Source: Streptomyces sp. BK208 (GTDB taxonomy: Bacteria > Actinomycetota > Actinomycetes > Streptomycetales > Streptomycetaceae). Taken from it: a DNA stretch of 64,000 nucleotides. The translations under genes were made by a program, and so were the position numbers. Shown piece after piece: positions 1-64,000 of the stretch. How positions within the stretch are numbered: position 1 is the first letter of the stretch; every line of letters begins with the position of its first letter. A model generated the notes under the pieces. That model made no database searches. It had not been told where the DNA came from and saw only the letters and a program-made list of their open reading frames with translations. The stretch lies in NCBI RefSeq assembly GCF_004364245.1, contig NZ_SOAV01000008.1:62001-126000 (forward strand). The letters run 5' to 3'.

Positions 1-2997
1 GGCGGGGGATCGGAGCCCGGCGCGGGTCAGGCTTCGGGTCCGTGCCCGGCTGCGGGGTCGGCTTCGCCGTCCGGTCATGGTCCGGGGCCGAGGCACGGCT
101 CGGGCTGGGCGCCCGGTGCGGCTCCGGTTTCCGGGGCGGCCCCGGGGCGCGGTTCGGCGCCCGGCCCCTCCTCGGCCCCGACGTCCGCTCCTGGTCCCGC
201 CCCGGTGCCCGGCACCCCTGCGGCGCCCGCCGTCCCGTCGGCCTCCGGTCCGGTGCCTCCCCCCGGCACCGGGTCCGGAGACGCCCTCGCCCCGGCCCCG
301 GGCACGGGATCCGCACCGTCCTCCGGCCCCGGCACCGTGTCCGCCCCGGCCGTCGGTACCGGTACCGGCCCCGGCACCGTCCCCGGAGTCGCACTCGCCC
401 CCGGCCCGGTGCCCGCGGCGCCCCCGGGGTCCTTCGACGGAACCGGTGTGGAGGCGCCTCGTCCCCGGGGCAATCTCCGGGCCCGGCTCACCTCCTTCGT
501 CGGCCGGGACCACGACGTGGACGTACTGCGCGCCGACCTGGCGACCGCGCGGCTGGTCACGCTCCTGGGGCCCGGCGGCGCCGGAAAGACGCGGCTGTCG
601 CAGGAGGTCGCCGAGCGGGCCGGGGACACGGCGCCCGACGGGGTGTGGCTGGCCGAGCTGGCGCCCGTCGACGACCCCGCCGCCGTACCGGAGGCCGTGC
701 TGACCGCCGTCGGCGCCCGCGAGACCGTGCTCTACCGCGCCGGCGCCGAGGAGATGCGGGCCGTCACCGCCGTCGAGGGGCAGGACACCGCCGTCGAGCG
801 CCTCGTCGAGCACTGCGGCCGGCGCCGCATGCTGATCGTCCTCGACAACTGCGAGCACGTCGTCGACGCCGCCGCCCGCCTCACCGAGGAACTCCTCGCC
901 CGCTGCCCCCACCTGACCGTCCTCGCCACCAGCCGCGAACCCCTCGGTGTCCCCGGGGAGTCGCTGCGCCCCGTGGAGCCGCTGCCCGAGCCCGCCGCGC
1001 TGCGGCTGCTCGCGGACCGGGGCGCCGCCGCCCGCCCCGGCTTCCGCGTCGACGCCGACGAGGCGACCGCCGCCGCCTGCGCCGAGATCTGCCGCCGCCT
1101 CGACGGCCTGCCGCTGGCCATCGAACTGGCCGCGGCCCGGCTGCGCATGCTCACCCCGCGCCAGATCGCCGACCGGCTCGACGACCGCTTCCGCCTGCTC
1201 ACCTCCGGCAGCCGCACCGTCCTGCCCCGCCAGCAGACGCTGCGCGCGGTCGTCGACTGGTCCTGGGACCTGCTCGACCCGGACGAGCGCGAGGTACTGG
1301 GACGGCTGTCGGTGTTCGCGGGCGGCTGCGACCTCACCGCAGCCGAGGCCGTGTGCGGGCCCGCCGCGCTGGACGCACTCGGCTCCCTCGTCGACAAGTC
1401 CCTCGTCGTGGCCACGCCCGTGACCGACCGGAGCACCGGCGACGGCATGCGCTACCGGCTCCTGGAGACCGTCGCCGAATACGCCGGCGAGCGCCTCGAC
1501 GAGACCGGCGGGCGGGCGGCCGCCGCCCGTGCCCACCTGACGTACTACCGCGAACTCGCCCGCACCACCGACCCTCTGCTGCGCGGGCCGGAGCAACTCG
1601 CCGCCGTCGAGCGGCTGGAGCGCGAGTACGAGAACCTGCGCACCGCCCTGCGGCACGCCGTCGCCGAACGCGACGAGCAGGAGGCGCTGTGCCTGGCGCT
1701 GTCGCTGGTCTGGTACTGGCAGATGCGCGACCTGCGGGTGGAGGCCCGAAACTGGTTCGCCGAGGTTATGGCGCTCGGCCCGGACCCGTTCGCCGAGCCG
1801 GCCCGGCCCGCCGAGCCGGTGTGGGAGCGGTGCACGTCCGCCCCGCCCCCGATGACCGGCGAGGTCCTCGCTGAGGCCCGGCGCGGTGTGCACCTGGCCC
1901 ACCTGGCCTGCATGGACACGGAACTGGACGCGTGGCAGAACCCGGCGGCCCAGCGCAAGCTGCGGGTCATCACGCAGACGTACGAGCCGGGCATGCCGCA
2001 GACCTGTTCCAGCCCCGGCCTGCTCTGGTTCTTCGCCGTGATGTTCACCGGTGACATGGAACGGCTGCACGAGATCATCAACGCCACCGTGCGCACCTGC
2101 CGGGAGACCCCGGGATACGACTGGGAGTTGGCCGGCGCGCTGCAGATGCGCGCCAACATGCTCGCCAACCGCAGCGACTGGGCGGGTGACGCACTCCGCG
2201 ACGCCGACGAGTCGCTGGAGATCTACCGCCGTCTCGGCGACGCCTGGGGGATGGCCGAGGCCCTCTCCGGTCGCGCCGAGGCCCGGGAGCGCATCGGCGA
2301 CTACGAGCTCGCCGCCGCCGACTACCGCTCCGCCGCCGGGCACGCCCGGCGGCTCGGCGCCCACGCCCAGGTGGACATCCTCGACGCCCGCCTCGGCAGC
2401 GTGCTGGTCGAGGCGGGCGAGTCCGACGAGGGCGAGCGCATCCTGCGCGACGTCATCGAACGCACCCGCGGGGCGGGCCACAACGGCGCGATGCCCGCGG
2501 CCCGGATGTACCTCGCCGGGTGGCTCGGCATGACCGGGCGGACCGCCGAGGCCGGCGAGCAGTTGCGGCTGCTGCGCGAGGAGTTCTCCATCGCCCACTT
2601 CGTGGTCTTCGACGCCTTCATCCTCGCCGCGGAGGCCTGGCTCGCCACTCTGCTGGACCGGCACGAGGAGTGCCTGACCAAGATCCGCGAAGCCCTGGTA
2701 CGCGCCGAGGACCCGCTCTCCACGGCCGTCGCCCCGCACATGCGCTCCGCCTACCTGACCATCGCCGCCATGGGGATGGCCCGCCTGGACGGCGGTCGCA
2801 GGGCCGTGGACGGCGCGCGGTGCCTCGGCGCCGCCGACGCCATGCTGCCGGCCGGCCACGTGTCGTCGGGCATGGAGCGGGACGCGCGCGAGCGGGCCGC
2901 CGACCGGGTCCGCGAGGTGCTCGGCACCGAGGCCTGGGAGAGCGCGTACGCCGAGGGCGGCCGGCTCTCCGTGGAGGAGGCCGTCGCCCTCGTCTGA
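1..2997 (+). CDS. AfsR/STAND-type transcriptional regulator, 5' end outside window
   Basis: The frame is open from base 1 to the TGA at 2995-2997, so the start lies outside the window; an internal GTG at 205 is open but unlikely to be the true start. The first ~150 codons are a low-complexity Pro/Gly/Ala/Thr linker. A STAND (NB-ARC-like) ATPase follows: Walker A GPGGAGKTRL near codon 190, Walker B LIVLDNCEHV near 279, then ATSREPLGVPGE and GLPLAIELAAARL near 369. The C-terminal half is helical and TPR-like. This matches SARP/AfsR-family regulators, in which an OmpR-type winged helix and BTAD domain come before the linker; those parts would be upstream and are inferred, not seen. It acts as a cytoplasmic ATP-dependent transcription factor by family. 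A LuxR-type partner is not visible at the C-terminus. Confidence 0.8.
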   Translation, partial: GGGSEPGAGQASGPCPAAGSASPSGHGPGPRHGSGWAPGAAPVSGAAPGRGSAPGPSSAPTSAPGPAPVPGTPAAPAVPSASGPVPPPGTGSGDALAPAPGTGSAPSSGPGTVSAPAVGTGTGPGTVPGVALAPGPVPAAPPGSFDGTGVEAPRPRGNLRARLTSFVGRDHDVDVLRADLATARLVTLLGPGGAGKTRLSQEVAERAGDTAPDGVWLAELAPVDDPAAVPEAVLTAVGARETVLYRAGAEEMRAVTAVEGQDTAVERLVEHCGRRRMLIVLDNCEHVVDAAARLTEELLARCPHLTVLATSREPLGVPGESLRPVEPLPEPAALRLLADRGAAARPGFRVDADEATAAACAEICRRLDGLPLAIELAAARLRMLTPRQIADRLDDRFRLLTSGSRTVLPRQQTLRAVVDWSWDLLDPDEREVLGRLSVFAGGCDLTAAEAVCGPAALDALGSLVDKSLVVATPVTDRSTGDGMRYRLLETVAEYAGERLDETGGRAAAARAHLTYYRELARTTDPLLRGPEQLAAVERLEREYENLRTALRHAVAERDEQEALCLALSLVWYWQMRDLRVEARNWFAEVMALGPDPFAEPARPAEPVWERCTSAPPPMTGEVLAEARRGVHLAHLACMDTELDAWQNPAAQRKLRVITQTYEPGMPQTCSSPGLLWFFAVMFTGDMERLHEIINATVRTCRETPGYDWELAGALQMRANMLANRSDWAGDALRDADESLEIYRRLGDAWGMAEALSGRAEARERIGDYELAAADYRSAAGHARRLGAHAQVDILDARLGSVLVEAGESDEGERILRDVIERTRGAGHNGAMPAARMYLAGWLGMTGRTAEAGEQLRLLREEFSIAHFVVFDAFILAAEAWLATLLDRHEECLTKIREALVRAEDPLSTAVAPHMRSAYLTIAAMGMARLDGGRRAVDGARCLGAADAMLPAGHVSSGMERDARERAADRVREVLGTEAWESAYAEGGRLSVEEAVALV

Positions 2998-3020
2998 CGC
3001 GCCCCGCGCCCGCGTGGTGC

Positions 3021-3845
3021 TCAGGACTTGGTACGGAACTTGTGGATGGCGACCGGCGCCATCACCGCCGTCAGCACGGCGGACCAGGCCAGCGTCACCC
3101 AGAGGTCGTGCGCGATGGGACCGCCCAGCATCAGGCCGCGCGCGGTGTCGGCCAGCGAGGACAGCGGGTTGTAGTCCGTGAACGCCTGGAGCCACCCCGG
3201 CATCGAGTCGGTCGGCGCGAAGATCGACGAGCCGAACTGCAGCGGCATCAGCACCAGGAACCCCATCGCCTGCACGGACTGCGCGTTCTTCATGATCACG
3301 CCGAGGGTCAGGAACACCCACATCAGGGCCGAGCCGAACACCGCGGACAGTCCCACCGAGGCCAGGAGCCCCGCCCAGTCGGTGATGTCGAAACCGACCA
3401 GGACGGCGACGACCATCAGCACAGCGGTCGCGAACAGCATCCGCAGCAACTCCACCGCGATCTTCGCGAACAGCACCGAGCCGCGCCCGATCGGCAGCGA
3501 CCGGAAGCGGTCCATGACACCGGAGTTGAAGTCCTGGTTGAAGCCGGTCCCGACCCCTTGGGCCATGTTCATGCCCATCATGGCCATCAGGCCGGGGATG
3601 ACGTACTGCACGTACGCCTGCTGACCGCCGCCCAGGGACTGCCCGATCGAGCCGCCGAATACGTAGACGAACAGCAGCGTGAAGACGATCGGGAAGAGGA
3701 TGGCGTCGAACATCGACTCCGGGTCCTGCCGGATCCACAGCAGGTTGCGGCGGATCAGCGCGCCGGTGTGCCGGAGGTGGGCGCGCGGGGTGATCCGCGC
3801 GTCCGGGGTGTACGTGGTGTCGGGGGTGTACGTGGTGGCGCTCAT
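3021..3845 (-). CDS. ABC-2 type transporter permease (DrrB-like)
   Basis: A 274-residue integral membrane protein and the export permease of a DrrAB-type ABC transporter. A cytoplasmic N-terminus of ~45 residues (with a TTYTPD direct repeat) is followed by about six hydrophobic segments; the first runs near residues 46-66 (MFDAILFPIVFTLLFVYVFG) and the last near the C-terminus before KFRTKS. The ATG (3843-3845) overlaps the TGA of the upstream ATPase gene by 4 bp, indicating translational coupling and a heteromeric or tetrameric transporter. DrrB relatives export daunorubicin-like drugs or lipids; the substrate here cannot be told from sequence. Confidence 0.9.
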   Translation of the reverse strand: MSATTYTPDTTYTPDARITPRAHLRHTGALIRRNLLWIRQDPESMFDAILFPIVFTLLFVYVFGGSIGQSLGGGQQAYVQYVIPGLMAMMGMNMAQGVGTGFNQDFNSGVMDRFRSLPIGRGSVLFAKIAVELLRMLFATAVLMVVAVLVGFDITDWAGLLASVGLSAVFGSALMWVFLTLGVIMKNAQSVQAMGFLVLMPLQFGSSIFAPTDSMPGWLQAFTDYNPLSSLADTARGLMLGGPIAHDLWVTLAWSAVLTAVMAPVAIHKFRTKS

Positions 3846-4873
3846 GCGGCGACCTCCTCGCGGGCGTCGTCGGTGGCGGGCGCGGGATCCTGCGGGGCAC
3901 TGGCGCGGTGGCCGGTGAGGGACAGGAAGACCTCGTCCAGACTGGGCAGTTCGGTGGTGACGGCGGAGACGGTGATGCCGCGCGCGGTGACCGCGCCGAC
4001 CACGGCCGTCAGCTGTTCGTCGCTGAGGATCGGCACCAGGACGGACCCGCGCTCGACGTCCACGGTGGTGTCGGCGAGCCCGGTGATGCCCAGCTCGTCC
4101 AGGTAGGCGGCGAGCGGGCGCAGCTGGAGCGGGTCGGCCGGGCGGACCCGCAGGGTGCGGCCGCCGACCTTGGCCTTCAGCTCCTCGATGCCGCCGTTCG
4201 CGATGACCTTGCCGCGGTCCACGACGGTCAGCTCCGAGGCGAGCTGCTCGGCCTCCTCCATGTACTGGGTGGTGAGCAGCACGGTGACGCCGTCGCCGAC
4301 CATGCGCTTGACCTCCTCCCACACCTCGTTGCGGGTGCGCGGGTCCAGGCCGGTGGTGGGCTCGTCCAGGTACAGCACCGCCGGGTGCCCGATCATGGAG
4401 GCGGCCAGGTCGAGGCGGCGCCGCATGCCGCCGGAGTAGGTGGACGCGGGCCGCTTGCCGGCCTCGGTGAGCGAGAACCGCTCCAGCAGCTCGTCGGCGC
4501 GGGCGCGCGCGTCCCGGCGGGACAGGTCGAGCAGCCGGCCGATCATGTAGAGGTTCTCCCAGCCCGGGAGCTTCTCGTCCACGGAGGCGTACTGTCCGGT
4601 CAGCCCGATGACCCGGCGCAGCTGCCGCGGTTGCCGCACGACGTCGTACCCGGCGACGTGCGCCCGGCCGGAGTCGGGGGTGATGAGGGTGGACAGGATG
4701 CGTACGAGGGTGGTCTTGCCCGCGCCGTTCGGACCGAGCACGCCCATCACGGTGCCCTCGCGCACGTCCAGGTCGACGCCGTCCAGCGCCTTGGTCTCGC
4801 CGTAGTGCTTGACCAGCCCCCGCACGGTGACCGCGCTGTCCGCGGCCCGGGGAGTGTCGTCGATTCGCTTCAT
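3842..4873 (-). CDS. ABC transporter ATP-binding protein (DrrA-like)
   Basis: A 343-residue ATPase. Walker A GPNGAGKTT lies at residues ~48-56, the signature is YSGGMRRRLDLA, Walker B is VLYLDEPTTGLD, and the switch region reads LLTTQYMEEAEQ, so Gln replaces the usual H-loop His, as is typical of the DrrA subfamily. The ~90-residue C-terminal extension is also DrrA-like. I chose the ATG at 4873 (MKRIDD) because it sits just before the first beta strand; in-frame starts further upstream would only add a low-complexity tail. It overlaps the permease gene by 4 bp. It powers drug or lipid export; the substrate is unknown. Confidence 0.9.
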   Translation of the reverse strand: MKRIDDTPRAADSAVTVRGLVKHYGETKALDGVDLDVREGTVMGVLGPNGAGKTTLVRILSTLITPDSGRAHVAGYDVVRQPRQLRRVIGLTGQYASVDEKLPGWENLYMIGRLLDLSRRDARARADELLERFSLTEAGKRPASTYSGGMRRRLDLAASMIGHPAVLYLDEPTTGLDPRTRNEVWEEVKRMVGDGVTVLLTTQYMEEAEQLASELTVVDRGKVIANGGIEELKAKVGGRTLRVRPADPLQLRPLAAYLDELGITGLADTTVDVERGSVLVPILSDEQLTAVVGAVTARGITVSAVTTELPSLDEVFLSLTGHRASAPQDPAPATDDAREEVAA

Positions 4874-5071
4874 GGCCCAGACGATGGCAGGGGCCACCGA
4901 CAAAGCACCGACATCCCGCCGACAGGCCCCCGGCACCGCCGACATCCCGCCGACAGCCCTGCCGGGGGCGCCACCGGACGGGGGTTCCCGGGCGGGAGAA
5001 CCACCGGCCCCGCCGACGGGGGAAGATCGGCGGGGCCGGGTCGTACCGCGATGGTTTTCTGGCGGACGCCG

Positions 5072-5947
5072 CTAGTGCACGGAGTGCGCGTCCTCGGGGA
5101 ACGTGCCGCCGACGACGTCCTCGGCGTACGCCTTGGCGGCGTCGCCCATGACCTTGCGCAGGTCGGCGTACTGCTTGACGAACTTCGGCATCCGGCCGCC
5201 GGTCAGCCCGAGCATGTCGGTCCACACCAGCACCTGGGCGTCCGTGTCCGGACCCGCGCCGATCCCGACCGTCGGGATGTGCAGCGTCCGGGTCACCTCG
5301 GCGGCCAGCTCGGCCGGCACCAGCTCCAGGACGACCGCGAAGGCACCCGCGTCCTGCACCGCCTTGGCGTCGCGCAGCAGCTGCTGGGCCGCCTCCTCGC
5401 CGCGGCCCTGCACCCGGTAGCCCATGGCGTTGACGGACTGCGGGGTGAGGCCGATGTGGGCCATCACGGGGATGCCGGACTCGACGAGCAGCCGGATCTG
5501 CTCGTGCGACCGCTCACCGCCCTCGAGCTTGACCGCCCCGACCCCGGCCTCCTTGACCAGCCGGGTCGCCGAGCGCAGCGCCTGCACCGGACCCTCCTGG
5601 TAGGAGCCGAAGGGCAGGTCGCCGACGATCAGGGCGCGGCTGGTGCCCCGTACGACGGCGGCCGAGAGCATCGTCATCTCGTCCAGCGTGACGGGCACGG
5701 TGGTCTCGTAGCCCAGGTGGCAGTTGCCCGCGGAGTCGCCGACGAGCATCACGGGGATGCCGGACTCGTCGAAGACGGACGCGGTCATCGCGTCGTACGC
5801 GGTGAGCATGGGCCACTTCTCGCCGCGCTCCTTGGCGGCGGTGATGTCCCGGACGGTGATACGGCGGTTGATCTTGCCCCCGTACAGCGCCCTGCTCCCG
5901 TCGGAGGGGGTGCGCTGCGTCGTCTGGGCAGCCGAAAGCTGCGTCAT
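5072..5947 (-). CDS. panB: 3-methyl-2-oxobutanoate hydroxymethyltransferase
   Basis: PanB transfers a hydroxymethyl group from 5,10-methylenetetrahydrofolate to alpha-ketoisovalerate, giving ketopantoate, the first committed step of pantothenate and CoA synthesis. The 291-residue protein has a ~25-residue variable N-terminus, then family motifs: TAYDAMTA, VGDSAGNCHLGYETT (Mg2+ and substrate binding), KLEGG and MAHIGLTPQSV. Length and all core motifs fit the family. The ATG is preceded by AAGGAG about 9 nt upstream. No panC or panD is adjacent, which is normal for Streptomyces. Confidence 0.96.
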   Translation of the reverse strand: MTQLSAAQTTQRTPSDGSRALYGGKINRRITVRDITAAKERGEKWPMLTAYDAMTASVFDESGIPVMLVGDSAGNCHLGYETTVPVTLDEMTMLSAAVVRGTSRALIVGDLPFGSYQEGPVQALRSATRLVKEAGVGAVKLEGGERSHEQIRLLVESGIPVMAHIGLTPQSVNAMGYRVQGRGEEAAQQLLRDAKAVQDAGAFAVVLELVPAELAAEVTRTLHIPTVGIGAGPDTDAQVLVWTDMLGLTGGRMPKFVKQYADLRKVMGDAAKAYAEDVVGGTFPEDAHSVH

Positions 5948-6253
5948 GGCAACGGCTCCTTCATGTCATCTCGAGGCGCCCTGACGGCGTCCCCGGATCC
6001 CCTCCATGGTGGCACCTGTGGCGGGCGACGGCTAGGGGACCCTCGTTTCGTGCCGTGTGACGGCTCATGGGGTCGAATGTGCCCGTTCTGTCACAGAGCC
6101 GCCCGTCCCGGCGCGGTGCGGAACTCCGCGGGGCGGCCCGTACGTCCTCGTGCCAGTACGGCCGTCCCGGGACGGCGGGATCGGAACCGATCATCCCCTA
6201 TGGTGCTGAGCACAGGGGGCGACGGTATGCACAGCAGGCAGTGAGGCGACGGT
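5948..6253. other. Divergent intergenic region, no gene seen
   Basis: The 306 bases between panB and the divergent EEP gene must carry both promoters. The panB ribosome site AAGGAG lies at its left edge. A 77-codon open frame on the minus strand (5961-6194) has no ribosome site or recognisable domain and I treat it as chance. The right end is rich in GCAGGCAGTGAGG-type sequence directly before the EEP start. Confidence 0.5.
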
Positions 6254-7306
6254 ATGGCGCAGCAGGCGTACATCACGGAGACGGACGGCGGCGGCTCGGA
6301 TCCCGAGCGCCGGGGAACCCGGATTCGGCGCCTGCTCGGCCGGGCGGTCGGCGGCTGGCGCGGCGACCGGCGGATCTGGCGCCGGGGCCTGGTCACGGCG
6401 GTGGTCGCCCTGCTGCTCGCCGCGGTCATGGCGGCCCACTCGCACATCCCGAACACCATCGGCAACCTCGGCAGCCTCACCGAGACCTTCCTGCCGTGGT
6501 TCGGCCTGCTGATCCCGGTCCTGCTGGTGATCGCCCTGGTGCGCAAGTCGGCGACGGCGCTGATCGCGCTGGTGCTGCCGGTGAGCGTGTGGTTCAACCT
6601 CTTCGGCGGCCTGCTCTTCGCCAAGACCGGCTCCGGCGGCGACCTCACCGTGGCCACGCACAACGTCAACGCCGACAACACCGACCCGGCGGGCACCGCC
6701 CGCGCCGTCGCCGCGGCCGGAGCGGACGTGATGGCGCTGGAGGAGCTGAAGGCGTCCGCCGTACCGACGTACGAGAAGGCGCTGGCCGCGAAGTACCCGC
6801 ACCACGCCGTCGTCGGCACCGTCGGCCTGTGGAGCAAGTACCCGGTCAGCGACGTGAAGCCGGTCGACATCGAGCTGGGCTGGAAGCGCGCGATGCGCGC
6901 CACCGTCGCCACCCCGTCCGGGCCGATCGCCGTGTACGTCGCCCACCTGCCGTCCGTACGGGTGAAGCTGGAGGCCGGTTTCACCGCCCGGCAGCGGGAC
7001 AAGAGCGCCGACGCCCTCGGTGAGGCCATCGCCGACGAGAAGCTGCCCCGCAAGATCCTGCTGGGTGACCTCAACGGCACGATGAACGACCGCTCGCTCA
7101 CCGCGATCACCTCCCAGCTGCGCTCCCCGCAGGGCGCCGTGGGCGACGGCTTCGGCTTCAGCTGGCCGGCGTCCTTCCCGATGGCCCGCATCGACCAGAT
7201 CCTGGTCACCGGCGTCGAACCGACGACCAGCTGGACGCTCCCGGAGACCGGCAGCGATCACCTGCCGATCGCCGCGCGTGTGAAGGTCGACACAACGGCT
7301 TCCTAG
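6254..7306 (+). CDS. Membrane-anchored endonuclease/exonuclease/phosphatase family protein
   Basis: A 350-residue protein. The basic cytoplasmic N-terminus (~45 residues) is followed by three hydrophobic segments (about residues 48-62, 80-97 and 101-121), then an extracytoplasmic EEP domain from ~130. EEP hallmarks are visible: ATHNVNADN (start strand), EELK (metal-binding Glu), GDLNGTMND (Asp/Asn) and the terminal GSDHLPI (Asp-His). The fold supports metal-dependent phosphodiesterase or phosphatase activity on nucleic acid or lipid headgroups; the substrate is not predictable. A DNase or sphingomyelinase-like role outside the membrane is possible. The ATG at 6254 is preceded by GTGAGGCGACGGT, a weak ribosome site. 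Confidence 0.85.
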   Translation: MAQQAYITETDGGGSDPERRGTRIRRLLGRAVGGWRGDRRIWRRGLVTAVVALLLAAVMAAHSHIPNTIGNLGSLTETFLPWFGLLIPVLLVIALVRKSATALIALVLPVSVWFNLFGGLLFAKTGSGGDLTVATHNVNADNTDPAGTARAVAAAGADVMALEELKASAVPTYEKALAAKYPHHAVVGTVGLWSKYPVSDVKPVDIELGWKRAMRATVATPSGPIAVYVAHLPSVRVKLEAGFTARQRDKSADALGEAIADEKLPRKILLGDLNGTMNDRSLTAITSQLRSPQGAVGDGFGFSWPASFPMARIDQILVTGVEPTTSWTLPETGSDHLPIAARVKVDTTAS

Positions 7307-7340
7307 AATTCGTCTGCGGAATACCCGCCCTGAGAGTCTT

Positions 7341-7357
7341 TGTTCCGTACGGGAACA
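7341..7357. promoter_or_regulatory. Inverted repeat TGTTCC-N5-GGAACA upstream of MFS gene
   Basis: Six-base perfect arms around GTACG, directly followed by TACAGT, a plausible -10 hexamer at 7358-7363. The placement suggests an operator for a repressor of the downstream exporter. No regulator gene is adjacent, so the binding protein is unknown. Confidence 0.4.
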
Positions 7358-7421
7358 TACAGTCGTCCCCCTGTGCCCGTCCCTCCCGTACGGACCCCGC
7401 TCTCGAAAGGCGAGACCCTTC

Positions 7422-8663
7422 ATGCCCCTGGCCCTGCTCGCCCTTGCCGTGGGCGCCTTCGGCATCGGTACCACCGAGTTCGTGATGATGGGGCTGCTGC
7501 CCGACGTCGCGGACGACCTCGGCATCTCCATCCCCACCGCCGGCCACCTCGTCTCCGCCTACGCGCTCGGCGTCGTCATCGGCGCCCCGCTGCTCGCCGC
7601 GGCCACGACCCGGATGTCCCGCCGTGCCGTCCTGATCGCCCTGATGGCGCTCTTCGTGGTCGGCAACGCCCTGTCCGCCGTCGCGCCCGGCGAGATCTCC
7701 CTGCTGGCCGCCCGCTTCGTCAGCGGCCTGCCGCACGGCGCCTTCTTCGGCGTCGGCGCGGTCGTCGCCACCGGCATGGTCGCCCCGGAACGCAAGGCGC
7801 GCTCCGTCTCCCTGATGTTCCTGGGCCTCACCGTCGCCAACATCGTCGGCGTCCCGGCCGCCACCGCCATGGGCCAGCAGCTCGGCTGGCGGGCCACCTT
7901 CCTCGGCGTGAGCGCGATCGGCGTGGCGGCGATAGCGGCGCTGGCCCTCCTCGTCCCGCGCGACAGCGCCCCCGCCCCCGGCACCGGCCTGCGCGGCGAG
8001 CTGGCCGCCCTGCGCTCCCTGCCCGTCTGGCTGGCCCTCGGCACGACGGTCGCCGGGTTCGGCGCGCTGTTCGCCGCGTACAGCTACATCACGCCGATGC
8101 TCACCGACGCCGCCGGGTTCGCCGAGACCAGCGTGACCCTGCTGCTCGCCCTGTTCGGCGTCGGCGCCACCGCGGGCAACCTGCTGGGCGGCCGCCTGGC
8201 CGACCACTCCCTGCGCGGCACCCTCTTCGGCGGCCTCGCCTCCCTGGTCGTCGTCCTGGCCCTGTTCCCCCTCCTGATGCGCACGCCGGTCACGGCGGCA
8301 GCGTCGGTGGCCCTGCTCGGCATGGCCGCCTTCGTCACCGGCTCACCGCTCCAGCTGATGGTCATGGAGAAGGCCACCGCGGCCCCCTCCCTCGCCTCCT
8401 CCGCCAACCAGGCCGCCTTCAACCTCGCCAACGCCGGCGGCGCCTGGATCGGCGGCCTCGCCCTGGCCGCCGGATTCGGGGTCACCTCCCCGGCCACGGC
8501 GGGCTCCGCCCTCGCGGTCCTCGGCCTCGCGGTCGCGGGCACGGCCTGGGCGGTGGACCGGCGCCGCGCGGCTCTGGCCCCGGCACCCGGCCGCGATCGC
8601 GTGGTCGCGGGGCACGTGCCGGACTCCGACCGGGCCGCGTCCCACGCCGGGGTGACGGACTGA
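7422..8663 (+). CDS. MFS transporter (DHA1, AraJ/Cml-like)
   Basis: A 413-residue protein with about 12 hydrophobic segments. The first loops hold GAFGIGTTEFVMMGLLPDVA and the A-loop motif region TTRMSRRAVL, and the GLPHGAFFGVG segment is typical of the AraJ/YdhP/chloramphenicol-resistance branch of DHA1 drug/H+ antiporters. The last ~30 residues are a charged tail. By family it exports small molecules using the proton gradient; the substrate is unknown. The ATG follows GAAAGG with 10 nt spacing. A palindrome lies 65 nt upstream. Confidence 0.9.
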   Translation: MPLALLALAVGAFGIGTTEFVMMGLLPDVADDLGISIPTAGHLVSAYALGVVIGAPLLAAATTRMSRRAVLIALMALFVVGNALSAVAPGEISLLAARFVSGLPHGAFFGVGAVVATGMVAPERKARSVSLMFLGLTVANIVGVPAATAMGQQLGWRATFLGVSAIGVAAIAALALLVPRDSAPAPGTGLRGELAALRSLPVWLALGTTVAGFGALFAAYSYITPMLTDAAGFAETSVTLLLALFGVGATAGNLLGGRLADHSLRGTLFGGLASLVVVLALFPLLMRTPVTAAASVALLGMAAFVTGSPLQLMVMEKATAAPSLASSANQAAFNLANAGGAWIGGLALAAGFGVTSPATAGSALAVLGLAVAGTAWAVDRRRAALAPAPGRDRVVAGHVPDSDRAASHAGVTD

Positions 8664-8739
8664 CCGTTTCCCGTCACACACCGTAGCCCTCCCTCTATCG
8701 TGTCGCGCGTTGCGATACGGCGCGTAGGGAGGGGTGCGG

Positions 8740-9591
8740 ATGCCGGTGAACGGCGAGGCGGACGAGCCGGGTTGGGAGGTCGACCCGGACGACGAGTGGG
8801 GCGTGGCCGTCCTCACCACCGTGGGCAGGCAGCTGAGGCTGCGCCGCGAGGCGGTGGGCATGCGGGCGGGCGACTTCGGTGTGGCGGTCGGGTACGGCGA
8901 GGACCTCGTCTACAAGGTCGAGGGCGGGAAGCGGATCCCTCGCCGGGAGTACCTGGAGCGGGCGGACCAGGTGCTCGACGCGGGCGGCCTCCTCGCGGCG
9001 GCCTGGGAGGACGTGAAGAGGGTTCGGTATCCCAAGCAGGTACGGGACCTGGCGAAGATGGAGGCGCGTGCCGTCGAGTCGCTCTCGTACGGCAGCTACA
9101 GCCTGCACGGGCTCCTTCAGACCGAGGAGTACGCGCGCGAACTCCTCGGCAGACGACGGCCGGCCCTCACCGAGGAGGAGCTGGAGAGTGCCGTCGCCGC
9201 ACGGATGGGCCGCAAGGCGATGCTCGAACGGGTTCCGGCCCCGCAACTCAGCTTCGTTCAGGAAGAGGCGACCCTCAGGCGTCCCGTCGGAGGCATGGGG
9301 GTTCTCCGCCGACAGCTCGAACACGTGCTGGCAGTGGGGCGGCTGCGGCACGTGGAGATCCAGGTGATGCCGACGTCTCGTGGTGATCACCCGGGAGGCG
9401 GGCGGATGCAGGTGCTCAAGTTCGACGACGGCACCGCGGTCGGCCGGGCCGACGACGAGTTCGGCGGTCGGCCTGTCACGGACCCCCGGCAGCTACGCAT
9501 CCTCGAACTGCGTTATGGCAGTATCCGGGCCGAGGCGCTGCCCGCCCGTGAGTCAGTGGCCTTCATCGAACAACTGCTGGGGGAGACATGA
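8740..9591 (+). CDS. XRE-family regulator with DUF5753 (WhiJ-like)
   Basis: 283 residues. An N-terminal helix-turn-helix (about residues 22-75; VGRQLRLRREAVGMRAGDFG...VEGGKRIPRREYLERAD) is followed by a DUF5753 ligand-binding-like domain (LLQTEEYARELL, QEEATLRRPVGG, LRHVEIQVMP, AFIEQLL). This is the WhiJ-type architecture common in Streptomyces development and antibiotic control. I prefer the ATG at 8740 over the GTG at 8734, because AGGGAGGGG (8727-8734) overlaps the GTG and is correctly spaced only for the ATG. The stop overlaps the start of the DUF397 gene by 4 bp, so the two are coupled. Confidence 0.9.
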   Translation: MPVNGEADEPGWEVDPDDEWGVAVLTTVGRQLRLRREAVGMRAGDFGVAVGYGEDLVYKVEGGKRIPRREYLERADQVLDAGGLLAAAWEDVKRVRYPKQVRDLAKMEARAVESLSYGSYSLHGLLQTEEYARELLGRRRPALTEEELESAVAARMGRKAMLERVPAPQLSFVQEEATLRRPVGGMGVLRRQLEHVLAVGRLRHVEIQVMPTSRGDHPGGGRMQVLKFDDGTAVGRADDEFGGRPVTDPRQLRILELRYGSIRAEALPARESVAFIEQLLGET

Positions 9592-9803
9592 GCCGTAAGG
9601 GCACATCCGGACACCTCGCCGACCTGGCCTGGTTCAAGAGCAGCTACAGCGACACCAGTAATCCCAGCGACTGCGTAGAGGTCGCGATAACCCCCGCCAC
9701 CATCCACATCCGCGACTCGAAGCGCCCCCACGGCGCCCGCCTCGTCGTCACCAGGACGGCGTGGGCGGGGTTCGTGGGGGCGGCGGTGGCTCTGAGGCCC
9801 TGA
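9588..9803 (+). CDS. DUF397 domain protein (BldB/AbaA-cluster type)
   Basis: A 71-residue protein that is essentially one DUF397 domain, with the hallmarks WFKSSYS, CVEVA, IHIRDSK and TRTAWAGF. DUF397 proteins are usually paired with an XRE-DUF5753 regulator, as here, where the genes overlap by 4 bp (ATGA). In the characterised whiJ cluster the small partner antagonises the DNA-binding protein; the same role here is inference. Length is normal and no TM segment is seen. Confidence 0.93.
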   Translation: MSRKGTSGHLADLAWFKSSYSDTSNPSDCVEVAITPATIHIRDSKRPHGARLVVTRTAWAGFVGAAVALRP

Positions 9804-9809
9804 CCCGGC

Positions 9810-10034
9810 TCAGGCCTTCATCGTGTGCGCCCGACCCTCGGCCGCCGCGCCGCCGAAGGGCGTCGAGACGCCGAGGCCGGTGGTGAGGGAGAGCGCGCCG
9901 GCCTCCGCGTGCAGGCCGGCGCCGAGCGCGCCGTCGCCTCCGATGAGGACCGTGCTGAGGGCGAGGCCGCCGGACACCTCGTCCAGGGCCGCGTCGGAGA
10001 TCTCGACCGTGTCGACCTGGGGGACCGTGTTCAT
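9810..10034 (-). CDS. Small double-glycine leader peptide (RiPP/bacteriocin-like), Cys-free
   Basis: A 74-residue peptide. The first ~23 residues (VETEISDAALDEVSGG-type leader: acidic, ending EVSGG) look like a double-glycine leader of class II RiPP or bacteriocin precursors. The remaining ~51 residues are Gly/Ala/Leu-rich with seven Ser/Thr and no Cys, so lanthionines cannot form inside the core, although similar Streptomyces genes are often annotated as type A2 lantipeptides. GAAAGG lies 12 nt upstream of the ATG. No modification enzyme, C39 peptidase transporter or immunity gene is adjacent; the gene runs convergent to the XRE-DUF397 pair with 6 bp between stops. Function unknown. Confidence 0.75.
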   Translation of the reverse strand: MNTVPQVDTVEISDAALDEVSGGLALSTVLIGGDGALGAGLHAEAGALSLTTGLGVSTPFGGAAAEGRAHTMKA

Positions 10035-10469
10035 GGCAGGTCTGTTCCTTTCGTGGGGCGGGGGAGCGGTGCGGCGCGCACGCCCGGCGTCCGGAGTGGG
10101 AAGTCCGGAGCGGGCCACCGGCGCGTCGCGCACCGATCAAAGCACGGGGTCGAACGGCCCACCATCGCCGAGCCGTTGACCGGCGCCGTCCGGCGCCGCC
10201 GGGTTCACCGGTGTGTGGATGCGGTCGGGGAAAGCGTCGGCATCTTCACGGCATCCCCCGGGTCGCCCGGCGGTTCGGCGCCACCGGGCCCGCGGGCCCG
10301 GCGTTAAGGGCGACCCCACGCCCCGCCCGTGCGCCCGCGAGGTGAACGCCGTGGAGATTCCCGGGTTTTCCGGGACCGATTCCGGACCCGGACCCCGCCT
10401 CCGCCAACAGCACCGGCAACATGAGCTGTTAGGTTGCGGTGGTTCGGGTAGACGCGGTGATACTCCTGC
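10035..10469. other. 435-base intergenic region, no gene seen
   Basis: Between the small peptide gene and the downstream plus-strand gene. The peptide gene's promoter and the start region of the next gene must lie here. GC-rich inverted sequence (CCGGGCCCGCGGGCCCGG near 10284-10302) could form a hairpin. Open frames crossing it lack ribosome sites and biased composition. I see no RNA gene. Confidence 0.4.
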
Positions 10470-10919
10470 ATGAGTAGAGATGCCGAGGTCATCGTGCTCG
10501 CCCGCTGGTCGGACGAGGTGATGGAACCGCTGACCCGGGACGACCCGGAACGCACGTGGCAAGGCCGCTTCGTCCCGATAGCGGGGCACGAGGGCTACGA
10601 GTTCGGGTGGGCTCTGGAGTTCGACAAGGTGCACGCCCGCAAGGGCCTGCTCAAGCACCTGGAGTCGCTGCCGTGGCCGCATCCGCATACCGTGCAGATT
10701 CTGCTTCGCGACCAGGACGACGACTGCTTCGGGATGTGGATGTTCCAGGAGGGCCGTCTGGTGGAAGTCGCCCTTGCGCGCACCGAGCGCTTCCACCAGC
10801 CGGCACCGCCCGACGACGACTCCGAACCGGACCCGGGCGTCCTGCTGCGCACCGACCAGGAAACGGCTCTGCCCGAGCAGACCCCGGAAGCACGCCGCGA
10901 CACCCGCTCGCCCTGGTAA
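10470..10919 (+). CDS. Conserved hypothetical protein
   Basis: 149 residues, soluble and acidic. The first ~105 residues look folded (RFVPIAGHEGYEFGWALEFDK, HTVQILLRDQDDDCFGMWMF); the last 40 are a Pro/Glu/Asp-rich tail that is probably disordered. No domain is recognised. The ATG at 10470 has CTCCTGC before it, not a clear ribosome site. It converges on glnA2, with 20 bp between stops. Homologues in the same place beside glnA2 in other Streptomyces are expected from synteny, but I cannot check this. Confidence 0.7.
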   Translation: MSRDAEVIVLARWSDEVMEPLTRDDPERTWQGRFVPIAGHEGYEFGWALEFDKVHARKGLLKHLESLPWPHPHTVQILLRDQDDDCFGMWMFQEGRLVEVALARTERFHQPAPPDDDSEPDPGVLLRTDQETALPEQTPEARRDTRSPW

Positions 10920-10939
10920 GTACGGCCCCGACCTGCCCC

Positions 10940-12301
10940 CTACAGCACCGGCAGCGACTTCCGCAGCTCGAACGCGGTGACCTGGGACCGGTACTCCTCC
11001 CACTCCTGCCGCTTGTTGCGGAGGAAGAAGTCGAAGACGTGCTCGCCGAGCGTCTCGGCGACCAGGTCGCTGCGTTCCATCAGGGCGAGGGCCTCGCCCA
11101 GGTTCTGGGGGAGGGGCTCGATGCCCAGGGCGCGGCGCTCCGCGTCGGAGAGGGCCCAGACGTCGTCCTCGGCGCCCGGCGGGAGCTCGTAACCCTCCTC
11201 GATGCCCTTGAGGCCGGCGGCGAGCAGGACGGCGTAGGTGAGGTACGGGTTGGCGCCGGAGTCGATGGAGCGGACCTCGACGCGGGCCGAGCCGGTCTTG
11301 CCGGGCTTGTACATGGGGACGCGGACCAGGGCCGAGCGGTTGTTGTGGCCCCAGCAGATGTAGGACGGGGCCTCGCCCCCGGCGCCGGCGGTGCGCTCGG
11401 TGCCGCCCCAGATGCGCTTGTAGGAGTTCACCCACTGGTTGGTGACCGCGGAGATCTCGGCGGCGTGGCGGAGCAGGCCCGCGATGAAGGAGCGGCCGAC
11501 CTTGGAGAGCTGGTACTCGGCGCCCGACTCGTAGAACGCGTTGCGGTCGCCCTCGAAGAGGGAGAGGTGGGTGTGCATGCCCGAGCCCGGGTACTCCGAG
11601 AACGGCTTCGGCATGAAGGTGGCCTGGAGGCCCTGCTCCAGCGCGACCTGCTTCATGACCAGGCGGAAGGTCATGATGTTGTCGGCCGTGGAGAGCGCGT
11701 CGGCGTAGCGGAGGTCGATCTCCTGCTGGCCGGGGGCGCCCTCGTGGTGGGAGAACTCCACCGAGATGCCCATCGACTCCAGCATGGTGATCGCCTGGCG
11801 GCGGAAGTCCATGCCGATGTTCTGCGGGGTGTGGTCGAAGTAGCCCGAGTTGTCGGCCGGGGTCGGCACCGAGCCGTCGACCGGCTTGTCCTTGAGCAGG
11901 AAGAACTCGATCTCCGGGTGGGTGTAGAACGTGAAGCCCAGGTCGGAGGTGCGGGCCAGGGCCCGCTTGAGGACGTAGCGCGGGTCCGCGAAGGACGGCG
12001 AACCGTCCGGCATGAGGATGTCGCAGAACATCCGGGCCGTGCCGGGGGCCTCCGCGCGCCACGGCAGGACCTGGAAGGTCGACGGGTCCGGCTTGGCGAT
12101 CATGTCGGACTCGTAGACCCGGGCGAAGCCCTCGATGGCGGAGCCGTCGAAACCGATGCCCTCGTCGAAGGCCTGCTCCAGCTCGGCCGGGGCCACGGCG
12201 ACGGACTTGAGGAAGCCCAGCACGTCCGTGAACCACAGGCGTACGAACCGGATGTCGCGCTCCTCCAGCGTCCGGATCACGAACTCCTGCTGCTTGTCCA
12301 T
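10940..12301 (-). CDS. glnA2: Glutamine synthetase-like GlnA2 (gamma-glutamylpolyamine synthetase type)
   Basis: A 453-residue GS type I fold protein: beta-grasp N-terminus (VRLWFTDVLGFLKS), then catalytic motifs FDGSAIEGFARVYESDM, EIEFFLL, GSGMHTHLSLFEGDRNAF, NSYKRIWGG and the ATP/glutamate region RVEVRSIDSGANPYLTYAV. The site that is Tyr397 in GlnA reads DVWALSDAER, so there is no adenylylation tyrosine and GlnE should not modify it. In S. coelicolor the orthologue acts in polyamine use rather than bulk glutamine synthesis (established). The ATG at 12301 gives the family length; an in-frame ATG at 12316 would add MGKRK. Confidence 0.93.
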   Translation of the reverse strand: MDKQQEFVIRTLEERDIRFVRLWFTDVLGFLKSVAVAPAELEQAFDEGIGFDGSAIEGFARVYESDMIAKPDPSTFQVLPWRAEAPGTARMFCDILMPDGSPSFADPRYVLKRALARTSDLGFTFYTHPEIEFFLLKDKPVDGSVPTPADNSGYFDHTPQNIGMDFRRQAITMLESMGISVEFSHHEGAPGQQEIDLRYADALSTADNIMTFRLVMKQVALEQGLQATFMPKPFSEYPGSGMHTHLSLFEGDRNAFYESGAEYQLSKVGRSFIAGLLRHAAEISAVTNQWVNSYKRIWGGTERTAGAGGEAPSYICWGHNNRSALVRVPMYKPGKTGSARVEVRSIDSGANPYLTYAVLLAAGLKGIEEGYELPPGAEDDVWALSDAERRALGIEPLPQNLGEALALMERSDLVAETLGEHVFDFFLRNKRQEWEEYRSQVTAFELRKSLPVL

Positions 12302-12592
12302 CTTCCGCTTCCCCATCCTTGCTGGTCAGGCCGCCTGGCTCCGGTAGGGCGGGAGGCGGTCGGGCACCTGAGCATCACACCACAGCGCCGTTACGTACGC
12401 GTTGCGGACCTCGGCGGGCGGGTCCGCCCCGTGACCGCAGCGTAGAGGCCATCTGTTCGATCGGGCCATTCCGGGGATCCGGCCGGGACGGATCCTGTGA
12501 TCTCCCTACGAATGACAGGCCCCGCGCGATTACGATCAGCGGACCTCACCGCTCCTGTGTCCCGAGAATTCTTCCCAGAAGGGCAACACCCC
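12302..12592. other. Divergent promoter region glnA2 / DUF3105 gene
   Basis: 291 bases without a gene. On the minus strand GCAAC-N6-GTAAC (12390-12405) resembles one half of a GlnR site but lacks the full four-part array seen at glnA and glnII, so I give it little weight. On the plus strand an AT-richer patch (ATTACGAT, 12529-12536) could be a -10 region for the gene at 12593. Confidence 0.35.
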
Positions 12593-13261
12593 ATGGGTTC
12601 CGCCAAGAAGAGCAGCAACACGGCGCGACAGGCCCGCATAGCCGAGATGCGGCGTGCCGAGGAGGCCCGCGACCGCCGCAACCGGATCCTCGCGATCACG
12701 CTCAGCACCGTGGTGGTCGCCGGTCTCGTCGTCGGCGGTGTCTTCCTCGTCCGGTCCCAGTCCGACGACTCCTCCGGCGACACGGCGTCCGACGGCAAGA
12801 CCTCCGGCAAGTTCGTCACCGGCGCGGACGGGGTGCGGACCTGGAAGGGCGACCTCGGCCGCAACCACGTCACCAAGAAGGTGAGCTACCCGGTCGAGCC
12901 CCCGGTCGGCGGCGACCACAACCAGGTCTGGATGAACTGCAACGGCGACGTGTACACGAAGCCGCTGAACAACGAGAACGCCGTGCACTCGCTGGAGCAC
13001 GGCGCCGTCTGGGTGACGTACACCGACAAGGCCCCGAAGGCCGACGTCGAGAAGCTGGCCGACAAGGTCAAGAAGACGCCGTACTCGCTGATGAGCCCCG
13101 ACGACAAGCAGAAGGACCCGATCGTGCTGTCCGCCTGGGGCCACCAGCGCACCGTGACCGGCGCCGACGACCCGAACGTGGACAAGTTCTTCGAGAAGTA
13201 CGTCCAGGGCCAGCAGACCCCCGAGCCCGGGGCCGCGTGCACCCAGGGACTGTCCCAGTGA
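12593..13261 (+). CDS. DUF3105 single-pass membrane protein
   Basis: 222 residues. A basic, coiled-coil-prone cytoplasmic N-terminus (KKSSNTARQARIAEMRRAEE) is followed by a TM segment at ~38-57 (ILAITLSTVVVAGLVVGGVF) and an extracytoplasmic DUF3105 domain with QVWMNCNGDVYTKPLNNENAVHSLEHGAVWVTY, whose Asn/His/Glu cluster suggests metal binding. The ATG at 12593 follows AGAAGGG with 9 nt spacing and is preferred over the longer upstream frame. The stop overlaps the GTG of the DUF305 gene (GTGA), so the two are translated together. The molecular function of DUF3105 is not known. Confidence 0.9.
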   Translation: MGSAKKSSNTARQARIAEMRRAEEARDRRNRILAITLSTVVVAGLVVGGVFLVRSQSDDSSGDTASDGKTSGKFVTGADGVRTWKGDLGRNHVTKKVSYPVEPPVGGDHNQVWMNCNGDVYTKPLNNENAVHSLEHGAVWVTYTDKAPKADVEKLADKVKKTPYSLMSPDDKQKDPIVLSAWGHQRTVTGADDPNVDKFFEKYVQGQQTPEPGAACTQGLSQ

Positions 13262-13884
13262 CCCGGAAACGGGCCGGCTGGATCGCGGGGAGCGCGGCCG
13301 CGGTGCTCGTGGCGGCCGGCGGGATCACCTTCGCGGTCGCCGGGGACGACGGCGGCAGCCGGGTCCCGGCCGCCGACTCCGCCGACGCCGGGTTCGCGCG
13401 GGACATGTCGGTCCACCATCAGCAGGCCGTGGAGATGTCGTACATCGTGCGGGACCGCACCGACGACGAGGAGGTGCGGCGGCTGGCGTACGACATCGCC
13501 CAGACCCAGGCCAACCAGCGCGGCATGCTGATCGGCTGGCTCGACCTGTGGGCGCTGCCCAAGGTGTCGTCCGACCCGCCCATGACCTGGATGGGCATGG
13601 GCGACGCCCCTTCCGCCGGTGAGGGCTCGCTGATGCCGGGCATGGCCACCGACACCGAGATGGAGAAGCTCGGGACGCTGGACGGGAAGCAGGCCGAGGT
13701 CTACTACCTCCAGCTGATGACCGAGCACCACAAGGGCGGCGTCCACATGGCGAAGGGGTGCGTCGAGAAGTGCGCGGTCGGCGTGGAGAAGCGGCTGGCC
13801 CAGGGGATGGTGGAGTCGCAGGAGTCGGAGATCCGGCTGATGGCGGACCTGCTGGCCGAGCGGGGCGCGAAGCCCCGGACATGA
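13258..13884 (+). CDS. DUF305 extracytoplasmic protein
   Basis: 208 residues: an uncleaved or signal-type hydrophobic N-terminus (WIAGSAAAVLVAAGGITFAVA, residues 7-27), then a duplicated ferritin-like DUF305 fold with paired metal-type motifs DMSVHHQQAVEMS and MTEHHKGGVHMAK. DUF305 proteins are secreted or membrane-anchored His/Met-rich helical proteins often linked to copper handling; the link here is inference. A CVEKC pair sits near residue 165. GTG start coupled to the DUF3105 gene, suggesting a shared envelope function. Confidence 0.9.
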   Translation: MTRKRAGWIAGSAAAVLVAAGGITFAVAGDDGGSRVPAADSADAGFARDMSVHHQQAVEMSYIVRDRTDDEEVRRLAYDIAQTQANQRGMLIGWLDLWALPKVSSDPPMTWMGMGDAPSAGEGSLMPGMATDTEMEKLGTLDGKQAEVYYLQLMTEHHKGGVHMAKGCVEKCAVGVEKRLAQGMVESQESEIRLMADLLAERGAKPRT

Positions 13885-13981
13885 GTGACGCGAGTGACGT
13901 GAGCCGCGCGTGAGGTCCCGGAAATCTCGCGGAAACACGGACGTCACCCCATTGCGTCGTTCTGACGATTAGAGTGGGCGC

Positions 13982-15751
13982 GTGCCCCGCCTGCGACTTG
14001 CCCTGAACCAGATCGACTCCACCGTCGGCGACCTCGACGGCAACGCCGAGTCGGTCCTGCGCTGGACCCGGCACTCGGCCGGGCAGGGAGCGCACCTGGT
14101 GGCGTTCCCGGAGATGACGCTGACCGGGTATCCGGTGGAGGACCTGGCGCTCAGGTCCTCCTTCGTCGAGGCCTCCCGCGCCACCCTGCGCTCCCTCGCG
14201 GCCCGGCTGGCGGACGACGGCCTCGGCGGGGTCCCCGTGGTCGTCGGCTACCTCGACCGCTCGGCGGCGGCCCGGCCGAAGTACGGCCAGCCCGCAGGCG
14301 CCCCGCAGAACGCGGCGGCCGTGCTGCACGGCGGCGAGGTGGCGCTGACCTTCGCCAAGCACCACCTGCCGAACTACGGCGTCTTCGACGAGTTCCGCTA
14401 CTTCGTGCCCGGCGACACCCTGCCCGTGGTGCGGGTGCGCGGTGTGGACGTGGCGCTGGCCATCTGCGAGGACCTGTGGCAGGACGGCGGCCGGGTGCCG
14501 GCCGCACGCTCGGCCCGCGCCGGGCTGCTGCTGTCCGTCAACGCCTCCCCGTACGAGCGCGACAAGGACGACACCCGGCTGGAGCTGGTCACCAAGCGTG
14601 CCCAGGAGGCCGGCTGCACCACCGCCTACCTCGCCATGACCGGCGGGCAGGACGAGCTGGTCTTCGACGGCGACTCGATCGTCGTCGACCGGGACGGCGA
14701 GGTGCTGGCGCGGGCGCCGCAGTTCACCGAGGGCTGCGTGGTGCTGGACCTCGACCTGCCGGCCGCCGAGCCGGAGCCGCCCACGGGCGTCGTGGACGAC
14801 GGGCTGCGCATCGACCGGGTGCTCCTCGCCGGGGAAGCCGGGCGGCAGGCGCCGCTCCCCGCCGGTGCGCAGTGGCTGTCCGGCGGGCGCGCCGAGCCGC
14901 TGGACGACGACGAGGAGGTCTACTCGGCGCTCGTCACCGGCCTGCGCGCGTACGTCACGAAGAACGGCTTCCGCTCGGTGCTGATCGGGCTGTCCGGCGG
15001 CATCGACTCCGCGCTGGTCGCGTCGATCGCCTGCGACGCGCTCGGCGCGCCGCACGTGTACGGCGTCTCGATGCCGTCCGCGTACTCCTCCGGGCACTCC
15101 AGGGACGACGCGGCCGAGCTGGCCCGGCGCACCGGCCTCCACTACCGCACCGTGTCCATCGAGCCGATGTTCGACGCGTACACGGGCGCGCTGGAGCTGA
15201 CCGGCCTGGCGGAGGAGAACCTCCAGTCCCGGTTGCGCGGGACGCTGCTGATGGCGCTCTCCAACCAGGAGGGCCACCTGGTCCTGGCGCCGGGCAACAA
15301 GTCGGAGCTGGCGGTCGGCTACTCGACGCTGTACGGCGACTCGGTGGGCGCGTACGGGCCCATCAAGGACGTGTACAAGACCTCGGTCTTCCGCCTCGCC
15401 GAGTGGCGCAACCGCGCCGCCGAGGACCGCGGCCGGACGCCGCCCATCCCGGAGAACTCGATCACCAAGCCGCCGAGCGCGGAGCTGCGCCCCGGCCAGG
15501 TCGACACGGACTCGCTGCCCGACTACCCGGTGCTCGACGCCATCCTCGACCTCTACGTCGACCGGGACCGGAGCGCGGACGAGATCGTGGCCGCCGGGTA
15601 CGACCGCGAGCTGGTGACGCGGACGCTGCGCATGGTGGACATCGCGGAGTACAAGCGGCGGCAGTACCCGCCGGGCACCAAGATCTCGTCCAAGGGCTTC
15701 GGCAAGGACCGCCGCCTGCCGGTCACCAACCGCTGGCGGGAGAGCGGCTGA
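13982..15751 (+). CDS. nadE: Glutamine-dependent NAD+ synthetase
   Basis: NadE amidates deamido-NAD+ to NAD+ with ATP, using ammonia channelled from glutamine. The 589-residue two-domain form is seen. The N-terminal nitrilase-type glutaminase has its triad visible as Glu44 (FPEMTLTGYP), Lys126 (FAKHHLPNYG) and Cys162 (LAICEDLWQDGG). The C-terminal synthetase has the P-loop SGGIDS at ~338-343, followed by APGNKSELAVGYSTLYGD. Length and motifs are complete. GTG start at 13982, 97 bp after the DUF305 stop; a separate transcript is likely. Confidence 0.97.
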   Translation: MPRLRLALNQIDSTVGDLDGNAESVLRWTRHSAGQGAHLVAFPEMTLTGYPVEDLALRSSFVEASRATLRSLAARLADDGLGGVPVVVGYLDRSAAARPKYGQPAGAPQNAAAVLHGGEVALTFAKHHLPNYGVFDEFRYFVPGDTLPVVRVRGVDVALAICEDLWQDGGRVPAARSARAGLLLSVNASPYERDKDDTRLELVTKRAQEAGCTTAYLAMTGGQDELVFDGDSIVVDRDGEVLARAPQFTEGCVVLDLDLPAAEPEPPTGVVDDGLRIDRVLLAGEAGRQAPLPAGAQWLSGGRAEPLDDDEEVYSALVTGLRAYVTKNGFRSVLIGLSGGIDSALVASIACDALGAPHVYGVSMPSAYSSGHSRDDAAELARRTGLHYRTVSIEPMFDAYTGALELTGLAEENLQSRLRGTLLMALSNQEGHLVLAPGNKSELAVGYSTLYGDSVGAYGPIKDVYKTSVFRLAEWRNRAAEDRGRTPPIPENSITKPPSAELRPGQVDTDSLPDYPVLDAILDLYVDRDRSADEIVAAGYDRELVTRTLRMVDIAEYKRRQYPPGTKISSKGFGKDRRLPVTNRWRESG

Positions 15752-15775
15752 GGGACCGGCCGGCGGCGCGGCCGG

Positions 15776-16222
15776 TCAGCCCTCGCTCTTGAGGTCCGCC
15801 AGCACCTTGTGCAGCGGCTCCGCCACCCGGCGCCGGTACTCCTGGATCGCCCAGCCGTTGCCGTCCGGGTCCTTGAAGTACATGAAGGTGGCGCCGTCGT
15901 CCGGGGCGTACTGCACCGGCTCCGAGACGTCGAGGCCGCGCGCGGTCAGCTCCGCGTGGGCCGCCTTGATGTCGGCGACGCAGAGCTGGAGACCCTGGTA
16001 GGAGCCCGGTTCCGGCCGGGTCTGCCCCTGCGCCATGTCCCAGATGGCGTCACCGAGGGCCACCGAACAGCCGGAGCCCGGCGGCGTCAGCTGGACGATC
16101 CGCATACCCGGCATGACCTCCTGGTCGATGTCGACGTGGAAACCGACCTTGTCCCGGTAGAAGTCACGGGCACGGTCGATGTCGGACACGGGCAGCGGGA
16201 TGACTTCGAGCGTGAAGTCCAT
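15776..16222 (-). CDS. VOC (glyoxalase/bleomycin resistance) family protein
   Basis: 148 residues with two beta-alpha-beta-beta-beta units: DFTLEVIPLPVSDIDRARDFY at the start and GLQLCVADIKAAHAEL...FKDPDGNGWAIQEY at the end. The FKDPDGNGW signature with Glu in IQEY is typical of metal-binding VOC proteins. Substrate unknown: candidates are dioxygenase, glyoxalase or antibiotic-binding functions. Chosen ATG at 16222 (GGAGCGTCC upstream); a longer frame to 16291 adds a Lys/Thr-rich segment with no family match. Convergent with nadE, 24 bp apart. Confidence 0.88.
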   Translation of the reverse strand: MDFTLEVIPLPVSDIDRARDFYRDKVGFHVDIDQEVMPGMRIVQLTPPGSGCSVALGDAIWDMAQGQTRPEPGSYQGLQLCVADIKAAHAELTARGLDVSEPVQYAPDDGATFMYFKDPDGNGWAIQEYRRRVAEPLHKVLADLKSEG

Positions 16223-16434
16223 GGACGCTCCTTCGGCATTCTCCGGACTGTGCGGCGCTTTCGTCCGCTTCGTCGAACCGTTCGTGTCCAAGATGGCGCA
16301 CGGGCCCGGGCCGGTCCAGCGGGATCCGGAAGCGGTACGCCCCGGCGCCCGCGCGCCGATCCCCGGTTACGCTCAGCCCGTACGACCTTGATCCCGCCGG
16401 GCCCACCGCCCGCACAGTCCGACAGGAGGCCGAG

Positions 16435-19400
16435 ATGACGGCGCCGGGGCGCAGGAGCAGTACCTTCACGCGGCTGCTGCGGCACGGCTTCACCGATCCC
16501 TCGGCCGCCGAACGGCTGCTGGAGGGCGCCGAGCTGGCCGAGCTGCGCGCCGACCCCGTGCTGCTTGAGGCGCTGGGCGCCACCGCCGACCCGGACCTCG
16601 CCCTGCACGGACTGGTGCGGCTCCTGGAGGCGCAGCCCGACCCCACCGCACGCCAGGAACTGCTGGACACCCTGATAGCGGCCAAGCCGCTGCGCGACCG
16701 TCTCCTCGGGGTGCTCGGCGCCTCCGAGGCGCTCGGCGACCACCTCGCCCGGCACGCCGGGGACTGGCAGGCCCTGGTGACGTACGAGCCGCGGGACCTG
16801 CACCGCGGGGTCGAGGAGTTCGAACGGGGGCTCGCCGAGGCCACCGACCCGGTGTCCCTGCGCGTCGCCTACCGGCGCTGCCTGCTGTCCATCGCCGCCC
16901 GCGACGTCTGCGGCACCATCGACGTCGCCGAGACCGCCGCCGAGCTGGCCGATCTCGCCACCGCCACCCTGCGGGCCGCCCTGGCCCTCGCCGAGGCGGC
17001 CGCGCCCGAGGACGCCGCGCGCTGCCGGCTCGCGGTGATCGCGATGGGCAAGTGCGGCGGCCACGAGCTGAACTACGTCTCCGACGTCGACGTGATCTTC
17101 GTGGGGGAGGCCGCGGAAGGCACGGCGGGCACGGAAGGCGCGGACGTCGACGAGAGCAAGGCGCTGCGGGCCGCGACCTCGCTCGCCTCGCACATGATGC
17201 GGATCTGCTCCGAGACCACCGTCGAGGGCTCCATCTGGCCCGTCGACGCCAACCTCCGCCCCGAGGGCCGCAACGGCCCGCTGGTGCGCACCCTCAGCAG
17301 CCACGTCGCCTACTACCAGCGCTGGGCCAAGACCTGGGAGTTCCAGGCGCTGCTCAAGGCCCGCCCGGTGGCCGGCGACCCCGGCCTCGGCGCCGAGTAC
17401 GTCGCCGCCCTCCAGCCCCTGGTGTGGCAGGCCGCCGACCGCGAGAACTTCGTCCCGGACGTGCAGAAGATGCGCCGCCGGGTGATCGAGAACATCCCCG
17501 TCGCCGAGGTCGACCGGCAGCTCAAGCTCGGGCCCGGCGGCCTGCGGGACGTCGAGTTCGCCGTGCAGCTGCTCCAGCTGGTGCACGGGCGGGCCGACAC
17601 CTCGCTGCACAGCGGCACGACGCTGGCCGCGCTTGAGGCCCTCGCGGCGGGCGGCTACGTCGGCCGCACCGACGCCGCCCAGCTCGACGAGGCGTACCGC
17701 TTCCTGCGCTCCATGGAGCACCGCATCCAGCTGCACCGGCTGCGCCGCACCCACCTGGTGCCCGAGGACGAGGCCGACCTGCGCCGCCTCGGCCGCTCGC
17801 TCGGCCTGCGCACCGACCCGGTGGCCGGGCTGCTGCGCGCGTGGAAGCGGCACGCCTCCGTCGTCCGCCGGCTGCACGAGAAGCTGTTCTACCGGCCGCT
17901 GCTCGACGCCGTCGCCCAGCTGGCCCCCGGCGAGGCCCGGCTGAGCCCCGAGGCGGCCCGCGAACGCATGGTCGCCCTCGGGTACGCCGACCCGGCCGCC
18001 GCGCTCAGGCACCTGGAGGCGCTCGCGTCCGGCGTCACCCGCAAGGCGGCCATCCAGCGGACCCTGCTGCCCGTGCTGCTGGGCTGGTTCGCCGACTCCG
18101 CCGACCCGGACACCGGGCTGCTCAACTTCCGCAAGGTCTCCGACGCGCTCGGCAACACGCCCTGGTACCTCAGGCTGCTGCGGGACGAGGGCGCCGCCGC
18201 CGAGAACCTCGCCCGCGTCCTGTCCGCCGGGCGGCTCGCCCCCGACCTGCTGATGCGCGCCCCGGAGGCCGTCGCACTGCTCGGCGACGGCGCCGCCGGG
18301 GGACTGCGGCCGCGCGGCCGGGCCCAGCTGGAGCAGGAGGCGCTCGCCGCGGTCCGCCGCGCCGACGACGCCACCCAGGCCGTCAACGCCGTGCGCGGCG
18401 TGCGGCGCAGGGAGCTGTTCCGCACGGCCGCGGCGGACATCGTCGGCTCCTACGGCACCGAGTCCCAGCCCGTCGAGGCCGACCAGGGCGCCCTGGTGGA
18501 CCTGGTGGGCGGCGCGGTGTCCGACCTGACGGCGGCGACCCTGGCGGGGACGCTGCGGGCGGTCGTGCGCGACAAGTGGGGCGACGTGCTGCCGACCCGG
18601 TTCGCGATCATCGGCATGGGCCGGTTCGGCGGGCACGAGCTGGGCTACGGCTCCGACGCGGACGTGCTGTTCGTGCACGAGCCCCGCGACGGGGTGGGCG
18701 AGCGGGAGGCGGGGGACGCGGCCAACAAGGTCGTCGCCGAGATGCGCCGCCTGCTCCAGGTGCCGAGCGCCGACCCGCCCCTGCTGATCGACGCCGACCT
18801 GCGGCCCGAGGGCAGGTCCGGGCCGCTGGTGCGCACCCTGAAGTCGTACGAGGCCTACTACCGGCGCTGGTCACTGGGGTGGGAGTCGCACGCCCTGCTG
18901 CGGGCCGAGTTCGTCGCCGGGGACGAGGACCTGGGACGGCGCTTCGTCGAGCTGATCGACCCGCTGCGGTACCCGGAGGGCGGCCTGGAGGAGGACGCCG
19001 TACGGGAGATCCGGCGGCTCAAGGCCCGGATGGAGTCCGAGCGGCTGCCGCGCGGGGCGGACCCCAAGCTGCACGCCAAACTCGGGCCGGGCGGCCTGTC
19101 CGACGTGGAGTGGACCGTGCAGCTGCTCCAGCTGCGGCACGGGCACGAGGTCGCCGGGCTGCGGACCACCCGGACGCGCCCGGCGCTGGCCGCCGCACGC
19201 GACGCCGGGTTCGTGTCGCCGGAACACGCCGAGATCCTCGACGAGGCGTGGGTGCTGGCGACGCGGGTGCGCAACGCGGTGATGCTGGTCCGCGGGCGGG
19301 CCGGCGACACCTTCCCGACCGACCCGCGCGAGCTGGCCGCCGTCGGCCGCTACCTGGGCCACGGCCCGGGCCACGCGGGCGACATGCTGGACGAGTACCG

Positions 19401-19452
19401 CCGCACGGCCCGCCGGGCGCGGACGGTGGTGGAGGAACTGTTCTACGCGTGA
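16435..19452 (+). CDS. glnE: Bifunctional glutamine synthetase adenylyltransferase/deadenylylase
   Basis: GlnE switches GlnA off by adenylylating Tyr397 and on by phosphorolytic removal. The 1005-residue protein has the expected duplicated architecture: an N-terminal nucleotidyltransferase (AMGKCGGHELNYVSDVDVIF near residue 210), a central helical domain, a second nucleotidyltransferase (GMGRFGGHELGYGSDADVLF near 730), and a helical PII-type response tail after each. Both metal-binding DxD motifs (DVD and DAD) are intact, so both activities should be present. AGGAGGC lies 6 nt before the ATG. Its target glnA lies 32 kb downstream on the opposite strand; glnA2 next door lacks the target tyrosine. 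Confidence 0.97.
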   Translation: MTAPGRRSSTFTRLLRHGFTDPSAAERLLEGAELAELRADPVLLEALGATADPDLALHGLVRLLEAQPDPTARQELLDTLIAAKPLRDRLLGVLGASEALGDHLARHAGDWQALVTYEPRDLHRGVEEFERGLAEATDPVSLRVAYRRCLLSIAARDVCGTIDVAETAAELADLATATLRAALALAEAAAPEDAARCRLAVIAMGKCGGHELNYVSDVDVIFVGEAAEGTAGTEGADVDESKALRAATSLASHMMRICSETTVEGSIWPVDANLRPEGRNGPLVRTLSSHVAYYQRWAKTWEFQALLKARPVAGDPGLGAEYVAALQPLVWQAADRENFVPDVQKMRRRVIENIPVAEVDRQLKLGPGGLRDVEFAVQLLQLVHGRADTSLHSGTTLAALEALAAGGYVGRTDAAQLDEAYRFLRSMEHRIQLHRLRRTHLVPEDEADLRRLGRSLGLRTDPVAGLLRAWKRHASVVRRLHEKLFYRPLLDAVAQLAPGEARLSPEAARERMVALGYADPAAALRHLEALASGVTRKAAIQRTLLPVLLGWFADSADPDTGLLNFRKVSDALGNTPWYLRLLRDEGAAAENLARVLSAGRLAPDLLMRAPEAVALLGDGAAGGLRPRGRAQLEQEALAAVRRADDATQAVNAVRGVRRRELFRTAAADIVGSYGTESQPVEADQGALVDLVGGAVSDLTAATLAGTLRAVVRDKWGDVLPTRFAIIGMGRFGGHELGYGSDADVLFVHEPRDGVGEREAGDAANKVVAEMRRLLQVPSADPPLLIDADLRPEGRSGPLVRTLKSYEAYYRRWSLGWESHALLRAEFVAGDEDLGRRFVELIDPLRYPEGGLEEDAVREIRRLKARMESERLPRGADPKLHAKLGPGGLSDVEWTVQLLQLRHGHEVAGLRTTRTRPALAAARDAGFVSPEHAEILDEAWVLATRVRNAVMLVRGRAGDTFPTDPRELAAVGRYLGHGPGHAGDMLDEYRRTARRARTVVEELFYA

Positions 19453-19486
19453 CGGCTGCCGCCCCCCTCGGGGGTGCCGCCCCGGG

Positions 19487-19501
19487 GGGCCTCGCAGGCC
19501 C
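19487..19501. terminator. Short hairpin after glnE
   Basis: GGGCCT-CGC-AGGCCC within an 82-base convergent gap between glnE and the PAP2 gene. It is followed by only two T residues and preceded by further C/G-rich inverted sequence. A modest candidate terminator. Confidence 0.4.
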
Positions 19502-19534
19502 TTCAGGCACAGGGGGAGGCACGATCGCCCGCGG

Positions 19535-20395
19535 CTACGTACGCCCCGGCAACACCCTCCGCCGCCGCGCGGCGCCCGGCACCACCCGGGGCAACGCGTA
19601 CGGCAGCTTCCCGTACCAGACGAGAGCCACGCCGTACCCGAACGCCAGACACGCCACACCCCCCACCGCGTCCAGCCAGAAGTGGTTCGCCGTGGCCACG
19701 ATCACCACCAGCGTCAGCGCCGGATACAGCAGCCCCAGCACCCGCACCCACGGCACGGACGCCAGCGCGAAGATCGTCAGCCCGCACCACACCGACCACC
19801 CGATGTGCATCGACGGCATCGCGGCGTACTGGTTGGACATGTTCTTCAGGTCCCCGGACGCCATCGACCCCCACGTCTCGTGCACCATCACCGTGTCGAC
19901 GAAGTGCCCGCCGTTCATCAGCCGGGGCGGCGCGAGCGGATACAGGTAGTAGCCGACCAGGGCGACACCCGTGGTCGCGAAGAGGACCAGCCGGGTCGCC
20001 GCGTAACGGCCGGGATGACTGCGGTAGAGCCACACCAGGACACCCAGGGTCACCACGAAGTGCAGCGTGGCGTAGTAGTAGTTCATGCCGACGACCAGCC
20101 AAGTCACCGAGTTCACGGCGTGATTGACGGACTCCTCGACGGCGATGCCGAGTTGCTGCTCGGCGTGCCAGATCCAGTCGGCGTTGCGCAGCGCCGCCGT
20201 CCGCTGTTCCGGCACCGCGTTGCGGACGAGGGAGTACGTCCAGTAACTCAGCGCGATCAGCAGGATCTCGAACCAGAGACGGGGACGGCGCGGGGCGCGC
20301 GGACGGCGCAGGAAGCCCCTACCCGTCGTCCCGGGGACGGGGTGCGGGACGACGTCCTCCTGGCGTTCCCGAGTCCTCACGATCGCGTCACCCAT
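19535..20395 (-). CDS. PAP2-superfamily integral membrane protein
   Basis: 286 residues with about six TM segments. The cytoplasmic N-terminus is basic (FLRRPRAPRRPR). PAP2-type catalytic pieces appear late in the protein: APPRLMNGGHF, YAAMPSMHIGWSVWCG (His) and ATANHFWLDAVGG (His/Asp). This is the inositol-phosphoceramide-synthase-like branch (PxMH instead of PSGH), expected to act on lipid phosphates or polyprenyl phosphates at the outer face. Start ATG at 20395; a GTG two codons upstream is possible. Substrate not known. Confidence 0.88.
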   Translation of the reverse strand: MGDAIVRTRERQEDVVPHPVPGTTGRGFLRRPRAPRRPRLWFEILLIALSYWTYSLVRNAVPEQRTAALRNADWIWHAEQQLGIAVEESVNHAVNSVTWLVVGMNYYYATLHFVVTLGVLVWLYRSHPGRYAATRLVLFATTGVALVGYYLYPLAPPRLMNGGHFVDTVMVHETWGSMASGDLKNMSNQYAAMPSMHIGWSVWCGLTIFALASVPWVRVLGLLYPALTLVVIVATANHFWLDAVGGVACLAFGYGVALVWYGKLPYALPRVVPGAARRRRVLPGRT

Positions 20396-20489
20396 AGGCA
20401 CGAAGTCTGCCAGAAAAGCCTTCTTCCACCGATCATCCCCCAGGCCGGTCCGACCCGCATCCGCCCCCGGGCCGGCACCCCGGGAAACG

Positions 20490-21629
20490 TCAGGGGCGCA
20501 GGCGCTCGCCCGGAGCCGACGCCGTCGAGCCGCGTACCACCAGCTCCGGCATGAACACGAACTCGCTGTGCGGTGCCGGGGTCCCGCCGATCTCCTCCAG
20601 CAGGGTCCGCACCGCCGCCTGTCCCATCGCCGGGACCGGTTTGCGGACCGTGGTCAGCGGCGGGTCGGTGAAGGCGATCAGCGGCGAGTCGTCGAACCCG
20701 ACGACCGAGACGTCCTTGGGCACGTCCAGGCCCAGCTGCCGGGCCGCGCGTATCGCGCCCAGCGCCATCATGTCGCTGGCGCAGACCACCGCGGTGCAGT
20801 CCCGGCCGATGAGCGCGGTGGCCGCGGCCTGACCGCCCTCCAGGGTGTACAGCGAGTGCTGGACCAGTTCCTTCTCCACCGTCTCGGCGCTCAGGCCCAA
20901 CTGCTCCTGCACGGTGCGCACGAACCCCTCGATCTTGCGCTGCACCGGCACGAACCGCTTCGGCCCGAGGGCCAGTCCGATCCGGGTGTGGCCGAGCGAG
21001 ACGAGGTGGGTGACCGCGAGGCTCATCGCGGCCCGGTCGTCGGGGGAGATGAACGGCGCCTGCACCTGCGAGGAGAAACCGTCGACGAGGACGAACGGCA
21101 CGCCCTGCGCGCGCAGCCGCTCGTAGCGCTGCATGTCGGCGGTGGTGTCGGCGTGCAGTCCCGAGACGTAGATGATGCCGGCGACCCCGCGGTCGACCAG
21201 CATCTCGGTCAGCTCGTCCTCGGTGGAGCCGCCCGGCGTCTGGGTGGCGAGGACCGGCGTGTAGCCCTGACGGGTCAGCGCCTGGCCGATGACCTGGGCG
21301 AGCGCCGGGAATATCGGGTTCTCCAGCTCCGGGGTGATCAGGCCGACGAGGCCCTCGCTGCGCTGCCGCAGCCGCACCGGACGCTCGTAGCCCAGCACGT
21401 CGAGGGCGGCGAGCACGGACTGGCGGGTGGTGGCGGCGACGCCCGGCTTCCCGTTGAGGACGCGGCTGACCGTCGCTTCGCTCACTCCCGCCTGGGCGGC
21501 GATGTCGGCAAGCCGTGTGGTCACAGGGGTGGACTGTACCTGTCGCCCGCCTCCTTGCACACCGATCGGGCGCCGTGGGCGGCCTGTTGGGCGGCCCGTC
21601 GGACGGCCCGGGGCGGGCTGCTGCGTCAT
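20490..21629 (-). CDS. malR: LacI-family repressor of maltose utilisation
   Basis: 379 residues. The Pro/Gln/Arg-rich N-terminal extension (~35 residues) is followed by a LacI HTH (TRLADIAAQAGVSEATVSRVLNGKPGVA) and a periplasmic-binding-protein-like sensor domain with the usual repeats (VGLITPELENPIFPAL, VVGFDDSPLIAFTDPPLTTVRKP). The ATG at 21629 is backed by GAGGGAG 5 nt upstream; a shorter GTG start at the HTH (VTTRL) is the alternative. It is divergent from malE, and the intergenic region carries CTTGCA/TGCAAG operators. The S. coelicolor orthologue represses malEFG and is relieved by maltodextrin (established); likely autoregulation is inferred from operator position. Confidence 0.95.
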   Translation of the reverse strand: MTQQPAPGRPTGRPTGRPRRPIGVQGGGRQVQSTPVTTRLADIAAQAGVSEATVSRVLNGKPGVAATTRQSVLAALDVLGYERPVRLRQRSEGLVGLITPELENPIFPALAQVIGQALTRQGYTPVLATQTPGGSTEDELTEMLVDRGVAGIIYVSGLHADTTADMQRYERLRAQGVPFVLVDGFSSQVQAPFISPDDRAAMSLAVTHLVSLGHTRIGLALGPKRFVPVQRKIEGFVRTVQEQLGLSAETVEKELVQHSLYTLEGGQAAATALIGRDCTAVVCASDMMALGAIRAARQLGLDVPKDVSVVGFDDSPLIAFTDPPLTTVRKPVPAMGQAAVRTLLEEIGGTPAPHSEFVFMPELVVRGSTASAPGERLRP

Positions 21630-21651
21630 CGCGCTCCCTCGAGAAAGTGGC

Positions 21652-21675
21652 GGCAAGAGCTTGCAGAGTCTTGCA
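21652..21675. promoter_or_regulatory. CTTGCA operator cluster near malR start
   Basis: GCAAG-AG-CTTGC inverted repeat (21653-21664), with CTTGCA repeated directly 10 bp later (21660-21665 and 21670-21675). The cluster lies 23-46 bp upstream of the malR ATG, overlapping its likely promoter or leader, so autoregulation of malR is plausible. The motif matches the known maltose/amylase operators of Streptomyces. Confidence 0.7.
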
Positions 21676-21761
21676 CAACCCGCCCGATACCGCTCGGGCC
21701 CCGTAAACAAGCGTCTCATGACGGTCGCCGAGAGGTCACGCCCGGATAACTTCGGAGATCC

Positions 21762-21782
21762 CTTGCACATTTTTGCTGCAAG
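21762..21782. promoter_or_regulatory. MalR operator in malE promoter
   Basis: Inverted repeat CTTGCA (21762-21767) and TGCAAG (21777-21782), 9 bp apart, about 135 bp before the malE start. The spacer contains ATTTTTG, and TTGCTG could serve as a -35. This is the expected MalR site controlling the malEFG-aglA transcript. Confidence 0.75.
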
Positions 21783-21915
21783 ACCTTTCGCCGGGCTTTC
21801 AACGCTGTTACGTTCACGTCGCTCGGCGGCGGCAACGACGCGGCCGACATCGGCAGGAGCGGCGGACGGGCCCGCACCCTGCACGACACGGGCTTTTCAC
21901 CCTCAAGGAGAACTC

Positions 21916-23187
21916 ATGCGGCGTGGCATAGCGGCCACCGCGCTGGTGGCGTCCCTCGCCCTGGCGGCGACGGCGTGCGGCGGGGACGGCGACAGCGACA
22001 GCGAGTCGGGCGGACCGGTCACCATCACTTACTGGGACACCTCCAACGCGACCAACGAGGCGCCGACCTACAAGGCCCTGGTCAAGGAGTTCGAGGCCGC
22101 CAACAAGGGCGTCAAGGTCAACTTCGTCAACGTCCCCTTCGACCAGGCGCAGAACAAGTTCGACACCGCCGCAGGCTCCAAGGGCGCCCCCGACGTGCTG
22201 CGCTCCGAGGTCGGCTGGACGCCCGCCTTCGCCAAGAAGGGCTTCTTCCTGCCGCTGGACGGCACCGACGCCCTCGCCGAGCAGGACAAGTTCCAGCCCA
22301 ACCTGATCGAGCAGGCCAAGTACGAGGGCAAGACCTACGGCGTGCCGCTGGTCACCGACACCCTCGCCTTCGTCTACAACAAGGAACTCTTCGAGAAGGC
22401 CGGCGTCGAGGCCCCCAAGACCTGGGACGACCTCAAGAAGGCCGCCGCCACCATCAAGGACAAGACCGGCGCCGACGGCTACTGGGCCTCCACGGCCGGC
22501 TACTACGCGCAGCCGTTCCTGTACGGCGAGGGCACCGACACGGTCGACGCCGACGCCAAGAAGGTGACCGTCAACTCGGCCGCGGCCAAGAAGGGCTACG
22601 GCACCTGGCTGAGCCTGTTCGACGGCAAGGGCCTGCACAAGGCCGACACCACCGCCGACGCCTACGCCCACATCCAGGAGGCGTTCGTCAGCGGCAAGGT
22701 CGCCTCGATCGTCCAGGGCCCGTGGGAGATCACCAACTTCTACAAGGGCACGGCGTTCAAGGACAAGAACAACCTCGGCATCGCCACCGTCCCGGCCGGC
22801 ACCACCGGCAAGGCGGGCGCCCCGACCGGCGGCCACAACCTGTCGGTCTACGCCGGTTCGGACAAGGCGCACCAGGAGGCCGCGCTGAAGTTCGTGAACT
22901 TCATGACCTCGGCGAAGTCCCAGGAGACCGTCGCCCTGAAGAACTCCACGCTGCCGACCCGCGACGACGCCTACACCGACAAGGTCAAGGCCGACCCGGG
23001 CATCGCCGGCTTCCAGACGGTCCTGCCCGCCGCCCAGCCGCGCCCGGCGCTGCCGGAGTACAGCTCGCTGTGGACGCCGCTGGACGACGAACTGCCCCAG
23101 ATCGCCGGTGGCAAGAAGTCCCTGGACGAGGGCCTGAGCGACGTCGAGACCGCCATCGCCAAGCTGGTGCCGGACTTCAGCAAGTAG
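21916..23187 (+). CDS. malE: Maltose/maltodextrin-binding lipoprotein
   Basis: 423 residues. A lipoprotein signal peptide ends in the lipobox LAATAC (Cys at ~18), followed by a Ser/Asp/Gly linker and a cluster B solute-binding fold: VTITYWDTSNATNEAPTYK, VNVPFDQAQNKFDTA, GVPLVTDTLAFVYNKELFEKAGV and VASIVQGPWEITNF. It captures maltose and maltodextrins at the outer membrane face for MalFG. AAGGAG lies 6 nt before the ATG. First gene of malEFG, repressed by MalR. The ATPase (MsiK in Streptomyces) is encoded elsewhere; none is present here. Confidence 0.96.
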   Translation: MRRGIAATALVASLALAATACGGDGDSDSESGGPVTITYWDTSNATNEAPTYKALVKEFEAANKGVKVNFVNVPFDQAQNKFDTAAGSKGAPDVLRSEVGWTPAFAKKGFFLPLDGTDALAEQDKFQPNLIEQAKYEGKTYGVPLVTDTLAFVYNKELFEKAGVEAPKTWDDLKKAAATIKDKTGADGYWASTAGYYAQPFLYGEGTDTVDADAKKVTVNSAAAKKGYGTWLSLFDGKGLHKADTTADAYAHIQEAFVSGKVASIVQGPWEITNFYKGTAFKDKNNLGIATVPAGTTGKAGAPTGGHNLSVYAGSDKAHQEAALKFVNFMTSAKSQETVALKNSTLPTRDDAYTDKVKADPGIAGFQTVLPAAQPRPALPEYSSLWTPLDDELPQIAGGKKSLDEGLSDVETAIAKLVPDFSK

Positions 23188-23195
23188 ATCCACCC

Positions 23196-23232
23196 GACCG
23201 CCGGGTCCCCCCGAGGGAGGGGCCCGGCGGTC
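23196..23232 (+). terminator. Stem-loop between malE and malF
   Basis: GACCGCCGGG pairs with CCCGGCGGTC, with further C/G pairing inside and one bulge. No T-run follows. Such hairpins after binding-protein genes usually stabilise the upstream message or partly terminate, giving more MalE than MalF. Confidence 0.65.
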
Positions 23233-23286
23233 ACCGGCCGTGCGCCGCACCCCCGATCTTCCTGATGCTCCCGAAGGTGTCGAACC

Positions 23287-24291
23287 ATGACAGTCACCAT
23301 CGACCGCGCGACCGGCAAGCGCCGCGGTGACCGCACCCCGCGGCCCGGCCTCGGCCGGCGTCTGAAAGACGGCTACCAGAAGCACTGGTACGCCTACGCC
23401 ATGATCGCGCCGGTGGCCGTCGTGATCGGCGTCCTCGTGCTGTACCCGCTGGGCTACGGCCTCTACCTGACCCTCACCGACGCCAACAGCCTCAACAGCG
23501 CGCGCACCATCGGCGTCAACGAGATCGAGGCCACCTACAAGTTCGTCGGCCTGGACAACTACGCCGACATCCTGTGGGGCCCCACGGCCTACGACCGCTT
23601 CTGGTCGCACTTCATCTGGACCATCGTGTGGACGGCCGTATGCGTCGGCCTGCACTTCTTCATCGGCCTCGGGCTCGCCCTGCTGCTCAACCAGAAGCTG
23701 CGCGGCCGCACCCTCTACCGGCTGATCCTGGTGCTGCCCTGGGCCGTGCCCACCTTCGTCACCGTCTTCGGCTGGCGCTTCATGCTCGCCGACGAGGGCG
23801 TCATCAACGCCGTCCTGGACTGGCTGCACCTGCCGACCCCCGCGTGGCTGGAGGACACCTTCTGGCAGCGGTTCTCCGCGATCATGGTCAACACCTGGTG
23901 CGGCGTGCCGTTCATGATGGTCTCGCTCCTCGGCGGCCTGCAGTCCATCGACAACAGCCTCTACGAGGCCTCCGAGATGGACGGCGCCAACGCCTGGCAG
24001 CGCTTCCGCTACGTCACGCTCCCCGGCCTGCGCTCGGTCAGCTCCACCGTCGTGCTGCTCGGCATCATCTGGACCTTCAACCAGTTCGCCGTGATCTTCC
24101 TGCTGTTCGGCAACACCGCCCCCGACGCGCAGATCCTCGTCACCTGGGCGTACCAGCTCGGCTTCGGGCAGCAGCCGCGCGACTTCGCGCAGTCCGCGGC
24201 CTACGGCATCCTGCTGCTGGCCATCCTGATCGTCTTCACCTCCTTCTACCGCCGCTGGCTGAACCGCAATGAGCAGCAGCTCGCGAACTGA
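23287..24291 (+). CDS. malF: Maltose ABC transporter permease MalF
   Basis: A 334-residue inner-membrane permease with six TM segments predicted (first near residues 38-60, IAPVAVVIGVLVLYPLGYGLY). The EAA loop reads EASEMDGANAWQRFRYVTLPGL, the contact site for the ATPase (MsiK). A 99-base gap with a hairpin separates it from malE; malG begins 13 bases later. It forms the MalFG heterodimer channel for maltodextrin entry. Confidence 0.95.
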   Translation: MTVTIDRATGKRRGDRTPRPGLGRRLKDGYQKHWYAYAMIAPVAVVIGVLVLYPLGYGLYLTLTDANSLNSARTIGVNEIEATYKFVGLDNYADILWGPTAYDRFWSHFIWTIVWTAVCVGLHFFIGLGLALLLNQKLRGRTLYRLILVLPWAVPTFVTVFGWRFMLADEGVINAVLDWLHLPTPAWLEDTFWQRFSAIMVNTWCGVPFMMVSLLGGLQSIDNSLYEASEMDGANAWQRFRYVTLPGLRSVSSTVVLLGIIWTFNQFAVIFLLFGNTAPDAQILVTWAYQLGFGQQPRDFAQSAAYGILLLAILIVFTSFYRRWLNRNEQQLAN

Positions 24292-24304
24292 GGCAGGAGC
24301 CGCC

Positions 24305-25216
24305 ATGAGTACAAGCACCGCGCCCACCAAGGCCCCCGCCGAGCAGGTCACCGCCTCCACCGCGCCGCCGCGCAAGGTCCGCGGCCGCGGCGAACGCAGC
24401 CGCGCCGCGTCCCTCGCCTCGCACGGCGTGCTGACCCTCGCGAGCCTCGTCGCGCTCTTCCCGGTCGCCTGGCTGGTCTTCCTCTCCCTCGGCCCGGACA
24501 AGAACGACTACCTGCACCCGGGGCGCATCTGGTCGAAGATGACCTTCGACAACTACTCGTTCGTCCTCCAGGACACCAACTTCTTCGACTGGCTGAAGAG
24601 CTCGCTGATCGTGTCGCTGGGCACCACCGTCATCGGTGTGCTGGTCGCCGCGACGACCGGCTACGCGGTCTCCCGGATGCGCTTCCCGGGCTACAGGAAG
24701 CTCATGTGGGTCCTGCTGGTCACCCAGATGTTCCCGATCGCGGTCCTGATCGTGCCGATGTACCAGATCCTGTCGAAGCTCCAGCTCATCGACAACTACT
24801 TCGGCCTGATCCTGGTCTACTGCTCCACCGCGGTGCCGTACTGCGCGTGGCTGCTCAAGGGCTACTTCGACACCATCCCGTTCGAGATCGACGAGGCCGG
24901 GCGCGTCGACGGGCTGACCCCGTTCGGCACCTTCTTCCGGCTGATCCTGCCGCTGGCCCGGCCGGGCCTCGCGGTCGCCGGCTTCTACAGCTTCATCACC
25001 GCGTTCGGCGAGGTCGCCTTCGCCTCGACGTTCATGCTGAGCGACACGAAGTACACCTTCGCCGTCGGACTGCAGAGCTTCGTCAGCGAACACGACGCGC
25101 AGCGCAACCTGATGGCGGCCACCGCCGTGCTCGTCGCGATACCCGTCTCCGCGTTCTTCTACCTCGTGCAGAAGAACCTGGTGACCGGCCTCACCGCAGG
25201 CGGCACGAAGGGCTGA
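24305..25216 (+). CDS. malG: Maltose ABC transporter permease MalG
   Basis: A 303-residue permease: six TM segments (first ~40-60), EAA loop EIDEAGRVDGLTPFGTFFRLILPLARPG, and the family C-terminus SAFFYLVQKNLVTGLTAGGTKG. The ATG at 24305 follows AGGCAGGAG at good spacing; an upstream in-frame start at 24269 would overlap malF without a better ribosome site. Partner of MalF. Confidence 0.95.
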   Translation: MSTSTAPTKAPAEQVTASTAPPRKVRGRGERSRAASLASHGVLTLASLVALFPVAWLVFLSLGPDKNDYLHPGRIWSKMTFDNYSFVLQDTNFFDWLKSSLIVSLGTTVIGVLVAATTGYAVSRMRFPGYRKLMWVLLVTQMFPIAVLIVPMYQILSKLQLIDNYFGLILVYCSTAVPYCAWLLKGYFDTIPFEIDEAGRVDGLTPFGTFFRLILPLARPGLAVAGFYSFITAFGEVAFASTFMLSDTKYTFAVGLQSFVSEHDAQRNLMAATAVLVAIPVSAFFYLVQKNLVTGLTAGGTKG

Positions 25217-25232
25217 GCCGCCCCGGAAACGT

Positions 25233-25273
25233 CCGGCCGCGGTGCCCATCCGACCCCGCAGCACCGCGGCCGG
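25233..25273 (+). terminator. Stem-loop between malG and aglA
   Basis: A perfect 12-bp stem: CCGGCCGCGGTG (25233-25244) with CACCGCGGCCGG (25262-25273) and a 17-base loop. No U-tract. It lies 17 bases after malG and 55 bases before aglA, so it may reduce read-through or protect the malEFG message. Confidence 0.65.
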
Positions 25274-25328
25274 CCGCCTCTTCCGCCGTCACGCCTCCAC
25301 TCCGCTTCCGTTACGTACCAAGGACGAC

Positions 25329-27011
25329 ATGAGCCAGCAGCACTCCGCCGCACCGGCCCCCACCTCCTCCGTCGCCACCGTCTCCGAGCGCCACGACTGG
25401 TGGCGGGACGCGGTCATCTACCAGGTGTACCCGCGCAGCTTCGCCGACAGCAACGGCGACGGCATGGGCGACCTGGAGGGTGTCCGCACCCGCCTGCCCT
25501 ACCTGCGCGACCTGGGCGTGGACGCCGTGTGGCTCAGCCCCTTCTACGCCTCCCCGCAGGCCGACGCCGGATACGACGTCGCCGACTACCGGGCCGTCGA
25601 CCCCATGTTCGGCACTCTCCTGGACGCCGACGCGCTGATCCGCGACGCCCACGCGCTGGGCCTGCGCATCATCGTCGACCTGGTCCCGAACCACTCCTCC
25701 GACCAGTACGAGTGGTTCAAGCGCGCCCTCGCCGAGGGTCCCGGCTCCCCCTCCCGGGACCGCTACCACTTCCGCCCCGGCAAGGGGAAGAACGGCGAAC
25801 TGCCGCCCAACGACTGGGAGTCCATCTTCGGCGGCCCCGCCTGGACCCGGGTCACGGAGCCCGACGGCACGCCGGGGGAGTGGTACCTGCACCTGTTCGC
25901 GCCCGAGCAGCCCGACTTCAACTGGGAGCACCCGGCCGTCGGCGACGAGTTCCGCTCCATCCTGCGGTTCTGGCTGGACATGGGCGTGGACGGCTTCCGC
26001 ATCGACGTCGCACACGGCATGGTGAAGGCCGAGGGCCTGCCCGACCTTGGATCGCACGAGCAGCTGAAACTGCTGGGCAACGATGTCATGCCGTTCTTCG
26101 ACCAGGACGGCGTGCACGAGATCTACCGGCAGTGGCGGCGCATCCTCGACGAGTACAGCGGTGAGCGGATCTTCGTCGCCGAGGCGTGGACCCCGACCGT
26201 CGAGCGCACCGCCAACTACGTCCGCCCCGACGAACTGCACCAGGCGTTCAACTTCCAGTACCTGGGCACCCACTGGGACGCCGAGGAACTGCGCACGGTC
26301 ATCGACCGCACCCTGGACGCCATGCGCCCGGTCGGCGCCCCCGCCACCTGGGTGCTGTCCAACCACGACGTCACCCGGCACGCCACCCGCTTCGCCAACC
26401 CGGCGGGCCTCGGCACCCAGATCCGCCTGGCCGGTGACCGCGCGCTGGGCCTGCGCAGGGCCCGCGCCGCGACCCTGCTGATGCTCGCGCTGCCCGGCTC
26501 GGCCTACGTCTACCAGGGCGAGGAGCTGGGCCTCCCGGACGTCGTCGACCTGCCCGACGAGGTGCGCCAGGACCCGGCGTACTTCCGCGGCGCCGGCCAG
26601 GACGGCTTCCGCGACGGCTGCCGGGTGCCGATCCCGTGGACCCGCGAGGGCTCCTCGTACGGCTTCGGTGACGGCGGGAGCTGGCTGCCGCAGCCGGCCG
26701 GCTGGGGCGAGCTGAGCGTCGAGGCGCAGACCGGCGTGCCCGGCTCGACCCTGGAGCTGTACCGCGATGCCCTGTCCGTCCGCCGCTCCACCAGCGACCT
26801 CGGCGCGGGTGACGCGGTCGAGTGGCTGCGGGCCCCCGAGGGCGTCGTCGCCTTCCGGCGCGGGGAGTTCGTGTGCGTCGCCAACACCACCGGCGAGTCG
26901 GTGGCGATGCCCGCGTACGGCCGCGTGCTGCTGGCCAGCGGGGAGATCACCGAGGCGGCCGGCGAGGCCAAGGTGCCCGCGGACACGACGGTGTGGTGGA
27001 CGGCCGGCTGA
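25329..27011 (+). CDS. aglA: Alpha-glucosidase, GH13 (intracellular)
   Basis: A 560-residue GH13 enzyme with no signal peptide, so cytoplasmic. The barrel begins at WWRDAVIYQVYPRSFADSNGDGMGDLEG. Catalytic residues are visible: nucleophile Asp226 (GFRIDVAHG), acid/base Glu285 (VAEAWTPT) and transition-state Asp347 (LSNHDVTRH). It hydrolyses alpha-1,4 (possibly alpha-1,6) bonds of imported maltodextrins to glucose. The ATG at 25329 follows AAGGACGAC. Downstream of malG in the MalR-controlled operon, it completes the pathway; a strong terminator follows at 27041. Confidence 0.93.
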   Translation: MSQQHSAAPAPTSSVATVSERHDWWRDAVIYQVYPRSFADSNGDGMGDLEGVRTRLPYLRDLGVDAVWLSPFYASPQADAGYDVADYRAVDPMFGTLLDADALIRDAHALGLRIIVDLVPNHSSDQYEWFKRALAEGPGSPSRDRYHFRPGKGKNGELPPNDWESIFGGPAWTRVTEPDGTPGEWYLHLFAPEQPDFNWEHPAVGDEFRSILRFWLDMGVDGFRIDVAHGMVKAEGLPDLGSHEQLKLLGNDVMPFFDQDGVHEIYRQWRRILDEYSGERIFVAEAWTPTVERTANYVRPDELHQAFNFQYLGTHWDAEELRTVIDRTLDAMRPVGAPATWVLSNHDVTRHATRFANPAGLGTQIRLAGDRALGLRRARAATLLMLALPGSAYVYQGEELGLPDVVDLPDEVRQDPAYFRGAGQDGFRDGCRVPIPWTREGSSYGFGDGGSWLPQPAGWGELSVEAQTGVPGSTLELYRDALSVRRSTSDLGAGDAVEWLRAPEGVVAFRRGEFVCVANTTGESVAMPAYGRVLLASGEITEAAGEAKVPADTTVWWTAG

Positions 27012-27040
27012 CCGGGACCTGACGCTCCGTCCGGACCGCC

Positions 27041-27081
27041 GAAGGGCCCGCCGCCTCCCCCGGGGAGGCGGCGGGCCCTTC
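27041..27081 (+). terminator. Strong terminator after aglA
   Basis: Two perfectly complementary 20-base arms (27041-27060 and 27062-27081), GAAGGGCCCGCC... with ...GGCGGGCCCTTC. Read-through to the pullulanase gene should be low, fitting the separate operator and start downstream. Confidence 0.85.
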
Positions 27082-27142
27082 GCGTGTCGCCGCACGCCCG
27101 GATGTCGCGAGCAAGTCCGGTGAAAATCCTTTCTGTTACTTT

Positions 27143-27167
27143 CGCAAGTCTTGCCGCAAGACTTGCG
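27143..27167. promoter_or_regulatory. 25-bp perfect palindrome, likely MalR operator for pullulanase gene
   Basis: Arms CGCAAGTCTTGC (27143-27154) and GCAAGACTTGCG (27156-27167) around one central C. It contains the CTTGC/GCAAG elements of the mal operators and lies 64 bp before the GTG start, with ATCCTTTCTGTTACTTTCG just upstream. MalR repression of the secreted enzyme is the simplest reading. Confidence 0.75.
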
Positions 27168-27230
27168 GCAGCGCTACGGTCTCGCCGGGGTCGGACCCGA
27201 ACGAGCCGTACTCGCAAGGAGCTCACGCCT

Positions 27231-32645
<5,415 letters not shown>

Positions 32646-32692
32646 CGCCCCGCGGTTAGGGTGCTCCTGTCCACCGCAGAACAGGAGCACCC

Positions 32693-33046
32693 ATGCCGCA
32701 GATCAGTGTCGAGCGTTCCCCCCATCTCGACGACGTCGACTGGGAGGAGTTCGCGCTCGCCCTGCACCCGGTGGTCGTCGAGACGGCCGGGGCGCGACCG
32801 GAGGCGTGCAAGACGCGGGTGACGGTCACCGAGGACGAGGTCGTCGGAGCGGAGCGCGACCGGCACGCCGTCGTCAACGTCTCGATCGCCCTGCTCGCCG
32901 GACGCGACGAGGCGACCAAGGCCCGGCTCACCGAGGCCGTGGTGGAACTGCTGCGCAAGCACGTCCAGCCCAGGGACGGCATCCGGCTGCACCTGTCGGC
33001 CGAGGTCCGCGACCTGGACCCGTCGTACCGGAAGTTCGAGGGGTAG
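32693..33046 (+). CDS. 5-carboxymethyl-2-hydroxymuconate isomerase family tautomerase
   Basis: 117 residues; the CHMI family forms trimers using N-terminal Pro as catalytic base, and Pro2 is present (MPQISVERSPHLDD). Conserved late motif NVSIALLAGRDEATKARL and C-terminal LHLSAEVRDLDPSYRK fit the family. The natural substrate in homoprotocatechuate breakdown is not supported by context: no hpa genes are nearby, so a stand-alone role is likely. AGGAGCACC precedes the ATG. The TAG stop abuts the inverted-repeat element at 33047. Confidence 0.85.
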   Translation: MPQISVERSPHLDDVDWEEFALALHPVVVETAGARPEACKTRVTVTEDEVVGAERDRHAVVNVSIALLAGRDEATKARLTEAVVELLRKHVQPRDGIRLHLSAEVRDLDPSYRKFEG

Positions 33047-33134
33047 GGGGTGTCGTTCGGATCAGGCCGGCTCCGGGCGACGGTGCCCTGTTGCCGGACC
33101 CCGCGACCCACGGCAAGATCCAAACGACACCCCC
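33047..33134. mobile_element. MITE-like element with 17-bp terminal inverted repeats and TAG flanks
   Basis: The left end GGGGTGTCGTTCGGATC (33047-33063) and right end GATCCAAACGACACCCC (33118-33134) are inverted with one mismatch. Both sides are flanked by TAG (33044-33046, 33135-33137), a candidate 3-bp target duplication as in IS5-like elements. The 54-base interior has no open frame of note. It sits exactly between the stop codons of two convergent genes; both TAG stops use the flank, so neither gene is truncated. It could act as a bidirectional terminator. Confidence 0.6.
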
Positions 33135-33823
33135 TAGCCGAGCAGCTCCGCGAGCCGGCCGGCCAGGTTCCCTAGGGGGCCGTCGGCCGGCTCGGCGGCG
33201 ACCACGCGGCGCACGAGGGCGGCCATCCACGCGTCGTGCGCGGCGCTCACCGCCAGCAGCGCGCCGAAGTCCTGCACGAGCTGCGCCTCCAGCTCGGCGC
33301 GCGGGATGCGGCGCCCGTCCAGCCAGAGCAGCGCCGTCGACTCGGCGAGCGAGATCCAGGAGCGGACGACCAGTTCCAGACGCGCGGGCGGCTCGGTGAC
33401 GTCCAGGTGCGAAAGGATCTGGACATACGCGGCCTGCCGTACGGAGTCGACGAGCGCGTTGGTCGTGGACGAGCCCACCGCCGGGCCGCCGCGCATCAGG
33501 GCCGAGAAACCCGGGCCGTGGCCGTCGACGAAGTCGAAGTAGCGGCCCATGACCCGCAGCAGTCGCGCGCCCAGCGGACCCGTCCGAGGCTCCGCGAACC
33601 GGGCCGCCAGATCGTCCGCGGCACGCTTCAACGCGGCCTCGTACAGGCTGAGTTTGCCGGGGAAGTAGTGGTAGACCAGCGGGCGCGAGATGCCCGCCGC
33701 CGACGCTATCTCGTCGATGGAGACCTCGTCGGGCGAGCGGCGGCTGAACAGATCGAGCGCGACGCCGATCAACTGCTGCCGTCGCTCCTCGACGCCCATT
33801 CTGCGGCGCACCCCGGTAGTCAT
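33134..33823 (-). CDS. TetR-family transcriptional regulator
   Basis: 229 residues. TetR HTH at ~12-60 (RRQQLIGVALDLFSRRSPDEVSIDEIASAAGISRPLVYHYFPGKLSLYEAAL) with a canonical recognition helix; the C-terminal ligand domain is helical and unassigned. It follows the ferredoxin-reductase-like gene in the same orientation with a 68-base gap, so they may be co-transcribed and the regulator may control that gene. The gap holds repeated CGGACCGG units. The stop CTA lies at the edge of the MITE-like element. Confidence 0.92.
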   Translation of the reverse strand: MTTGVRRRMGVEERRQQLIGVALDLFSRRSPDEVSIDEIASAAGISRPLVYHYFPGKLSLYEAALKRAADDLAARFAEPRTGPLGARLLRVMGRYFDFVDGHGPGFSALMRGGPAVGSSTTNALVDSVRQAAYVQILSHLDVTEPPARLELVVRSWISLAESTALLWLDGRRIPRAELEAQLVQDFGALLAVSAAHDAWMAALVRRVVAAEPADGPLGNLAGRLAELLG

Positions 33824-33891
33824 ACGAATACCTTACCGATCGAATCCGGCCCTCGAACGGACCGGACCGGATCGGACCGGGCACCGGCGGT

Positions 33892-34980
33892 TCACATGTC
33901 GAGCACCAGCCGCGTACCCGAGCAGCGGGACACGCAGATGAGCATCGAGTCGCCCCGCTCCGAGTCGGTCAGCAGCTCGTCCCGGTGATCGATCTCCCCC
34001 TCCAGCACCTTCTGTTGGCACGTCCCGCACCAGCCCTGCTCGCAGGAGTACGGGGTGTTCGGCAGCTCGGCGCGCACGGCGGCCAGCACCGAGGAGTCGC
34101 CGGACACGGTCAGCGTGCGACCGCTGCGGTGCAGCTCGACCTCGAACTCCCCGTCGCCGTCCGCCGTGGTGCGCGGCGCGAACCGCTCCAGGTGCAGGGC
34201 GGCGCCGTCGGGGAGGTGCTCCGCCACGGCCGTCATCAGGCCCTCCGGACCGCAGCAGTACACGGCCGCACCCTCGGGCAGGGCCGCCAGGAAGGCGCCG
34301 ACGCCGGGCCGCCCGTCCTCGTCCTCGGGGACGACCGTGACACGGCCGCCGTCCGGGTCCAGCTTCTCGATCTCCTCCAGGAACGGCATCGAGGCTCGCG
34401 TCCGGCCGCCGTACAGCAGCCGCCACTCGGTGCCCTCGGGCAGTGCCCGCAGCATCGGCAGCACGGGCGTGATCCCGATGCCCCCGGCGACGAACGCGTA
34501 GGCGGGTGCCTGGACCAGCGGGAAGCGGTTGCGCGGCCCGCGCACCTCCAGCTCGGTGCCCTCCTGCACCTGCTCGTGCAGCTCGCGCGAGCCGCCCCGC
34601 CCGTCCTCGACCAGCCGCGCGGCCACGGTGTACGACGAGGTGTCCTCCGGGTCGCCGCACAGCGAGTACTGCCGGACCAGGCCCGAAGGCAGCACCAGAT
34701 CCAGGTGGGCGCCCGGCTCCCAGCGCGGCAGATCGGTCCCCTCCAGGCGCAGCAGCACCACCCCGTCGGCCAACCGCTCGTGCGCGGTCACCAGCAACGT
34801 CGGCGCGGAGGAGCGGGACCGTCCCGAGGCCGGCGGGCGGGGGGCGGAACCCGTTCCCGCCGGCGAGCCCGGTGTCCGGCGCCGCACCGCCCGGCCGACG
34901 ACGAGCGCGGCACCGGCCGCGAGGAGCAGGACCGTCGGCCTCGGCCGCCGGGTGAGCAGCGGAGCAAGCTTGTTGGACAT
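33892..34980 (-). CDS. Membrane-anchored ferredoxin-NADP reductase family oxidoreductase with C-terminal 2Fe-2S
   Basis: 362 residues. One N-terminal TM segment (TVLLLAAGAALVVGRAV, ~16-32) and a Pro/Ser linker are followed by a phthalate-dioxygenase-reductase-like core: FAD/FMN motif RQYSLCGDP (~130), NAD(P)H motif GGIGITPVLPMLRAL, CCGPEGLM, then a plant-type 2Fe-2S domain CEQGWCGTC...CVSRC. It passes electrons from NAD(P)H to a partner oxygenase or demethylase, unknown here. The membrane anchor is unusual for the family. A palindrome sits 49 bp upstream and a TetR gene follows. Confidence 0.9.
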   Translation of the reverse strand: MSNKLAPLLTRRPRPTVLLLAAGAALVVGRAVRRRTPGSPAGTGSAPRPPASGRSRSSAPTLLVTAHERLADGVVLLRLEGTDLPRWEPGAHLDLVLPSGLVRQYSLCGDPEDTSSYTVAARLVEDGRGGSRELHEQVQEGTELEVRGPRNRFPLVQAPAYAFVAGGIGITPVLPMLRALPEGTEWRLLYGGRTRASMPFLEEIEKLDPDGGRVTVVPEDEDGRPGVGAFLAALPEGAAVYCCGPEGLMTAVAEHLPDGAALHLERFAPRTTADGDGEFEVELHRSGRTLTVSGDSSVLAAVRAELPNTPYSCEQGWCGTCQQKVLEGEIDHRDELLTDSERGDSMLICVSRCSGTRLVLDM

Positions 34981-35028
34981 GGCGTCAATGTACTGACCGG
35001 TAGCTCCGCGTGGAACCCTTCTGGCAGT

Positions 35029-35054
35029 ACTTGTTGACGTCAGTGTCAGCAAGT
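35029..35054. promoter_or_regulatory. Palindromic operator candidate upstream of oxidoreductase
   Basis: ACTTGTTGAC (35029-35038), six-base centre, GTCAGCAAGT (35045-35054): 9 of 10 arm positions match. It lies 49 bp before the oxidoreductase ATG, where a -35 would be. A weaker GTCA-N6-TGAC at 34984-34997 is also present. Likely target of the TetR at 33134-33823. Confidence 0.55.
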
Positions 35055-35078
35055 TGGCGGACGCCGTGTGGGACCGGG

Positions 35079-37010
35079 CTAGCGCAGCCCGCCGATCGTC
35101 CGCCCGTCCTCCAGTGTCCCCGTCAGCTGGGCCCGCGCGCCCTGTTCGGCCTTCGCCGTCAGCAGGTTGCCGTCGGCGGAGTCGTCGATCCCGCCGGTGG
35201 CCTCGACCGACCTCGTGCCCCGGCTGCCCGCCGCGAGCAGGTACCAGTGCCCGCCCTCCGACTTCCACAGCACCCCGGCCAGCACGTGCGGGTCGCGCTC
35301 GCCGCACGCCGGCACGTCCTGCGCCTTCGCCGCCACCGCGCCCTGCGCCCCGCCCGGCGTCCGGAACTGCGCCAGCACCCGCGTCCCGTCACCGCGCCAG
35401 GTCTCGGCGCGGGTGCACACCCACACGCCCGACCCCGTCCCGTCGGGCAGCGGCTGCGCCGCGAACTCCCAGGCGTTCACCGAGCGCACCCCCTGCCCGC
35501 GCACCGTGCCCAGCGAGCAGGCGTACGGCGCCCAGGCGTCCAGCGCCTTCGCGCCCGAGGCGTCCTTCGCCGCACCGGGACGCCCGGTGGTGAGCCGGGC
35601 CGGCACCAGCTCGCCCAGGTCACTCACCACCCGGGTGCGCGAACCGTCGGTCAGCTCCAGCACGTTCCACGACGTGCAGGCGCCGGACCGCTGCTGCACC
35701 GGGCTGGCCAGCGGGGACGTCACCCCGTCGGTGAGCGTCAGCTCCCTGGTGCCGGAGACCGGCTCGACGAGATCCCGCCCGGTCACCCCCGTCACCCAGG
35801 GTGCCGTCAGATAGCGGACGTTGCCGTCGGCCCGGCCCAGGACCACCGCGGTCGCCTCGGCGCGGCCCGCCCCGTCGGTCCGCGCGAAGTCCAGGGCGGC
35901 ACCGGTCGAACCGTCCTTCGGCTCGGCGTACCTGACCAGGCGCAGGCCGTCGTGCAGGACGACCACCCGGGCGTTGTCCACCTCCCCGGCGTACAGCAGC
36001 TGCGGCGGACCCGCCGGACCGCCGGTCGGGGTCCCCGGTGTCGCGGACACCCCGACGCTCTCGCCGGGCCGGGCCCAGACGGCCAGGGCGCGGCGCAGCA
36101 GCTCCACGTCGCCGGTGAGGCCCCCTCGCGCAGGCCACACCGAGAAGTCGGTGCGCGCGGACGTCTCCCAGGCGGCGGGCGCGGCCTTCGTGAGCCTGCC
36201 GGGGTCCAGCGCGGCCTCGGCCGCCGGGTTGCGCGCGTAGGACGGGGCGGCGGCGCCGTCCGGCCCCCAGCCGTCCCCGGGCAGCCCGAGCAGCGCCCCG
36301 CACACCACCAGCGCGGCTCCGGCGACCAGCGCGGCCTTGGTGTGCTGACGCCGGCGCAGCAGGTCGGTCGGCCTGGCCTGCAGCGAGCAGGGGTCGAACT
36401 CGGGCGAGCCGAGCAGCCCGTACTGGCCCGGCACCCCGTCCGCCTCCCGCAGGGCCGCCTCCGGGTCGGCGACCCCGGCGGCGTCGAGCAGCTGCCGCAC
36501 CCCGTCGTCGGGCAGCCGCTCGAGACCGCGCAGCACGTACGCCGCCCGGCCCGGCCCGGAGAGCGCGGACAGCCGCTGGTCCAGCGCGAGTTCGTCGGCT
36601 CCGCCGGAGCGCGGGAAGAGCTTGAGGCCTCGCACGTGCGGCAGCAGCGGCGGCAGCTGGGACCGCCGCGGCCACGCCCGGCGCCGCAGCGGCAGCCCGG
36701 CCTCCAGCGCCGTACGCACCACCCGCAGCCGGACCAGCGCGTACCCGGGGTCGACCGCCCGGCCGGTGGACTGGGCGGGGATCACCGGGGTCGTCGTCCG
36801 GTTCCGGGGCAGGGCGCGCTGGGTGAGGGCGTGCGCGGTCAGTACCCGGCGGCTGCGGCCGAGGCCCGGCGGCAGCACCAGGTAGGCCAGCCGGGCCAGG
36901 CGCGGATAGTGCTCGACGAGCGCGGCCTCGGCCTGCTCGACGTCGACCACCGGGTCGGCCGGGGAGGCGGCGGACGGTGCGGGGCGCGGGGCGACATCCT
37001 GTGGCTGCAC
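35079..37010 (-). CDS. Membrane protein with sigma-70-like N-terminal half
   Basis: 643 residues, no full-length family recognised. Residues ~25-205 resemble a degenerate ECF sigma factor: an acidic helix EQAEAALVEHYPRLARLAYLVLP like region 2, and LSALSGPGRAAYVLRGLERLPDDGVRQLLDAAGVADPEAALREAD like region 4. A TM segment follows (KAALVAGAALVVCGALLGL, ~225-243). The ~400-residue C-terminus is predicted outside the membrane, with several Cys (ACGERD, CSLGTVRGQG, CTSWNV). It may couple envelope state to a cytoplasmic DNA- or RNAP-binding half; this is inference. Stop TAG at 35079-35081. Confidence 0.75.
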   Translation of the reverse strand: MQPQDVAPRPAPSAASPADPVVDVEQAEAALVEHYPRLARLAYLVLPPGLGRSRRVLTAHALTQRALPRNRTTTPVIPAQSTGRAVDPGYALVRLRVVRTALEAGLPLRRRAWPRRSQLPPLLPHVRGLKLFPRSGGADELALDQRLSALSGPGRAAYVLRGLERLPDDGVRQLLDAAGVADPEAALREADGVPGQYGLLGSPEFDPCSLQARPTDLLRRRQHTKAALVAGAALVVCGALLGLPGDGWGPDGAAAPSYARNPAAEAALDPGRLTKAAPAAWETSARTDFSVWPARGGLTGDVELLRRALAVWARPGESVGVSATPGTPTGGPAGPPQLLYAGEVDNARVVVLHDGLRLVRYAEPKDGSTGAALDFARTDGAGRAEATAVVLGRADGNVRYLTAPWVTGVTGRDLVEPVSGTRELTLTDGVTSPLASPVQQRSGACTSWNVLELTDGSRTRVVSDLGELVPARLTTGRPGAAKDASGAKALDAWAPYACSLGTVRGQGVRSVNAWEFAAQPLPDGTGSGVWVCTRAETWRGDGTRVLAQFRTPGGAQGAVAAKAQDVPACGERDPHVLAGVLWKSEGGHWYLLAAGSRGTRSVEATGGIDDSADGNLLTAKAEQGARAQLTGTLEDGRTIGGLR

Positions 37011-37070
37011 GTTCAGCAGAACGAGCGAACGGGGCGATGGTCACCGTGGGGCCGCCCCCGCCGGGGCGCG

Positions 37071-37583
37071 CTACTGCGCTTCCGGCTCCACCAGGAGGCG
37101 CGCGTAGTGGGCCATCGACCGCTGGTAGCGGGGCAGATGGGGGGCCAACGCGCCGAGCACCAGGGCCAGGCCCTCCCGGTCGCGGCCCATGCTCGACAGG
37201 CACAGCGCCAGCACGGCGCGCACGGCGTCGTCCAACTCGTCCGACGGCGCGACCAGTTCCGGCGAGAGCAGCGTCACGCCCTCCTCCGGGTGCCCGGTGT
37301 TCCGCAGGGAGCTGGAGAGCTGGATCTTCGCCCGGCGCCCCTTGTAGGGGCTGGCCTCGGAGAGTCCGCGCTCCAGTGCCTCGCGGTACAGCGGCACGGC
37401 ACGGTCGGAGTGGCCGGTGGAGTCCCAGGCGCAGGCCCGCTCGAACAGGCCGAGGGGGCTGTCGGCCGGCAGCTCGTCGGCGAGGGCGTCGACGACCGCA
37501 CGGAAGTCGGCGGCATCCTCCTCGGCGTAGTCGTCGAATGCCGCCCAGGCGGCCGTCACGCGCTGTTCCCAGTCCTGGTCCAC
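37071..37583 (-). CDS. TPR-repeat protein (TPR_5-like)
   Basis: 170 residues of paired antiparallel helices: FERACAWDSTGHSDRAVPLYREAL, RRAKIQLSSSLRNTGHPEEGVTLL and VRAVLALCLSSMGRDREGLALVL, a compact TPR_5-type scaffold for protein binding. GTG start at 37583 (VDQDWEQRV) gives the family length; the longer open frame upstream overlaps the divergent lipoprotein gene and is not used. Soluble, function unknown. Same orientation as the sigma-like membrane protein gene, 60 bp upstream of it. Confidence 0.8.
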   Translation of the reverse strand: MDQDWEQRVTAAWAAFDDYAEEDAADFRAVVDALADELPADSPLGLFERACAWDSTGHSDRAVPLYREALERGLSEASPYKGRRAKIQLSSSLRNTGHPEEGVTLLSPELVAPSDELDDAVRAVLALCLSSMGRDREGLALVLGALAPHLPRYQRSMAHYARLLVEPEAQ

Positions 37584-37715
37584 CCCGCCACTCTCGCACG
37601 GTCCCCGCACAAGAGCACCCGGGTTCCTGAGTACTTCGCGCGTCGCGCCCGTATCGATGACGAGAGCCCTCGGGGGCTCCGTGCGGCATGTCGTCCCAGC
37701 GGACCGGAGGAACAC

Positions 37716-38159
37716 ATGAGGCTGACCCGACCGATGCCCGCGGCGGCCGCCCTTGCGGCGGTCCTCGCGCTGACCGGCTGCGGCGCCGACGGGGACGGCG
37801 GGGCCGCCGTCCCCGAGACGGCGGCCGGCAGCCTGGAACACCTGGCCGCCGAGGCGAAGTGCACGCCCGACCTGCAGACCGACGCGGACACCATCCGCCA
37901 GGCCCTGTGCGGGAAGGGCGACGAGAAGTACGTCCTCGCCACCTTCGCCACCGACCGCGGCCAGCGCGAGTGGATCAACACCGCCAAGGACTACGGCGGT
38001 TACTACCTCGTCGGCCGCAAATGGGTCGCCGTCGGCCACGAGGACGTCGTCGCCGACCTGCGCGGTCGGCTCGGCGGCACCCTGGAGCAGGGCGCCCGGC
38101 ACGGCGGCGACGGCGGCCACCCGGATGGGCACGGCGAGCACGCCGGACACACCGGCTGA
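37716..38159 (+). CDS. Small lipoprotein
   Basis: 147 residues. Lipoprotein signal MRLTRPMPAAAALAAVLALTGC with the lipidated Cys at ~22, then a mature domain with two further Cys (KCTPDLQTD, ALCGKGD) that could form a disulfide, and a His/Gly/Asp-rich C-terminus (GGHPDGHGEHAGHTG) likely to bind metal. GGAGGAACAC precedes the ATG. No named family recognised. Confidence 0.85.
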   Translation: MRLTRPMPAAAALAAVLALTGCGADGDGGAAVPETAAGSLEHLAAEAKCTPDLQTDADTIRQALCGKGDEKYVLATFATDRGQREWINTAKDYGGYYLVGRKWVAVGHEDVVADLRGRLGGTLEQGARHGGDGGHPDGHGEHAGHTG

Positions 38160-38187
38160 CCGGGCGCGGGACACGAGGGGACACGGG

Positions 38188-38221
38188 GAGGGCCGGTGGC
38201 GGATATCCGCCACCGGCCCTC
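38188..38221. terminator. Perfect bidirectional terminator
   Basis: 34 bases, perfectly palindromic with 17-base arms (GAGGGCCGGTGGCGGAT and its complement). It lies between the convergent lipoprotein and DUF1996 genes and should stop transcription from both sides. Confidence 0.85.
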
Positions 38222-38244
38222 TCACGCGTGCCGGGCCCGGACCG

Positions 38245-39756
38245 CTACCGGCAGTCCTCGCCGCGGTTGATGCAGTCGACCACCTCGTTCATCAGGTCCT
38301 CGTCCATGACGTTGATGAAGTCGTTGTGGTCGGTGATGGGCTTGTGCAGCTGCTCCGGGAAGCTGTCCACGGCGTACGGGTTCTGCACCTGGCCGTTCTC
38401 GACGGTCGGGGCGGGGATGTCGTACGCGAGGCGGATCTGCAGCTGGGGGACGGCCTGGAAGCCGTTCGCGCAGCTGCCGTCCTCCTGGACGAAAGCCATG
38501 TGGTCCCGGTGGTTGGCGCTGTCGATGTTCTGGCCGTCCCAGCAGCTCTGGAAGTTGATCGTGCGCAGCACCTGACTGCCCTCGGGGCACAGCGGGTACT
38601 TGTCCGTCACCTGGCGGTCCTCGAAGCCCGAGCAGCTCCACGAGGTGTTGGCGTTGGCGTCGCCGTTGGTGAAGGACTTGGCGTCGCCGGTGATGACGCG
38701 CAGGAACTTCGGCATCGCGACCACGTCGCCCTGCCGGCTGCCGACGAACTTGATCTCTGCCTGCGCGGGCTTGAGGATCTTGCCGATGTTGCCCTCGGCG
38801 CCACCGCCCTGGTCGCCCGCGTCGAACTCCTGCGTACCGTCCTGGAGGCGCAGCACCGGCCAGTAGTACGTGGACTTGTCGCCCTGGTTCTGGCAGGAGG
38901 TGTCCGCGGCCGCGAGGTCCTGGTCGCTGGAGAAGGCGTCGTTGTCCTGATTGCCTACGTAGTCGTGCGTGTGGTGGGCGCCGTTGTCGACACCCGGGGC
39001 GGCGATCAGGTTGTCGCTGTTGAACAGGTTGTTCTCGTTGACGCCGCACTCCGTGGTGAAGGTGCCGGTGGAACCGCCGTCGCCGTTCGCGGCGAGGCCG
39101 TTGCGGCTGTTGCGGGAGTTCGGCTGGACGTCGTTGATGTCGATGAAGTCGTCGGCGACCGGACCGGCGACACCGTTGCCGTTGTCGTCCTGGTTCTGGC
39201 CGTCCCCGTTCTGGTTTCCGCCGTCCTGGCCGTCTCCGCCGCTCTGCCCGTCTCCGCCGTTCTGGCCGCCGCCGTTCTGCGTCTGGTCGGCGGGGCGGCC
39301 CTGGCATCCGGCCAGCTCGTCCAGGTCGTCGTCGGCCCGGCCGCCGGCCCGGTTGATCTCCAGCTGGATCCGGTCGATGATCGCCTTCCGGCGCTCCTTG
39401 AGCGGGCCGAGAATGCTGTTGCCGACGAACTGCGCGTCACCCGCCTGAGCCCGCCGTGTCGTGGCGAGACGCTGGTAGGCGTCGGTGATCTGGCTGTCCA
39501 TCGTGGCCAGTTCGCCGTCCACCTCCCCGCGCGCCCGGTCCGGCACGTCCCGGATCTGCTGACCGACGTCGGGGCAGTCGATCGTCGCCACCTGCGCGGC
39601 GGCCGACCTGGTCCGGTTGTGACCCCCGTGCTCCTCGTGCGCCGAAGCGTAGAAGTTGGCCCAGACCAGCCCGCCCCCGCCGACCGCCAGGGCCGCCGCC
39701 CCGGCAACGATCTTGGTGGCCAGCGGCGTACGGCGTTTTCTCGTGTTGCGTCCCAT
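38245..39756 (-). CDS. DUF1996 secreted/membrane-anchored protein
   Basis: 503 residues. A basic N-terminus and TM or signal segment ([25 protein letters not shown], ~11-35) are followed by a helical segment with [28 protein letters not shown], a long Gln/Asn/Gly/Asp-rich linker (~165-205) and the DUF1996 domain: [62 protein letters not shown]. The several His/Asp/Asn could be a hydrolase site, but the family role is unknown. ATG 39756 follows AGAGGAG. In fungi DUF1996 is attached to secreted proteins. Confidence 0.88.
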
Positions 39757-39822
39757 GGAACTCCTCTGACTTCCTTGCGGGGGCATCGCTTGCGGGGCAT
39801 CGAGGGCGCCCGACAGGAGTGA

Positions 39823-39850
39823 AGCGGCTTCCCTTCATACGGAAGCCGCT
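39823..39850. terminator. Terminator of the two-component operon
   Basis: AGCGGCTTCC (39823-39832) and GGAAGCCGCT (39841-39850) form a perfect 10-bp stem with an eight-base loop. It lies 66 bp beyond the stop of the response regulator gene. Confidence 0.75.
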
Positions 39851-39915
39851 CCGGAGGTGTTCACCCGTGGCGGGAATTGCCGGGTCCCGTGGGACGGGCG
39901 GGACGTGTGAGAAGG

Positions 39916-40569
39916 TCAGCGGCCGCGGTCCAGATACGCCAGAACCGCCAGCACACGGCGGTTGTCGTCGTCCGAGACCTCCAGACTCAGCTTCGCGAAG
40001 ATGTTCGCCGTGTGCTTCGCGATCGCCCGCTCCGTGACGACGAGTTTGCCGGCGATCGCCGCGTTGGTCCGGCCCTGCGCCATCAGTTCCAGCACCTCCA
40101 GCTCGCGGGGGGTGAGCCGCTCCAGCGGCCGGTCCTCCGCCGCACGCCGGCTGAGCAGCTGCTGGATGACCTGCGGGTCCATCGCGGTACCCCCCGCCGC
40201 CACCCGGCGTACGGCGTCCACGAACTGCTCCGCGTCGAACACCCGGTCCTTGAGCAGGTAGCCCACTCCGCCGCTCCCGTCGGCCAGCAACTCGCGCGCG
40301 TACAGCTGCTCCACGTGCTGGGAGAGGACCAGGACCGGCAGCCCCGGCTTTTCGCGGCGGGCCTCCAGCGCGCACTGCAGGCCCTCGTCGGTGAGCGTGG
40401 GCGGCAGCCGGACGTCGACCACGGCCACGTCCGGCTCCAGTTCGGCCAGGGCCCGGGACAGCTCCGGGCCGGTCTCGACGGCCGCGGCGATCTCGAAGTC
40501 GTGGGCCTCCAGGAGCCGGACCAGTCCGTCGCGCAGCAGGAACAGGTCTTCGGCTAGGACAACGCGCAA
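39916..40569 (-). CDS. NarL/LuxR-family response regulator
   Basis: 217 residues. Receiver (~1-115): acidic pair AEDLF, phospho-acceptor Asp in VAVVDVRLPPT and the Lys in LLKDRVFD; a LuxR HTH (~150-205) reads LTPRELEVLELMAQGRTNAAIAGKLVVTERAIAKHTANIF. No ATG or GTG fits; the TTG at 40569 is preceded by GGAG at 5 nt, and the frame starts inside the kinase gene with a 16-bp overlap, so translational coupling is expected. Partner of the kinase; target genes unknown. Confidence 0.9.
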   Translation of the reverse strand: MRVVLAEDLFLLRDGLVRLLEAHDFEIAAAVETGPELSRALAELEPDVAVVDVRLPPTLTDEGLQCALEARREKPGLPVLVLSQHVEQLYARELLADGSGGVGYLLKDRVFDAEQFVDAVRRVAAGGTAMDPQVIQQLLSRRAAEDRPLERLTPRELEVLELMAQGRTNAAIAGKLVVTERAIAKHTANIFAKLSLEVSDDDNRRVLAVLAYLDRGR

Positions 40570-41840
40570 GGGATCTCCATGGTGACCATGGTGGGGCCGC
40601 CCGCGGGCGAGCTGACGGCCAGGACGCCGTCGAATGTACCCAGTCGCCGTTCCACCCCGGCCAGGCCCGAACCCGCCCCGACCACCGCGCCGCCCTTGCC
40701 GTTGTCGGTGACCGATACGCGCAGGTTCCCCTCGCTGTGGTGCACGTCGACCCATATCCGGTCGGCGCCGGAGTGCTTCACGGCGTTGGTGAGGATCTCG
40801 CTGACCGCGAAGTACGCGGCCGACTCCACGGGTGCCTCGGCGCGGCCGGGCAGATCCACGTCGACCTCGACGGCGACCGGCAGGCGCAGCGCCAGGGCGC
40901 GCACCGCGTCGCCGAGCCCGCGCTCCGCCAGCACCGGCGGGTGGATGCCGCGCACCAGCTCGCGCAGCTCGGTCAGCGCGTCGGCGGAGGAACGCCGGGC
41001 CTGCGCCAGCAGTTCCCTGGCCCTGCGCGGGTCCTTCTCCAGCAGCGCCTCGATGGTGCCCAGGTCCATGCCCATGGCGACCAGCCGGGCCTGCGCCCCG
41101 TCGTGCAGGTCGCGTTCGATGCGGCGCAGTTCGGCGGCGGAGGTGTCCACGGCGTCGCGCCGGGTCTCGGTCAGCACCCTCACCCGCTCGGCGAGTTCGG
41201 TCTGGTCCGAGCCGAGGACCGCGCCGGCGAGCCGGAAGTGGGCCCGCAGCGCGAGCGGGCCGAGCCAGGCGGCGGAGACGAGGAGGACGGCGCCCAGGGC
41301 GGCGGCGTACAACGCGGTGGTCTGGTCGGACACGGGCACGAAGCCGTACCAGTAGGTGTCGTCCCAGACCCGCCACAGCCCGGCCGCGATCGTGAACCCC
41401 TCCAGCGGGTAGGCCACCAGCGCGAAGGCCAGCAGCGCGGTGACGAAGCCCGCCGTCATGTCGACCGGGAGCCAGCGGAAGTCCCGCCAGGTCGCCGGGT
41501 CACGGAGCATCCCGAAGGTGCGCGTCCACGGGTTGGCGCCCTCGGGCAGCGGCCGGTAGGCCCGCCGGATGCGCACCCCGCCCCACTCGGCGGCGAGCAG
41601 CCGCCGCCAGTCCGCGAACATCCGCACACCGGTCAGCACGTACGGCGTGGTGACGATGCCGACGCCGATCGGGACGAGGGCGACGGACACCAGGGTCAGG
41701 CAGAAGCAGAGCACCGACCCGGGCAGGGAGATGAACGTCAGGGCCAGTCCCCGCACGGCCGACAGCGCCATGCCTCGCGTCCGCGTCGTGCGCCCGGGGG
41801 GCCGGGTCTGCCGGGCGCCGCTCTTCGTGTCGATGCTCAT
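40554..41840 (-). CDS. NarL-type sensor histidine kinase
   Basis: 428 residues. An N-terminal 'Sensor' type membrane region with about four TM segments (LTFISLPGSVLCFCLTLVSVALVPIGVGIVTTPY...; WLGPLALRAH) precedes a HisKA_3 dimerisation helix with the phospho-His in RIERDLHDGAQARLVAMGMD, then HATPase_c with NAVKHSG and VTDNGKGG. It shares an overlap with the response regulator gene. The ligand is unknown; the sensor region resembles those responding to envelope stress. Confidence 0.92.
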   Translation of the reverse strand: MSIDTKSGARQTRPPGRTTRTRGMALSAVRGLALTFISLPGSVLCFCLTLVSVALVPIGVGIVTTPYVLTGVRMFADWRRLLAAEWGGVRIRRAYRPLPEGANPWTRTFGMLRDPATWRDFRWLPVDMTAGFVTALLAFALVAYPLEGFTIAAGLWRVWDDTYWYGFVPVSDQTTALYAAALGAVLLVSAAWLGPLALRAHFRLAGAVLGSDQTELAERVRVLTETRRDAVDTSAAELRRIERDLHDGAQARLVAMGMDLGTIEALLEKDPRRARELLAQARRSSADALTELRELVRGIHPPVLAERGLGDAVRALALRLPVAVEVDVDLPGRAEAPVESAAYFAVSEILTNAVKHSGADRIWVDVHHSEGNLRVSVTDNGKGGAVVGAGSGLAGVERRLGTFDGVLAVSSPAGGPTMVTMEIPCALS

Positions 41841-41925
41841 GACGGCAGTCTCGCGGAGTCGGCGGCCGGTGACACGGGGCCGGGCACCCCGGTCAGGGGG
41901 TGGTGCCAGGTACACCTCCGCCGGG

Positions 41926-42927
41926 TCAGGCGGTGCCGGCCGCGAGGACCTTCGCCTCCGTGTCCGGGTCCAGGCCGACCGGCGGCCGGCCGGGGCGCTG
42001 CGGCGCGGTGCCGCCGACGGCACGCAGCCAGGACCAGGTGTCGGCCACCGTGTCGCCGACCGGGCGGCAGGTCAGGCCGGTGGCCAGGGCCCGGGAGACG
42101 TCCGCACCCTGCAGTGCGTCGTGCAGGTCGCTGCCCGGCGGTGTCCACACCGGCAGCTGCTCCCACGGCTCGACGCCGGCGGCGAGAACGGCCTCGGGGG
42201 CCGTCCAGCGCAGCTCCGCCGCGCCGCCGGTGGCCCTCGCACAGGCGTCGAGCAGTCCGCCCATGGTGGTGTGCCCCGCCGGGGAGGCCAGGTTGTACGG
42301 TCCGCCCAGCTCCCGGTCGACCGCGCCGAGCGTCCAGTCGGCGAGGTCACGGGCGTCGATGTACTGCAGGGGCAGGTCCCGCGGGCCCGGCGCGAGGACC
42401 GGGCCGCCGCGGGCGACGCGGTTCAGCCACCACGGGAGCCGGCCGATGTTCTCGTACGGGCCGAGGATCAGCCCGGCCCGCACCAGCACCGACCGGTCCG
42501 CGCCGAAGGCCTCCACGGCGGCCAGCTCGGCACCCCGCTTGTCCCGGGCGTAGTCGCTCCGCCCGGCGTCCGCCGAGGCGCCCTCGACGAGCGGGGCGTC
42601 CTCGGTGTACCCGGCGGGCGGCGCCCAGGCGTACACCGAGCAGCTCGACACGTACACGTACCGTCCGGCGCGGCCCCGCAGCAGCCGCGCCGCGTCCCGT
42701 ACCGCGCGGGGCGCCGCCGACCAGGTGTCGACGACGGCGTCCCAGGTGCCCTCGGCCAGGGCGGCGAGCCCGTCCGGCGCGGTGCGGTCGCCGTGCAGCG
42801 CCCGCACCCCGGGCGGCGGGGTGTGCCGTCCGCGGTGCAGGACGGTCACCTCCCAGCCGCGGCCGAGCGCCGCCTCGGCCACGGCCCGCCCCACGAACTC
42901 CGTACCGCCCAGCACCAGTAGTCTCAT
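41926..42927 (-). CDS. NAD-dependent epimerase/dehydratase
   Basis: 333 residues, extended SDR. The dinucleotide motif MRLLVLGGTEFVGR is at the start and the catalytic pair Tyr-x3-Lys is seen in SDYARDKRGAE. The GGTxFxGR form occurs in atypical SDRs related to CSP41-type proteins. A nucleotide-sugar substrate is possible but not shown. Same strand as the two-component genes, 85 bp upstream of the kinase. Confidence 0.9.
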   Translation of the reverse strand: MRLLVLGGTEFVGRAVAEAALGRGWEVTVLHRGRHTPPPGVRALHGDRTAPDGLAALAEGTWDAVVDTWSAAPRAVRDAARLLRGRAGRYVYVSSCSVYAWAPPAGYTEDAPLVEGASADAGRSDYARDKRGAELAAVEAFGADRSVLVRAGLILGPYENIGRLPWWLNRVARGGPVLAPGPRDLPLQYIDARDLADWTLGAVDRELGGPYNLASPAGHTTMGGLLDACARATGGAAELRWTAPEAVLAAGVEPWEQLPVWTPPGSDLHDALQGADVSRALATGLTCRPVGDTVADTWSWLRAVGGTAPQRPGRPPVGLDPDTEAKVLAAGTA

Positions 42928-42996
42928 GCCGCCACTGTGCCGGGCGCGGGTTTCGGAGGGAACGGTCCTCTGCCGTCGGCAGACGGGCGGCCGGCG

Positions 42997-43611
42997 TCAG
43001 CGGCCGGTGGGCGGCGTGTACTTGTAACCGACCCGGCGCACCGTCTGGATCGTCTGCCGGTGCTCCGCGCCGAGCTTCCGGCGCAGCCGGGCCACGTGCA
43101 CGTCGACGGTGCGGCCGTCGCCCACGTGTCCGTAGCCCCACACCGTGGTGACCAGCTGGTCGCGGGTGTGGACCCGGTGCGGGTGCGCGACGAGATGGGC
43201 GAGCAGTTCGAACTCCAGATAGGTCAGGTCGAGTTCACGACCCTCCACGGCGGCGGTGCGCCGCGCGGGGTCGATCCGGACGAGCGGGTTCTCGCCCGGG
43301 ACCCGGTCTCGGGGCCGGTTCTGCGCCGGAAGGCCCGGGATCCGGTCCCGGCTCCGGCCCGGGTCCCCGAAGGGCGGCTGCTGGTCGGCCGGGACGAGCA
43401 CCAGGTAGCCGACCATCGGCGGATGCCCCGGCAGCGCCGGGAGGGTGTGCGGGGGCGCGGGCAGCCAGGTGGCGCCCGGCGGCAGCAGGTCCGCGACGTC
43501 CACCACCTCGTCCGGATCGACGGCGCGCAGCCGGTGCCGGGGGCTGCCGGTGTCGGGACGGACGGCGGGGGAGTCGAGGGTGACGGTGGACAGGGAACGG
43601 GTGGTCGCCAT
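42997..43611 (-). CDS. glnRII: OmpR-type winged-helix regulator GlnRII
   Basis: 204 residues. The C-terminal ~95 residues are an OmpR/PhoB winged helix: LDLTYLEFELLAHLVAHPHRVHTRDQLVTTVWGYGHVGDGRTVDVHVARLRRKLG. The N-terminal half is shorter than a receiver and has no recognisable phospho-Asp or switch Lys, so it should not be phosphorylated; it is Pro-rich. From its position near glnII and its domain it corresponds to GlnRII of S. coelicolor, which was reported to bind nitrogen-gene promoters (established). A candidate leader peptide lies 131 bp upstream. Confidence 0.85.
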   Translation of the reverse strand: MATTRSLSTVTLDSPAVRPDTGSPRHRLRAVDPDEVVDVADLLPPGATWLPAPPHTLPALPGHPPMVGYLVLVPADQQPPFGDPGRSRDRIPGLPAQNRPRDRVPGENPLVRIDPARRTAAVEGRELDLTYLEFELLAHLVAHPHRVHTRDQLVTTVWGYGHVGDGRTVDVHVARLRRKLGAEHRQTIQTVRRVGYKYTPPTGR

Positions 43612-43742
43612 GAGACGTCAGCTCTTTCGCGCGAGAGGTTCGTCGGGAGGGGCGACGGGCGCGAGTTCGTGGTCGGGCGCGTCGCGGGACGTACGTCGTG
43701 CGCACCGGCGGCAGGCGCAGAAGGCCTGGGATGTACGGCTTC

Positions 43743-43865
43743 CTAGCGGGCCGGCGCGATCGTCGCGCGGCAACACACCCGGTCGAAGTCGTCGTGCTGA
43801 CGGGAAGGCCAGAAGGGCTCGAGGTCATGGCGACCCGTCGCTGCGTACTTCCGGAAGCTGGCCAT
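43743..43865 (-). CDS. Candidate short ORF with SRQHDDFDRVCCR motif upstream of glnRII
   Basis: 40 codons from an ATG at 43865 (or 43 from 43874), ending TAG 131 bp before glnRII. 35 of 40 third positions are G or C, and it encodes LEPFWPSRQHDDFDRVCCRA. The piece SRQHDDFDRVCCR resembles the SRRHxDxxRV...CR pattern of small Cys-containing leader peptides seen before sulfur genes in actinobacteria. Ribosome site is weak. It may be a leader peptide or a small protein. Confidence 0.4.
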   Translation of the reverse strand: MASFRKYAATGRHDLEPFWPSRQHDDFDRVCCRATIAPAR

Positions 43866-43909
43866 GGGCCCCATTGAAGCAGACGGCGGCGGGGGAGAGG
43901 AGAGTCCTC

Positions 43910-44686
43910 TCAGTGCGTGGACGCCGGCCGGCCGGGATCCGGACGTCGAAACGGTCGTCCCACCAGCCGTTTGCGCCGGTTCAGCGGGGCGACCTCGATC
44001 GCCCGGCCCGGGCCACCGTCCCACTGCGCGGACAGGCCGGAGCCCGCGAACGCGGCCACGACCTCGTGCCCGGCGGCCGTGGTCGTCTCCTGCGAGCCGT
44101 CGAAACCGCCGTAGTGCAGCATGAGCCCGTGGCCCTCGGCGGCGGCCTCGGTGCTCTGCCGGTGGAAGAAGACGAAGCCCCGGGCGCCCCGGCGCTCCGC
44201 GCCGATCTCCGCCGCCCCGCAGCCCCGGCAGCAGGTGAAGTCCTCCCGGGCGGTGATGCCGGCCGCGTCCAGGGCCTCGAAGACCCGGGTGAGCCGGTCC
44301 GGGTCGGTGGTCTCCCCGCCCCAGCTCTCCTGCTCGGCCACCCGCTCCCGCCACAGCGCGGTCCACCAGCAGCCCGGCCTGGGCACGGGAGACCGGCCGC
44401 TCGCCGTACGCGCCGCCGACGAGGTGTTCCTCCGCGATCTCCGTCAGCGTCCCGCGGTCGTCGTGGCCGCAGGGGAGCTGCTCGCACACCCGCTGCCCGA
44501 CCTGCCCTCGTGCCACACCTGGGCGAACACGTCGGGGAGGTCAGGTATCCGCTGCATCAGCAGGAAGCGGTCGCCGGCTCGGCCGATACGCGCGATCAGC
44601 TCCCGCAGCTCCGCCGCACGCGACCGGGTGTGCGTCCGTCCGCTCTCCGTGAGGACCTTGAGGGCGAGGACTCCGCCGATCTCCAT
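43910..44686 (-). pseudogene. DUF6891 gene with two compensating frameshifts
   Basis: The ATG at 44686 (MEIGGVLALKVLTESGRTHTR) begins a frame that, after VFAQVWHEG, hits a stop at 44444. The family sequence continues in another frame (QRVCEQLPCGHDDRGTLTEIAEEHLVGG...VSRAQAGLLVDR), then returns to the first frame at LWRERVAEQESWGGETTDPDRLTRVF. A one-base loss near 44515 and one-base gain near 44360 would explain this; both lie in G/C-rich runs. The C-terminal domain (FTCCRGCGAAEIG, GFVFFHRQSTE) is intact. Either a broken gene or two sequencing errors. Confidence 0.65.
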
Positions 44687-44727
44687 GTCCCCACCCTCGC
44701 ACGCGCCACTGACGGCGCGGGCCGGTC

Positions 44728-45759
44728 TCAGACCTGGCCGGCCTTCTCCAGCGCCGTGCAGCAGGTGTCGACGAGCAGCCGCGTCACCACGTACGGGTCG
44801 ACGTTGGCGTTGGGGCGGCGGTCCTCGATGTACCCCTTGCCGTCCTTCTCGACCTGCCACGGGATGCGCACCGAGGCGCCCCGGTCGGAGACGCCGTAGG
44901 AGTACTCGTTCCACGGGGCGGTCTCGTGCAGGCCGGTGAGGCGGTCGTCGATGCCGGCGCCGTAGTTCTTGACGTGGTCCAACGGCTTGGACCCCTCACC
45001 GAGCGACTCGGCGGCGGTGATGATGGCGTCGTACCCCTCGCGCATCGCCCTGGTGGAGAAGTTGGTGTGCGCGCCCGCGCCGTTCCAGTCGCCCTTGACC
45101 GGCTTGGGGTCGAGGGTGGCGGAGACCTCGAAGTCCTCGGCCGTGCGGTAGAGCAGCCAGCGGGCCACCCACAGCTGGTCGGAGACCTCCAGCGGGGACA
45201 GCGGGCCGACCTGGAACTCCCACTGGCCGGGCATGACCTCGGCGTTGATGCCGGAGATGCCGAGTCCGGCCTTGAGGCAGTTCTCCAGGTGCGCCTCGAC
45301 GACGTCGCGGCCGAAGATCTCGTCCGAGCCGACACCGCAGTAGTAGCCCCCCTGCGCGGCCGGGAAGCCGCCCTCGGGGAAGCCGAGCGGGCGGGCGCCC
45401 TTGAAGAAGGTGTACTCCTGCTCGATGCCGAAGATCGGCTCCTGCGCGGCGAAGCGCTCGGTCAGCTCGGCCAGTTCGGCGCGGGTGTTGCTCGGGTGCG
45501 GCGTCATGTCCGTGTCGAGGACCTCGCACAGCACCAGGATGTCGTCGCCGCCGCGGATCGGGTCGGGGCAGGAGAAGACCGGCCTCAGCACGCAGTCCGA
45601 GGAGTTGCCCTCGGCCTGGTTGGTGGAGGAGCCGTCGAAGCCCCAGACGGGCAGCGCGTCCAGGCCGGCGGGGGCATCCGTGATGATCTTCGTCTTGGAA
45701 CGGAGCTTGGCCGTCGGCTCGGTGCCGTCGATCCAGATGTACTCGGCCTTGAAGGTCAC
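44728..45759 (-). CDS. glnII: Glutamine synthetase type II
   Basis: 343 residues, the eukaryote-like GSII (class II) that makes glutamine from glutamate, NH4+ and ATP, oxygen- and heat-labile in Streptomyces. Visible motifs: WGFDGSSTNQAEGNSSDC (N-terminal), GIEQEYTFF, GINAEVMPGQWEFQVGP, DWNGAGAHTNFSTRAMR and NYGAGIDDRLTGLHETAPW. There is no adenylylation loop, so GlnE does not control it. GTG 45759 (AGGA 10 nt upstream) gives the family length; the GTG at 45768 is too near the ribosome site. A GlnR box lies 100-140 bp upstream. Confidence 0.96.
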   Translation of the reverse strand: MTFKAEYIWIDGTEPTAKLRSKTKIITDAPAGLDALPVWGFDGSSTNQAEGNSSDCVLRPVFSCPDPIRGGDDILVLCEVLDTDMTPHPSNTRAELAELTERFAAQEPIFGIEQEYTFFKGARPLGFPEGGFPAAQGGYYCGVGSDEIFGRDVVEAHLENCLKAGLGISGINAEVMPGQWEFQVGPLSPLEVSDQLWVARWLLYRTAEDFEVSATLDPKPVKGDWNGAGAHTNFSTRAMREGYDAIITAAESLGEGSKPLDHVKNYGAGIDDRLTGLHETAPWNEYSYGVSDRGASVRIPWQVEKDGKGYIEDRRPNANVDPYVVTRLLVDTCCTALEKAGQV

Positions 45760-45860
45760 GGGGGCCACATCCTTCGGGGTGGTCTGGGCGCACTCGCGGG
45801 TGCTGCGGCGCTGGGCGGCAGGGGCGCCGCGTCTACTGCCGTGCAGCCTGCCAACGGGCG

Positions 45861-45898
45861 ATTTCCCGACCGTTGCCCGTGTGTGAACCCCGTGTTAC
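45861..45898 (-). promoter_or_regulatory. GlnR box of glnII
   Basis: Read on the minus strand: GTAAC-N6-TTCAC-N6-GCAAC-N6-GAAAT, four 5-mers with 11-bp period, matching the GlnR consensus gTnAc-N6-GaAAc repeated. It overlaps the last codons of the marR-type gene. Supports nitrogen control by GlnR (and possibly GlnRII). Confidence 0.8.
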
Positions 45899-46371
45899 CC
45901 GGGCTGCTTGTGGTGCGGCTCACCCACGTCGTCGCCGGCCGCCTCCCGCATGCCGGACAGGAAGCCCTCGATCGCGGCCCGTTCGCGTGCGTCGTATCCA
46001 CTCAGCAGCTCCACCGCGCGGGTGATCAGCGGCCCGAAGTGGGACCAGCCCAGCGCGACCGCGCGCTCGTCCACCTCGACGGTGACCTTGCGCCGGTCCC
46101 GCTCGTCACGCACCCGCCGCACGTGCCCCGCCCGCTCCAGCCGGTCGACCAGCGCCGTCGTCCCCGCGGAGTTCAGCCCGAGCGCGGCGCCCAGGTGCCC
46201 GGCGGTCAGCGCATCGCCCGCCCGCGCGGCGTCCATCAGCGCGATGAGCGCGCGGACGTCGGTGGGGTGCATGCCGTTGCGCTGCGCGAACCGCGCACTG
46301 TGCGCGCCCAGTTCCACGGTGAGCGCCCGCAACAGGTGGACGATCTCCATCTCCGGTCCCCGGTCGGACAT
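45895..46371 (-). CDS. MarR-family transcriptional regulator
   Basis: 158 residues, winged helix with helical dimerisation ends: MHPTDVRALIALMDAARAGDALTAGHLGAALGLNSAGTTALVDRLERAGHVRRVRDERDRRKVTVEV, ending in a charged tail. GGAGGG lies 7 nt before ATG 46371. Divergent from the alpha/beta hydrolase gene with a shared palindrome (46393-46425), so autoregulation and control of the hydrolase are likely. Ligand unknown. Confidence 0.93.
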   Translation of the reverse strand: MSDRGPEMEIVHLLRALTVELGAHSARFAQRNGMHPTDVRALIALMDAARAGDALTAGHLGAALGLNSAGTTALVDRLERAGHVRRVRDERDRRKVTVEVDERAVALGWSHFGPLITRAVELLSGYDARERAAIEGFLSGMREAAGDDVGEPHHKQPG

Positions 46372-46392
46372 CCGGCACCCTCCTTCAGGATC

Positions 46393-46425
46393 ATCTCGCT
46401 CGACAAGTATCTTGTTCAGCGAGAT
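46393..46425. promoter_or_regulatory. MarR-type palindromic operator
   Basis: ATCTCGCTCGACAAG (46393-46407), TAT, CTTGTTCAGCGAGAT (46411-46425): 13 of 15 arm bases pair. It lies between the divergent MarR and hydrolase genes, 22 bp from the MarR ATG. Confidence 0.7.
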
Positions 46426-46486
46426 AGTAGCGGGGATGCAGGGACATGCAGGGACCAGGGGAGCGAACGAGACAGGGGGCACGCTC

Positions 46487-47359
46487 ATGAGCGCGCGCGG
46501 TTCGTACGAAGCAGGCCGATTCCACGACGCCTACGACAAGGTCATGGCCAAGTGGCCCGCGGGGACCGAGGCGGTGACCGTGCCCACCCCGTTCGGCGAG
46601 ACGCACGTCCACGTGACCGGTCCGGCCGGCGGCCGCCCCCTCGTCCTGTTGCCGGGCGGCGGCGCGGCGACCTCCGCGTCCTGGTACGCCCAGGCCGCCG
46701 AGCTGTCCCGCACCCACCGCGTCCACGCCGTCGACCTGATCGGCGCCCCCGGGCGCAGCATCCCGGCCGGCGACCGGCACCCCCGTACGGTCGCCGACCT
46801 CACCGGCTGGCTGGACGCGCTCCTCGACGGCCTCGGCATCGCGGAGACCGACCTCGGCGGGCACTCCTACGGCGCCTGGATCGCCCTGCACCACGCCCTG
46901 CACGCGCCCGAACGGGTACGCCGCCTGTTCCTCCTGGACCCGACCCAGTGCTTCGCCGGGCTCAAGGCGGCCTACCTGCTGCACGCGCTGCCGATGCTGC
47001 TGCGGCCCACGCCCCGCCGGGTCCGCGCCTTCCTGGACTGGGAGACGGGCGCGACCCCGCTCGACGCCGACTGGCTCGCCCTCCAGGAGGCCGCCGCCGG
47101 CTTCCCGGAGCGCAGGCCGGTCACCGGGCCGCGCCCGGCCCCGCAGGCCCTGCGCGCCCTCGACGTGCCGGTCCTGCTGCTCCTGGCCGGGAACAGCAGG
47201 ACGCACGACGCCGCGGAGGTGGCGGCCCGGGCGCGGACCCTGCTGCCGCACGTGGAGACGGTCGTCCTGCCGGACGTGTCCCACCACGCGCTGCCGCAGT
47301 CCGCGCCGTCCGCACTGGGGCGGCGCCTCGGCGGCTTCCTCGCCGCACCGGCCGGCTGA
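46487..47359 (+). CDS. Alpha/beta hydrolase
   Basis: 290 residues. The fold starts with HVHVTGPAGGRPLVLLPGGGAATSASWY (oxyanion region); nucleophile elbow GHSYG (~Ser127), Asp likely near LLLLAGNSRTHD, and catalytic His in VLPDVSHHALPQS. No signal peptide. The substrate is unknown, probably a small ester or an antibiotic-like compound. Divergent from and probably regulated by the MarR gene. The ATG at 46487 has CAGGGGGC upstream. Confidence 0.9.
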   Translation: MSARGSYEAGRFHDAYDKVMAKWPAGTEAVTVPTPFGETHVHVTGPAGGRPLVLLPGGGAATSASWYAQAAELSRTHRVHAVDLIGAPGRSIPAGDRHPRTVADLTGWLDALLDGLGIAETDLGGHSYGAWIALHHALHAPERVRRLFLLDPTQCFAGLKAAYLLHALPMLLRPTPRRVRAFLDWETGATPLDADWLALQEAAAGFPERRPVTGPRPAPQALRALDVPVLLLLAGNSRTHDAAEVAARARTLLPHVETVVLPDVSHHALPQSAPSALGRRLGGFLAAPAG

Positions 47360-47362
47360 TCG

Positions 47363-48115
47363 TCAGCCGACCTTCTCGATCAGCGCGCGCCGGATCAGGA
47401 ACTTGCCCTCCTCCCGCACCTGTTCGAACGCCGCGTTGTTGAGGAGCGCGCAGCTGCCCGAGACCGAGGTGACCTCGACGGTCGTGGACCTGCCGTTGTC
47501 GAGGTTGGTCACCCGCAGGTCGGTGCCCACCGGGAACTGGTTGCTGGAGGCGGCGGGTGCGCCGCCCTCGCCGGAGAGGGTGACGGTGGAACCGGCGCAG
47601 ACCTGCTCGCCGGCCTGCCCGGCCCCGCCGGCCTGGCCCCCGGCCTGCTCTCCCGTCTCCTGCCCGGCGTCCTGGCCCCCGGCCTGCTCTCCGGACTCCT
47701 GCCCGGCGTCCTGGCCCGTCTCCTGCCCGGCCTGCGGCGGCTGCGCGGACGGGGAGCCGCTCCGGGCCGGCGGCGCGGTCTGGGAGTCCTGAGCCGACTC
47801 CCCGACCGCGCAGCCGGACGCCGCCTGCTTGCGCTCGATCTCCGCGACGACCGCCTCGCGGTTCTCGATCCGGGCCTGGGACAGCGCGTCGGGTTCGGCC
47901 CGCTGGCCCTCGATGAACCGCTGGTTGTTGCCGAGCGCGGTGGCCAGCCCCTGGCAGACGCCCGAGTCCTGGGCGGCCGTCGTCCGCGCCTCCTGGGTGG
48001 TCTGCGCGGCATTAGAGGCGTTCGCCATGACGAAGGCGCCGCCGCCGGCCACCGTGGCGGCGCCCACCAGTAGCGCGATCTTCTTCTTCGTGCCGAGAGT
48101 TCTCCTGCGCGACAT
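47363..48115 (-). CDS. Secreted/anchored protein with Gln-Glu-Gly repeat linker
   Basis: 250 residues. A Lys-rich N-terminus and hydrophobic segment (KIALLVGAATVAGGGAFVMANA, ~12-33) precede a short helical domain with two Cys (VCQGLATALGNN...ASGCAVGE), then an eleven-residue-type repeat linker GQETGQDAGQESGEQAGGQDAG (~130-165) and a C-terminal beta domain with two Cys (CAGSTVTLSGEGG...SGSCALLN). No family recognised. AGGAGG precedes the ATG. Its layout resembles the N-terminal third of the DUF1996 protein at 38245. Confidence 0.8.
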   Translation of the reverse strand: MSRRRTLGTKKKIALLVGAATVAGGGAFVMANASNAAQTTQEARTTAAQDSGVCQGLATALGNNQRFIEGQRAEPDALSQARIENREAVVAEIERKQAASGCAVGESAQDSQTAPPARSGSPSAQPPQAGQETGQDAGQESGEQAGGQDAGQETGEQAGGQAGGAGQAGEQVCAGSTVTLSGEGGAPAASSNQFPVGTDLRVTNLDNGRSTTVEVTSVSGSCALLNNAAFEQVREEGKFLIRRALIEKVG

Positions 48116-48233
48116 GCGCGCCTCCTGAAGAGGTAGGGGAGCGTACGCCGCTATGTACGAGATACCGAACGGAGTTGCTCACCGGTCGCGTCGATGCGCG
48201 CACGTAACCTGCGTCACACCCTCGGATCCCGGA

Positions 48234-48593
48234 CTACCGGGACAGGGCCTCCCGGACCGCCTCGTCGGTGCGCCCCACCACGGCCGTCCCGTCGTCCGCC
48301 GTGATGATCGGCCGCTGGATCAGCTTCGGGTGTCCGGCGAGCGCGGTGACCCAGCGGTCACGTGACGCCTCGTCACGGGGCCAGTCCTTCAGGCCCAGTT
48401 CCTCGGCGGCCGCCTCCTGGGTGCGGGTGATGTCCCACGGTTCGAGTCCGAGCCGGGTGAGCACCTCGCGGATCTCGTCCGCGCTGGGCACGTCCTCCAG
48501 GTAGCGACGGACGGTGTAGTCGGCCCCTTCGGCGTCGAGCAGGCTGATCGCGCTGCGGCACTTCGAACAGGCCGGATTGATCCAGATCTCCAT
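48234..48593 (-). CDS. ArsC/Spx-family arsenate reductase-like protein
   Basis: 119 residues. The thioredoxin-fold start MEIWINPACSKCRSAISLL has the CxxC pair used by ArsC/Spx proteins; WDITRTQEAAAEELG and LIQRPIITADDGTAVVGR follow the family. The single small form and the PLIRRPI-like motif fit YffB/ArsC proteins, which reduce arsenate or other disulfides with glutaredoxin or mycothiol systems; no ars genes are nearby. Start ATG 48593; an upstream GTG at 48602 is possible. Confidence 0.88.
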   Translation of the reverse strand: MEIWINPACSKCRSAISLLDAEGADYTVRRYLEDVPSADEIREVLTRLGLEPWDITRTQEAAAEELGLKDWPRDEASRDRWVTALAGHPKLIQRPIITADDGTAVVGRTDEAVREALSR

Positions 48594-48762
48594 GCCGCAC
48601 ACGGTAACCGGAGGGGTGCGGAAACTCGTTCACCACGGGGGTCACAGCGGCCCCGAAAGCCCTTGTGGGCAGGGGCTTTTGTCAGTGGGGGGCGGTAAAA
48701 TAGAAGCAGTGTTCGAGGGTGTCGCCGGGAGGTCCGGACGGCGCCCTGACCGCGACAGGAGG

Positions 48763-49083
48763 ATGCCCGTGCCCGCTGCCGCACTGAAGCCGAAGCCGCT
48801 GCCCACCCAGTCCACCGCCAAGCGGCCCGTCCTGCTCGACCTGCCGTACGAGCCCGTGGAGAAGCGTCCGCTGCCGGCGGGCCGCCCCCGCGAGTGGTAC
48901 GTGTCGCACAACCGCCGGCTCAAGGCGATGCGCCTCGCCATCGCCCTGCTGGACTCCGGCGTCTACCTGCCCGCCCAGGCGCGCAACGAGAGGATCCGGA
49001 GCGCCGCGCTCACCATCGGGGTCCACCCGCCGTCGGACACCACGTGCCACATGGTGCGGGCGTTGATGCGGTACTCGCGGTGA
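48763..49083 (+). CDS. Conserved hypothetical protein
   Basis: 106 residues, basic and helical: PREWYVSHNRRLKAMRLAIALLDSGVYLPAQARNERIRSAALTIGVHPPSDTTCHMVRALMRYSR. ACAGGAGG lies 4 nt before the ATG. No named domain; the C-terminal 60 residues look like a conserved three-helix unit, perhaps nucleic-acid binding. An AT-rich patch (GGTAAAATAGAAG, 48695-48707) upstream suggests a promoter. Confidence 0.8.
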   Translation: MPVPAAALKPKPLPTQSTAKRPVLLDLPYEPVEKRPLPAGRPREWYVSHNRRLKAMRLAIALLDSGVYLPAQARNERIRSAALTIGVHPPSDTTCHMVRALMRYSR

Positions 49084-49138
49084 CCTCGGCGCCGGGTGCC
49101 GTGTCGTCCACGGTGCCCGGCGCTCGTTCGCCGTCCCT

Positions 49139-49190
49139 GGGGGCTGCCGGCACCGCGCCCCCACTTCGGCCCTGACGGGCCCCGCCCTCG
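49139..49190. repeat. Extragenic repeat copy (REP-like)
   Basis: Core CCCCCACTTCGGCCCTGACG (49158-49177) continues GGCC and matches 23 of 24 bases of the element at 55695-55764. The GGCCC-TGAC-GGGCC hairpin lies inside. It sits in the 153-base convergent gap between the conserved hypothetical gene and the AlkZ-like gene. Confidence 0.6.
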
Positions 49191-49236
49191 ACTCCCCCGG
49201 AGGGGCCGATCCTCCCGACCGGCGCCGAGCGGGGAC

Positions 49237-50424
49237 CTACGCCGACAACTCCCGCTCCAGCGGCGTCCGGAACCGGGGCGTGATCCGGGTCGTGCCCACC
49301 CAGGACGCCAGCCGCTCGGCCTCCGCCGCGATCGCGGTCTCCGCCTCACGGCCGACGCCCTCGCCCTCCAGGATCCGCCAGACGATCTCGCCGTCGGCCC
49401 GCTGGGCCCAGCCGCCGATCACCCGGCCGTTCCACCACACCGTCGGACCGACGTTGCCGCTGCCGTCGAAGAGCGCCGGCCGCAGCCCGGGGGCGAGGTA
49501 CCAGTCCCGCTGCTGCCAGCCCATCGCCGTCGGATCCAGGCCGGGCAGCAGCGCCGCCCACGGCTCGGCGGGCCCGGCGACCGGGCCGGCGTCACCGGCG
49601 ACGACGTACCCCGTGCCCTCGTCCAGGGAGACCGCCTCCGCGCCGATCGCGGTCAGTGCCCGGCGCACCTCCGTCACCCGCCACCCGGTCCACCACTTGA
49701 GGTCCTCCTCGGTCGCCGGACCGCACGCCGCCAGCCACCGGCCCAGCAGCTCGGCCTGGGCCCCGCCCGGGTCCAGCTCGGGATGCTCGGGCGCCGGAGC
49801 CCAGCGGAACTGGCTGGACGTCCACGAGCCCAGCGGCCGGCCCCGCACCACCTTGCCCTCCACGCCCAGCACCCGCAGCAGGCGGGTGGAGACGGTGTGC
49901 ACACCCTCGTAGCTCTTCCCGGCCGCGTAGGCGAACTGCTCCTTCAGGCGCGGCTCGTCACGGGCCAGCTCGGCCGCCGTGGCCTGGCCGCGCCGGGCCA
50001 GCGCGGCCAGCGTCGACTCCTCGACCTCCGCCAGCCAGGCGGCGTCCGGGGCCCCCGCCTCCGCCATGTTCTTGACCAGTCTGGCCCGCTCCCGGGCGGC
50101 GACGGTGCGTCCGGTGGAGGCGTGCACGACGGCCGTCAGCTCCGTCGGGAACACGAACACCGTGTGCCGCATGCCGTGCATCCGGACCAGCGACCGGTCC
50201 TCGTACAGCGCCCGCTCCGTCTCTCCCACGGTCTGCGCGCTGTCCGCCAGCCGCGCGCCCACGGCCAGGTGCACCGCCGCCGGGTCCGTGCCGTGCAGCG
50301 CGACCAGTGCACCGGCGACCTCCTCCGGGCTCTCCGCCCGCGCGGACGCCGTCAGCAGCTGCCGCAGGGCCAGCCGGTCCCGCCGCTCGGCCGTCCCGAT
50401 GTGCCGTCGTACGCCCTCACCCAT
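49237..50424 (-). CDS. AlkZ/YcaQ-family (HTH_42) DNA glycosylase-like protein
   Basis: 395 residues of stacked winged helices: LALRQLLTASARAESPEEVAGALVALHGTDPAAVHLAVGARL at the start, VRMHGMRHTVFVFP, LGRWLAACGPATEEDLKWWTGW, VWWNGRVIGGWAQR and VGTTRITPRF at the end. The family includes crosslink-unhooking glycosylases (AlkZ, YcaQ). The catalytic Q-x-Q/Q-x-D site corresponds to H44-G-T, so the usual residues are altered and activity may differ. It may protect against an alkylating metabolite, but no biosynthetic cluster is nearby. Confidence 0.88.
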   Translation of the reverse strand: MGEGVRRHIGTAERRDRLALRQLLTASARAESPEEVAGALVALHGTDPAAVHLAVGARLADSAQTVGETERALYEDRSLVRMHGMRHTVFVFPTELTAVVHASTGRTVAARERARLVKNMAEAGAPDAAWLAEVEESTLAALARRGQATAAELARDEPRLKEQFAYAAGKSYEGVHTVSTRLLRVLGVEGKVVRGRPLGSWTSSQFRWAPAPEHPELDPGGAQAELLGRWLAACGPATEEDLKWWTGWRVTEVRRALTAIGAEAVSLDEGTGYVVAGDAGPVAGPAEPWAALLPGLDPTAMGWQQRDWYLAPGLRPALFDGSGNVGPTVWWNGRVIGGWAQRADGEIVWRILEGEGVGREAETAIAAEAERLASWVGTTRITPRFRTPLERELSA

Positions 50425-50693
50425 GCAGGCCCTCCACCCGTCCGTACGCGCGTCGCGTCCTCGGTGGGGACATCGTGCCCGACACCACTGACAACCGGCG
50501 GCCCGTGGCCCGGACGGCTTCGTGTTCCGACGACACTCTCGACACCCTCGGCGACCCGGGCCCGGCCGAGCTGCGCCTCAGCCCGCACGTCGGGCGCGTC
50601 CTCGGCCGTGTCCCGCGCTCCTTCGCCGACCGGGCCGCCCGTCACGTCGAGGCCTTCCGCCGAACCCGCCGGCGGGGGAGGGCGGCGCCGCGA
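50425..50693. other. Gap with weak plus-strand coding signal
   Basis: Between the AlkZ-like gene and the small membrane protein gene. On the plus strand a GTG at 50477 opens a frame (VPDTTDNRRPVARTASCSDD..., PRSFADRAARHVEAF) with high wobble GC until ~50670, preceded by GGTGGGGAC; it then runs into the next gene antisense and no stop defines a clean end. A gene remnant is possible. Confidence 0.3.
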
Positions 50694-50954
50694 CTAGTAC
50701 GGCGCCCGGAGATCGACGTAACCGAGCAGCACGATCACCGCGGCCACGCAGCCGAGCACCACCGCGGTGGACACCCACGAGGACCGGCGGCCGGAGCCCA
50801 CGTGGTCGGGGTCGGCACGGAAGGGGACCGGGCCGGGAGGGTTCTCCTTCCAGCGTGCGGCGAGCATCCGCGCCCGCGCCGACGGCTCCTTGTGCTCGGC
50901 GCCGTCCGCCCACCTCAGGTCGAACTCGCGCTCCTCGTCGCCTGGCTCCGCCAT
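50694..50954 (-). CDS. Small membrane protein
   Basis: 86 residues. A charged cytoplasmic region (MAEPGDEEREFDLRWADGAEHKEPSARARMLAARWKENPPGPVPFR) is followed by one C-terminal TM segment (WVSTAVVLGCVAAVIVLLGYV). It lies downstream of glnA on the same strand after a terminator. ATG 50954 follows GGAGAGTGCCGGAG. Function unknown. Confidence 0.7.
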   Translation of the reverse strand: MAEPGDEEREFDLRWADGAEHKEPSARARMLAARWKENPPGPVPFRADPDHVGSGRRSSWVSTAVVLGCVAAVIVLLGYVDLRAPY

Positions 50955-51065
50955 CTCCGGCACTCTCCCCGTCCCCCCGACGTGCAACCCGACTCGGACA
51001 ACCGTGTCAGTGGACATGATCCCGGCCCGCCCGCACCCTGTGAAGTGTTTTCGGCCACGCACGAC

Positions 51066-51102
51066 GGCGCCCCCGCCCCCGGGAAACGGGGACGGGGGCG
51101 CC
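51066..51102. terminator. Terminator after glnA
   Basis: Two 16-base arms (51066-51081 and 51087-51102) with one mismatch around GGAAA. It lies 25 bp beyond the glnA stop, on the downstream side. Confidence 0.75.
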
Positions 51103-51126
51103 GGCCGGAACGGCGTGGGGCGTCGA

Positions 51127-52536
51127 TCACACGTCGAAGTACATCTCGAACTCGTGCGGGTGCGGACGCAGCTGCAGCGGCGCGATCTCGTTGGCGCGCT
51201 TGAAGTCGATCCACGTCTCGATCAGGTCCGGCGTGAACACGTCGCCCTGGAGGAGGAACTCGTGGTCGGCCTCCAGGCGGTCGAGGACGGCGCCCAGCGA
51301 GGTCGGGACCTGCGCCACGTTCGCGTGCTCCTCGGGAGCCAGCTCGTAGAGGTCCTTGTCGATCGGCTCGGCCGGCTCGATCTTGTTCTTGATGCCGTCC
51401 AGGCCCGCCAGCAGCAGCGCCGAGAAGGCCAGGTACGGGTTGCCGGAGGCGTCCGGGGCGCGGAACTCGACGCGCTTGGCCTTCGGGTTCGAGCCCGTGA
51501 TCGGGATGCGCATCGCGGCCGAGCGGTTGCGCTGCGAGTACACCAGGTTCACCGGCGCCTCGAAGCCCGGCACCAGGCGGTGGTACGAGTTCACCGTCGG
51601 GTTGGTGAAGGCCAGCAGCGACGGGGCGTGCTTGAGGATGCCGCCGATGTAGTAGCGGGCGGTGTCCGACAGGCCGGCGTAGCCCTGCTCGTCGTAGAAG
51701 AGCGGCTCGCCGCCCGACCACAGGGACTGGTGGACGTGCATGCCCGACCCGTTGTCACCGAAGATCGGCTTCGGCATGAAGGTCGCCGTCTTGCCGTTCT
51801 TCCAGGCCACGTTCTTCACGATGTACTTGAAGAGCTGGAGGTCGTCGGCGGCCGCGAGCAGCGTGTTGAACTTGTAGTTGATCTCGGCCTGGCCGGCGGT
51901 GCCCACCTCGTGGTGCTGGCGCTCGACCTTCAGGCCGGACCGCTCCAGCTCCAGGGAGATCTCGGCGCGCAGGTCGGCGAAGTGGTCGACCGGCGGGACC
52001 GGGAAGTAGCCGCCCTTGTAACGGACCTTGTAACCGCGGTTGTCCTCCAGGGCACCGGTGTTCCAGGCGCCGGCCTCGGAGTCGATGTGGTAGAAGGACT
52101 CGTTCGCGCTGGTGGCGAAGCGGACGGAGTCGAAGACGTAGAACTCCGCCTCCGGGCCGAAGAACGCGGTGTCGGCGATGCCCGTGGAGGCCAGGTACGC
52201 CTCGGCCTTCTTCGCCACGTTCCGCGGGTCGCGGGAGTACTGCTCGCCCGTGATCGGGTCGTGGATGAAGAAGTTGATGTTGAGCGTCTTGTCCCGGCGG
52301 AACGGGTCGATGCGCGCCGTCGACAGGTCGGGGCGCAGGGACATGTCCGACTCGTGGATGGCCTGGAAGCCGCGGATCGAGGACCCGTCGAAGGCCTGCT
52401 CGTCGTCGGGGTCGAACGCCTCGGCGGGCAACGTGAAGTGCTGCATGACGCCCGGCAGGTCGCAGAACCGGACATCGACGAACTTGACGTCCTCGTCCGC
52501 GATGTACTTCTTGGCGTCGTCGGCGTTCTGGAACAT
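51127..52536 (-). CDS. glnA: Glutamine synthetase type I
   Basis: 469 residues, the main dodecameric GS. Seen: [89 protein letters not shown] and [17 protein letters not shown]. The adenylylation site is intact: [11 protein letters not shown] with Tyr at residue 397, the GlnE target. AGGAGGAG precedes the ATG. A clear GlnR box lies 97-134 bp upstream. Terminator at 51066. Confidence 0.98.
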
Positions 52537-52632
52537 CCAGCTCCTCCTACTCCCGACCGTCCCGCCGGGGTGGTAGATCGTTCGTGCGGCCAGTGCGGGT
52601 GGCACACGCTCCCTCGACCCTAGGGACGGGTG

Positions 52633-52670
52633 ATTTCTCGGGCGTGACCCATTTGTTTCGCAGAAGTTAA
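52633..52670 (-). promoter_or_regulatory. GlnR box of glnA
   Basis: Read on the minus strand: TTAAC-N6-GAAAC-N6-GTCAC-N6-GAAAT, with exact 11-bp spacing; near-perfect GlnR consensus. It lies in the 219-base gap between glnA and the divergent RDD gene. Confidence 0.85.
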
Positions 52671-52755
52671 CCGGCCTCCTCCCAGCCTAGGCCGCATCGG
52701 CCCCCGTCACACCCCACCGTCCCGGCTTCGCGCACCGGCGCAGTACCGTGGTCGG

Positions 52756-53223
52756 GTGGACAACAGGCAAGCAATCGGATCGTGGCTCTCCGGCCCCCGC
52801 GCGGCCATCGAGGAGGGCGGCACCGATCTCGGGTACCGCGGTGAGCAGCTGGGTCTGCCGGAGGAGGGGCCGGGTTCGATCGCCCGCCCGGGCAGGCGTC
52901 TCGGCGCGCTGGCCGTCGACTGGGCCCTGTGCGTCCTGATCGCATACGGCCTGATCACGGGCAGCTATGGGCAGACGGCGAGCAACTGGGCCCTGCTGAT
53001 CTTCTTCGTGCTGAGCGTGCTGACCGTCGGCACGATCGGCTTCACCCCGGGCAAGCGCCTCTTCGGCCTGCGGGTGGTGGACCTCGCCACCGGCCGGCCC
53101 AGCCCGCTGCGTGCCCTGCTCCGCTCGGTCCTGCTGTGCCTCGCCCTGCCGGCGCTGATCTGGGACCGAGACGGCCGCGGCCTGCACGACCGGCTGGCCC
53201 GCACGGTGGAAGTCCGGACCTGA
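52756..53223 (+). CDS. RDD-family membrane protein
   Basis: 155 residues. Charged N-terminus, then RDD domain: RPGRRLGALAVDWALCVLIAYGLI (first TM, R-D pair), ALLIFFVLSVLTVGTIGFTPGKRLFGLRVVD (second), and LALPALIWDRDGRGLHDRLARTVEV (end). RDD proteins are small transport or envelope proteins of unclear role; some are proton/sodium exchangers. GTG start. It is divergent from glnA. Confidence 0.9.
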   Translation: MDNRQAIGSWLSGPRAAIEEGGTDLGYRGEQLGLPEEGPGSIARPGRRLGALAVDWALCVLIAYGLITGSYGQTASNWALLIFFVLSVLTVGTIGFTPGKRLFGLRVVDLATGRPSPLRALLRSVLLCLALPALIWDRDGRGLHDRLARTVEVRT

Positions 53224-53260
53224 CGCCTCCCGGGGGCGAGTGCGACGCCCGGTGAGGACG

Positions 53261-53322
53261 GCGCCGGTACGGCGATGGGGGCGGCCCGAGTGATCGGGCC
53301 GCCCCCATCGCCGTACCGGCGC
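53261..53322. terminator. 29-bp perfect hairpin with GTGA loop
   Basis: Arms 53261-53289 and 53294-53322 are exactly complementary over 29 bases, with loop GTGA (a GNRA tetraloop in RNA). Convergent position between the RDD and DUF4191 genes; bidirectional terminator. No T-run. Confidence 0.85.
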
Positions 53323-53351
53323 TCCGGAGTCCTGCCGGAGCCCTCAGGGGG

Positions 53352-54056
53352 TCAGCGCTGCCTGGGGTTGCCGCCCCGGGGCATCCGCATGCCCTTCGGC
53401 ATCGGGCCCTTGGGCAGCGGCATGTTGCTCATCAGGTCGCCCAGGGCGCGCAACCGGTCGTTGGTCACGGTGACCTGCGGGCCGGACAGCACGCGGGGCA
53501 GCTTCAGCATGGTCGTGCGCAGCTTCTTCAGCTCGACCTGCCCCTCGCCGGTGCCCACCATCAGGTCGTGCACGGGGACGTCGGCGACGATGCGGTTCAT
53601 CTTCTTCTTCTCGGCCGCGAGCAGGGACTTCACCCGGTTCGGGTTGCCCTCCGCGACCAGCACGATGCCGGCCTTGCCGACCGCGCGGTGCACCACGTCC
53701 TGGTTGCGGTTCATCGCCACCGCGGGGGTGGTCGTCCAGCCCCGGCCGATGTTGTCCAGTACGGCCGCCGCCGCGCCCGGCTGTCCCTCCATCTGCCCGA
53801 AGGCCGCCCGCTCGGCCCGGCGCCCGAAGACGATCGCCGTCGCGAGGAAGGCGAGCAGCAGGCCCAGGATGCCGAGATAGATGGGGTGACCGATCAAGAA
53901 ACCGATCCCGAGGAGGACACCGAAGACGACGATGCCGACACTCGCGAGCACAAGACCGATCTTCTTGTCGGCCTTGCGGGTCATCTTGTAGGTCAGAGCG
54001 ATCTGCTTCAGTCGCCCGGGGTTTGCAGCGTCCGCTGCAGGTTCCTTCCTCGCCAT
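53352..54056 (-). CDS. DUF4191 membrane protein
   Basis: 234 residues. A cytoplasmic basic N-terminus (RLKQIALTYKMTRKADKKIG) is followed by two TM segments (~35-53 IGLVLASVGIVVFGVLLGIGF and ~58-75) and a cytoplasmic DUF4191 domain (AAVLDNIGRGWTTTPAVAMNRNQDVVHRAVG...VHDLMVGTGEGQVELKKLRTTML), ending in a Pro/Gly/Arg-rich tail. The family is actinobacterial-specific and of unknown function, generally next to glnA and lipA. Confidence 0.93.
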   Translation of the reverse strand: MARKEPAADAANPGRLKQIALTYKMTRKADKKIGLVLASVGIVVFGVLLGIGFLIGHPIYLGILGLLLAFLATAIVFGRRAERAAFGQMEGQPGAAAAVLDNIGRGWTTTPAVAMNRNQDVVHRAVGKAGIVLVAEGNPNRVKSLLAAEKKKMNRIVADVPVHDLMVGTGEGQVELKKLRTTMLKLPRVLSGPQVTVTNDRLRALGDLMSNMPLPKGPMPKGMRMPRGGNPRQR

Positions 54057-54182
54057 GGCACGAAGTCTACGTGCCCCCGGAAGCGCCGACGACGGCAGTG
54101 TCCGGCGGGGGAGGCGGGATCGCGGCGGGACGGTGCCGCCGGCGCGCGGGGCGAGCGGCCGGGCGGGCAGTCGGGTGTGCGG

Positions 54183-54413
54183 TTAGGGCCGGCCGGCGAC
54201 GGACTGGCGCAGTGCGCGCTCCGTCTCGATGCGGTCCTTGGCGCGACGGCGGTCCTCCAGGACGGAGTTCCACGCGTTGCGCCGGGCGGTGCGCTGGCCG
54301 CCGCTCATCAGCAGCGACTCGACGGCCCGCAGGGCGGTGGTGAACGACGGGATGGCGGTGGCACGGACGACGGTGTCACGAGCGGCGGTGGCACGAACGG
54401 GTGCGGCCTGCAT
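54183..54413 (-). CDS. Small conserved hypothetical protein
   Basis: 76 residues from ATG 54413 (MQAAPVRATAARDTV), or 103 from a GTG at 54494. The conserved-looking part is SLLMSGGQRTARRNAWNSVLEDRRRAKDRIETERAL, a basic helical segment. No TM, no named domain. Located between DUF4191 and lipA genes, same strand. Start uncertain. Confidence 0.65.
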   Translation of the reverse strand: MQAAPVRATAARDTVVRATAIPSFTTALRAVESLLMSGGQRTARRNAWNSVLEDRRRAKDRIETERALRQSVAGRP

Positions 54414-54569
54414 CGCGGAGGTCCCCCTCGGTACGGCTCCGGTTCCCGGAGACGGGTGTACATGGTGGTGTACGTGCTGTGATTCCAGGGTCACTGATTG
54501 GTGTTACCAGGGCGTGACCCGCCGGTCAAACGCACATGAAGTCGCGTGGCCGGGTGCCGGAACAGATGC

Positions 54570-54614
54570 GCGGCCCCGACCGGTGCCCTCATCAGCGAGG
54601 ACGGTCGGGGCCGC
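54570..54614. terminator. Terminator after lipA
   Basis: GCGGCCCCGACCG (54570-54582) pairs with CGGTCGGGGCCGC (54602-54614), 13-bp perfect stem, 19-base loop. It lies 44 bp past the lipA stop. Confidence 0.75.
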
Positions 54615-54657
54615 GGCACCTCGGCCATTACCGGCCAGTAGTGGCTTGTGCGGGAGT

Positions 54658-55611
54658 TCACACGGTGGCGGAGCGGCGCTGCTCCATGGCCATCCCGTAG
54701 AGCCGTCCGGCGCGGTACGAGGAACGCACCAGCGGGCCCGACATCACGCCGGAGAAACCGATCTGCTCGGCCTCCTCCTTCAGCTCCACGAACTCCTGCG
54801 GCTTGACCCAGCGCTCCACGGGGTGGTGGCGCACGGACGGGCGCAGGTACTGCGTGATGGTGATCAGCTCGCAGCCGGCCTCGTGCAGCTGCTTCAGCGC
54901 CTCGCTGATCTCCTCGCGGGTCTCGCCCATGCCGAGGATCAGGTTCGACTTGGTGACCAGGCCGTAGTCGCGGGCGTCCGTGATGACCTTCAGGGAGCGC
55001 TCGTAGCGGAAGCCGGGGCGGATGCGCTTGAAGATCCGCGGGACCGTCTCGACGTTGTGCGCGAAGACCTCGGGGCGGGAGTCGAAGACCTCCCGCAGCA
55101 GCTCCGGCACCGCGTTGAAGTCGGGGGCGAGCAGCTCGACCTTGGTGCGGCCGGCCTCGCGTCCGGCGGTCTGCTGGTGGATCTGGCGCACCGTCTCCGC
55201 GTACAGCCAGGCGCCGCCGTCGGGCAGGTCGTCGCGGGCGACGCCGGTGATGGTCGCGTAGTTCAGGTCCATCGTGACGACGGACTCGCCGACGCGGCGC
55301 GGCTCGTCGCGGTCGAGCGCCTCCGGCTTGCCGGTGTCGATCTGGCAGAAGTCACAACGCCGGGTGCACTGGTCGCCGCCGATGAGGAAGGTCGCCTCGC
55401 GGTCCTCCCAGCACTCGTAGATGTTGGGACAGCCGGCTTCCTGGCAGACCGTGTGCAGGCCCTCGCTCTTCACGAGGTTCTGCATCTTGGTGTACTCGGG
55501 GCCCATTTTCGCCCGGGTCTTGATCCACTCGGGCTTGCGCTCGATGGGGGTCTGGCTGTTGCGGACCTCCAGGCGCAGCATCTTGCGTCCGTCGGGTGCG
55601 ACTGCGGACAC
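54658..55611 (-). CDS. lipA: Lipoyl synthase
   Basis: 317 residues. A radical SAM enzyme that inserts two sulfurs at C6 and C8 of protein-bound octanoyl chains. Three Cys sets are visible: auxiliary cluster [12 protein letters not shown], radical [11 protein letters not shown], and the C-terminal RSSYRAG serine ligand. GTG 55611 ([10 protein letters not shown]) follows AGGGAGCC and gives the family length. It acts after LipB, encoded just upstream on the same strand across a 155-base gap with a repeat. Confidence 0.97.
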
Positions 55612-55694
55612 GACCGGCTCCCTAGCGTTTGATTCTTCGGCGTTCTTCAGGGTACGCCCGATGATTAGTTGGTCGGCGTTGGTGCTGGCCTTGC

Positions 55695-55764
55695 CGGGGA
55701 CTGCCGCCCCCAGGCCCCCGCTTCGGCCCTGACGGGCCTCGACGTCAAACGCCGGACGGGCTGG
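55695..55764. repeat. Extragenic repeat (TCAAACGCCGGACGGGCTGG type)
   Basis: A 70-base element between lipB and lipA with CCCCCGCTTCGGCCCTGACG continuing GGCC (hairpin GGCCC-TGAC-GGGCC), followed by TCAAACGCCGGACGGGCTGG just before the lipB stop. This sequence type is abundant between Streptomyces genes. It may reduce coupling between lipB and lipA. Confidence 0.65.
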
Positions 55765-55766
55765 TT

Positions 55767-56567
55767 TTATGCCGCCGGCGCCTTCTCGATCACCCGGGGC
55801 TTGAGTTCCGCGTTCTCCAGCACGTCCCGCAGGTGGCGCTCGGCGACCGGCAGGACCTCCTCGATGGTCACGTCGCGGCCGAGTTCGTTCGCCAGGGAGG
55901 CGACGCCCGCGTCGCGGATGCCGCAGGGGATGATCTTGTCGAACCACTTGTTGTCAGGGTTCACGTTGAACGAGAAGCCGTGCATCGTGACGCCCTTGGC
56001 GACCCGGATGCCGATCGCGGCGATCTTGCGGTCCTCGCGGCGCTGGCCCGCGTTGGACGGGGCGTACTCGGGGCCGTTGAGGCGGGGGTCGAACTCGTCG
56101 TCGGTCAGACGGGGGTCGAAGTCCAGGGACAGGCCGCCGAGCTTCGGGCGCTGCTCGACCGGATCGCCGAGGACCCAGACGCCGCTGCGGCCCTCCACCC
56201 GGGTGGTCTCCAGGCCGAACTCCGCGCAGGTGCGGATCAGGGCCTCCTCCAGGCGGCGGACGTGGGCCACCACGTCGACCGGACGCGGGAGCTTCTGGAT
56301 GGGGTAGCCCACCAGCTGGCCGGGGCCGTGCCAGGTGATCTTGCCGCCGCGGTCCACGTCGATCACCGGCGTGCCGTCCAGCGGACGCTCGCTCTCCTCG
56401 GTGCGCCGGCCGGCGGTGTAGACCGGCGGGTGTTCGAGGAGCAGCACGGTGTCGGGAACCTCGTCGGCGAACCGCGCGGCGTGCACCCGGCGCTGTTCGT
56501 CCCACGCCTCCTGGTACTCGACGCGTTCGGCACCGAAGCCCATCCGGACGAAGCGCAGCTCACTCAC
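55767..56567 (-). CDS. lipB: Octanoyl-ACP:protein N-octanoyltransferase
   Basis: 266 residues. Moves octanoate from ACP to lipoyl domains. Motifs: [52 protein letters not shown] (catalytic Lys) and [14 protein letters not shown] (nucleophilic Cys). GTG 56567 follows GGGAGG. Length is at the long end of the family because of a [15 protein letters not shown] insert near residue 165 typical of actinobacteria. Confidence 0.96.
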
Positions 56568-56802
56568 GGCACGTGCCTCCCTGCAAGGTCGTAAGGCACG
56601 AAGCGTGCCCACGCCACTGTACGACCGTCCACGTGTCGTCAGCCGGGCGGGCGATCCTCACACGATCGGATGAATGCCGGGCGAATTGTGCGATCGGGTG
56701 TTTACTCTCCGCTACATTCGCGCCGTTCACGAGGCCATAAGGGCTGCTCACAGGCGCTCCGGGCACTTCGAACACCCGGAAGGCAGGAGACCGCACCGCA
56801 CC

Positions 56803-58266
56803 ATGACGGAACGACCCGCGCAGCGCACCCCCAACCGCCAGCTCGCCGCGCTCATCGCCGAAGCGGGGTTCTCGAACGCGGGTCTCGCGCGTCGCGTCGA
56901 CCAGCTCGGACTCGAACACGGCCTGGACCTCAGATATGACAAGACGTCCGTCACCCGGTGGCTGCGCGGCCAGCAGCCCCGCGGCACCACCCCGGCCCTG
57001 ATCGCCGAGGTCTTCACCCGGCGCCTGGGCCGGCGCCTGACCGCCCAGGACCTCGGCCTGGACGCCTGCGCGCCGGTCTACGCGGGCCTGGAGTTCGCCG
57101 GGAGCCCGGACGAGGCGGTCGACATCGTCGGCGGGCTGTGGCGCAAGGACTCCGGCTCCCACGCCGAACTGCGGAAGATCGCCTTCACGCCGGCCGGACT
57201 CGTCGTGCCCAGCCGCGACTGGCTGATCGGCCGCGCCGACGAGAAGGTGGCCCGCGCCGAGGTGCCCGTCCGCATCCCCGCGCAGGGCCGCCCCACGACC
57301 CCCGGGCTCGCCGTCCGGCTCGACCCGTCCCGGCGCCGGGCCCCGGCCGAGCGAGGCCCGGGGCAGAAGGTCGGCGGGGGCGACCTCGCCGCGCTGCGCT
57401 CGGTCGGCGAGCTGTTCCGCAGCCTCGACGACCGGTACGGCGGCGGACACGCCCGCCAGGCCCTGGTGCGCTACCTGGAGCACGAGCTGGAGCCGATGTT
57501 GCGCGGCACCTACGGCGAGCAGACCGGCCGCCGCCTCTTCGCCGCCGCGGCCGACCTGACCCGGCTCGCCGGCTGGACGTCGTACGACATCGCCGCGCAC
57601 GGGCTGGCCCAGCGCTACTTCGTGCAGGCGCTGCGGCTCTCGCAGGCGGCGGCGGACCGGGCGTACGGCTCGTACGTGCTGGTCACCATGAGCCGGCAGG
57701 CCGTCTACCTGGGCCACGGGCGTGAGGCCGTGCAGCTGGCGCGGGTGGCGCAGCAGGGCGTGGGGACCTCGGCACCGCCGGTCGTGCAGACGCTGCTGCA
57801 CGCCGCCGAGGCGCGGGCGCACGCCCTTCTCGGCGAGGTGCGGGCCTGCACCGCGGCCCTGGTGCGGGCCGAGCGGGCGCTGGAGGCCGCCCGGCCCGGC
57901 GACGAGGTGCCGCACTGGGCCCGCTTCTTCGACGAGGCGCAGCTCGCCGACGAGTTCGGACACTGCCACCGCGACCTGCAGCAGTTCCGCGCCGCCGCCC
58001 AGCACGCGGAACGCTCGCTGCAGCTGCGCGCCCCCGTCTACGCCCGCAGCAGGCTCTTCTGCCGGGTCGTCCTCGCCACCGCCCGGCTGGGGCTCGGCGA
58101 ACTCGACCAGGCCTGCCAGCTGGCCGCCGAAGCGGCCGGCCAGGCGGCCGAGATGCGTTCGGTACGGGCCACGGAGTACGTCCGCGACTTCGAGCGCCGC
58201 CTGGAGCCGTACCGGGACGCCGCCCCGGTACGGGGGTACCGGGACAAGGTGGCGGCCCTGGGATAG
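56803..58266 (+). CDS. NsdA-like regulator: N-terminal DNA-binding-like domain plus TPR region
   Basis: 487 residues. N-terminal ~60-90 residues look like a divergent XRE-type domain (NRQLAALIAEAGFSNAGLARRVDQLG...YDKTSVTRWLRGQQPRG), followed by ~390 residues of helical TPR-like repeats (RQALVRYLEHELEPML, YFVQALRLSQAAADRAYGSYVLVTMSRQAVYLGHGREAVQLAR). NsdA-type proteins of this architecture repress development and antibiotics in S. coelicolor. ATG 56803 follows GCAGGAGACC. The 235-base gap to lipB carries both promoters. Confidence 0.85.
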   Translation: MTERPAQRTPNRQLAALIAEAGFSNAGLARRVDQLGLEHGLDLRYDKTSVTRWLRGQQPRGTTPALIAEVFTRRLGRRLTAQDLGLDACAPVYAGLEFAGSPDEAVDIVGGLWRKDSGSHAELRKIAFTPAGLVVPSRDWLIGRADEKVARAEVPVRIPAQGRPTTPGLAVRLDPSRRRAPAERGPGQKVGGGDLAALRSVGELFRSLDDRYGGGHARQALVRYLEHELEPMLRGTYGEQTGRRLFAAAADLTRLAGWTSYDIAAHGLAQRYFVQALRLSQAAADRAYGSYVLVTMSRQAVYLGHGREAVQLARVAQQGVGTSAPPVVQTLLHAAEARAHALLGEVRACTAALVRAERALEAARPGDEVPHWARFFDEAQLADEFGHCHRDLQQFRAAAQHAERSLQLRAPVYARSRLFCRVVLATARLGLGELDQACQLAAEAAGQAAEMRSVRATEYVRDFERRLEPYRDAAPVRGYRDKVAALG

Positions 58267-58313
58267 CTGGGACAGCAGGGGTGGAGGGGTCCAGGGCCTC
58301 GAACGACACCCTT

Positions 58314-59714
58314 CTAGGCCGCGTGGGCGGTCGCCGTCGGTTCCGCCGCGTGCATCGGCCGGCCCGCCCCCAGGTCCGACAGGATCGCCGCCGACGCCCG
58401 GTGGCCCGAGTGCAGGGCGCCCTGGGGGGTGCTGGTGTCGCGGTGGTCGCCGCACACGTACAGCCCGGCCAGCAGCCGTACCGGCCTGCGCGGGTCGTGC
58501 GGCGGGCGCATCGCGGGCACCGCCTCGGGCGTGTGGTGCACGGCGAGGGTCTCCCACCGGGTGGTCGGGATGCCGTAGAGGCGGGAGAGGTGGATGCGCA
58601 CGGCGGTGTCCAGGTCCGGCGGGGGAGGGCCGAGGACCGTCGAGGAGACGAGCGCGCGGCCGGCGGGCGCGCGGGACGGGTCCACCCGGCTGACCAGCGC
58701 CGTGTGGGCCACCGGACCGCCCCGGTCGGCGTCGAGCAGCAGGGACGCGCCGGTCGTCGGCGGCTCGTCGGTCGTGTGGTGCACCACCGTCACCGGGTGG
58801 AAGTCCGGCACCCGCAGGCCCGGCAGCAGCTCGGCGGCGGCGCGGGCGTCGGTCGCCACCAGGACGGCCCGGCAGCGGATGACGCCGTGCTCCGCGGTGG
58901 TCACGGCGTTGGTCGCCACCGAGGTGACACGCACCCCGGTGCGCACGGTGCCCGGCGGCAGCGACCGCGCCATGTGGTCCGGCAGCGCCTCCGCACCGCC
59001 CTCGGGCAGGGCGAGCCGACCGCAGGCGAAGGCGCGCAGCGCGAGGTCCGCGCACCGGCTGGACGTCGTCAGGTCGGGGTCGCACAGCAGGGCGGCGAGC
59101 AGCGGACGCAGGAAGCCGTCGATCGTGCGGGGCGGCAGCCCGCGGGCGGCCAGTGCGCGGGCGGCGGGCAGCTCCGGACGGGCCAGCAGCCGCTCGGCCG
59201 GCGTGTGCGCGAGCCGGGCCAGCGCGGCCCCGAGCCTGGCCTGGTCGACGGCGGTGCCGAGCGGGGCACCGGCGCGGGTGCGGAGTGCGGCGGGTCCGGC
59301 GGACGGGCCGGGCGCGTTCACCGTGCGCCGGGGCGCGGGGATCGAGCGAGGGGCGCTCGCCAGGGCGCGCACAGCATGGAGTGCGCCCCGTGCGCTCCGT
59401 ACGCCCGCCGGGGCGCCCGCGCGGTGGTGGCGTCCCTCGCTGTGCAGCAGGACGCCGGGGGCGAAGGGCAGCAGCGCGAGGCCGTCCAGCCCTGGGGTGC
59501 GGCGCAGTTCGGGATACGCCGTGGACAGCAGCTGTCCGATTCTGTCGAGCCGGAAACCGTCGACCTTCTCCGTGGCCATCCGGCCGCCCACCGTGTGGGC
59601 GGCCTCCAGGACCGTGGTCGTCACTCCTGCGCTGGTCAGCCGTTGAGCCGCGGCGAGTCCGGCGATCCCGGCTCCCACGACGACGACGTCCGCCTGGTAC
59701 GCGGGCTCAAACAC
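58314..59714 (-). CDS. FAD-dependent oxidoreductase (amine oxidase/phytoene desaturase-like)
   Basis: 466 residues. FAD-binding start DVVVVGAGIAGLAAAQRLTSAGVTTTVLEAAHTVGGRM (Rossmann GxGxxG and the GGR motif); the late GLYVCGDHRDTSTPQGALHSGHRASAAIL is the second FAD motif. The middle is Pro/Ala/Arg-rich and little conserved. Resembles protoporphyrinogen-oxidase/carotenoid-desaturase proteins, but the substrate is unknown. GTG 59714 follows GAGGAGGGG. It converges on the NsdA-like gene with 47 bases between stops. Confidence 0.88.
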   Translation of the reverse strand: MFEPAYQADVVVVGAGIAGLAAAQRLTSAGVTTTVLEAAHTVGGRMATEKVDGFRLDRIGQLLSTAYPELRRTPGLDGLALLPFAPGVLLHSEGRHHRAGAPAGVRSARGALHAVRALASAPRSIPAPRRTVNAPGPSAGPAALRTRAGAPLGTAVDQARLGAALARLAHTPAERLLARPELPAARALAARGLPPRTIDGFLRPLLAALLCDPDLTTSSRCADLALRAFACGRLALPEGGAEALPDHMARSLPPGTVRTGVRVTSVATNAVTTAEHGVIRCRAVLVATDARAAAELLPGLRVPDFHPVTVVHHTTDEPPTTGASLLLDADRGGPVAHTALVSRVDPSRAPAGRALVSSTVLGPPPPDLDTAVRIHLSRLYGIPTTRWETLAVHHTPEAVPAMRPPHDPRRPVRLLAGLYVCGDHRDTSTPQGALHSGHRASAAILSDLGAGRPMHAAEPTATAHAA

Positions 59715-60136
59715 GTGCCCCTCCTCGAGGTTGCGCGGCCGCTGGAGACGTCATGCCCCCAACAGGCTTGAGGAATACCCGAGTTCGAGACGAGGCTAGG
59801 GCCCGAAATGGTCAGCGGGAGTCGCACGGGGGCAGCACACGGTCGCACAGTGGTCGCATGCGGATGCGATGTGGTTGCCGTGCGGTCGAGGTCGGTCGAG
59901 GTCGGTCGGTGTCGATCGGTACCGGCTGGGCGGTGGTCCGTGGGGGGGGCGACCGGTGGGCCACGGGGGCGGGCGGTGGACCCGTGCGGCGGGCGGCTGA
60001 CACGTGGGTGGCCGACCGGTGGCCCGCGGCGGGGAGGGCGACGGGCCGTGGGCGGGGAGACCGGTGATCGGGGCGCCCGGTCGGCCAGGGGCCGGAAGCG
60101 GTCCGGGCGCCCGGTCGGCGTACGACGCCGTGATGC
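59715..60136. other. 422-base G-rich noncoding region
   Basis: Between the FAD oxidoreductase and TIGR01777 epimerase genes (same strand). It contains GTCGAGGTCGGTCGAGGTCG repeats near 59886-59910, long G runs (GTGGGGGGGGC, 59940), GGTGGGCC/GGCCACG repeats, and TCGCAT-GCGG-ATGCGA (59854-59869). No gene is convincing: open frames have no ribosome site and skewed Gly/Arg content. The oxidoreductase promoter lies at the left end. Confidence 0.5.
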
Positions 60137-61081
60137 CTACAACGCCGCCCGGATCGCCCCGTCGATCTCCGGGAACGCGAAGCGGAAGCCCGACTCCAGG
60201 AGGCGGGCCGGCAGTACCCGGGCGCTGCCGAGGACGTCGCCCGCCATCTCGCCCAGCGCCGCCCGCAGCACCGGCGCGGGCACCGCGAACGGCGCCGGCC
60301 GGTGCAGCACCCTGCTCATGGCCAGCGTGACCTCACGGTTCGTCACCGGCCGCGGGGCGGTCAGGTTGAAGGGGCCGGACAGGTCGTCCCGGTCCATCAG
60401 ATGCCGGACGGCCGCCACCTCGTCGTGCAGCGCCACGAAGGACCAGTACTGCGACCCGTCGCCCAGCCGTCCGCCGAGCCCCGCCCGGAAGAGCGGGAAG
60501 AGCCGCCCCCAGGCCCCGCCGCCGCGCGCGACGACCAGACCGGTCCGGGTGAACACCGTCCGCACGCCCGCCTCGCGGGCCGGGGCGGCCGCGGCCTCCC
60601 ACTCCACGCACAGGGCCGGCAGGAAACCCTCTCCCGCCGGCGCGCTCTCGTCCACCGGACGGTCGCCGGTCTGCCCGTAGTAGCCCACCGCGCTGCCGTT
60701 CACGAACACGCGCGGCGGCCGCTCCATCGAGGCGACGGCCTCCGCCAGCGCCGTCGTGCCGTGCACCCGGCTGCTGCGGATGCGCGTCTTGTAGGCGTCC
60801 GTCCAGCGGCGGTCGCCCACCCCGGCGCCGGCCAGGTTGATCACGGCGTCGCATCCCTCAAGACCGGCCGCGTCCACCCGCCCGTGCTCCGGATCCCAGC
60901 GGACCTCGTCCGCGCCGGCGGGGTCGTGCCGCACCAGGCGCACCACCTCGTGCCCGTCCGCGGCCAAGGACCGCGCCAGCGCGCCGCCGATGAGACCGGA
61001 CGCGCCGGCCACCGCGACGCGGGACCGGCCCCCGCCCGAACGTCCGCCCCTGCGCCCGCCGTCCACCTGTCCGTCGTCCAT
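60137..61081 (-). CDS. TIGR01777-family NAD-dependent epimerase-like protein
   Basis: 314 residues. Atypical SDR: SRVAVAGASGLIGGALARSLAADGHEVVRLVR, then DAVINLAGAGVGDRRW, VFVNGSAVGYYGQTGDRPVDESAPAG and GPFNLTAPRPVTN, a signature of the YfcH/TIGR01777 family. The C-terminal DUF1731-like end reads FRFAFPEIDGAIRAAL. Function unknown. ATG 61081 with AGGA 9 nt upstream; a Gly/Arg-rich N-terminus precedes the fold. Confidence 0.93.
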   Translation of the reverse strand: MDDGQVDGGRRGGRSGGGRSRVAVAGASGLIGGALARSLAADGHEVVRLVRHDPAGADEVRWDPEHGRVDAAGLEGCDAVINLAGAGVGDRRWTDAYKTRIRSSRVHGTTALAEAVASMERPPRVFVNGSAVGYYGQTGDRPVDESAPAGEGFLPALCVEWEAAAAPAREAGVRTVFTRTGLVVARGGGAWGRLFPLFRAGLGGRLGDGSQYWSFVALHDEVAAVRHLMDRDDLSGPFNLTAPRPVTNREVTLAMSRVLHRPAPFAVPAPVLRAALGEMAGDVLGSARVLPARLLESGFRFAFPEIDGAIRAAL

Positions 61082-61153
61082 GGGCCCATCCTGCCGGGTC
61101 GTGCGGGGAAAACCACGGAACGGTCCCGGCCACCGCGCCGTACAGTGATCGCC

Positions 61154-61705
61154 ATGCCAGCCCCGCACATACGCCGAGCCAGGCCCGAGGACGAGCAGCC
61201 GCTGCGCCGGATCGACCTCGAGACCTGGTCCTACCTGCACGCCGTCTCGCCCCCGCCGGGGCCGGACGACCCGTTCTTCCGCGACACCTGCGGGCCCGAC
61301 GCCCACCTGGTCGCCGAACTCGACGGCGCCGTCGTCGGCTACGTCCGCCTCGGCCTCCCCACCCCGCTCGCCTCCAACACCCACGTCCGCCAGATCCGCG
61401 GCCTCGCCGTCGCCGGCGCCGCCCGCGGGCACGGCGTGGGCCGGGCCCTGGTCCGGGCCGCGGTCGAGGAGGCCCGGCAGGGCGGCTTCCGCCGCATCAC
61501 CCTGCGGGTCCTCGGCCACAACACCGCCGCGCGGGGGCTGTACGAGTCGGAGGGCTTCCTCGTCGAGGGCGTGCAGCCCGAGGAGTTCCTCCTGGACGGC
61601 CGGTACGTCGACGACGTGCTGATGGGGCAGATGCTGACCGGCCCGGCAGACCCGGACGGCCCGGCAGACTCGGCAGGCCCGGCAGGGGACGCGCTCACGA
61701 CGTGA
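61154..61705 (+). CDS. GNAT-family N-acetyltransferase
   Basis: 183 residues. GNAT core: HIRRARPEDEQPLRRID, VGYVRLGL, RQIRGLAVAGAARGHGVGRALV (acetyl-CoA binding Q/RxxGxG/A) and LGHNTAARGLYESEGFLVEGV. A C-terminal tail is a tandem GPAD/AGPAG repeat. No clear ribosome site; TACAGT lies 13 nt before the ATG, so a short or leaderless message is possible. It ends overlapping the convergent MarP-like gene by 11 bp. Substrate unknown; small-molecule or RimI-like protein acetylation. Confidence 0.88.
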   Translation: MPAPHIRRARPEDEQPLRRIDLETWSYLHAVSPPPGPDDPFFRDTCGPDAHLVAELDGAVVGYVRLGLPTPLASNTHVRQIRGLAVAGAARGHGVGRALVRAAVEEARQGGFRRITLRVLGHNTAARGLYESEGFLVEGVQPEEFLLDGRYVDDVLMGQMLTGPADPDGPADSAGPAGDALTT

Positions 61706-62879
61706 CCGGGTCGCCCGTGTCCACCGCCCGCGTGGCGTCCGCCGCGCTGCGCGCCTCGGGGGCCACCTCGGCCGCCGTCAGCACGTACCCGGTCTCCGCG
61801 TCGGAGGTGGAACGGGCGAAGACCACGCCGTACACCCGGCCGTCGGTGGTCAGCAGCGGTCCGCCCGAGTTGCCGGGGCGGACCGTGGAGCGGATCGAGT
61901 AGATCTCCCTCGTCACGCTCTCGTCGCCGTAGATGTTCCGGCCGGTGGCCCGGATCCGGTTCGCCACCGTCGCCGCTCGCAGGTCCAGGGCCCCGTCCTG
62001 CGGATAGCCCGCGACCACCGCCGCGTCGCCGCGCGCGGCGTCCTCGTCGAACCGCAGCACCGGCGCCCTCAGGCCGGGGACGTACAGCACGGCCACGTCC
62101 TTGTCCGGGTCGAACAGCACCACCCGCGCCTCGTACGCCGGGCCCACACCGCCGATCCGCACGGTCGGGTCGTCGATGCCGGCCACCACGTGGGCGTTGG
62201 TCATCACGTGCTCCGGCGCGTACACGAAGCCGCTGCCCTCGCGACCCTGGGCGCCGGCGACGCCCTCCACCTTCACCGTGCCGAGCTTGGCCGCCCGGGT
62301 GGCCGCGGGCGTGACACTGTCGCCTGAGGGCTCGGCGACCTCGGCGGCCGACTCGTTCTCGAACGGGTTGAAGACCTGGGGGAACCCGGCGTCGGCCAGC
62401 GCGGACGTCGCCCGGGAGAACCACGCCGGGGTGGTGTCGGGCATCACCCGCTGCACCGCGTCCAGCACGGCCGAGCCCCGGATCGCCGAGGTGAGCAGCG
62501 ACGACGAGGACGCCGCCAGCACGCTCGCCGCCACCCACGCCACGATCAGCGCCGCCGCCGCGTGCGCCACCGCCCCGCCGACGCCGTCGGCCACCCGGAG
62601 CGGGCCGGCGGCCAGCTCCCGGCGCAGGCGCAGCGCGAGCCGCCCCGCCAGCTCGTGGCCCACCATGGCCGGCAGCAGCACCGTGACCACCGCGACGGCC
62701 GTCGCCGCGGTCGAGCCCCGCGCCACCAGGTCCGTCACCCACGGCAGGAGCCACACGCCGAGCACCGCACCGCCCACGAAGCCGGCCAGCGACACACAGC
62801 CGGCCACCAGGCCGCGCCGGTACCCGGAAGCCGCGTAGGCCAGCACCACCAGCGCCAGCACGAGGTCGAGCAGGTCCAC
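61695..62879 (-). CDS. MarP-family membrane serine protease (CvpA-like plus trypsin-like)
   Basis: 394 residues. Four TM segments in a CvpA-like N-terminal domain (~5-125: LVLALVVLAYAASG..., AVLGVWLLPWV, VAVVTVLLPAMVG, AHAAAALIVAWVAAS), then an extracytoplasmic protease with triad His (VMTNAHVV), Asp (PDKDVAVL) and Ser (RPGNSGGPLL). The same architecture as MarP of Mycobacterium, which is needed for acid and oxidative stress. GTG 62879 after AAAGG. Likely envelope protein quality or peptidoglycan hydrolase processing. Confidence 0.9.
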   Translation of the reverse strand: MDLLDLVLALVVLAYAASGYRRGLVAGCVSLAGFVGGAVLGVWLLPWVTDLVARGSTAATAVAVVTVLLPAMVGHELAGRLALRLRRELAAGPLRVADGVGGAVAHAAAALIVAWVAASVLAASSSSLLTSAIRGSAVLDAVQRVMPDTTPAWFSRATSALADAGFPQVFNPFENESAAEVAEPSGDSVTPAATRAAKLGTVKVEGVAGAQGREGSGFVYAPEHVMTNAHVVAGIDDPTVRIGGVGPAYEARVVLFDPDKDVAVLYVPGLRAPVLRFDEDAARGDAAVVAGYPQDGALDLRAATVANRIRATGRNIYGDESVTREIYSIRSTVRPGNSGGPLLTTDGRVYGVVFARSTSDAETGYVLTAAEVAPEARSAADATRAVDTGDPVTS

Positions 62880-63100
62880 GCGAACCGCCTTTCTGCCGGA
62901 GCCCTGGGCCCTCAGTACGTGCCGTACCGGGCCGGTCGATCAGTCCGAGGCGCACACCTGTCCGAAAACCGGTCGCATCCCTCGGGACGCGGTCGCGAAC
63001 GTGTGCGGTCCACCGTGGAACGCCGGGCACCGGGACGATGGTTCCACCGGGTGGCATCGCACACATCGCGGACAGAGCGGATCCGCCGGACAGTAGGACC

Positions 63101-63919
63101 ATGCGAGTCTTCCGAGGACCGCGCCGGGCCCGGGAGCGACGGGCCGCCCGGATACCCGGCGCCCCCCGCCTGCCGGTCGCGGTCCGGGCGCTGCTCGGCG
63201 CCCTGCCGGGGCTGGCCGCCGTCGCCGCCCTCTTCCTGTGCGCGAACGGGGTGCAACGGGCGGCCGACGCCGATGCCGCCCCGGCCGCCTCCGCCGCCGA
63301 CCGGTACGCGGCGCCGCGGCCCGACATCGTGCCCCGGTCGGTCTGGCTGGGCGGCGCCGCCCGCGCCCAGCCGGCCCCGCGCTACGACGACAGGGTCGTC
63401 GCCGTCTTCGTCCACCACACCGACACGCCGAACGGCTACGACTGCGCCGACGTGCCGTCCATCCTCCGCGGTGTGTACCAGGGCCAGACCGGTGCGCGGG
63501 ACTGGGACGACATCGGGTACAACTTCGTCGTCGACCGCTGCGGCACGATCTACGAGGGCCGGGCCGGGGGCATCGACCGTCCGGTCACCGGTGCCCACAC
63601 GCAGGGGTTCAACCACCGCACCACCGGGATCGCCGCCCTCGGCACCTACACCGCCGGGGTGCCCGTGCCGGACGAGCTGACCGACGCGATCGCCGCCGTG
63701 GCGGCCTGGAAGCTCGGTGAGACCGGCACCGACCCGCACGCGAAGGTCGCCCTGGTCTCCAGCAACGGCCTCAGCCGGTACGCGGCGGGGGCCACCGCCA
63801 CGCTGCCCGCCGTCGCGGGGCACGACGACGGTTACGCGACGAGCTGTCCCGGCGCGGCCCTCACCGCCCGGCTCGCGGACATCAGGGACACGGCGGCCCG
63901 CCTCCAGGGCCGCGCCTGA
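63101..63919 (+). CDS. Peptidoglycan recognition protein-type N-acetylmuramoyl-L-alanine amidase
   Basis: 272 residues. A signal/TM N-terminus (VAVRALLGALPGLAAVAALFLCANG, ~26-50) precedes a PGRP/amidase_2 domain: VFVHHTDTPNGYDC (zinc His), IGYNFVVDRCGTIYEGRAGG, AGFNHRTTGIAALGTY and VAGHDDGYATSCPG (zinc His and Cys). It cuts the lactyl-amide bond of peptidoglycan, outside the cell. GGACC precedes the ATG. Divergent from the MarP-like protease, which may share envelope tasks. Confidence 0.93.
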   Translation: MRVFRGPRRARERRAARIPGAPRLPVAVRALLGALPGLAAVAALFLCANGVQRAADADAAPAASAADRYAAPRPDIVPRSVWLGGAARAQPAPRYDDRVVAVFVHHTDTPNGYDCADVPSILRGVYQGQTGARDWDDIGYNFVVDRCGTIYEGRAGGIDRPVTGAHTQGFNHRTTGIAALGTYTAGVPVPDELTDAIAAVAAWKLGETGTDPHAKVALVSSNGLSRYAAGATATLPAVAGHDDGYATSCPGAALTARLADIRDTAARLQGRA

Positions 63920-63947
63920 CCGGCCGCGCGGGCGGGCGCGGCCGGTC
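63918..63947. terminator. Terminator between amidase and next gene
   Basis: GACCGGCCGCGC (63918-63929) and GCGCGGCCGGTC (63936-63947) with a six-base loop. It overlaps the stop of the amidase and the presumed stop of the convergent gene. Confidence 0.65.
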
Positions 63948-64000
63948 AGGCCGCGTGGGCGGGCGCGGCCGACACTGGACCGTGTTCCGGCTCCGGCTCG
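63946..64000 (-). CDS. 3' end of a convergent gene, partial
   Basis: An open frame on the minus strand ends TGA at 63946-63948 and encodes at least EPEPEHGPVSAAPAHAA. The rest is outside the window. Not identifiable; it could be chance. Confidence 0.3.
   Translation of the reverse strand, partial: EPEPEHGPVSAAPAHAA

Follow-up and report, generated by a model that had tools for sequence, protein, structure and literature searches.

In Streptomyces sp. BK208, the regulator gene glnRII is preceded by a short reading frame, which raises the question of whether this frame encodes a leader peptide and, if so, what it reports to the regulator behind it. The original prediction proposed a leader with two adjacent Cys codons that would sense charged Cys-tRNA and tie sulfur to nitrogen control. 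The frame was analyzed within the surrounding window, a 64,000-nucleotide stretch of contig NZ_SOAV01000008.1, and compared across Streptomycetaceae and more distant families.

The reading frame and its predicted promoter

The frame is present on the minus strand at positions 43743-43874, downstream of the DUF6891 gene and of glnII (44728-45768, NF041605 match). Its TAG stop codon (43743-43745) lies exactly 131 nt ahead of the glnRII ATG at 43611, bearing out the coordinates and the distance given originally. The proposed length of 40 to 43 codons can be narrowed: the frame is a real ORF, and its likely start is the ATG at 43863-43865 (MASF...), three codons inside the start first proposed, because the outer ATG (43872-43874) overlaps a conserved -10-like box, TTCAAT (43873..43878, minus strand). 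The resulting leader ORF (43743..43865, minus strand) comprises 40 codons plus the stop, encodes MASFRKYAATGRHDLEPFWPSRQHDDFDRVCCRATIAPAR, and has a conserved start and core. Counted from the ATG at 43865, G or C ends 34 of the 40 codons, so that the strong wobble GC noted earlier stands at a count of 34 rather than 35.

The -10-like box reads TTCAAT or TTGAAT in 189 of 196 loci and, by column conservation, is part of a wider block, TCTGcTTSAATgG (approximately 43871-43883, minus strand); a weak -35-like position, CTCCTC (43897..43902, minus strand; consensus ctcCtg), lies 18 nt from the box and is only moderately conserved. The spacing between the box and the ATG is nearly constant, at 6 nt in 171 and 7 nt in 22 of the 196 loci. 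In 105 of 110 distinct loci, TTSAAT stands 6-7 nt ahead of an ATG; in the larger set, a broader pattern (TTCAAT, TTGAAT or rarely TANNNT 6-7 nt ahead of an in-frame ATG) holds for 193 of 196. When both strands of the window were scanned, TT[CG]AAT-N6-7-ATG occurred a single time. A scan for the plain sigma-70 consensus found no match at the leader promoter, and the promoter assignment therefore rests on position and conservation. Leader copies in another family (f20) independently show TANNNT-N6-[AG]TG starts. The leader transcript is thus predicted to be leaderless, given a -10-like box 6-7 bases before the ATG: RNA polymerase would probably start at, or within one or two bases of, the leader ATG, and ribosomes would hence begin at the very first codon.

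The DUF6891 gene (43910-44914, minus strand), located between glnII and glnRII, seems to be broken across three frames, with the N-terminal part in the ORF at 44444-44914, the middle in a long ORF at 43743-44516, and the C-terminal part in 43910-44386. Such a split probably reflects frameshifts, introduced by mutation or by assembly error.

Conservation of the peptide and of its cysteine codon

The leader closely follows the distribution of glnRII. Its 20-aa C-terminal part has matches adjoining glnRII in 54 of 61 Streptomyces genomes, and the 40-aa consensus matches 286 of 298 Streptomycetaceae genomes, in 16 of 17 genera, with some of the matches being weak. When presence of glnRII was defined as a good match (E below 1e-49), the leader was found in all 54 sampled Streptomyces genomes with glnRII and in none of the 7 without it (Fisher p = 2e-9, a value that ignores the relatedness of the genomes). 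Wherever checked in Streptomycetaceae, the leader directly precedes glnRII. The frame, of a kind that precedes sulfur genes elsewhere, thus lies before glnRII in almost all Streptomyces relatives, which suggests control of the regulator by the supply of cysteine or sulfur in addition to nitrogen. Searches of Pfam, NCBIfam and Rfam with the leader returned no match; no credible second copy was detected in the genome of this window, and no real match in the plasmid collection.

In Streptomyces, the alignment reads M(A)SFQK.TATGRHDLEPFWPSRQHHDFDRVCCRA.NA.AL, and LEPFWPSR is retained across nearly all Streptomycetaceae genera. The conserved core, DLEPFWPSRQHDDFDRVCC (43770..43826, minus strand), corresponds across families to the motif L-[ED]-x-F-W-x-x-R-[RQ]-x3-F-D-x2-C (alignments A1 and A2); in alignment A2, which comprises the relatives, L, F, W, R and C are invariant, and F and D nearly so. 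For the core codons, 196 distinct loci give a pS of 0.30 and a pN of 0.057 (pN/pS 0.19), a pattern not found in the other two frames over the same loci. Purifying selection thus acts on the leader peptide, and this frame-specific selection rules out an overlapping gene or a random frame. The same result bears on the notion that the segment is a DNA or RNA signal (an operator, a promoter or a folded RNA) that merely resembles a coding frame. Such a signal would fit the unusually fixed third positions of a GGT and a TGT codon and the conservation of the promoter block and of elements just before glnRII; however, the low pN/pS is confined to the leader frame, synonymous changes occur at many codons of the alignment, and no Rfam family scores above threshold, all of which makes this notion hardly credible. 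The GGT in question is leader codon 11 (Gly, 43833-43835), which is GGT in 182 of 196 loci, the share of GGT among Gly codons of the window being approximately 8%; it perhaps belongs to a small RNA hairpin (GGTC...GACC) within the ORF.

The Cys pair fared differently from the frame in the alignment of many Streptomyces: only the first Cys is invariant. At its codon (43773..43775, minus strand), TGT stands in all family loci but one (195 of 196) and in all 23 distant loci, compared with a background of 10 of 110 Cys codons (9%) in the genes of this window and 39 of 218 (18%) in the genes surrounding the distant copies. The second codon (TGC; 43770..43772, minus strand) is TGC or TGT in 178 of 196 loci and otherwise mostly an Arg or Pro codon, the residue being Pro or Arg in several genera so that the leaders read CC, CR or CP depending on the genus. 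The glnRII leader accordingly lacks a conserved series of Cys codons close to its end; as read from the alignments, its conserved feature is a single UGU Cys codon combined with the extended motif LEPFWPSR..FD. The copies are related by descent and do not represent independent trials, but without selection acting on the codon it would be difficult to account for a UGU that is fixed in several families.

Taken with the context described below, these features make it probable that a cis-acting leader peptide responsive to cysteine or sulfur controls glnRII. Ribosomes translating DLEPFWPSRQ..FD would reach a poor Cys codon, UGU, where their speed would report the cysteine supply, most simply via charged tRNA-Cys, and the invariant nascent segment could sharpen the pause or make it more specific. 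A shortage of cysteine, or a bound sulfur metabolite, would slow the ribosomes there, and the pausing state would set the level of glnRII expression. By analogy with mycobacterial Cys leaders, a shortage of cysteine would be expected to raise glnRII. Counting against this reading, there is one invariant Cys codon, fewer than in known polycysteine attenuators, and simple attenuation by tRNA charging needs no conservation far from the Cys codon.

That distant conservation favors some role of the nascent chain and, in its strongest form, would point to an arrest peptide: nascent LEPFWPSR..FD..C would stall the ribosome and sense free cysteine or a sulfur metabolite in the exit tunnel, with Rho-dependent termination downstream and without charged tRNA-Cys as the signal. 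Residues far from the Cys (L, F, W, R, F and D) are indeed fixed as firmly as the Cys itself, distant copies often stop at or just after it (FDQIC*, FDQICC*), the locus lacks an intrinsic terminator, and some of the genes behind related leaders dispose of cysteine or sulfite. However, it is the codon and not the residue alone that is fixed, which points to decoding rate, and the Streptomyces leaders continue for about nine codons beyond the first Cys. We consider arrest of this kind unlikely, and a cysteine-responsive leader that is read through its UGU codon remains the preferred reading. TnaC of E. coli, likewise a short leader, exerts downstream control without an intrinsic terminator and has an essential Trp located approximately 12 residues ahead of its last key residue. 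The glnRII leader shares this Trp spacing and the lack of an intrinsic terminator, with no sequence relation shown between the two.

The interval before glnRII

The 131 nt between the leader stop and glnRII (43612..43742, minus strand) include a palindrome, GACGTACGTC (43688..43697), that is widely but not universally conserved in Streptomyces, and a conserved element, TCGCGCGAAAGAGC (43621..43634, minus strand), that contains the probable glnRII ribosome binding site. The latter element was found in 177 of 196 loci, with the glnRII start codon usually 9 nt downstream of it. No terminator-like site (a hairpin with a U-run) was found in 43550-44050; intrinsic termination is therefore unlikely, and a classical attenuator with terminator and antiterminator hairpins was rejected. 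Coupling of the leader to glnRII would instead proceed by Rho-dependent termination or by translational control.

One form of translational control, a switch at the ribosome binding site, found no support in folding. In folding of the alignment, the Cys-Arg-Ala codons (CGCGCG) may pair with a CGCGCG ahead of the glnRII binding site, but single-sequence folding gave mixed results for this pairing, and the pairing segment is missing in one genus (g42). When a ribosome was modelled on the UGU in 35 sequences, access to the glnRII binding site did not change (mean change -0.02, p 0.17), a result that counts against the Cys-leader reading; only the CGCGCG just before the binding site opened (0.11 to 0.32).

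The length of the interval also bears on the proposal that the ORF mainly brings ribosomes to glnRII or holds Rho off, sensing no amino acid. Leaderless ORFs are described as common in actinobacteria (PMC9031893), and leader ORFs may raise downstream translation via reinitiation, for which a distance of 10-11 bp is favored in the account of PMC4833913. Conversely, glnRII usually lies approximately 60-135 nt from the leader across loci, and ribosome delivery needs neither the peptide sequence nor UGU, yet both are conserved; this role on its own is highly improbable.

The preferred reading, a cysteine-responsive leader, has precedents in actinobacteria. Cys leaders were predicted in 2005 before the cys operons of Mycobacterium and Propionibacterium, with Rho-dependent control suggested for the mycobacterial ones (Seliverstov et al., PMC1262725); leaderless small ORFs with Cys codons were seen in M. 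smegmatis by ribosome profiling (Shell 2015, PMC4633059), and the mycobacterial Cys leaders are described as cysteine responsive (Canestrari 2020, as cited in PMC9031893; also PMC9094748). Like the mycobacterial polycysteine ORFs, the glnRII leader is a short ORF directly upstream of its gene, leaderless by prediction, with a Cys near its end, no obvious terminator and sulfur-linked relatives. In contrast to them, it has one invariant UGU in place of a Cys run, the extended LEPFWPSR..FD segment, and a transcription regulator as its target in place of a cys operon. Similarly, the 2005 leaders are Cys-ending ORFs without a terminator hairpin, but they carry Cys runs before cys operons and cbs, and the passages of that paper on these leaders include no glnRII case (PMC1262725). 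The amino acid leaders of S. lividans are likewise mostly leaderless, several without a clear terminator, but the eight listed in Table 4 of PMC8079986 are for Leu, Trp, Ala, Ile, Met and Thr, with no cysteine or glnRII leader among them. Thus, the glnRII leader differs from the known Cys leaders in its single invariant Cys codon, its long fixed motif and its regulatory target.

Sulfur genes and GlnRII-type regulators behind related leaders

When the taxonomic class was searched with a profile, clean matches were confined to a few families. The genes downstream of these distant copies, typed by Pfam on representatives, include some with sulfur functions. For example, relatives of the leader precede a TauE/SafE protein in one genus (g8 of family f6), a peptide-type (SBP_bac_5) ABC transporter or luciferase-like flavin monooxygenases in family f20, and cysteine dioxygenase followed by rhodanese in families f9 (G170) and f30 (G505). 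In addition, four f20 genomes (G683, G718, G604 and G746) carry a copy before a GlnRII-like winged-helix protein, and a fifth (G732) carries the same leader variant. The proposed resemblance to actinobacterial sulfur-gene leaders thus held up, with a conserved leader ORF whose relatives precede sulfur genes elsewhere. These genes mix scavenging and disposal functions, and a single sign of response is therefore not obvious.

This genomic context also bears on whether the product is a stable small protein acting in trans, perhaps on GlnRII, for example by binding a metal or a partner via His, Asp and Cys. Strong conservation of the amino acids over approximately 20 residues, under purifying selection, is what such a protein would show. 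However, relatives lie directly before unrelated sulfur genes, and paralogues of GlnRII have a different leader type at the same place, both of which fit a role in cis; furthermore, the His residues vary among copies and the fixation of UGU would be left unexplained, so that a protein acting in trans is improbable.

The regulator behind the leader in this window is 204 aa long, and its only Pfam match, apart from a sub-threshold GerE match, is to an OmpR-type winged helix (PF00486, 2.3e-25). It contains no Cys residue, and the winged helix at its C terminus, the lack of any match to a receiver domain and a location close to glnII assign it to the GlnRII type. GlnRII received its name as a nitrogen regulator in 2002, but when glnRII was deleted in S. 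venezuelae, nitrogen-responsive genes were not significantly perturbed and no nitrogen role was found (PMC3087709); GlnRII does bind the promoters of some nitrogen genes (PMC10704036). Because the published mutant shows no nitrogen defect, the proposed tie between sulfur and nitrogen control is doubtful. Since GlnRII has no established nitrogen role (PMC3087709), a sulfur role would be the consequence of greater interest and easier to test.

Among twelve GlnRII paralogues taken from other Streptomyces genomes, which show 54-76% identity across the aligned portion, 7 are preceded by another type of leader, such as QQRLVRRRHVDFGHVVSAACCRA. RefSeq annotates this type (RRHxD..VxSAxCR) as "putative leader peptide," and on plasmid records it stands before LLM flavin monooxygenases, a sulfatase, and a sulfite reductase with PAPS reductase. 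GlnRII-type regulators are thus repeatedly located behind sulfur-type leaders of two kinds. The two kinds share the SRx-H..D..RV..C resemblance, a Cys that is usually UGU, a sulfur context and a place before GlnRII-type genes. Unlike the glnRII leader, the RefSeq type lacks LEPFW and has its Cys four residues further from SRx; SRQH-DF-RV aligns, but the different spacing to the Cys leaves the glnRII leader outside the motif R-R-H-x-D-[LFY]-x-R-V-x-[ST]-A-x-C-R. A profile comparison of the glnRII-type leaders (A2) with the classic family (A3) by hhalign was not significant (probability 1.2%, P 0.043) and does not establish homology of the two families. In the classic family, the Cys before Arg is TGT in 18 of the 21 copies that have a Cys, the three exceptions forming one paralogue group. 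UGU for the final Cys, which the glnRII leader shares, is a trait noticed in this analysis and not a published criterion. In the RefSeq family (loci L307-L321), the final Cys is nearly always TGT, a trait absent from the literature passages on that family.

The broadest interpretation is a tentative one, possible rather than probable: a family of actinobacterial nascent-chain sensors, undescribed in the openly licensed literature and defined by a fixed UGU and the motif L-[ED]-x-F-W-x-x-R-[RQ]-x3-F-D-x2-C, may arrest ribosomes according to the supply of cysteine, thereby controlling both sulfur genes and GlnRII regulators, GlnRII itself being a regulator of sulfur and not of nitrogen. A leader that is common to sulfur genes, and that is swapped for another sulfur-type leader at the GlnRII paralogues, marks sulfur or cysteine limitation as the place to seek a GlnRII phenotype. 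Furthermore, the leader family, recognizable by its motif and by the unusual fixation of a UGU codon, should be useful for finding actinobacterial sulfur genes.

At several of the paralogue loci (L322, L323, L329 and L331-L333), a conserved near-palindrome resembling TTTCCTATngATttACTAGGGAA and, after it, GTTGACG lie immediately ahead of the leader ORF. This near-palindrome is a candidate operator. Finally, a divergent second copy of the leader, MTTCGTTLTPFWPSRRDHVFDGLCCRAF, was found in a Streptomycetaceae genome (L336 in G206; also at L117), approximately 72 nt before a carbonic-anhydrase-like gene, which we take to encode a carbonic anhydrase.
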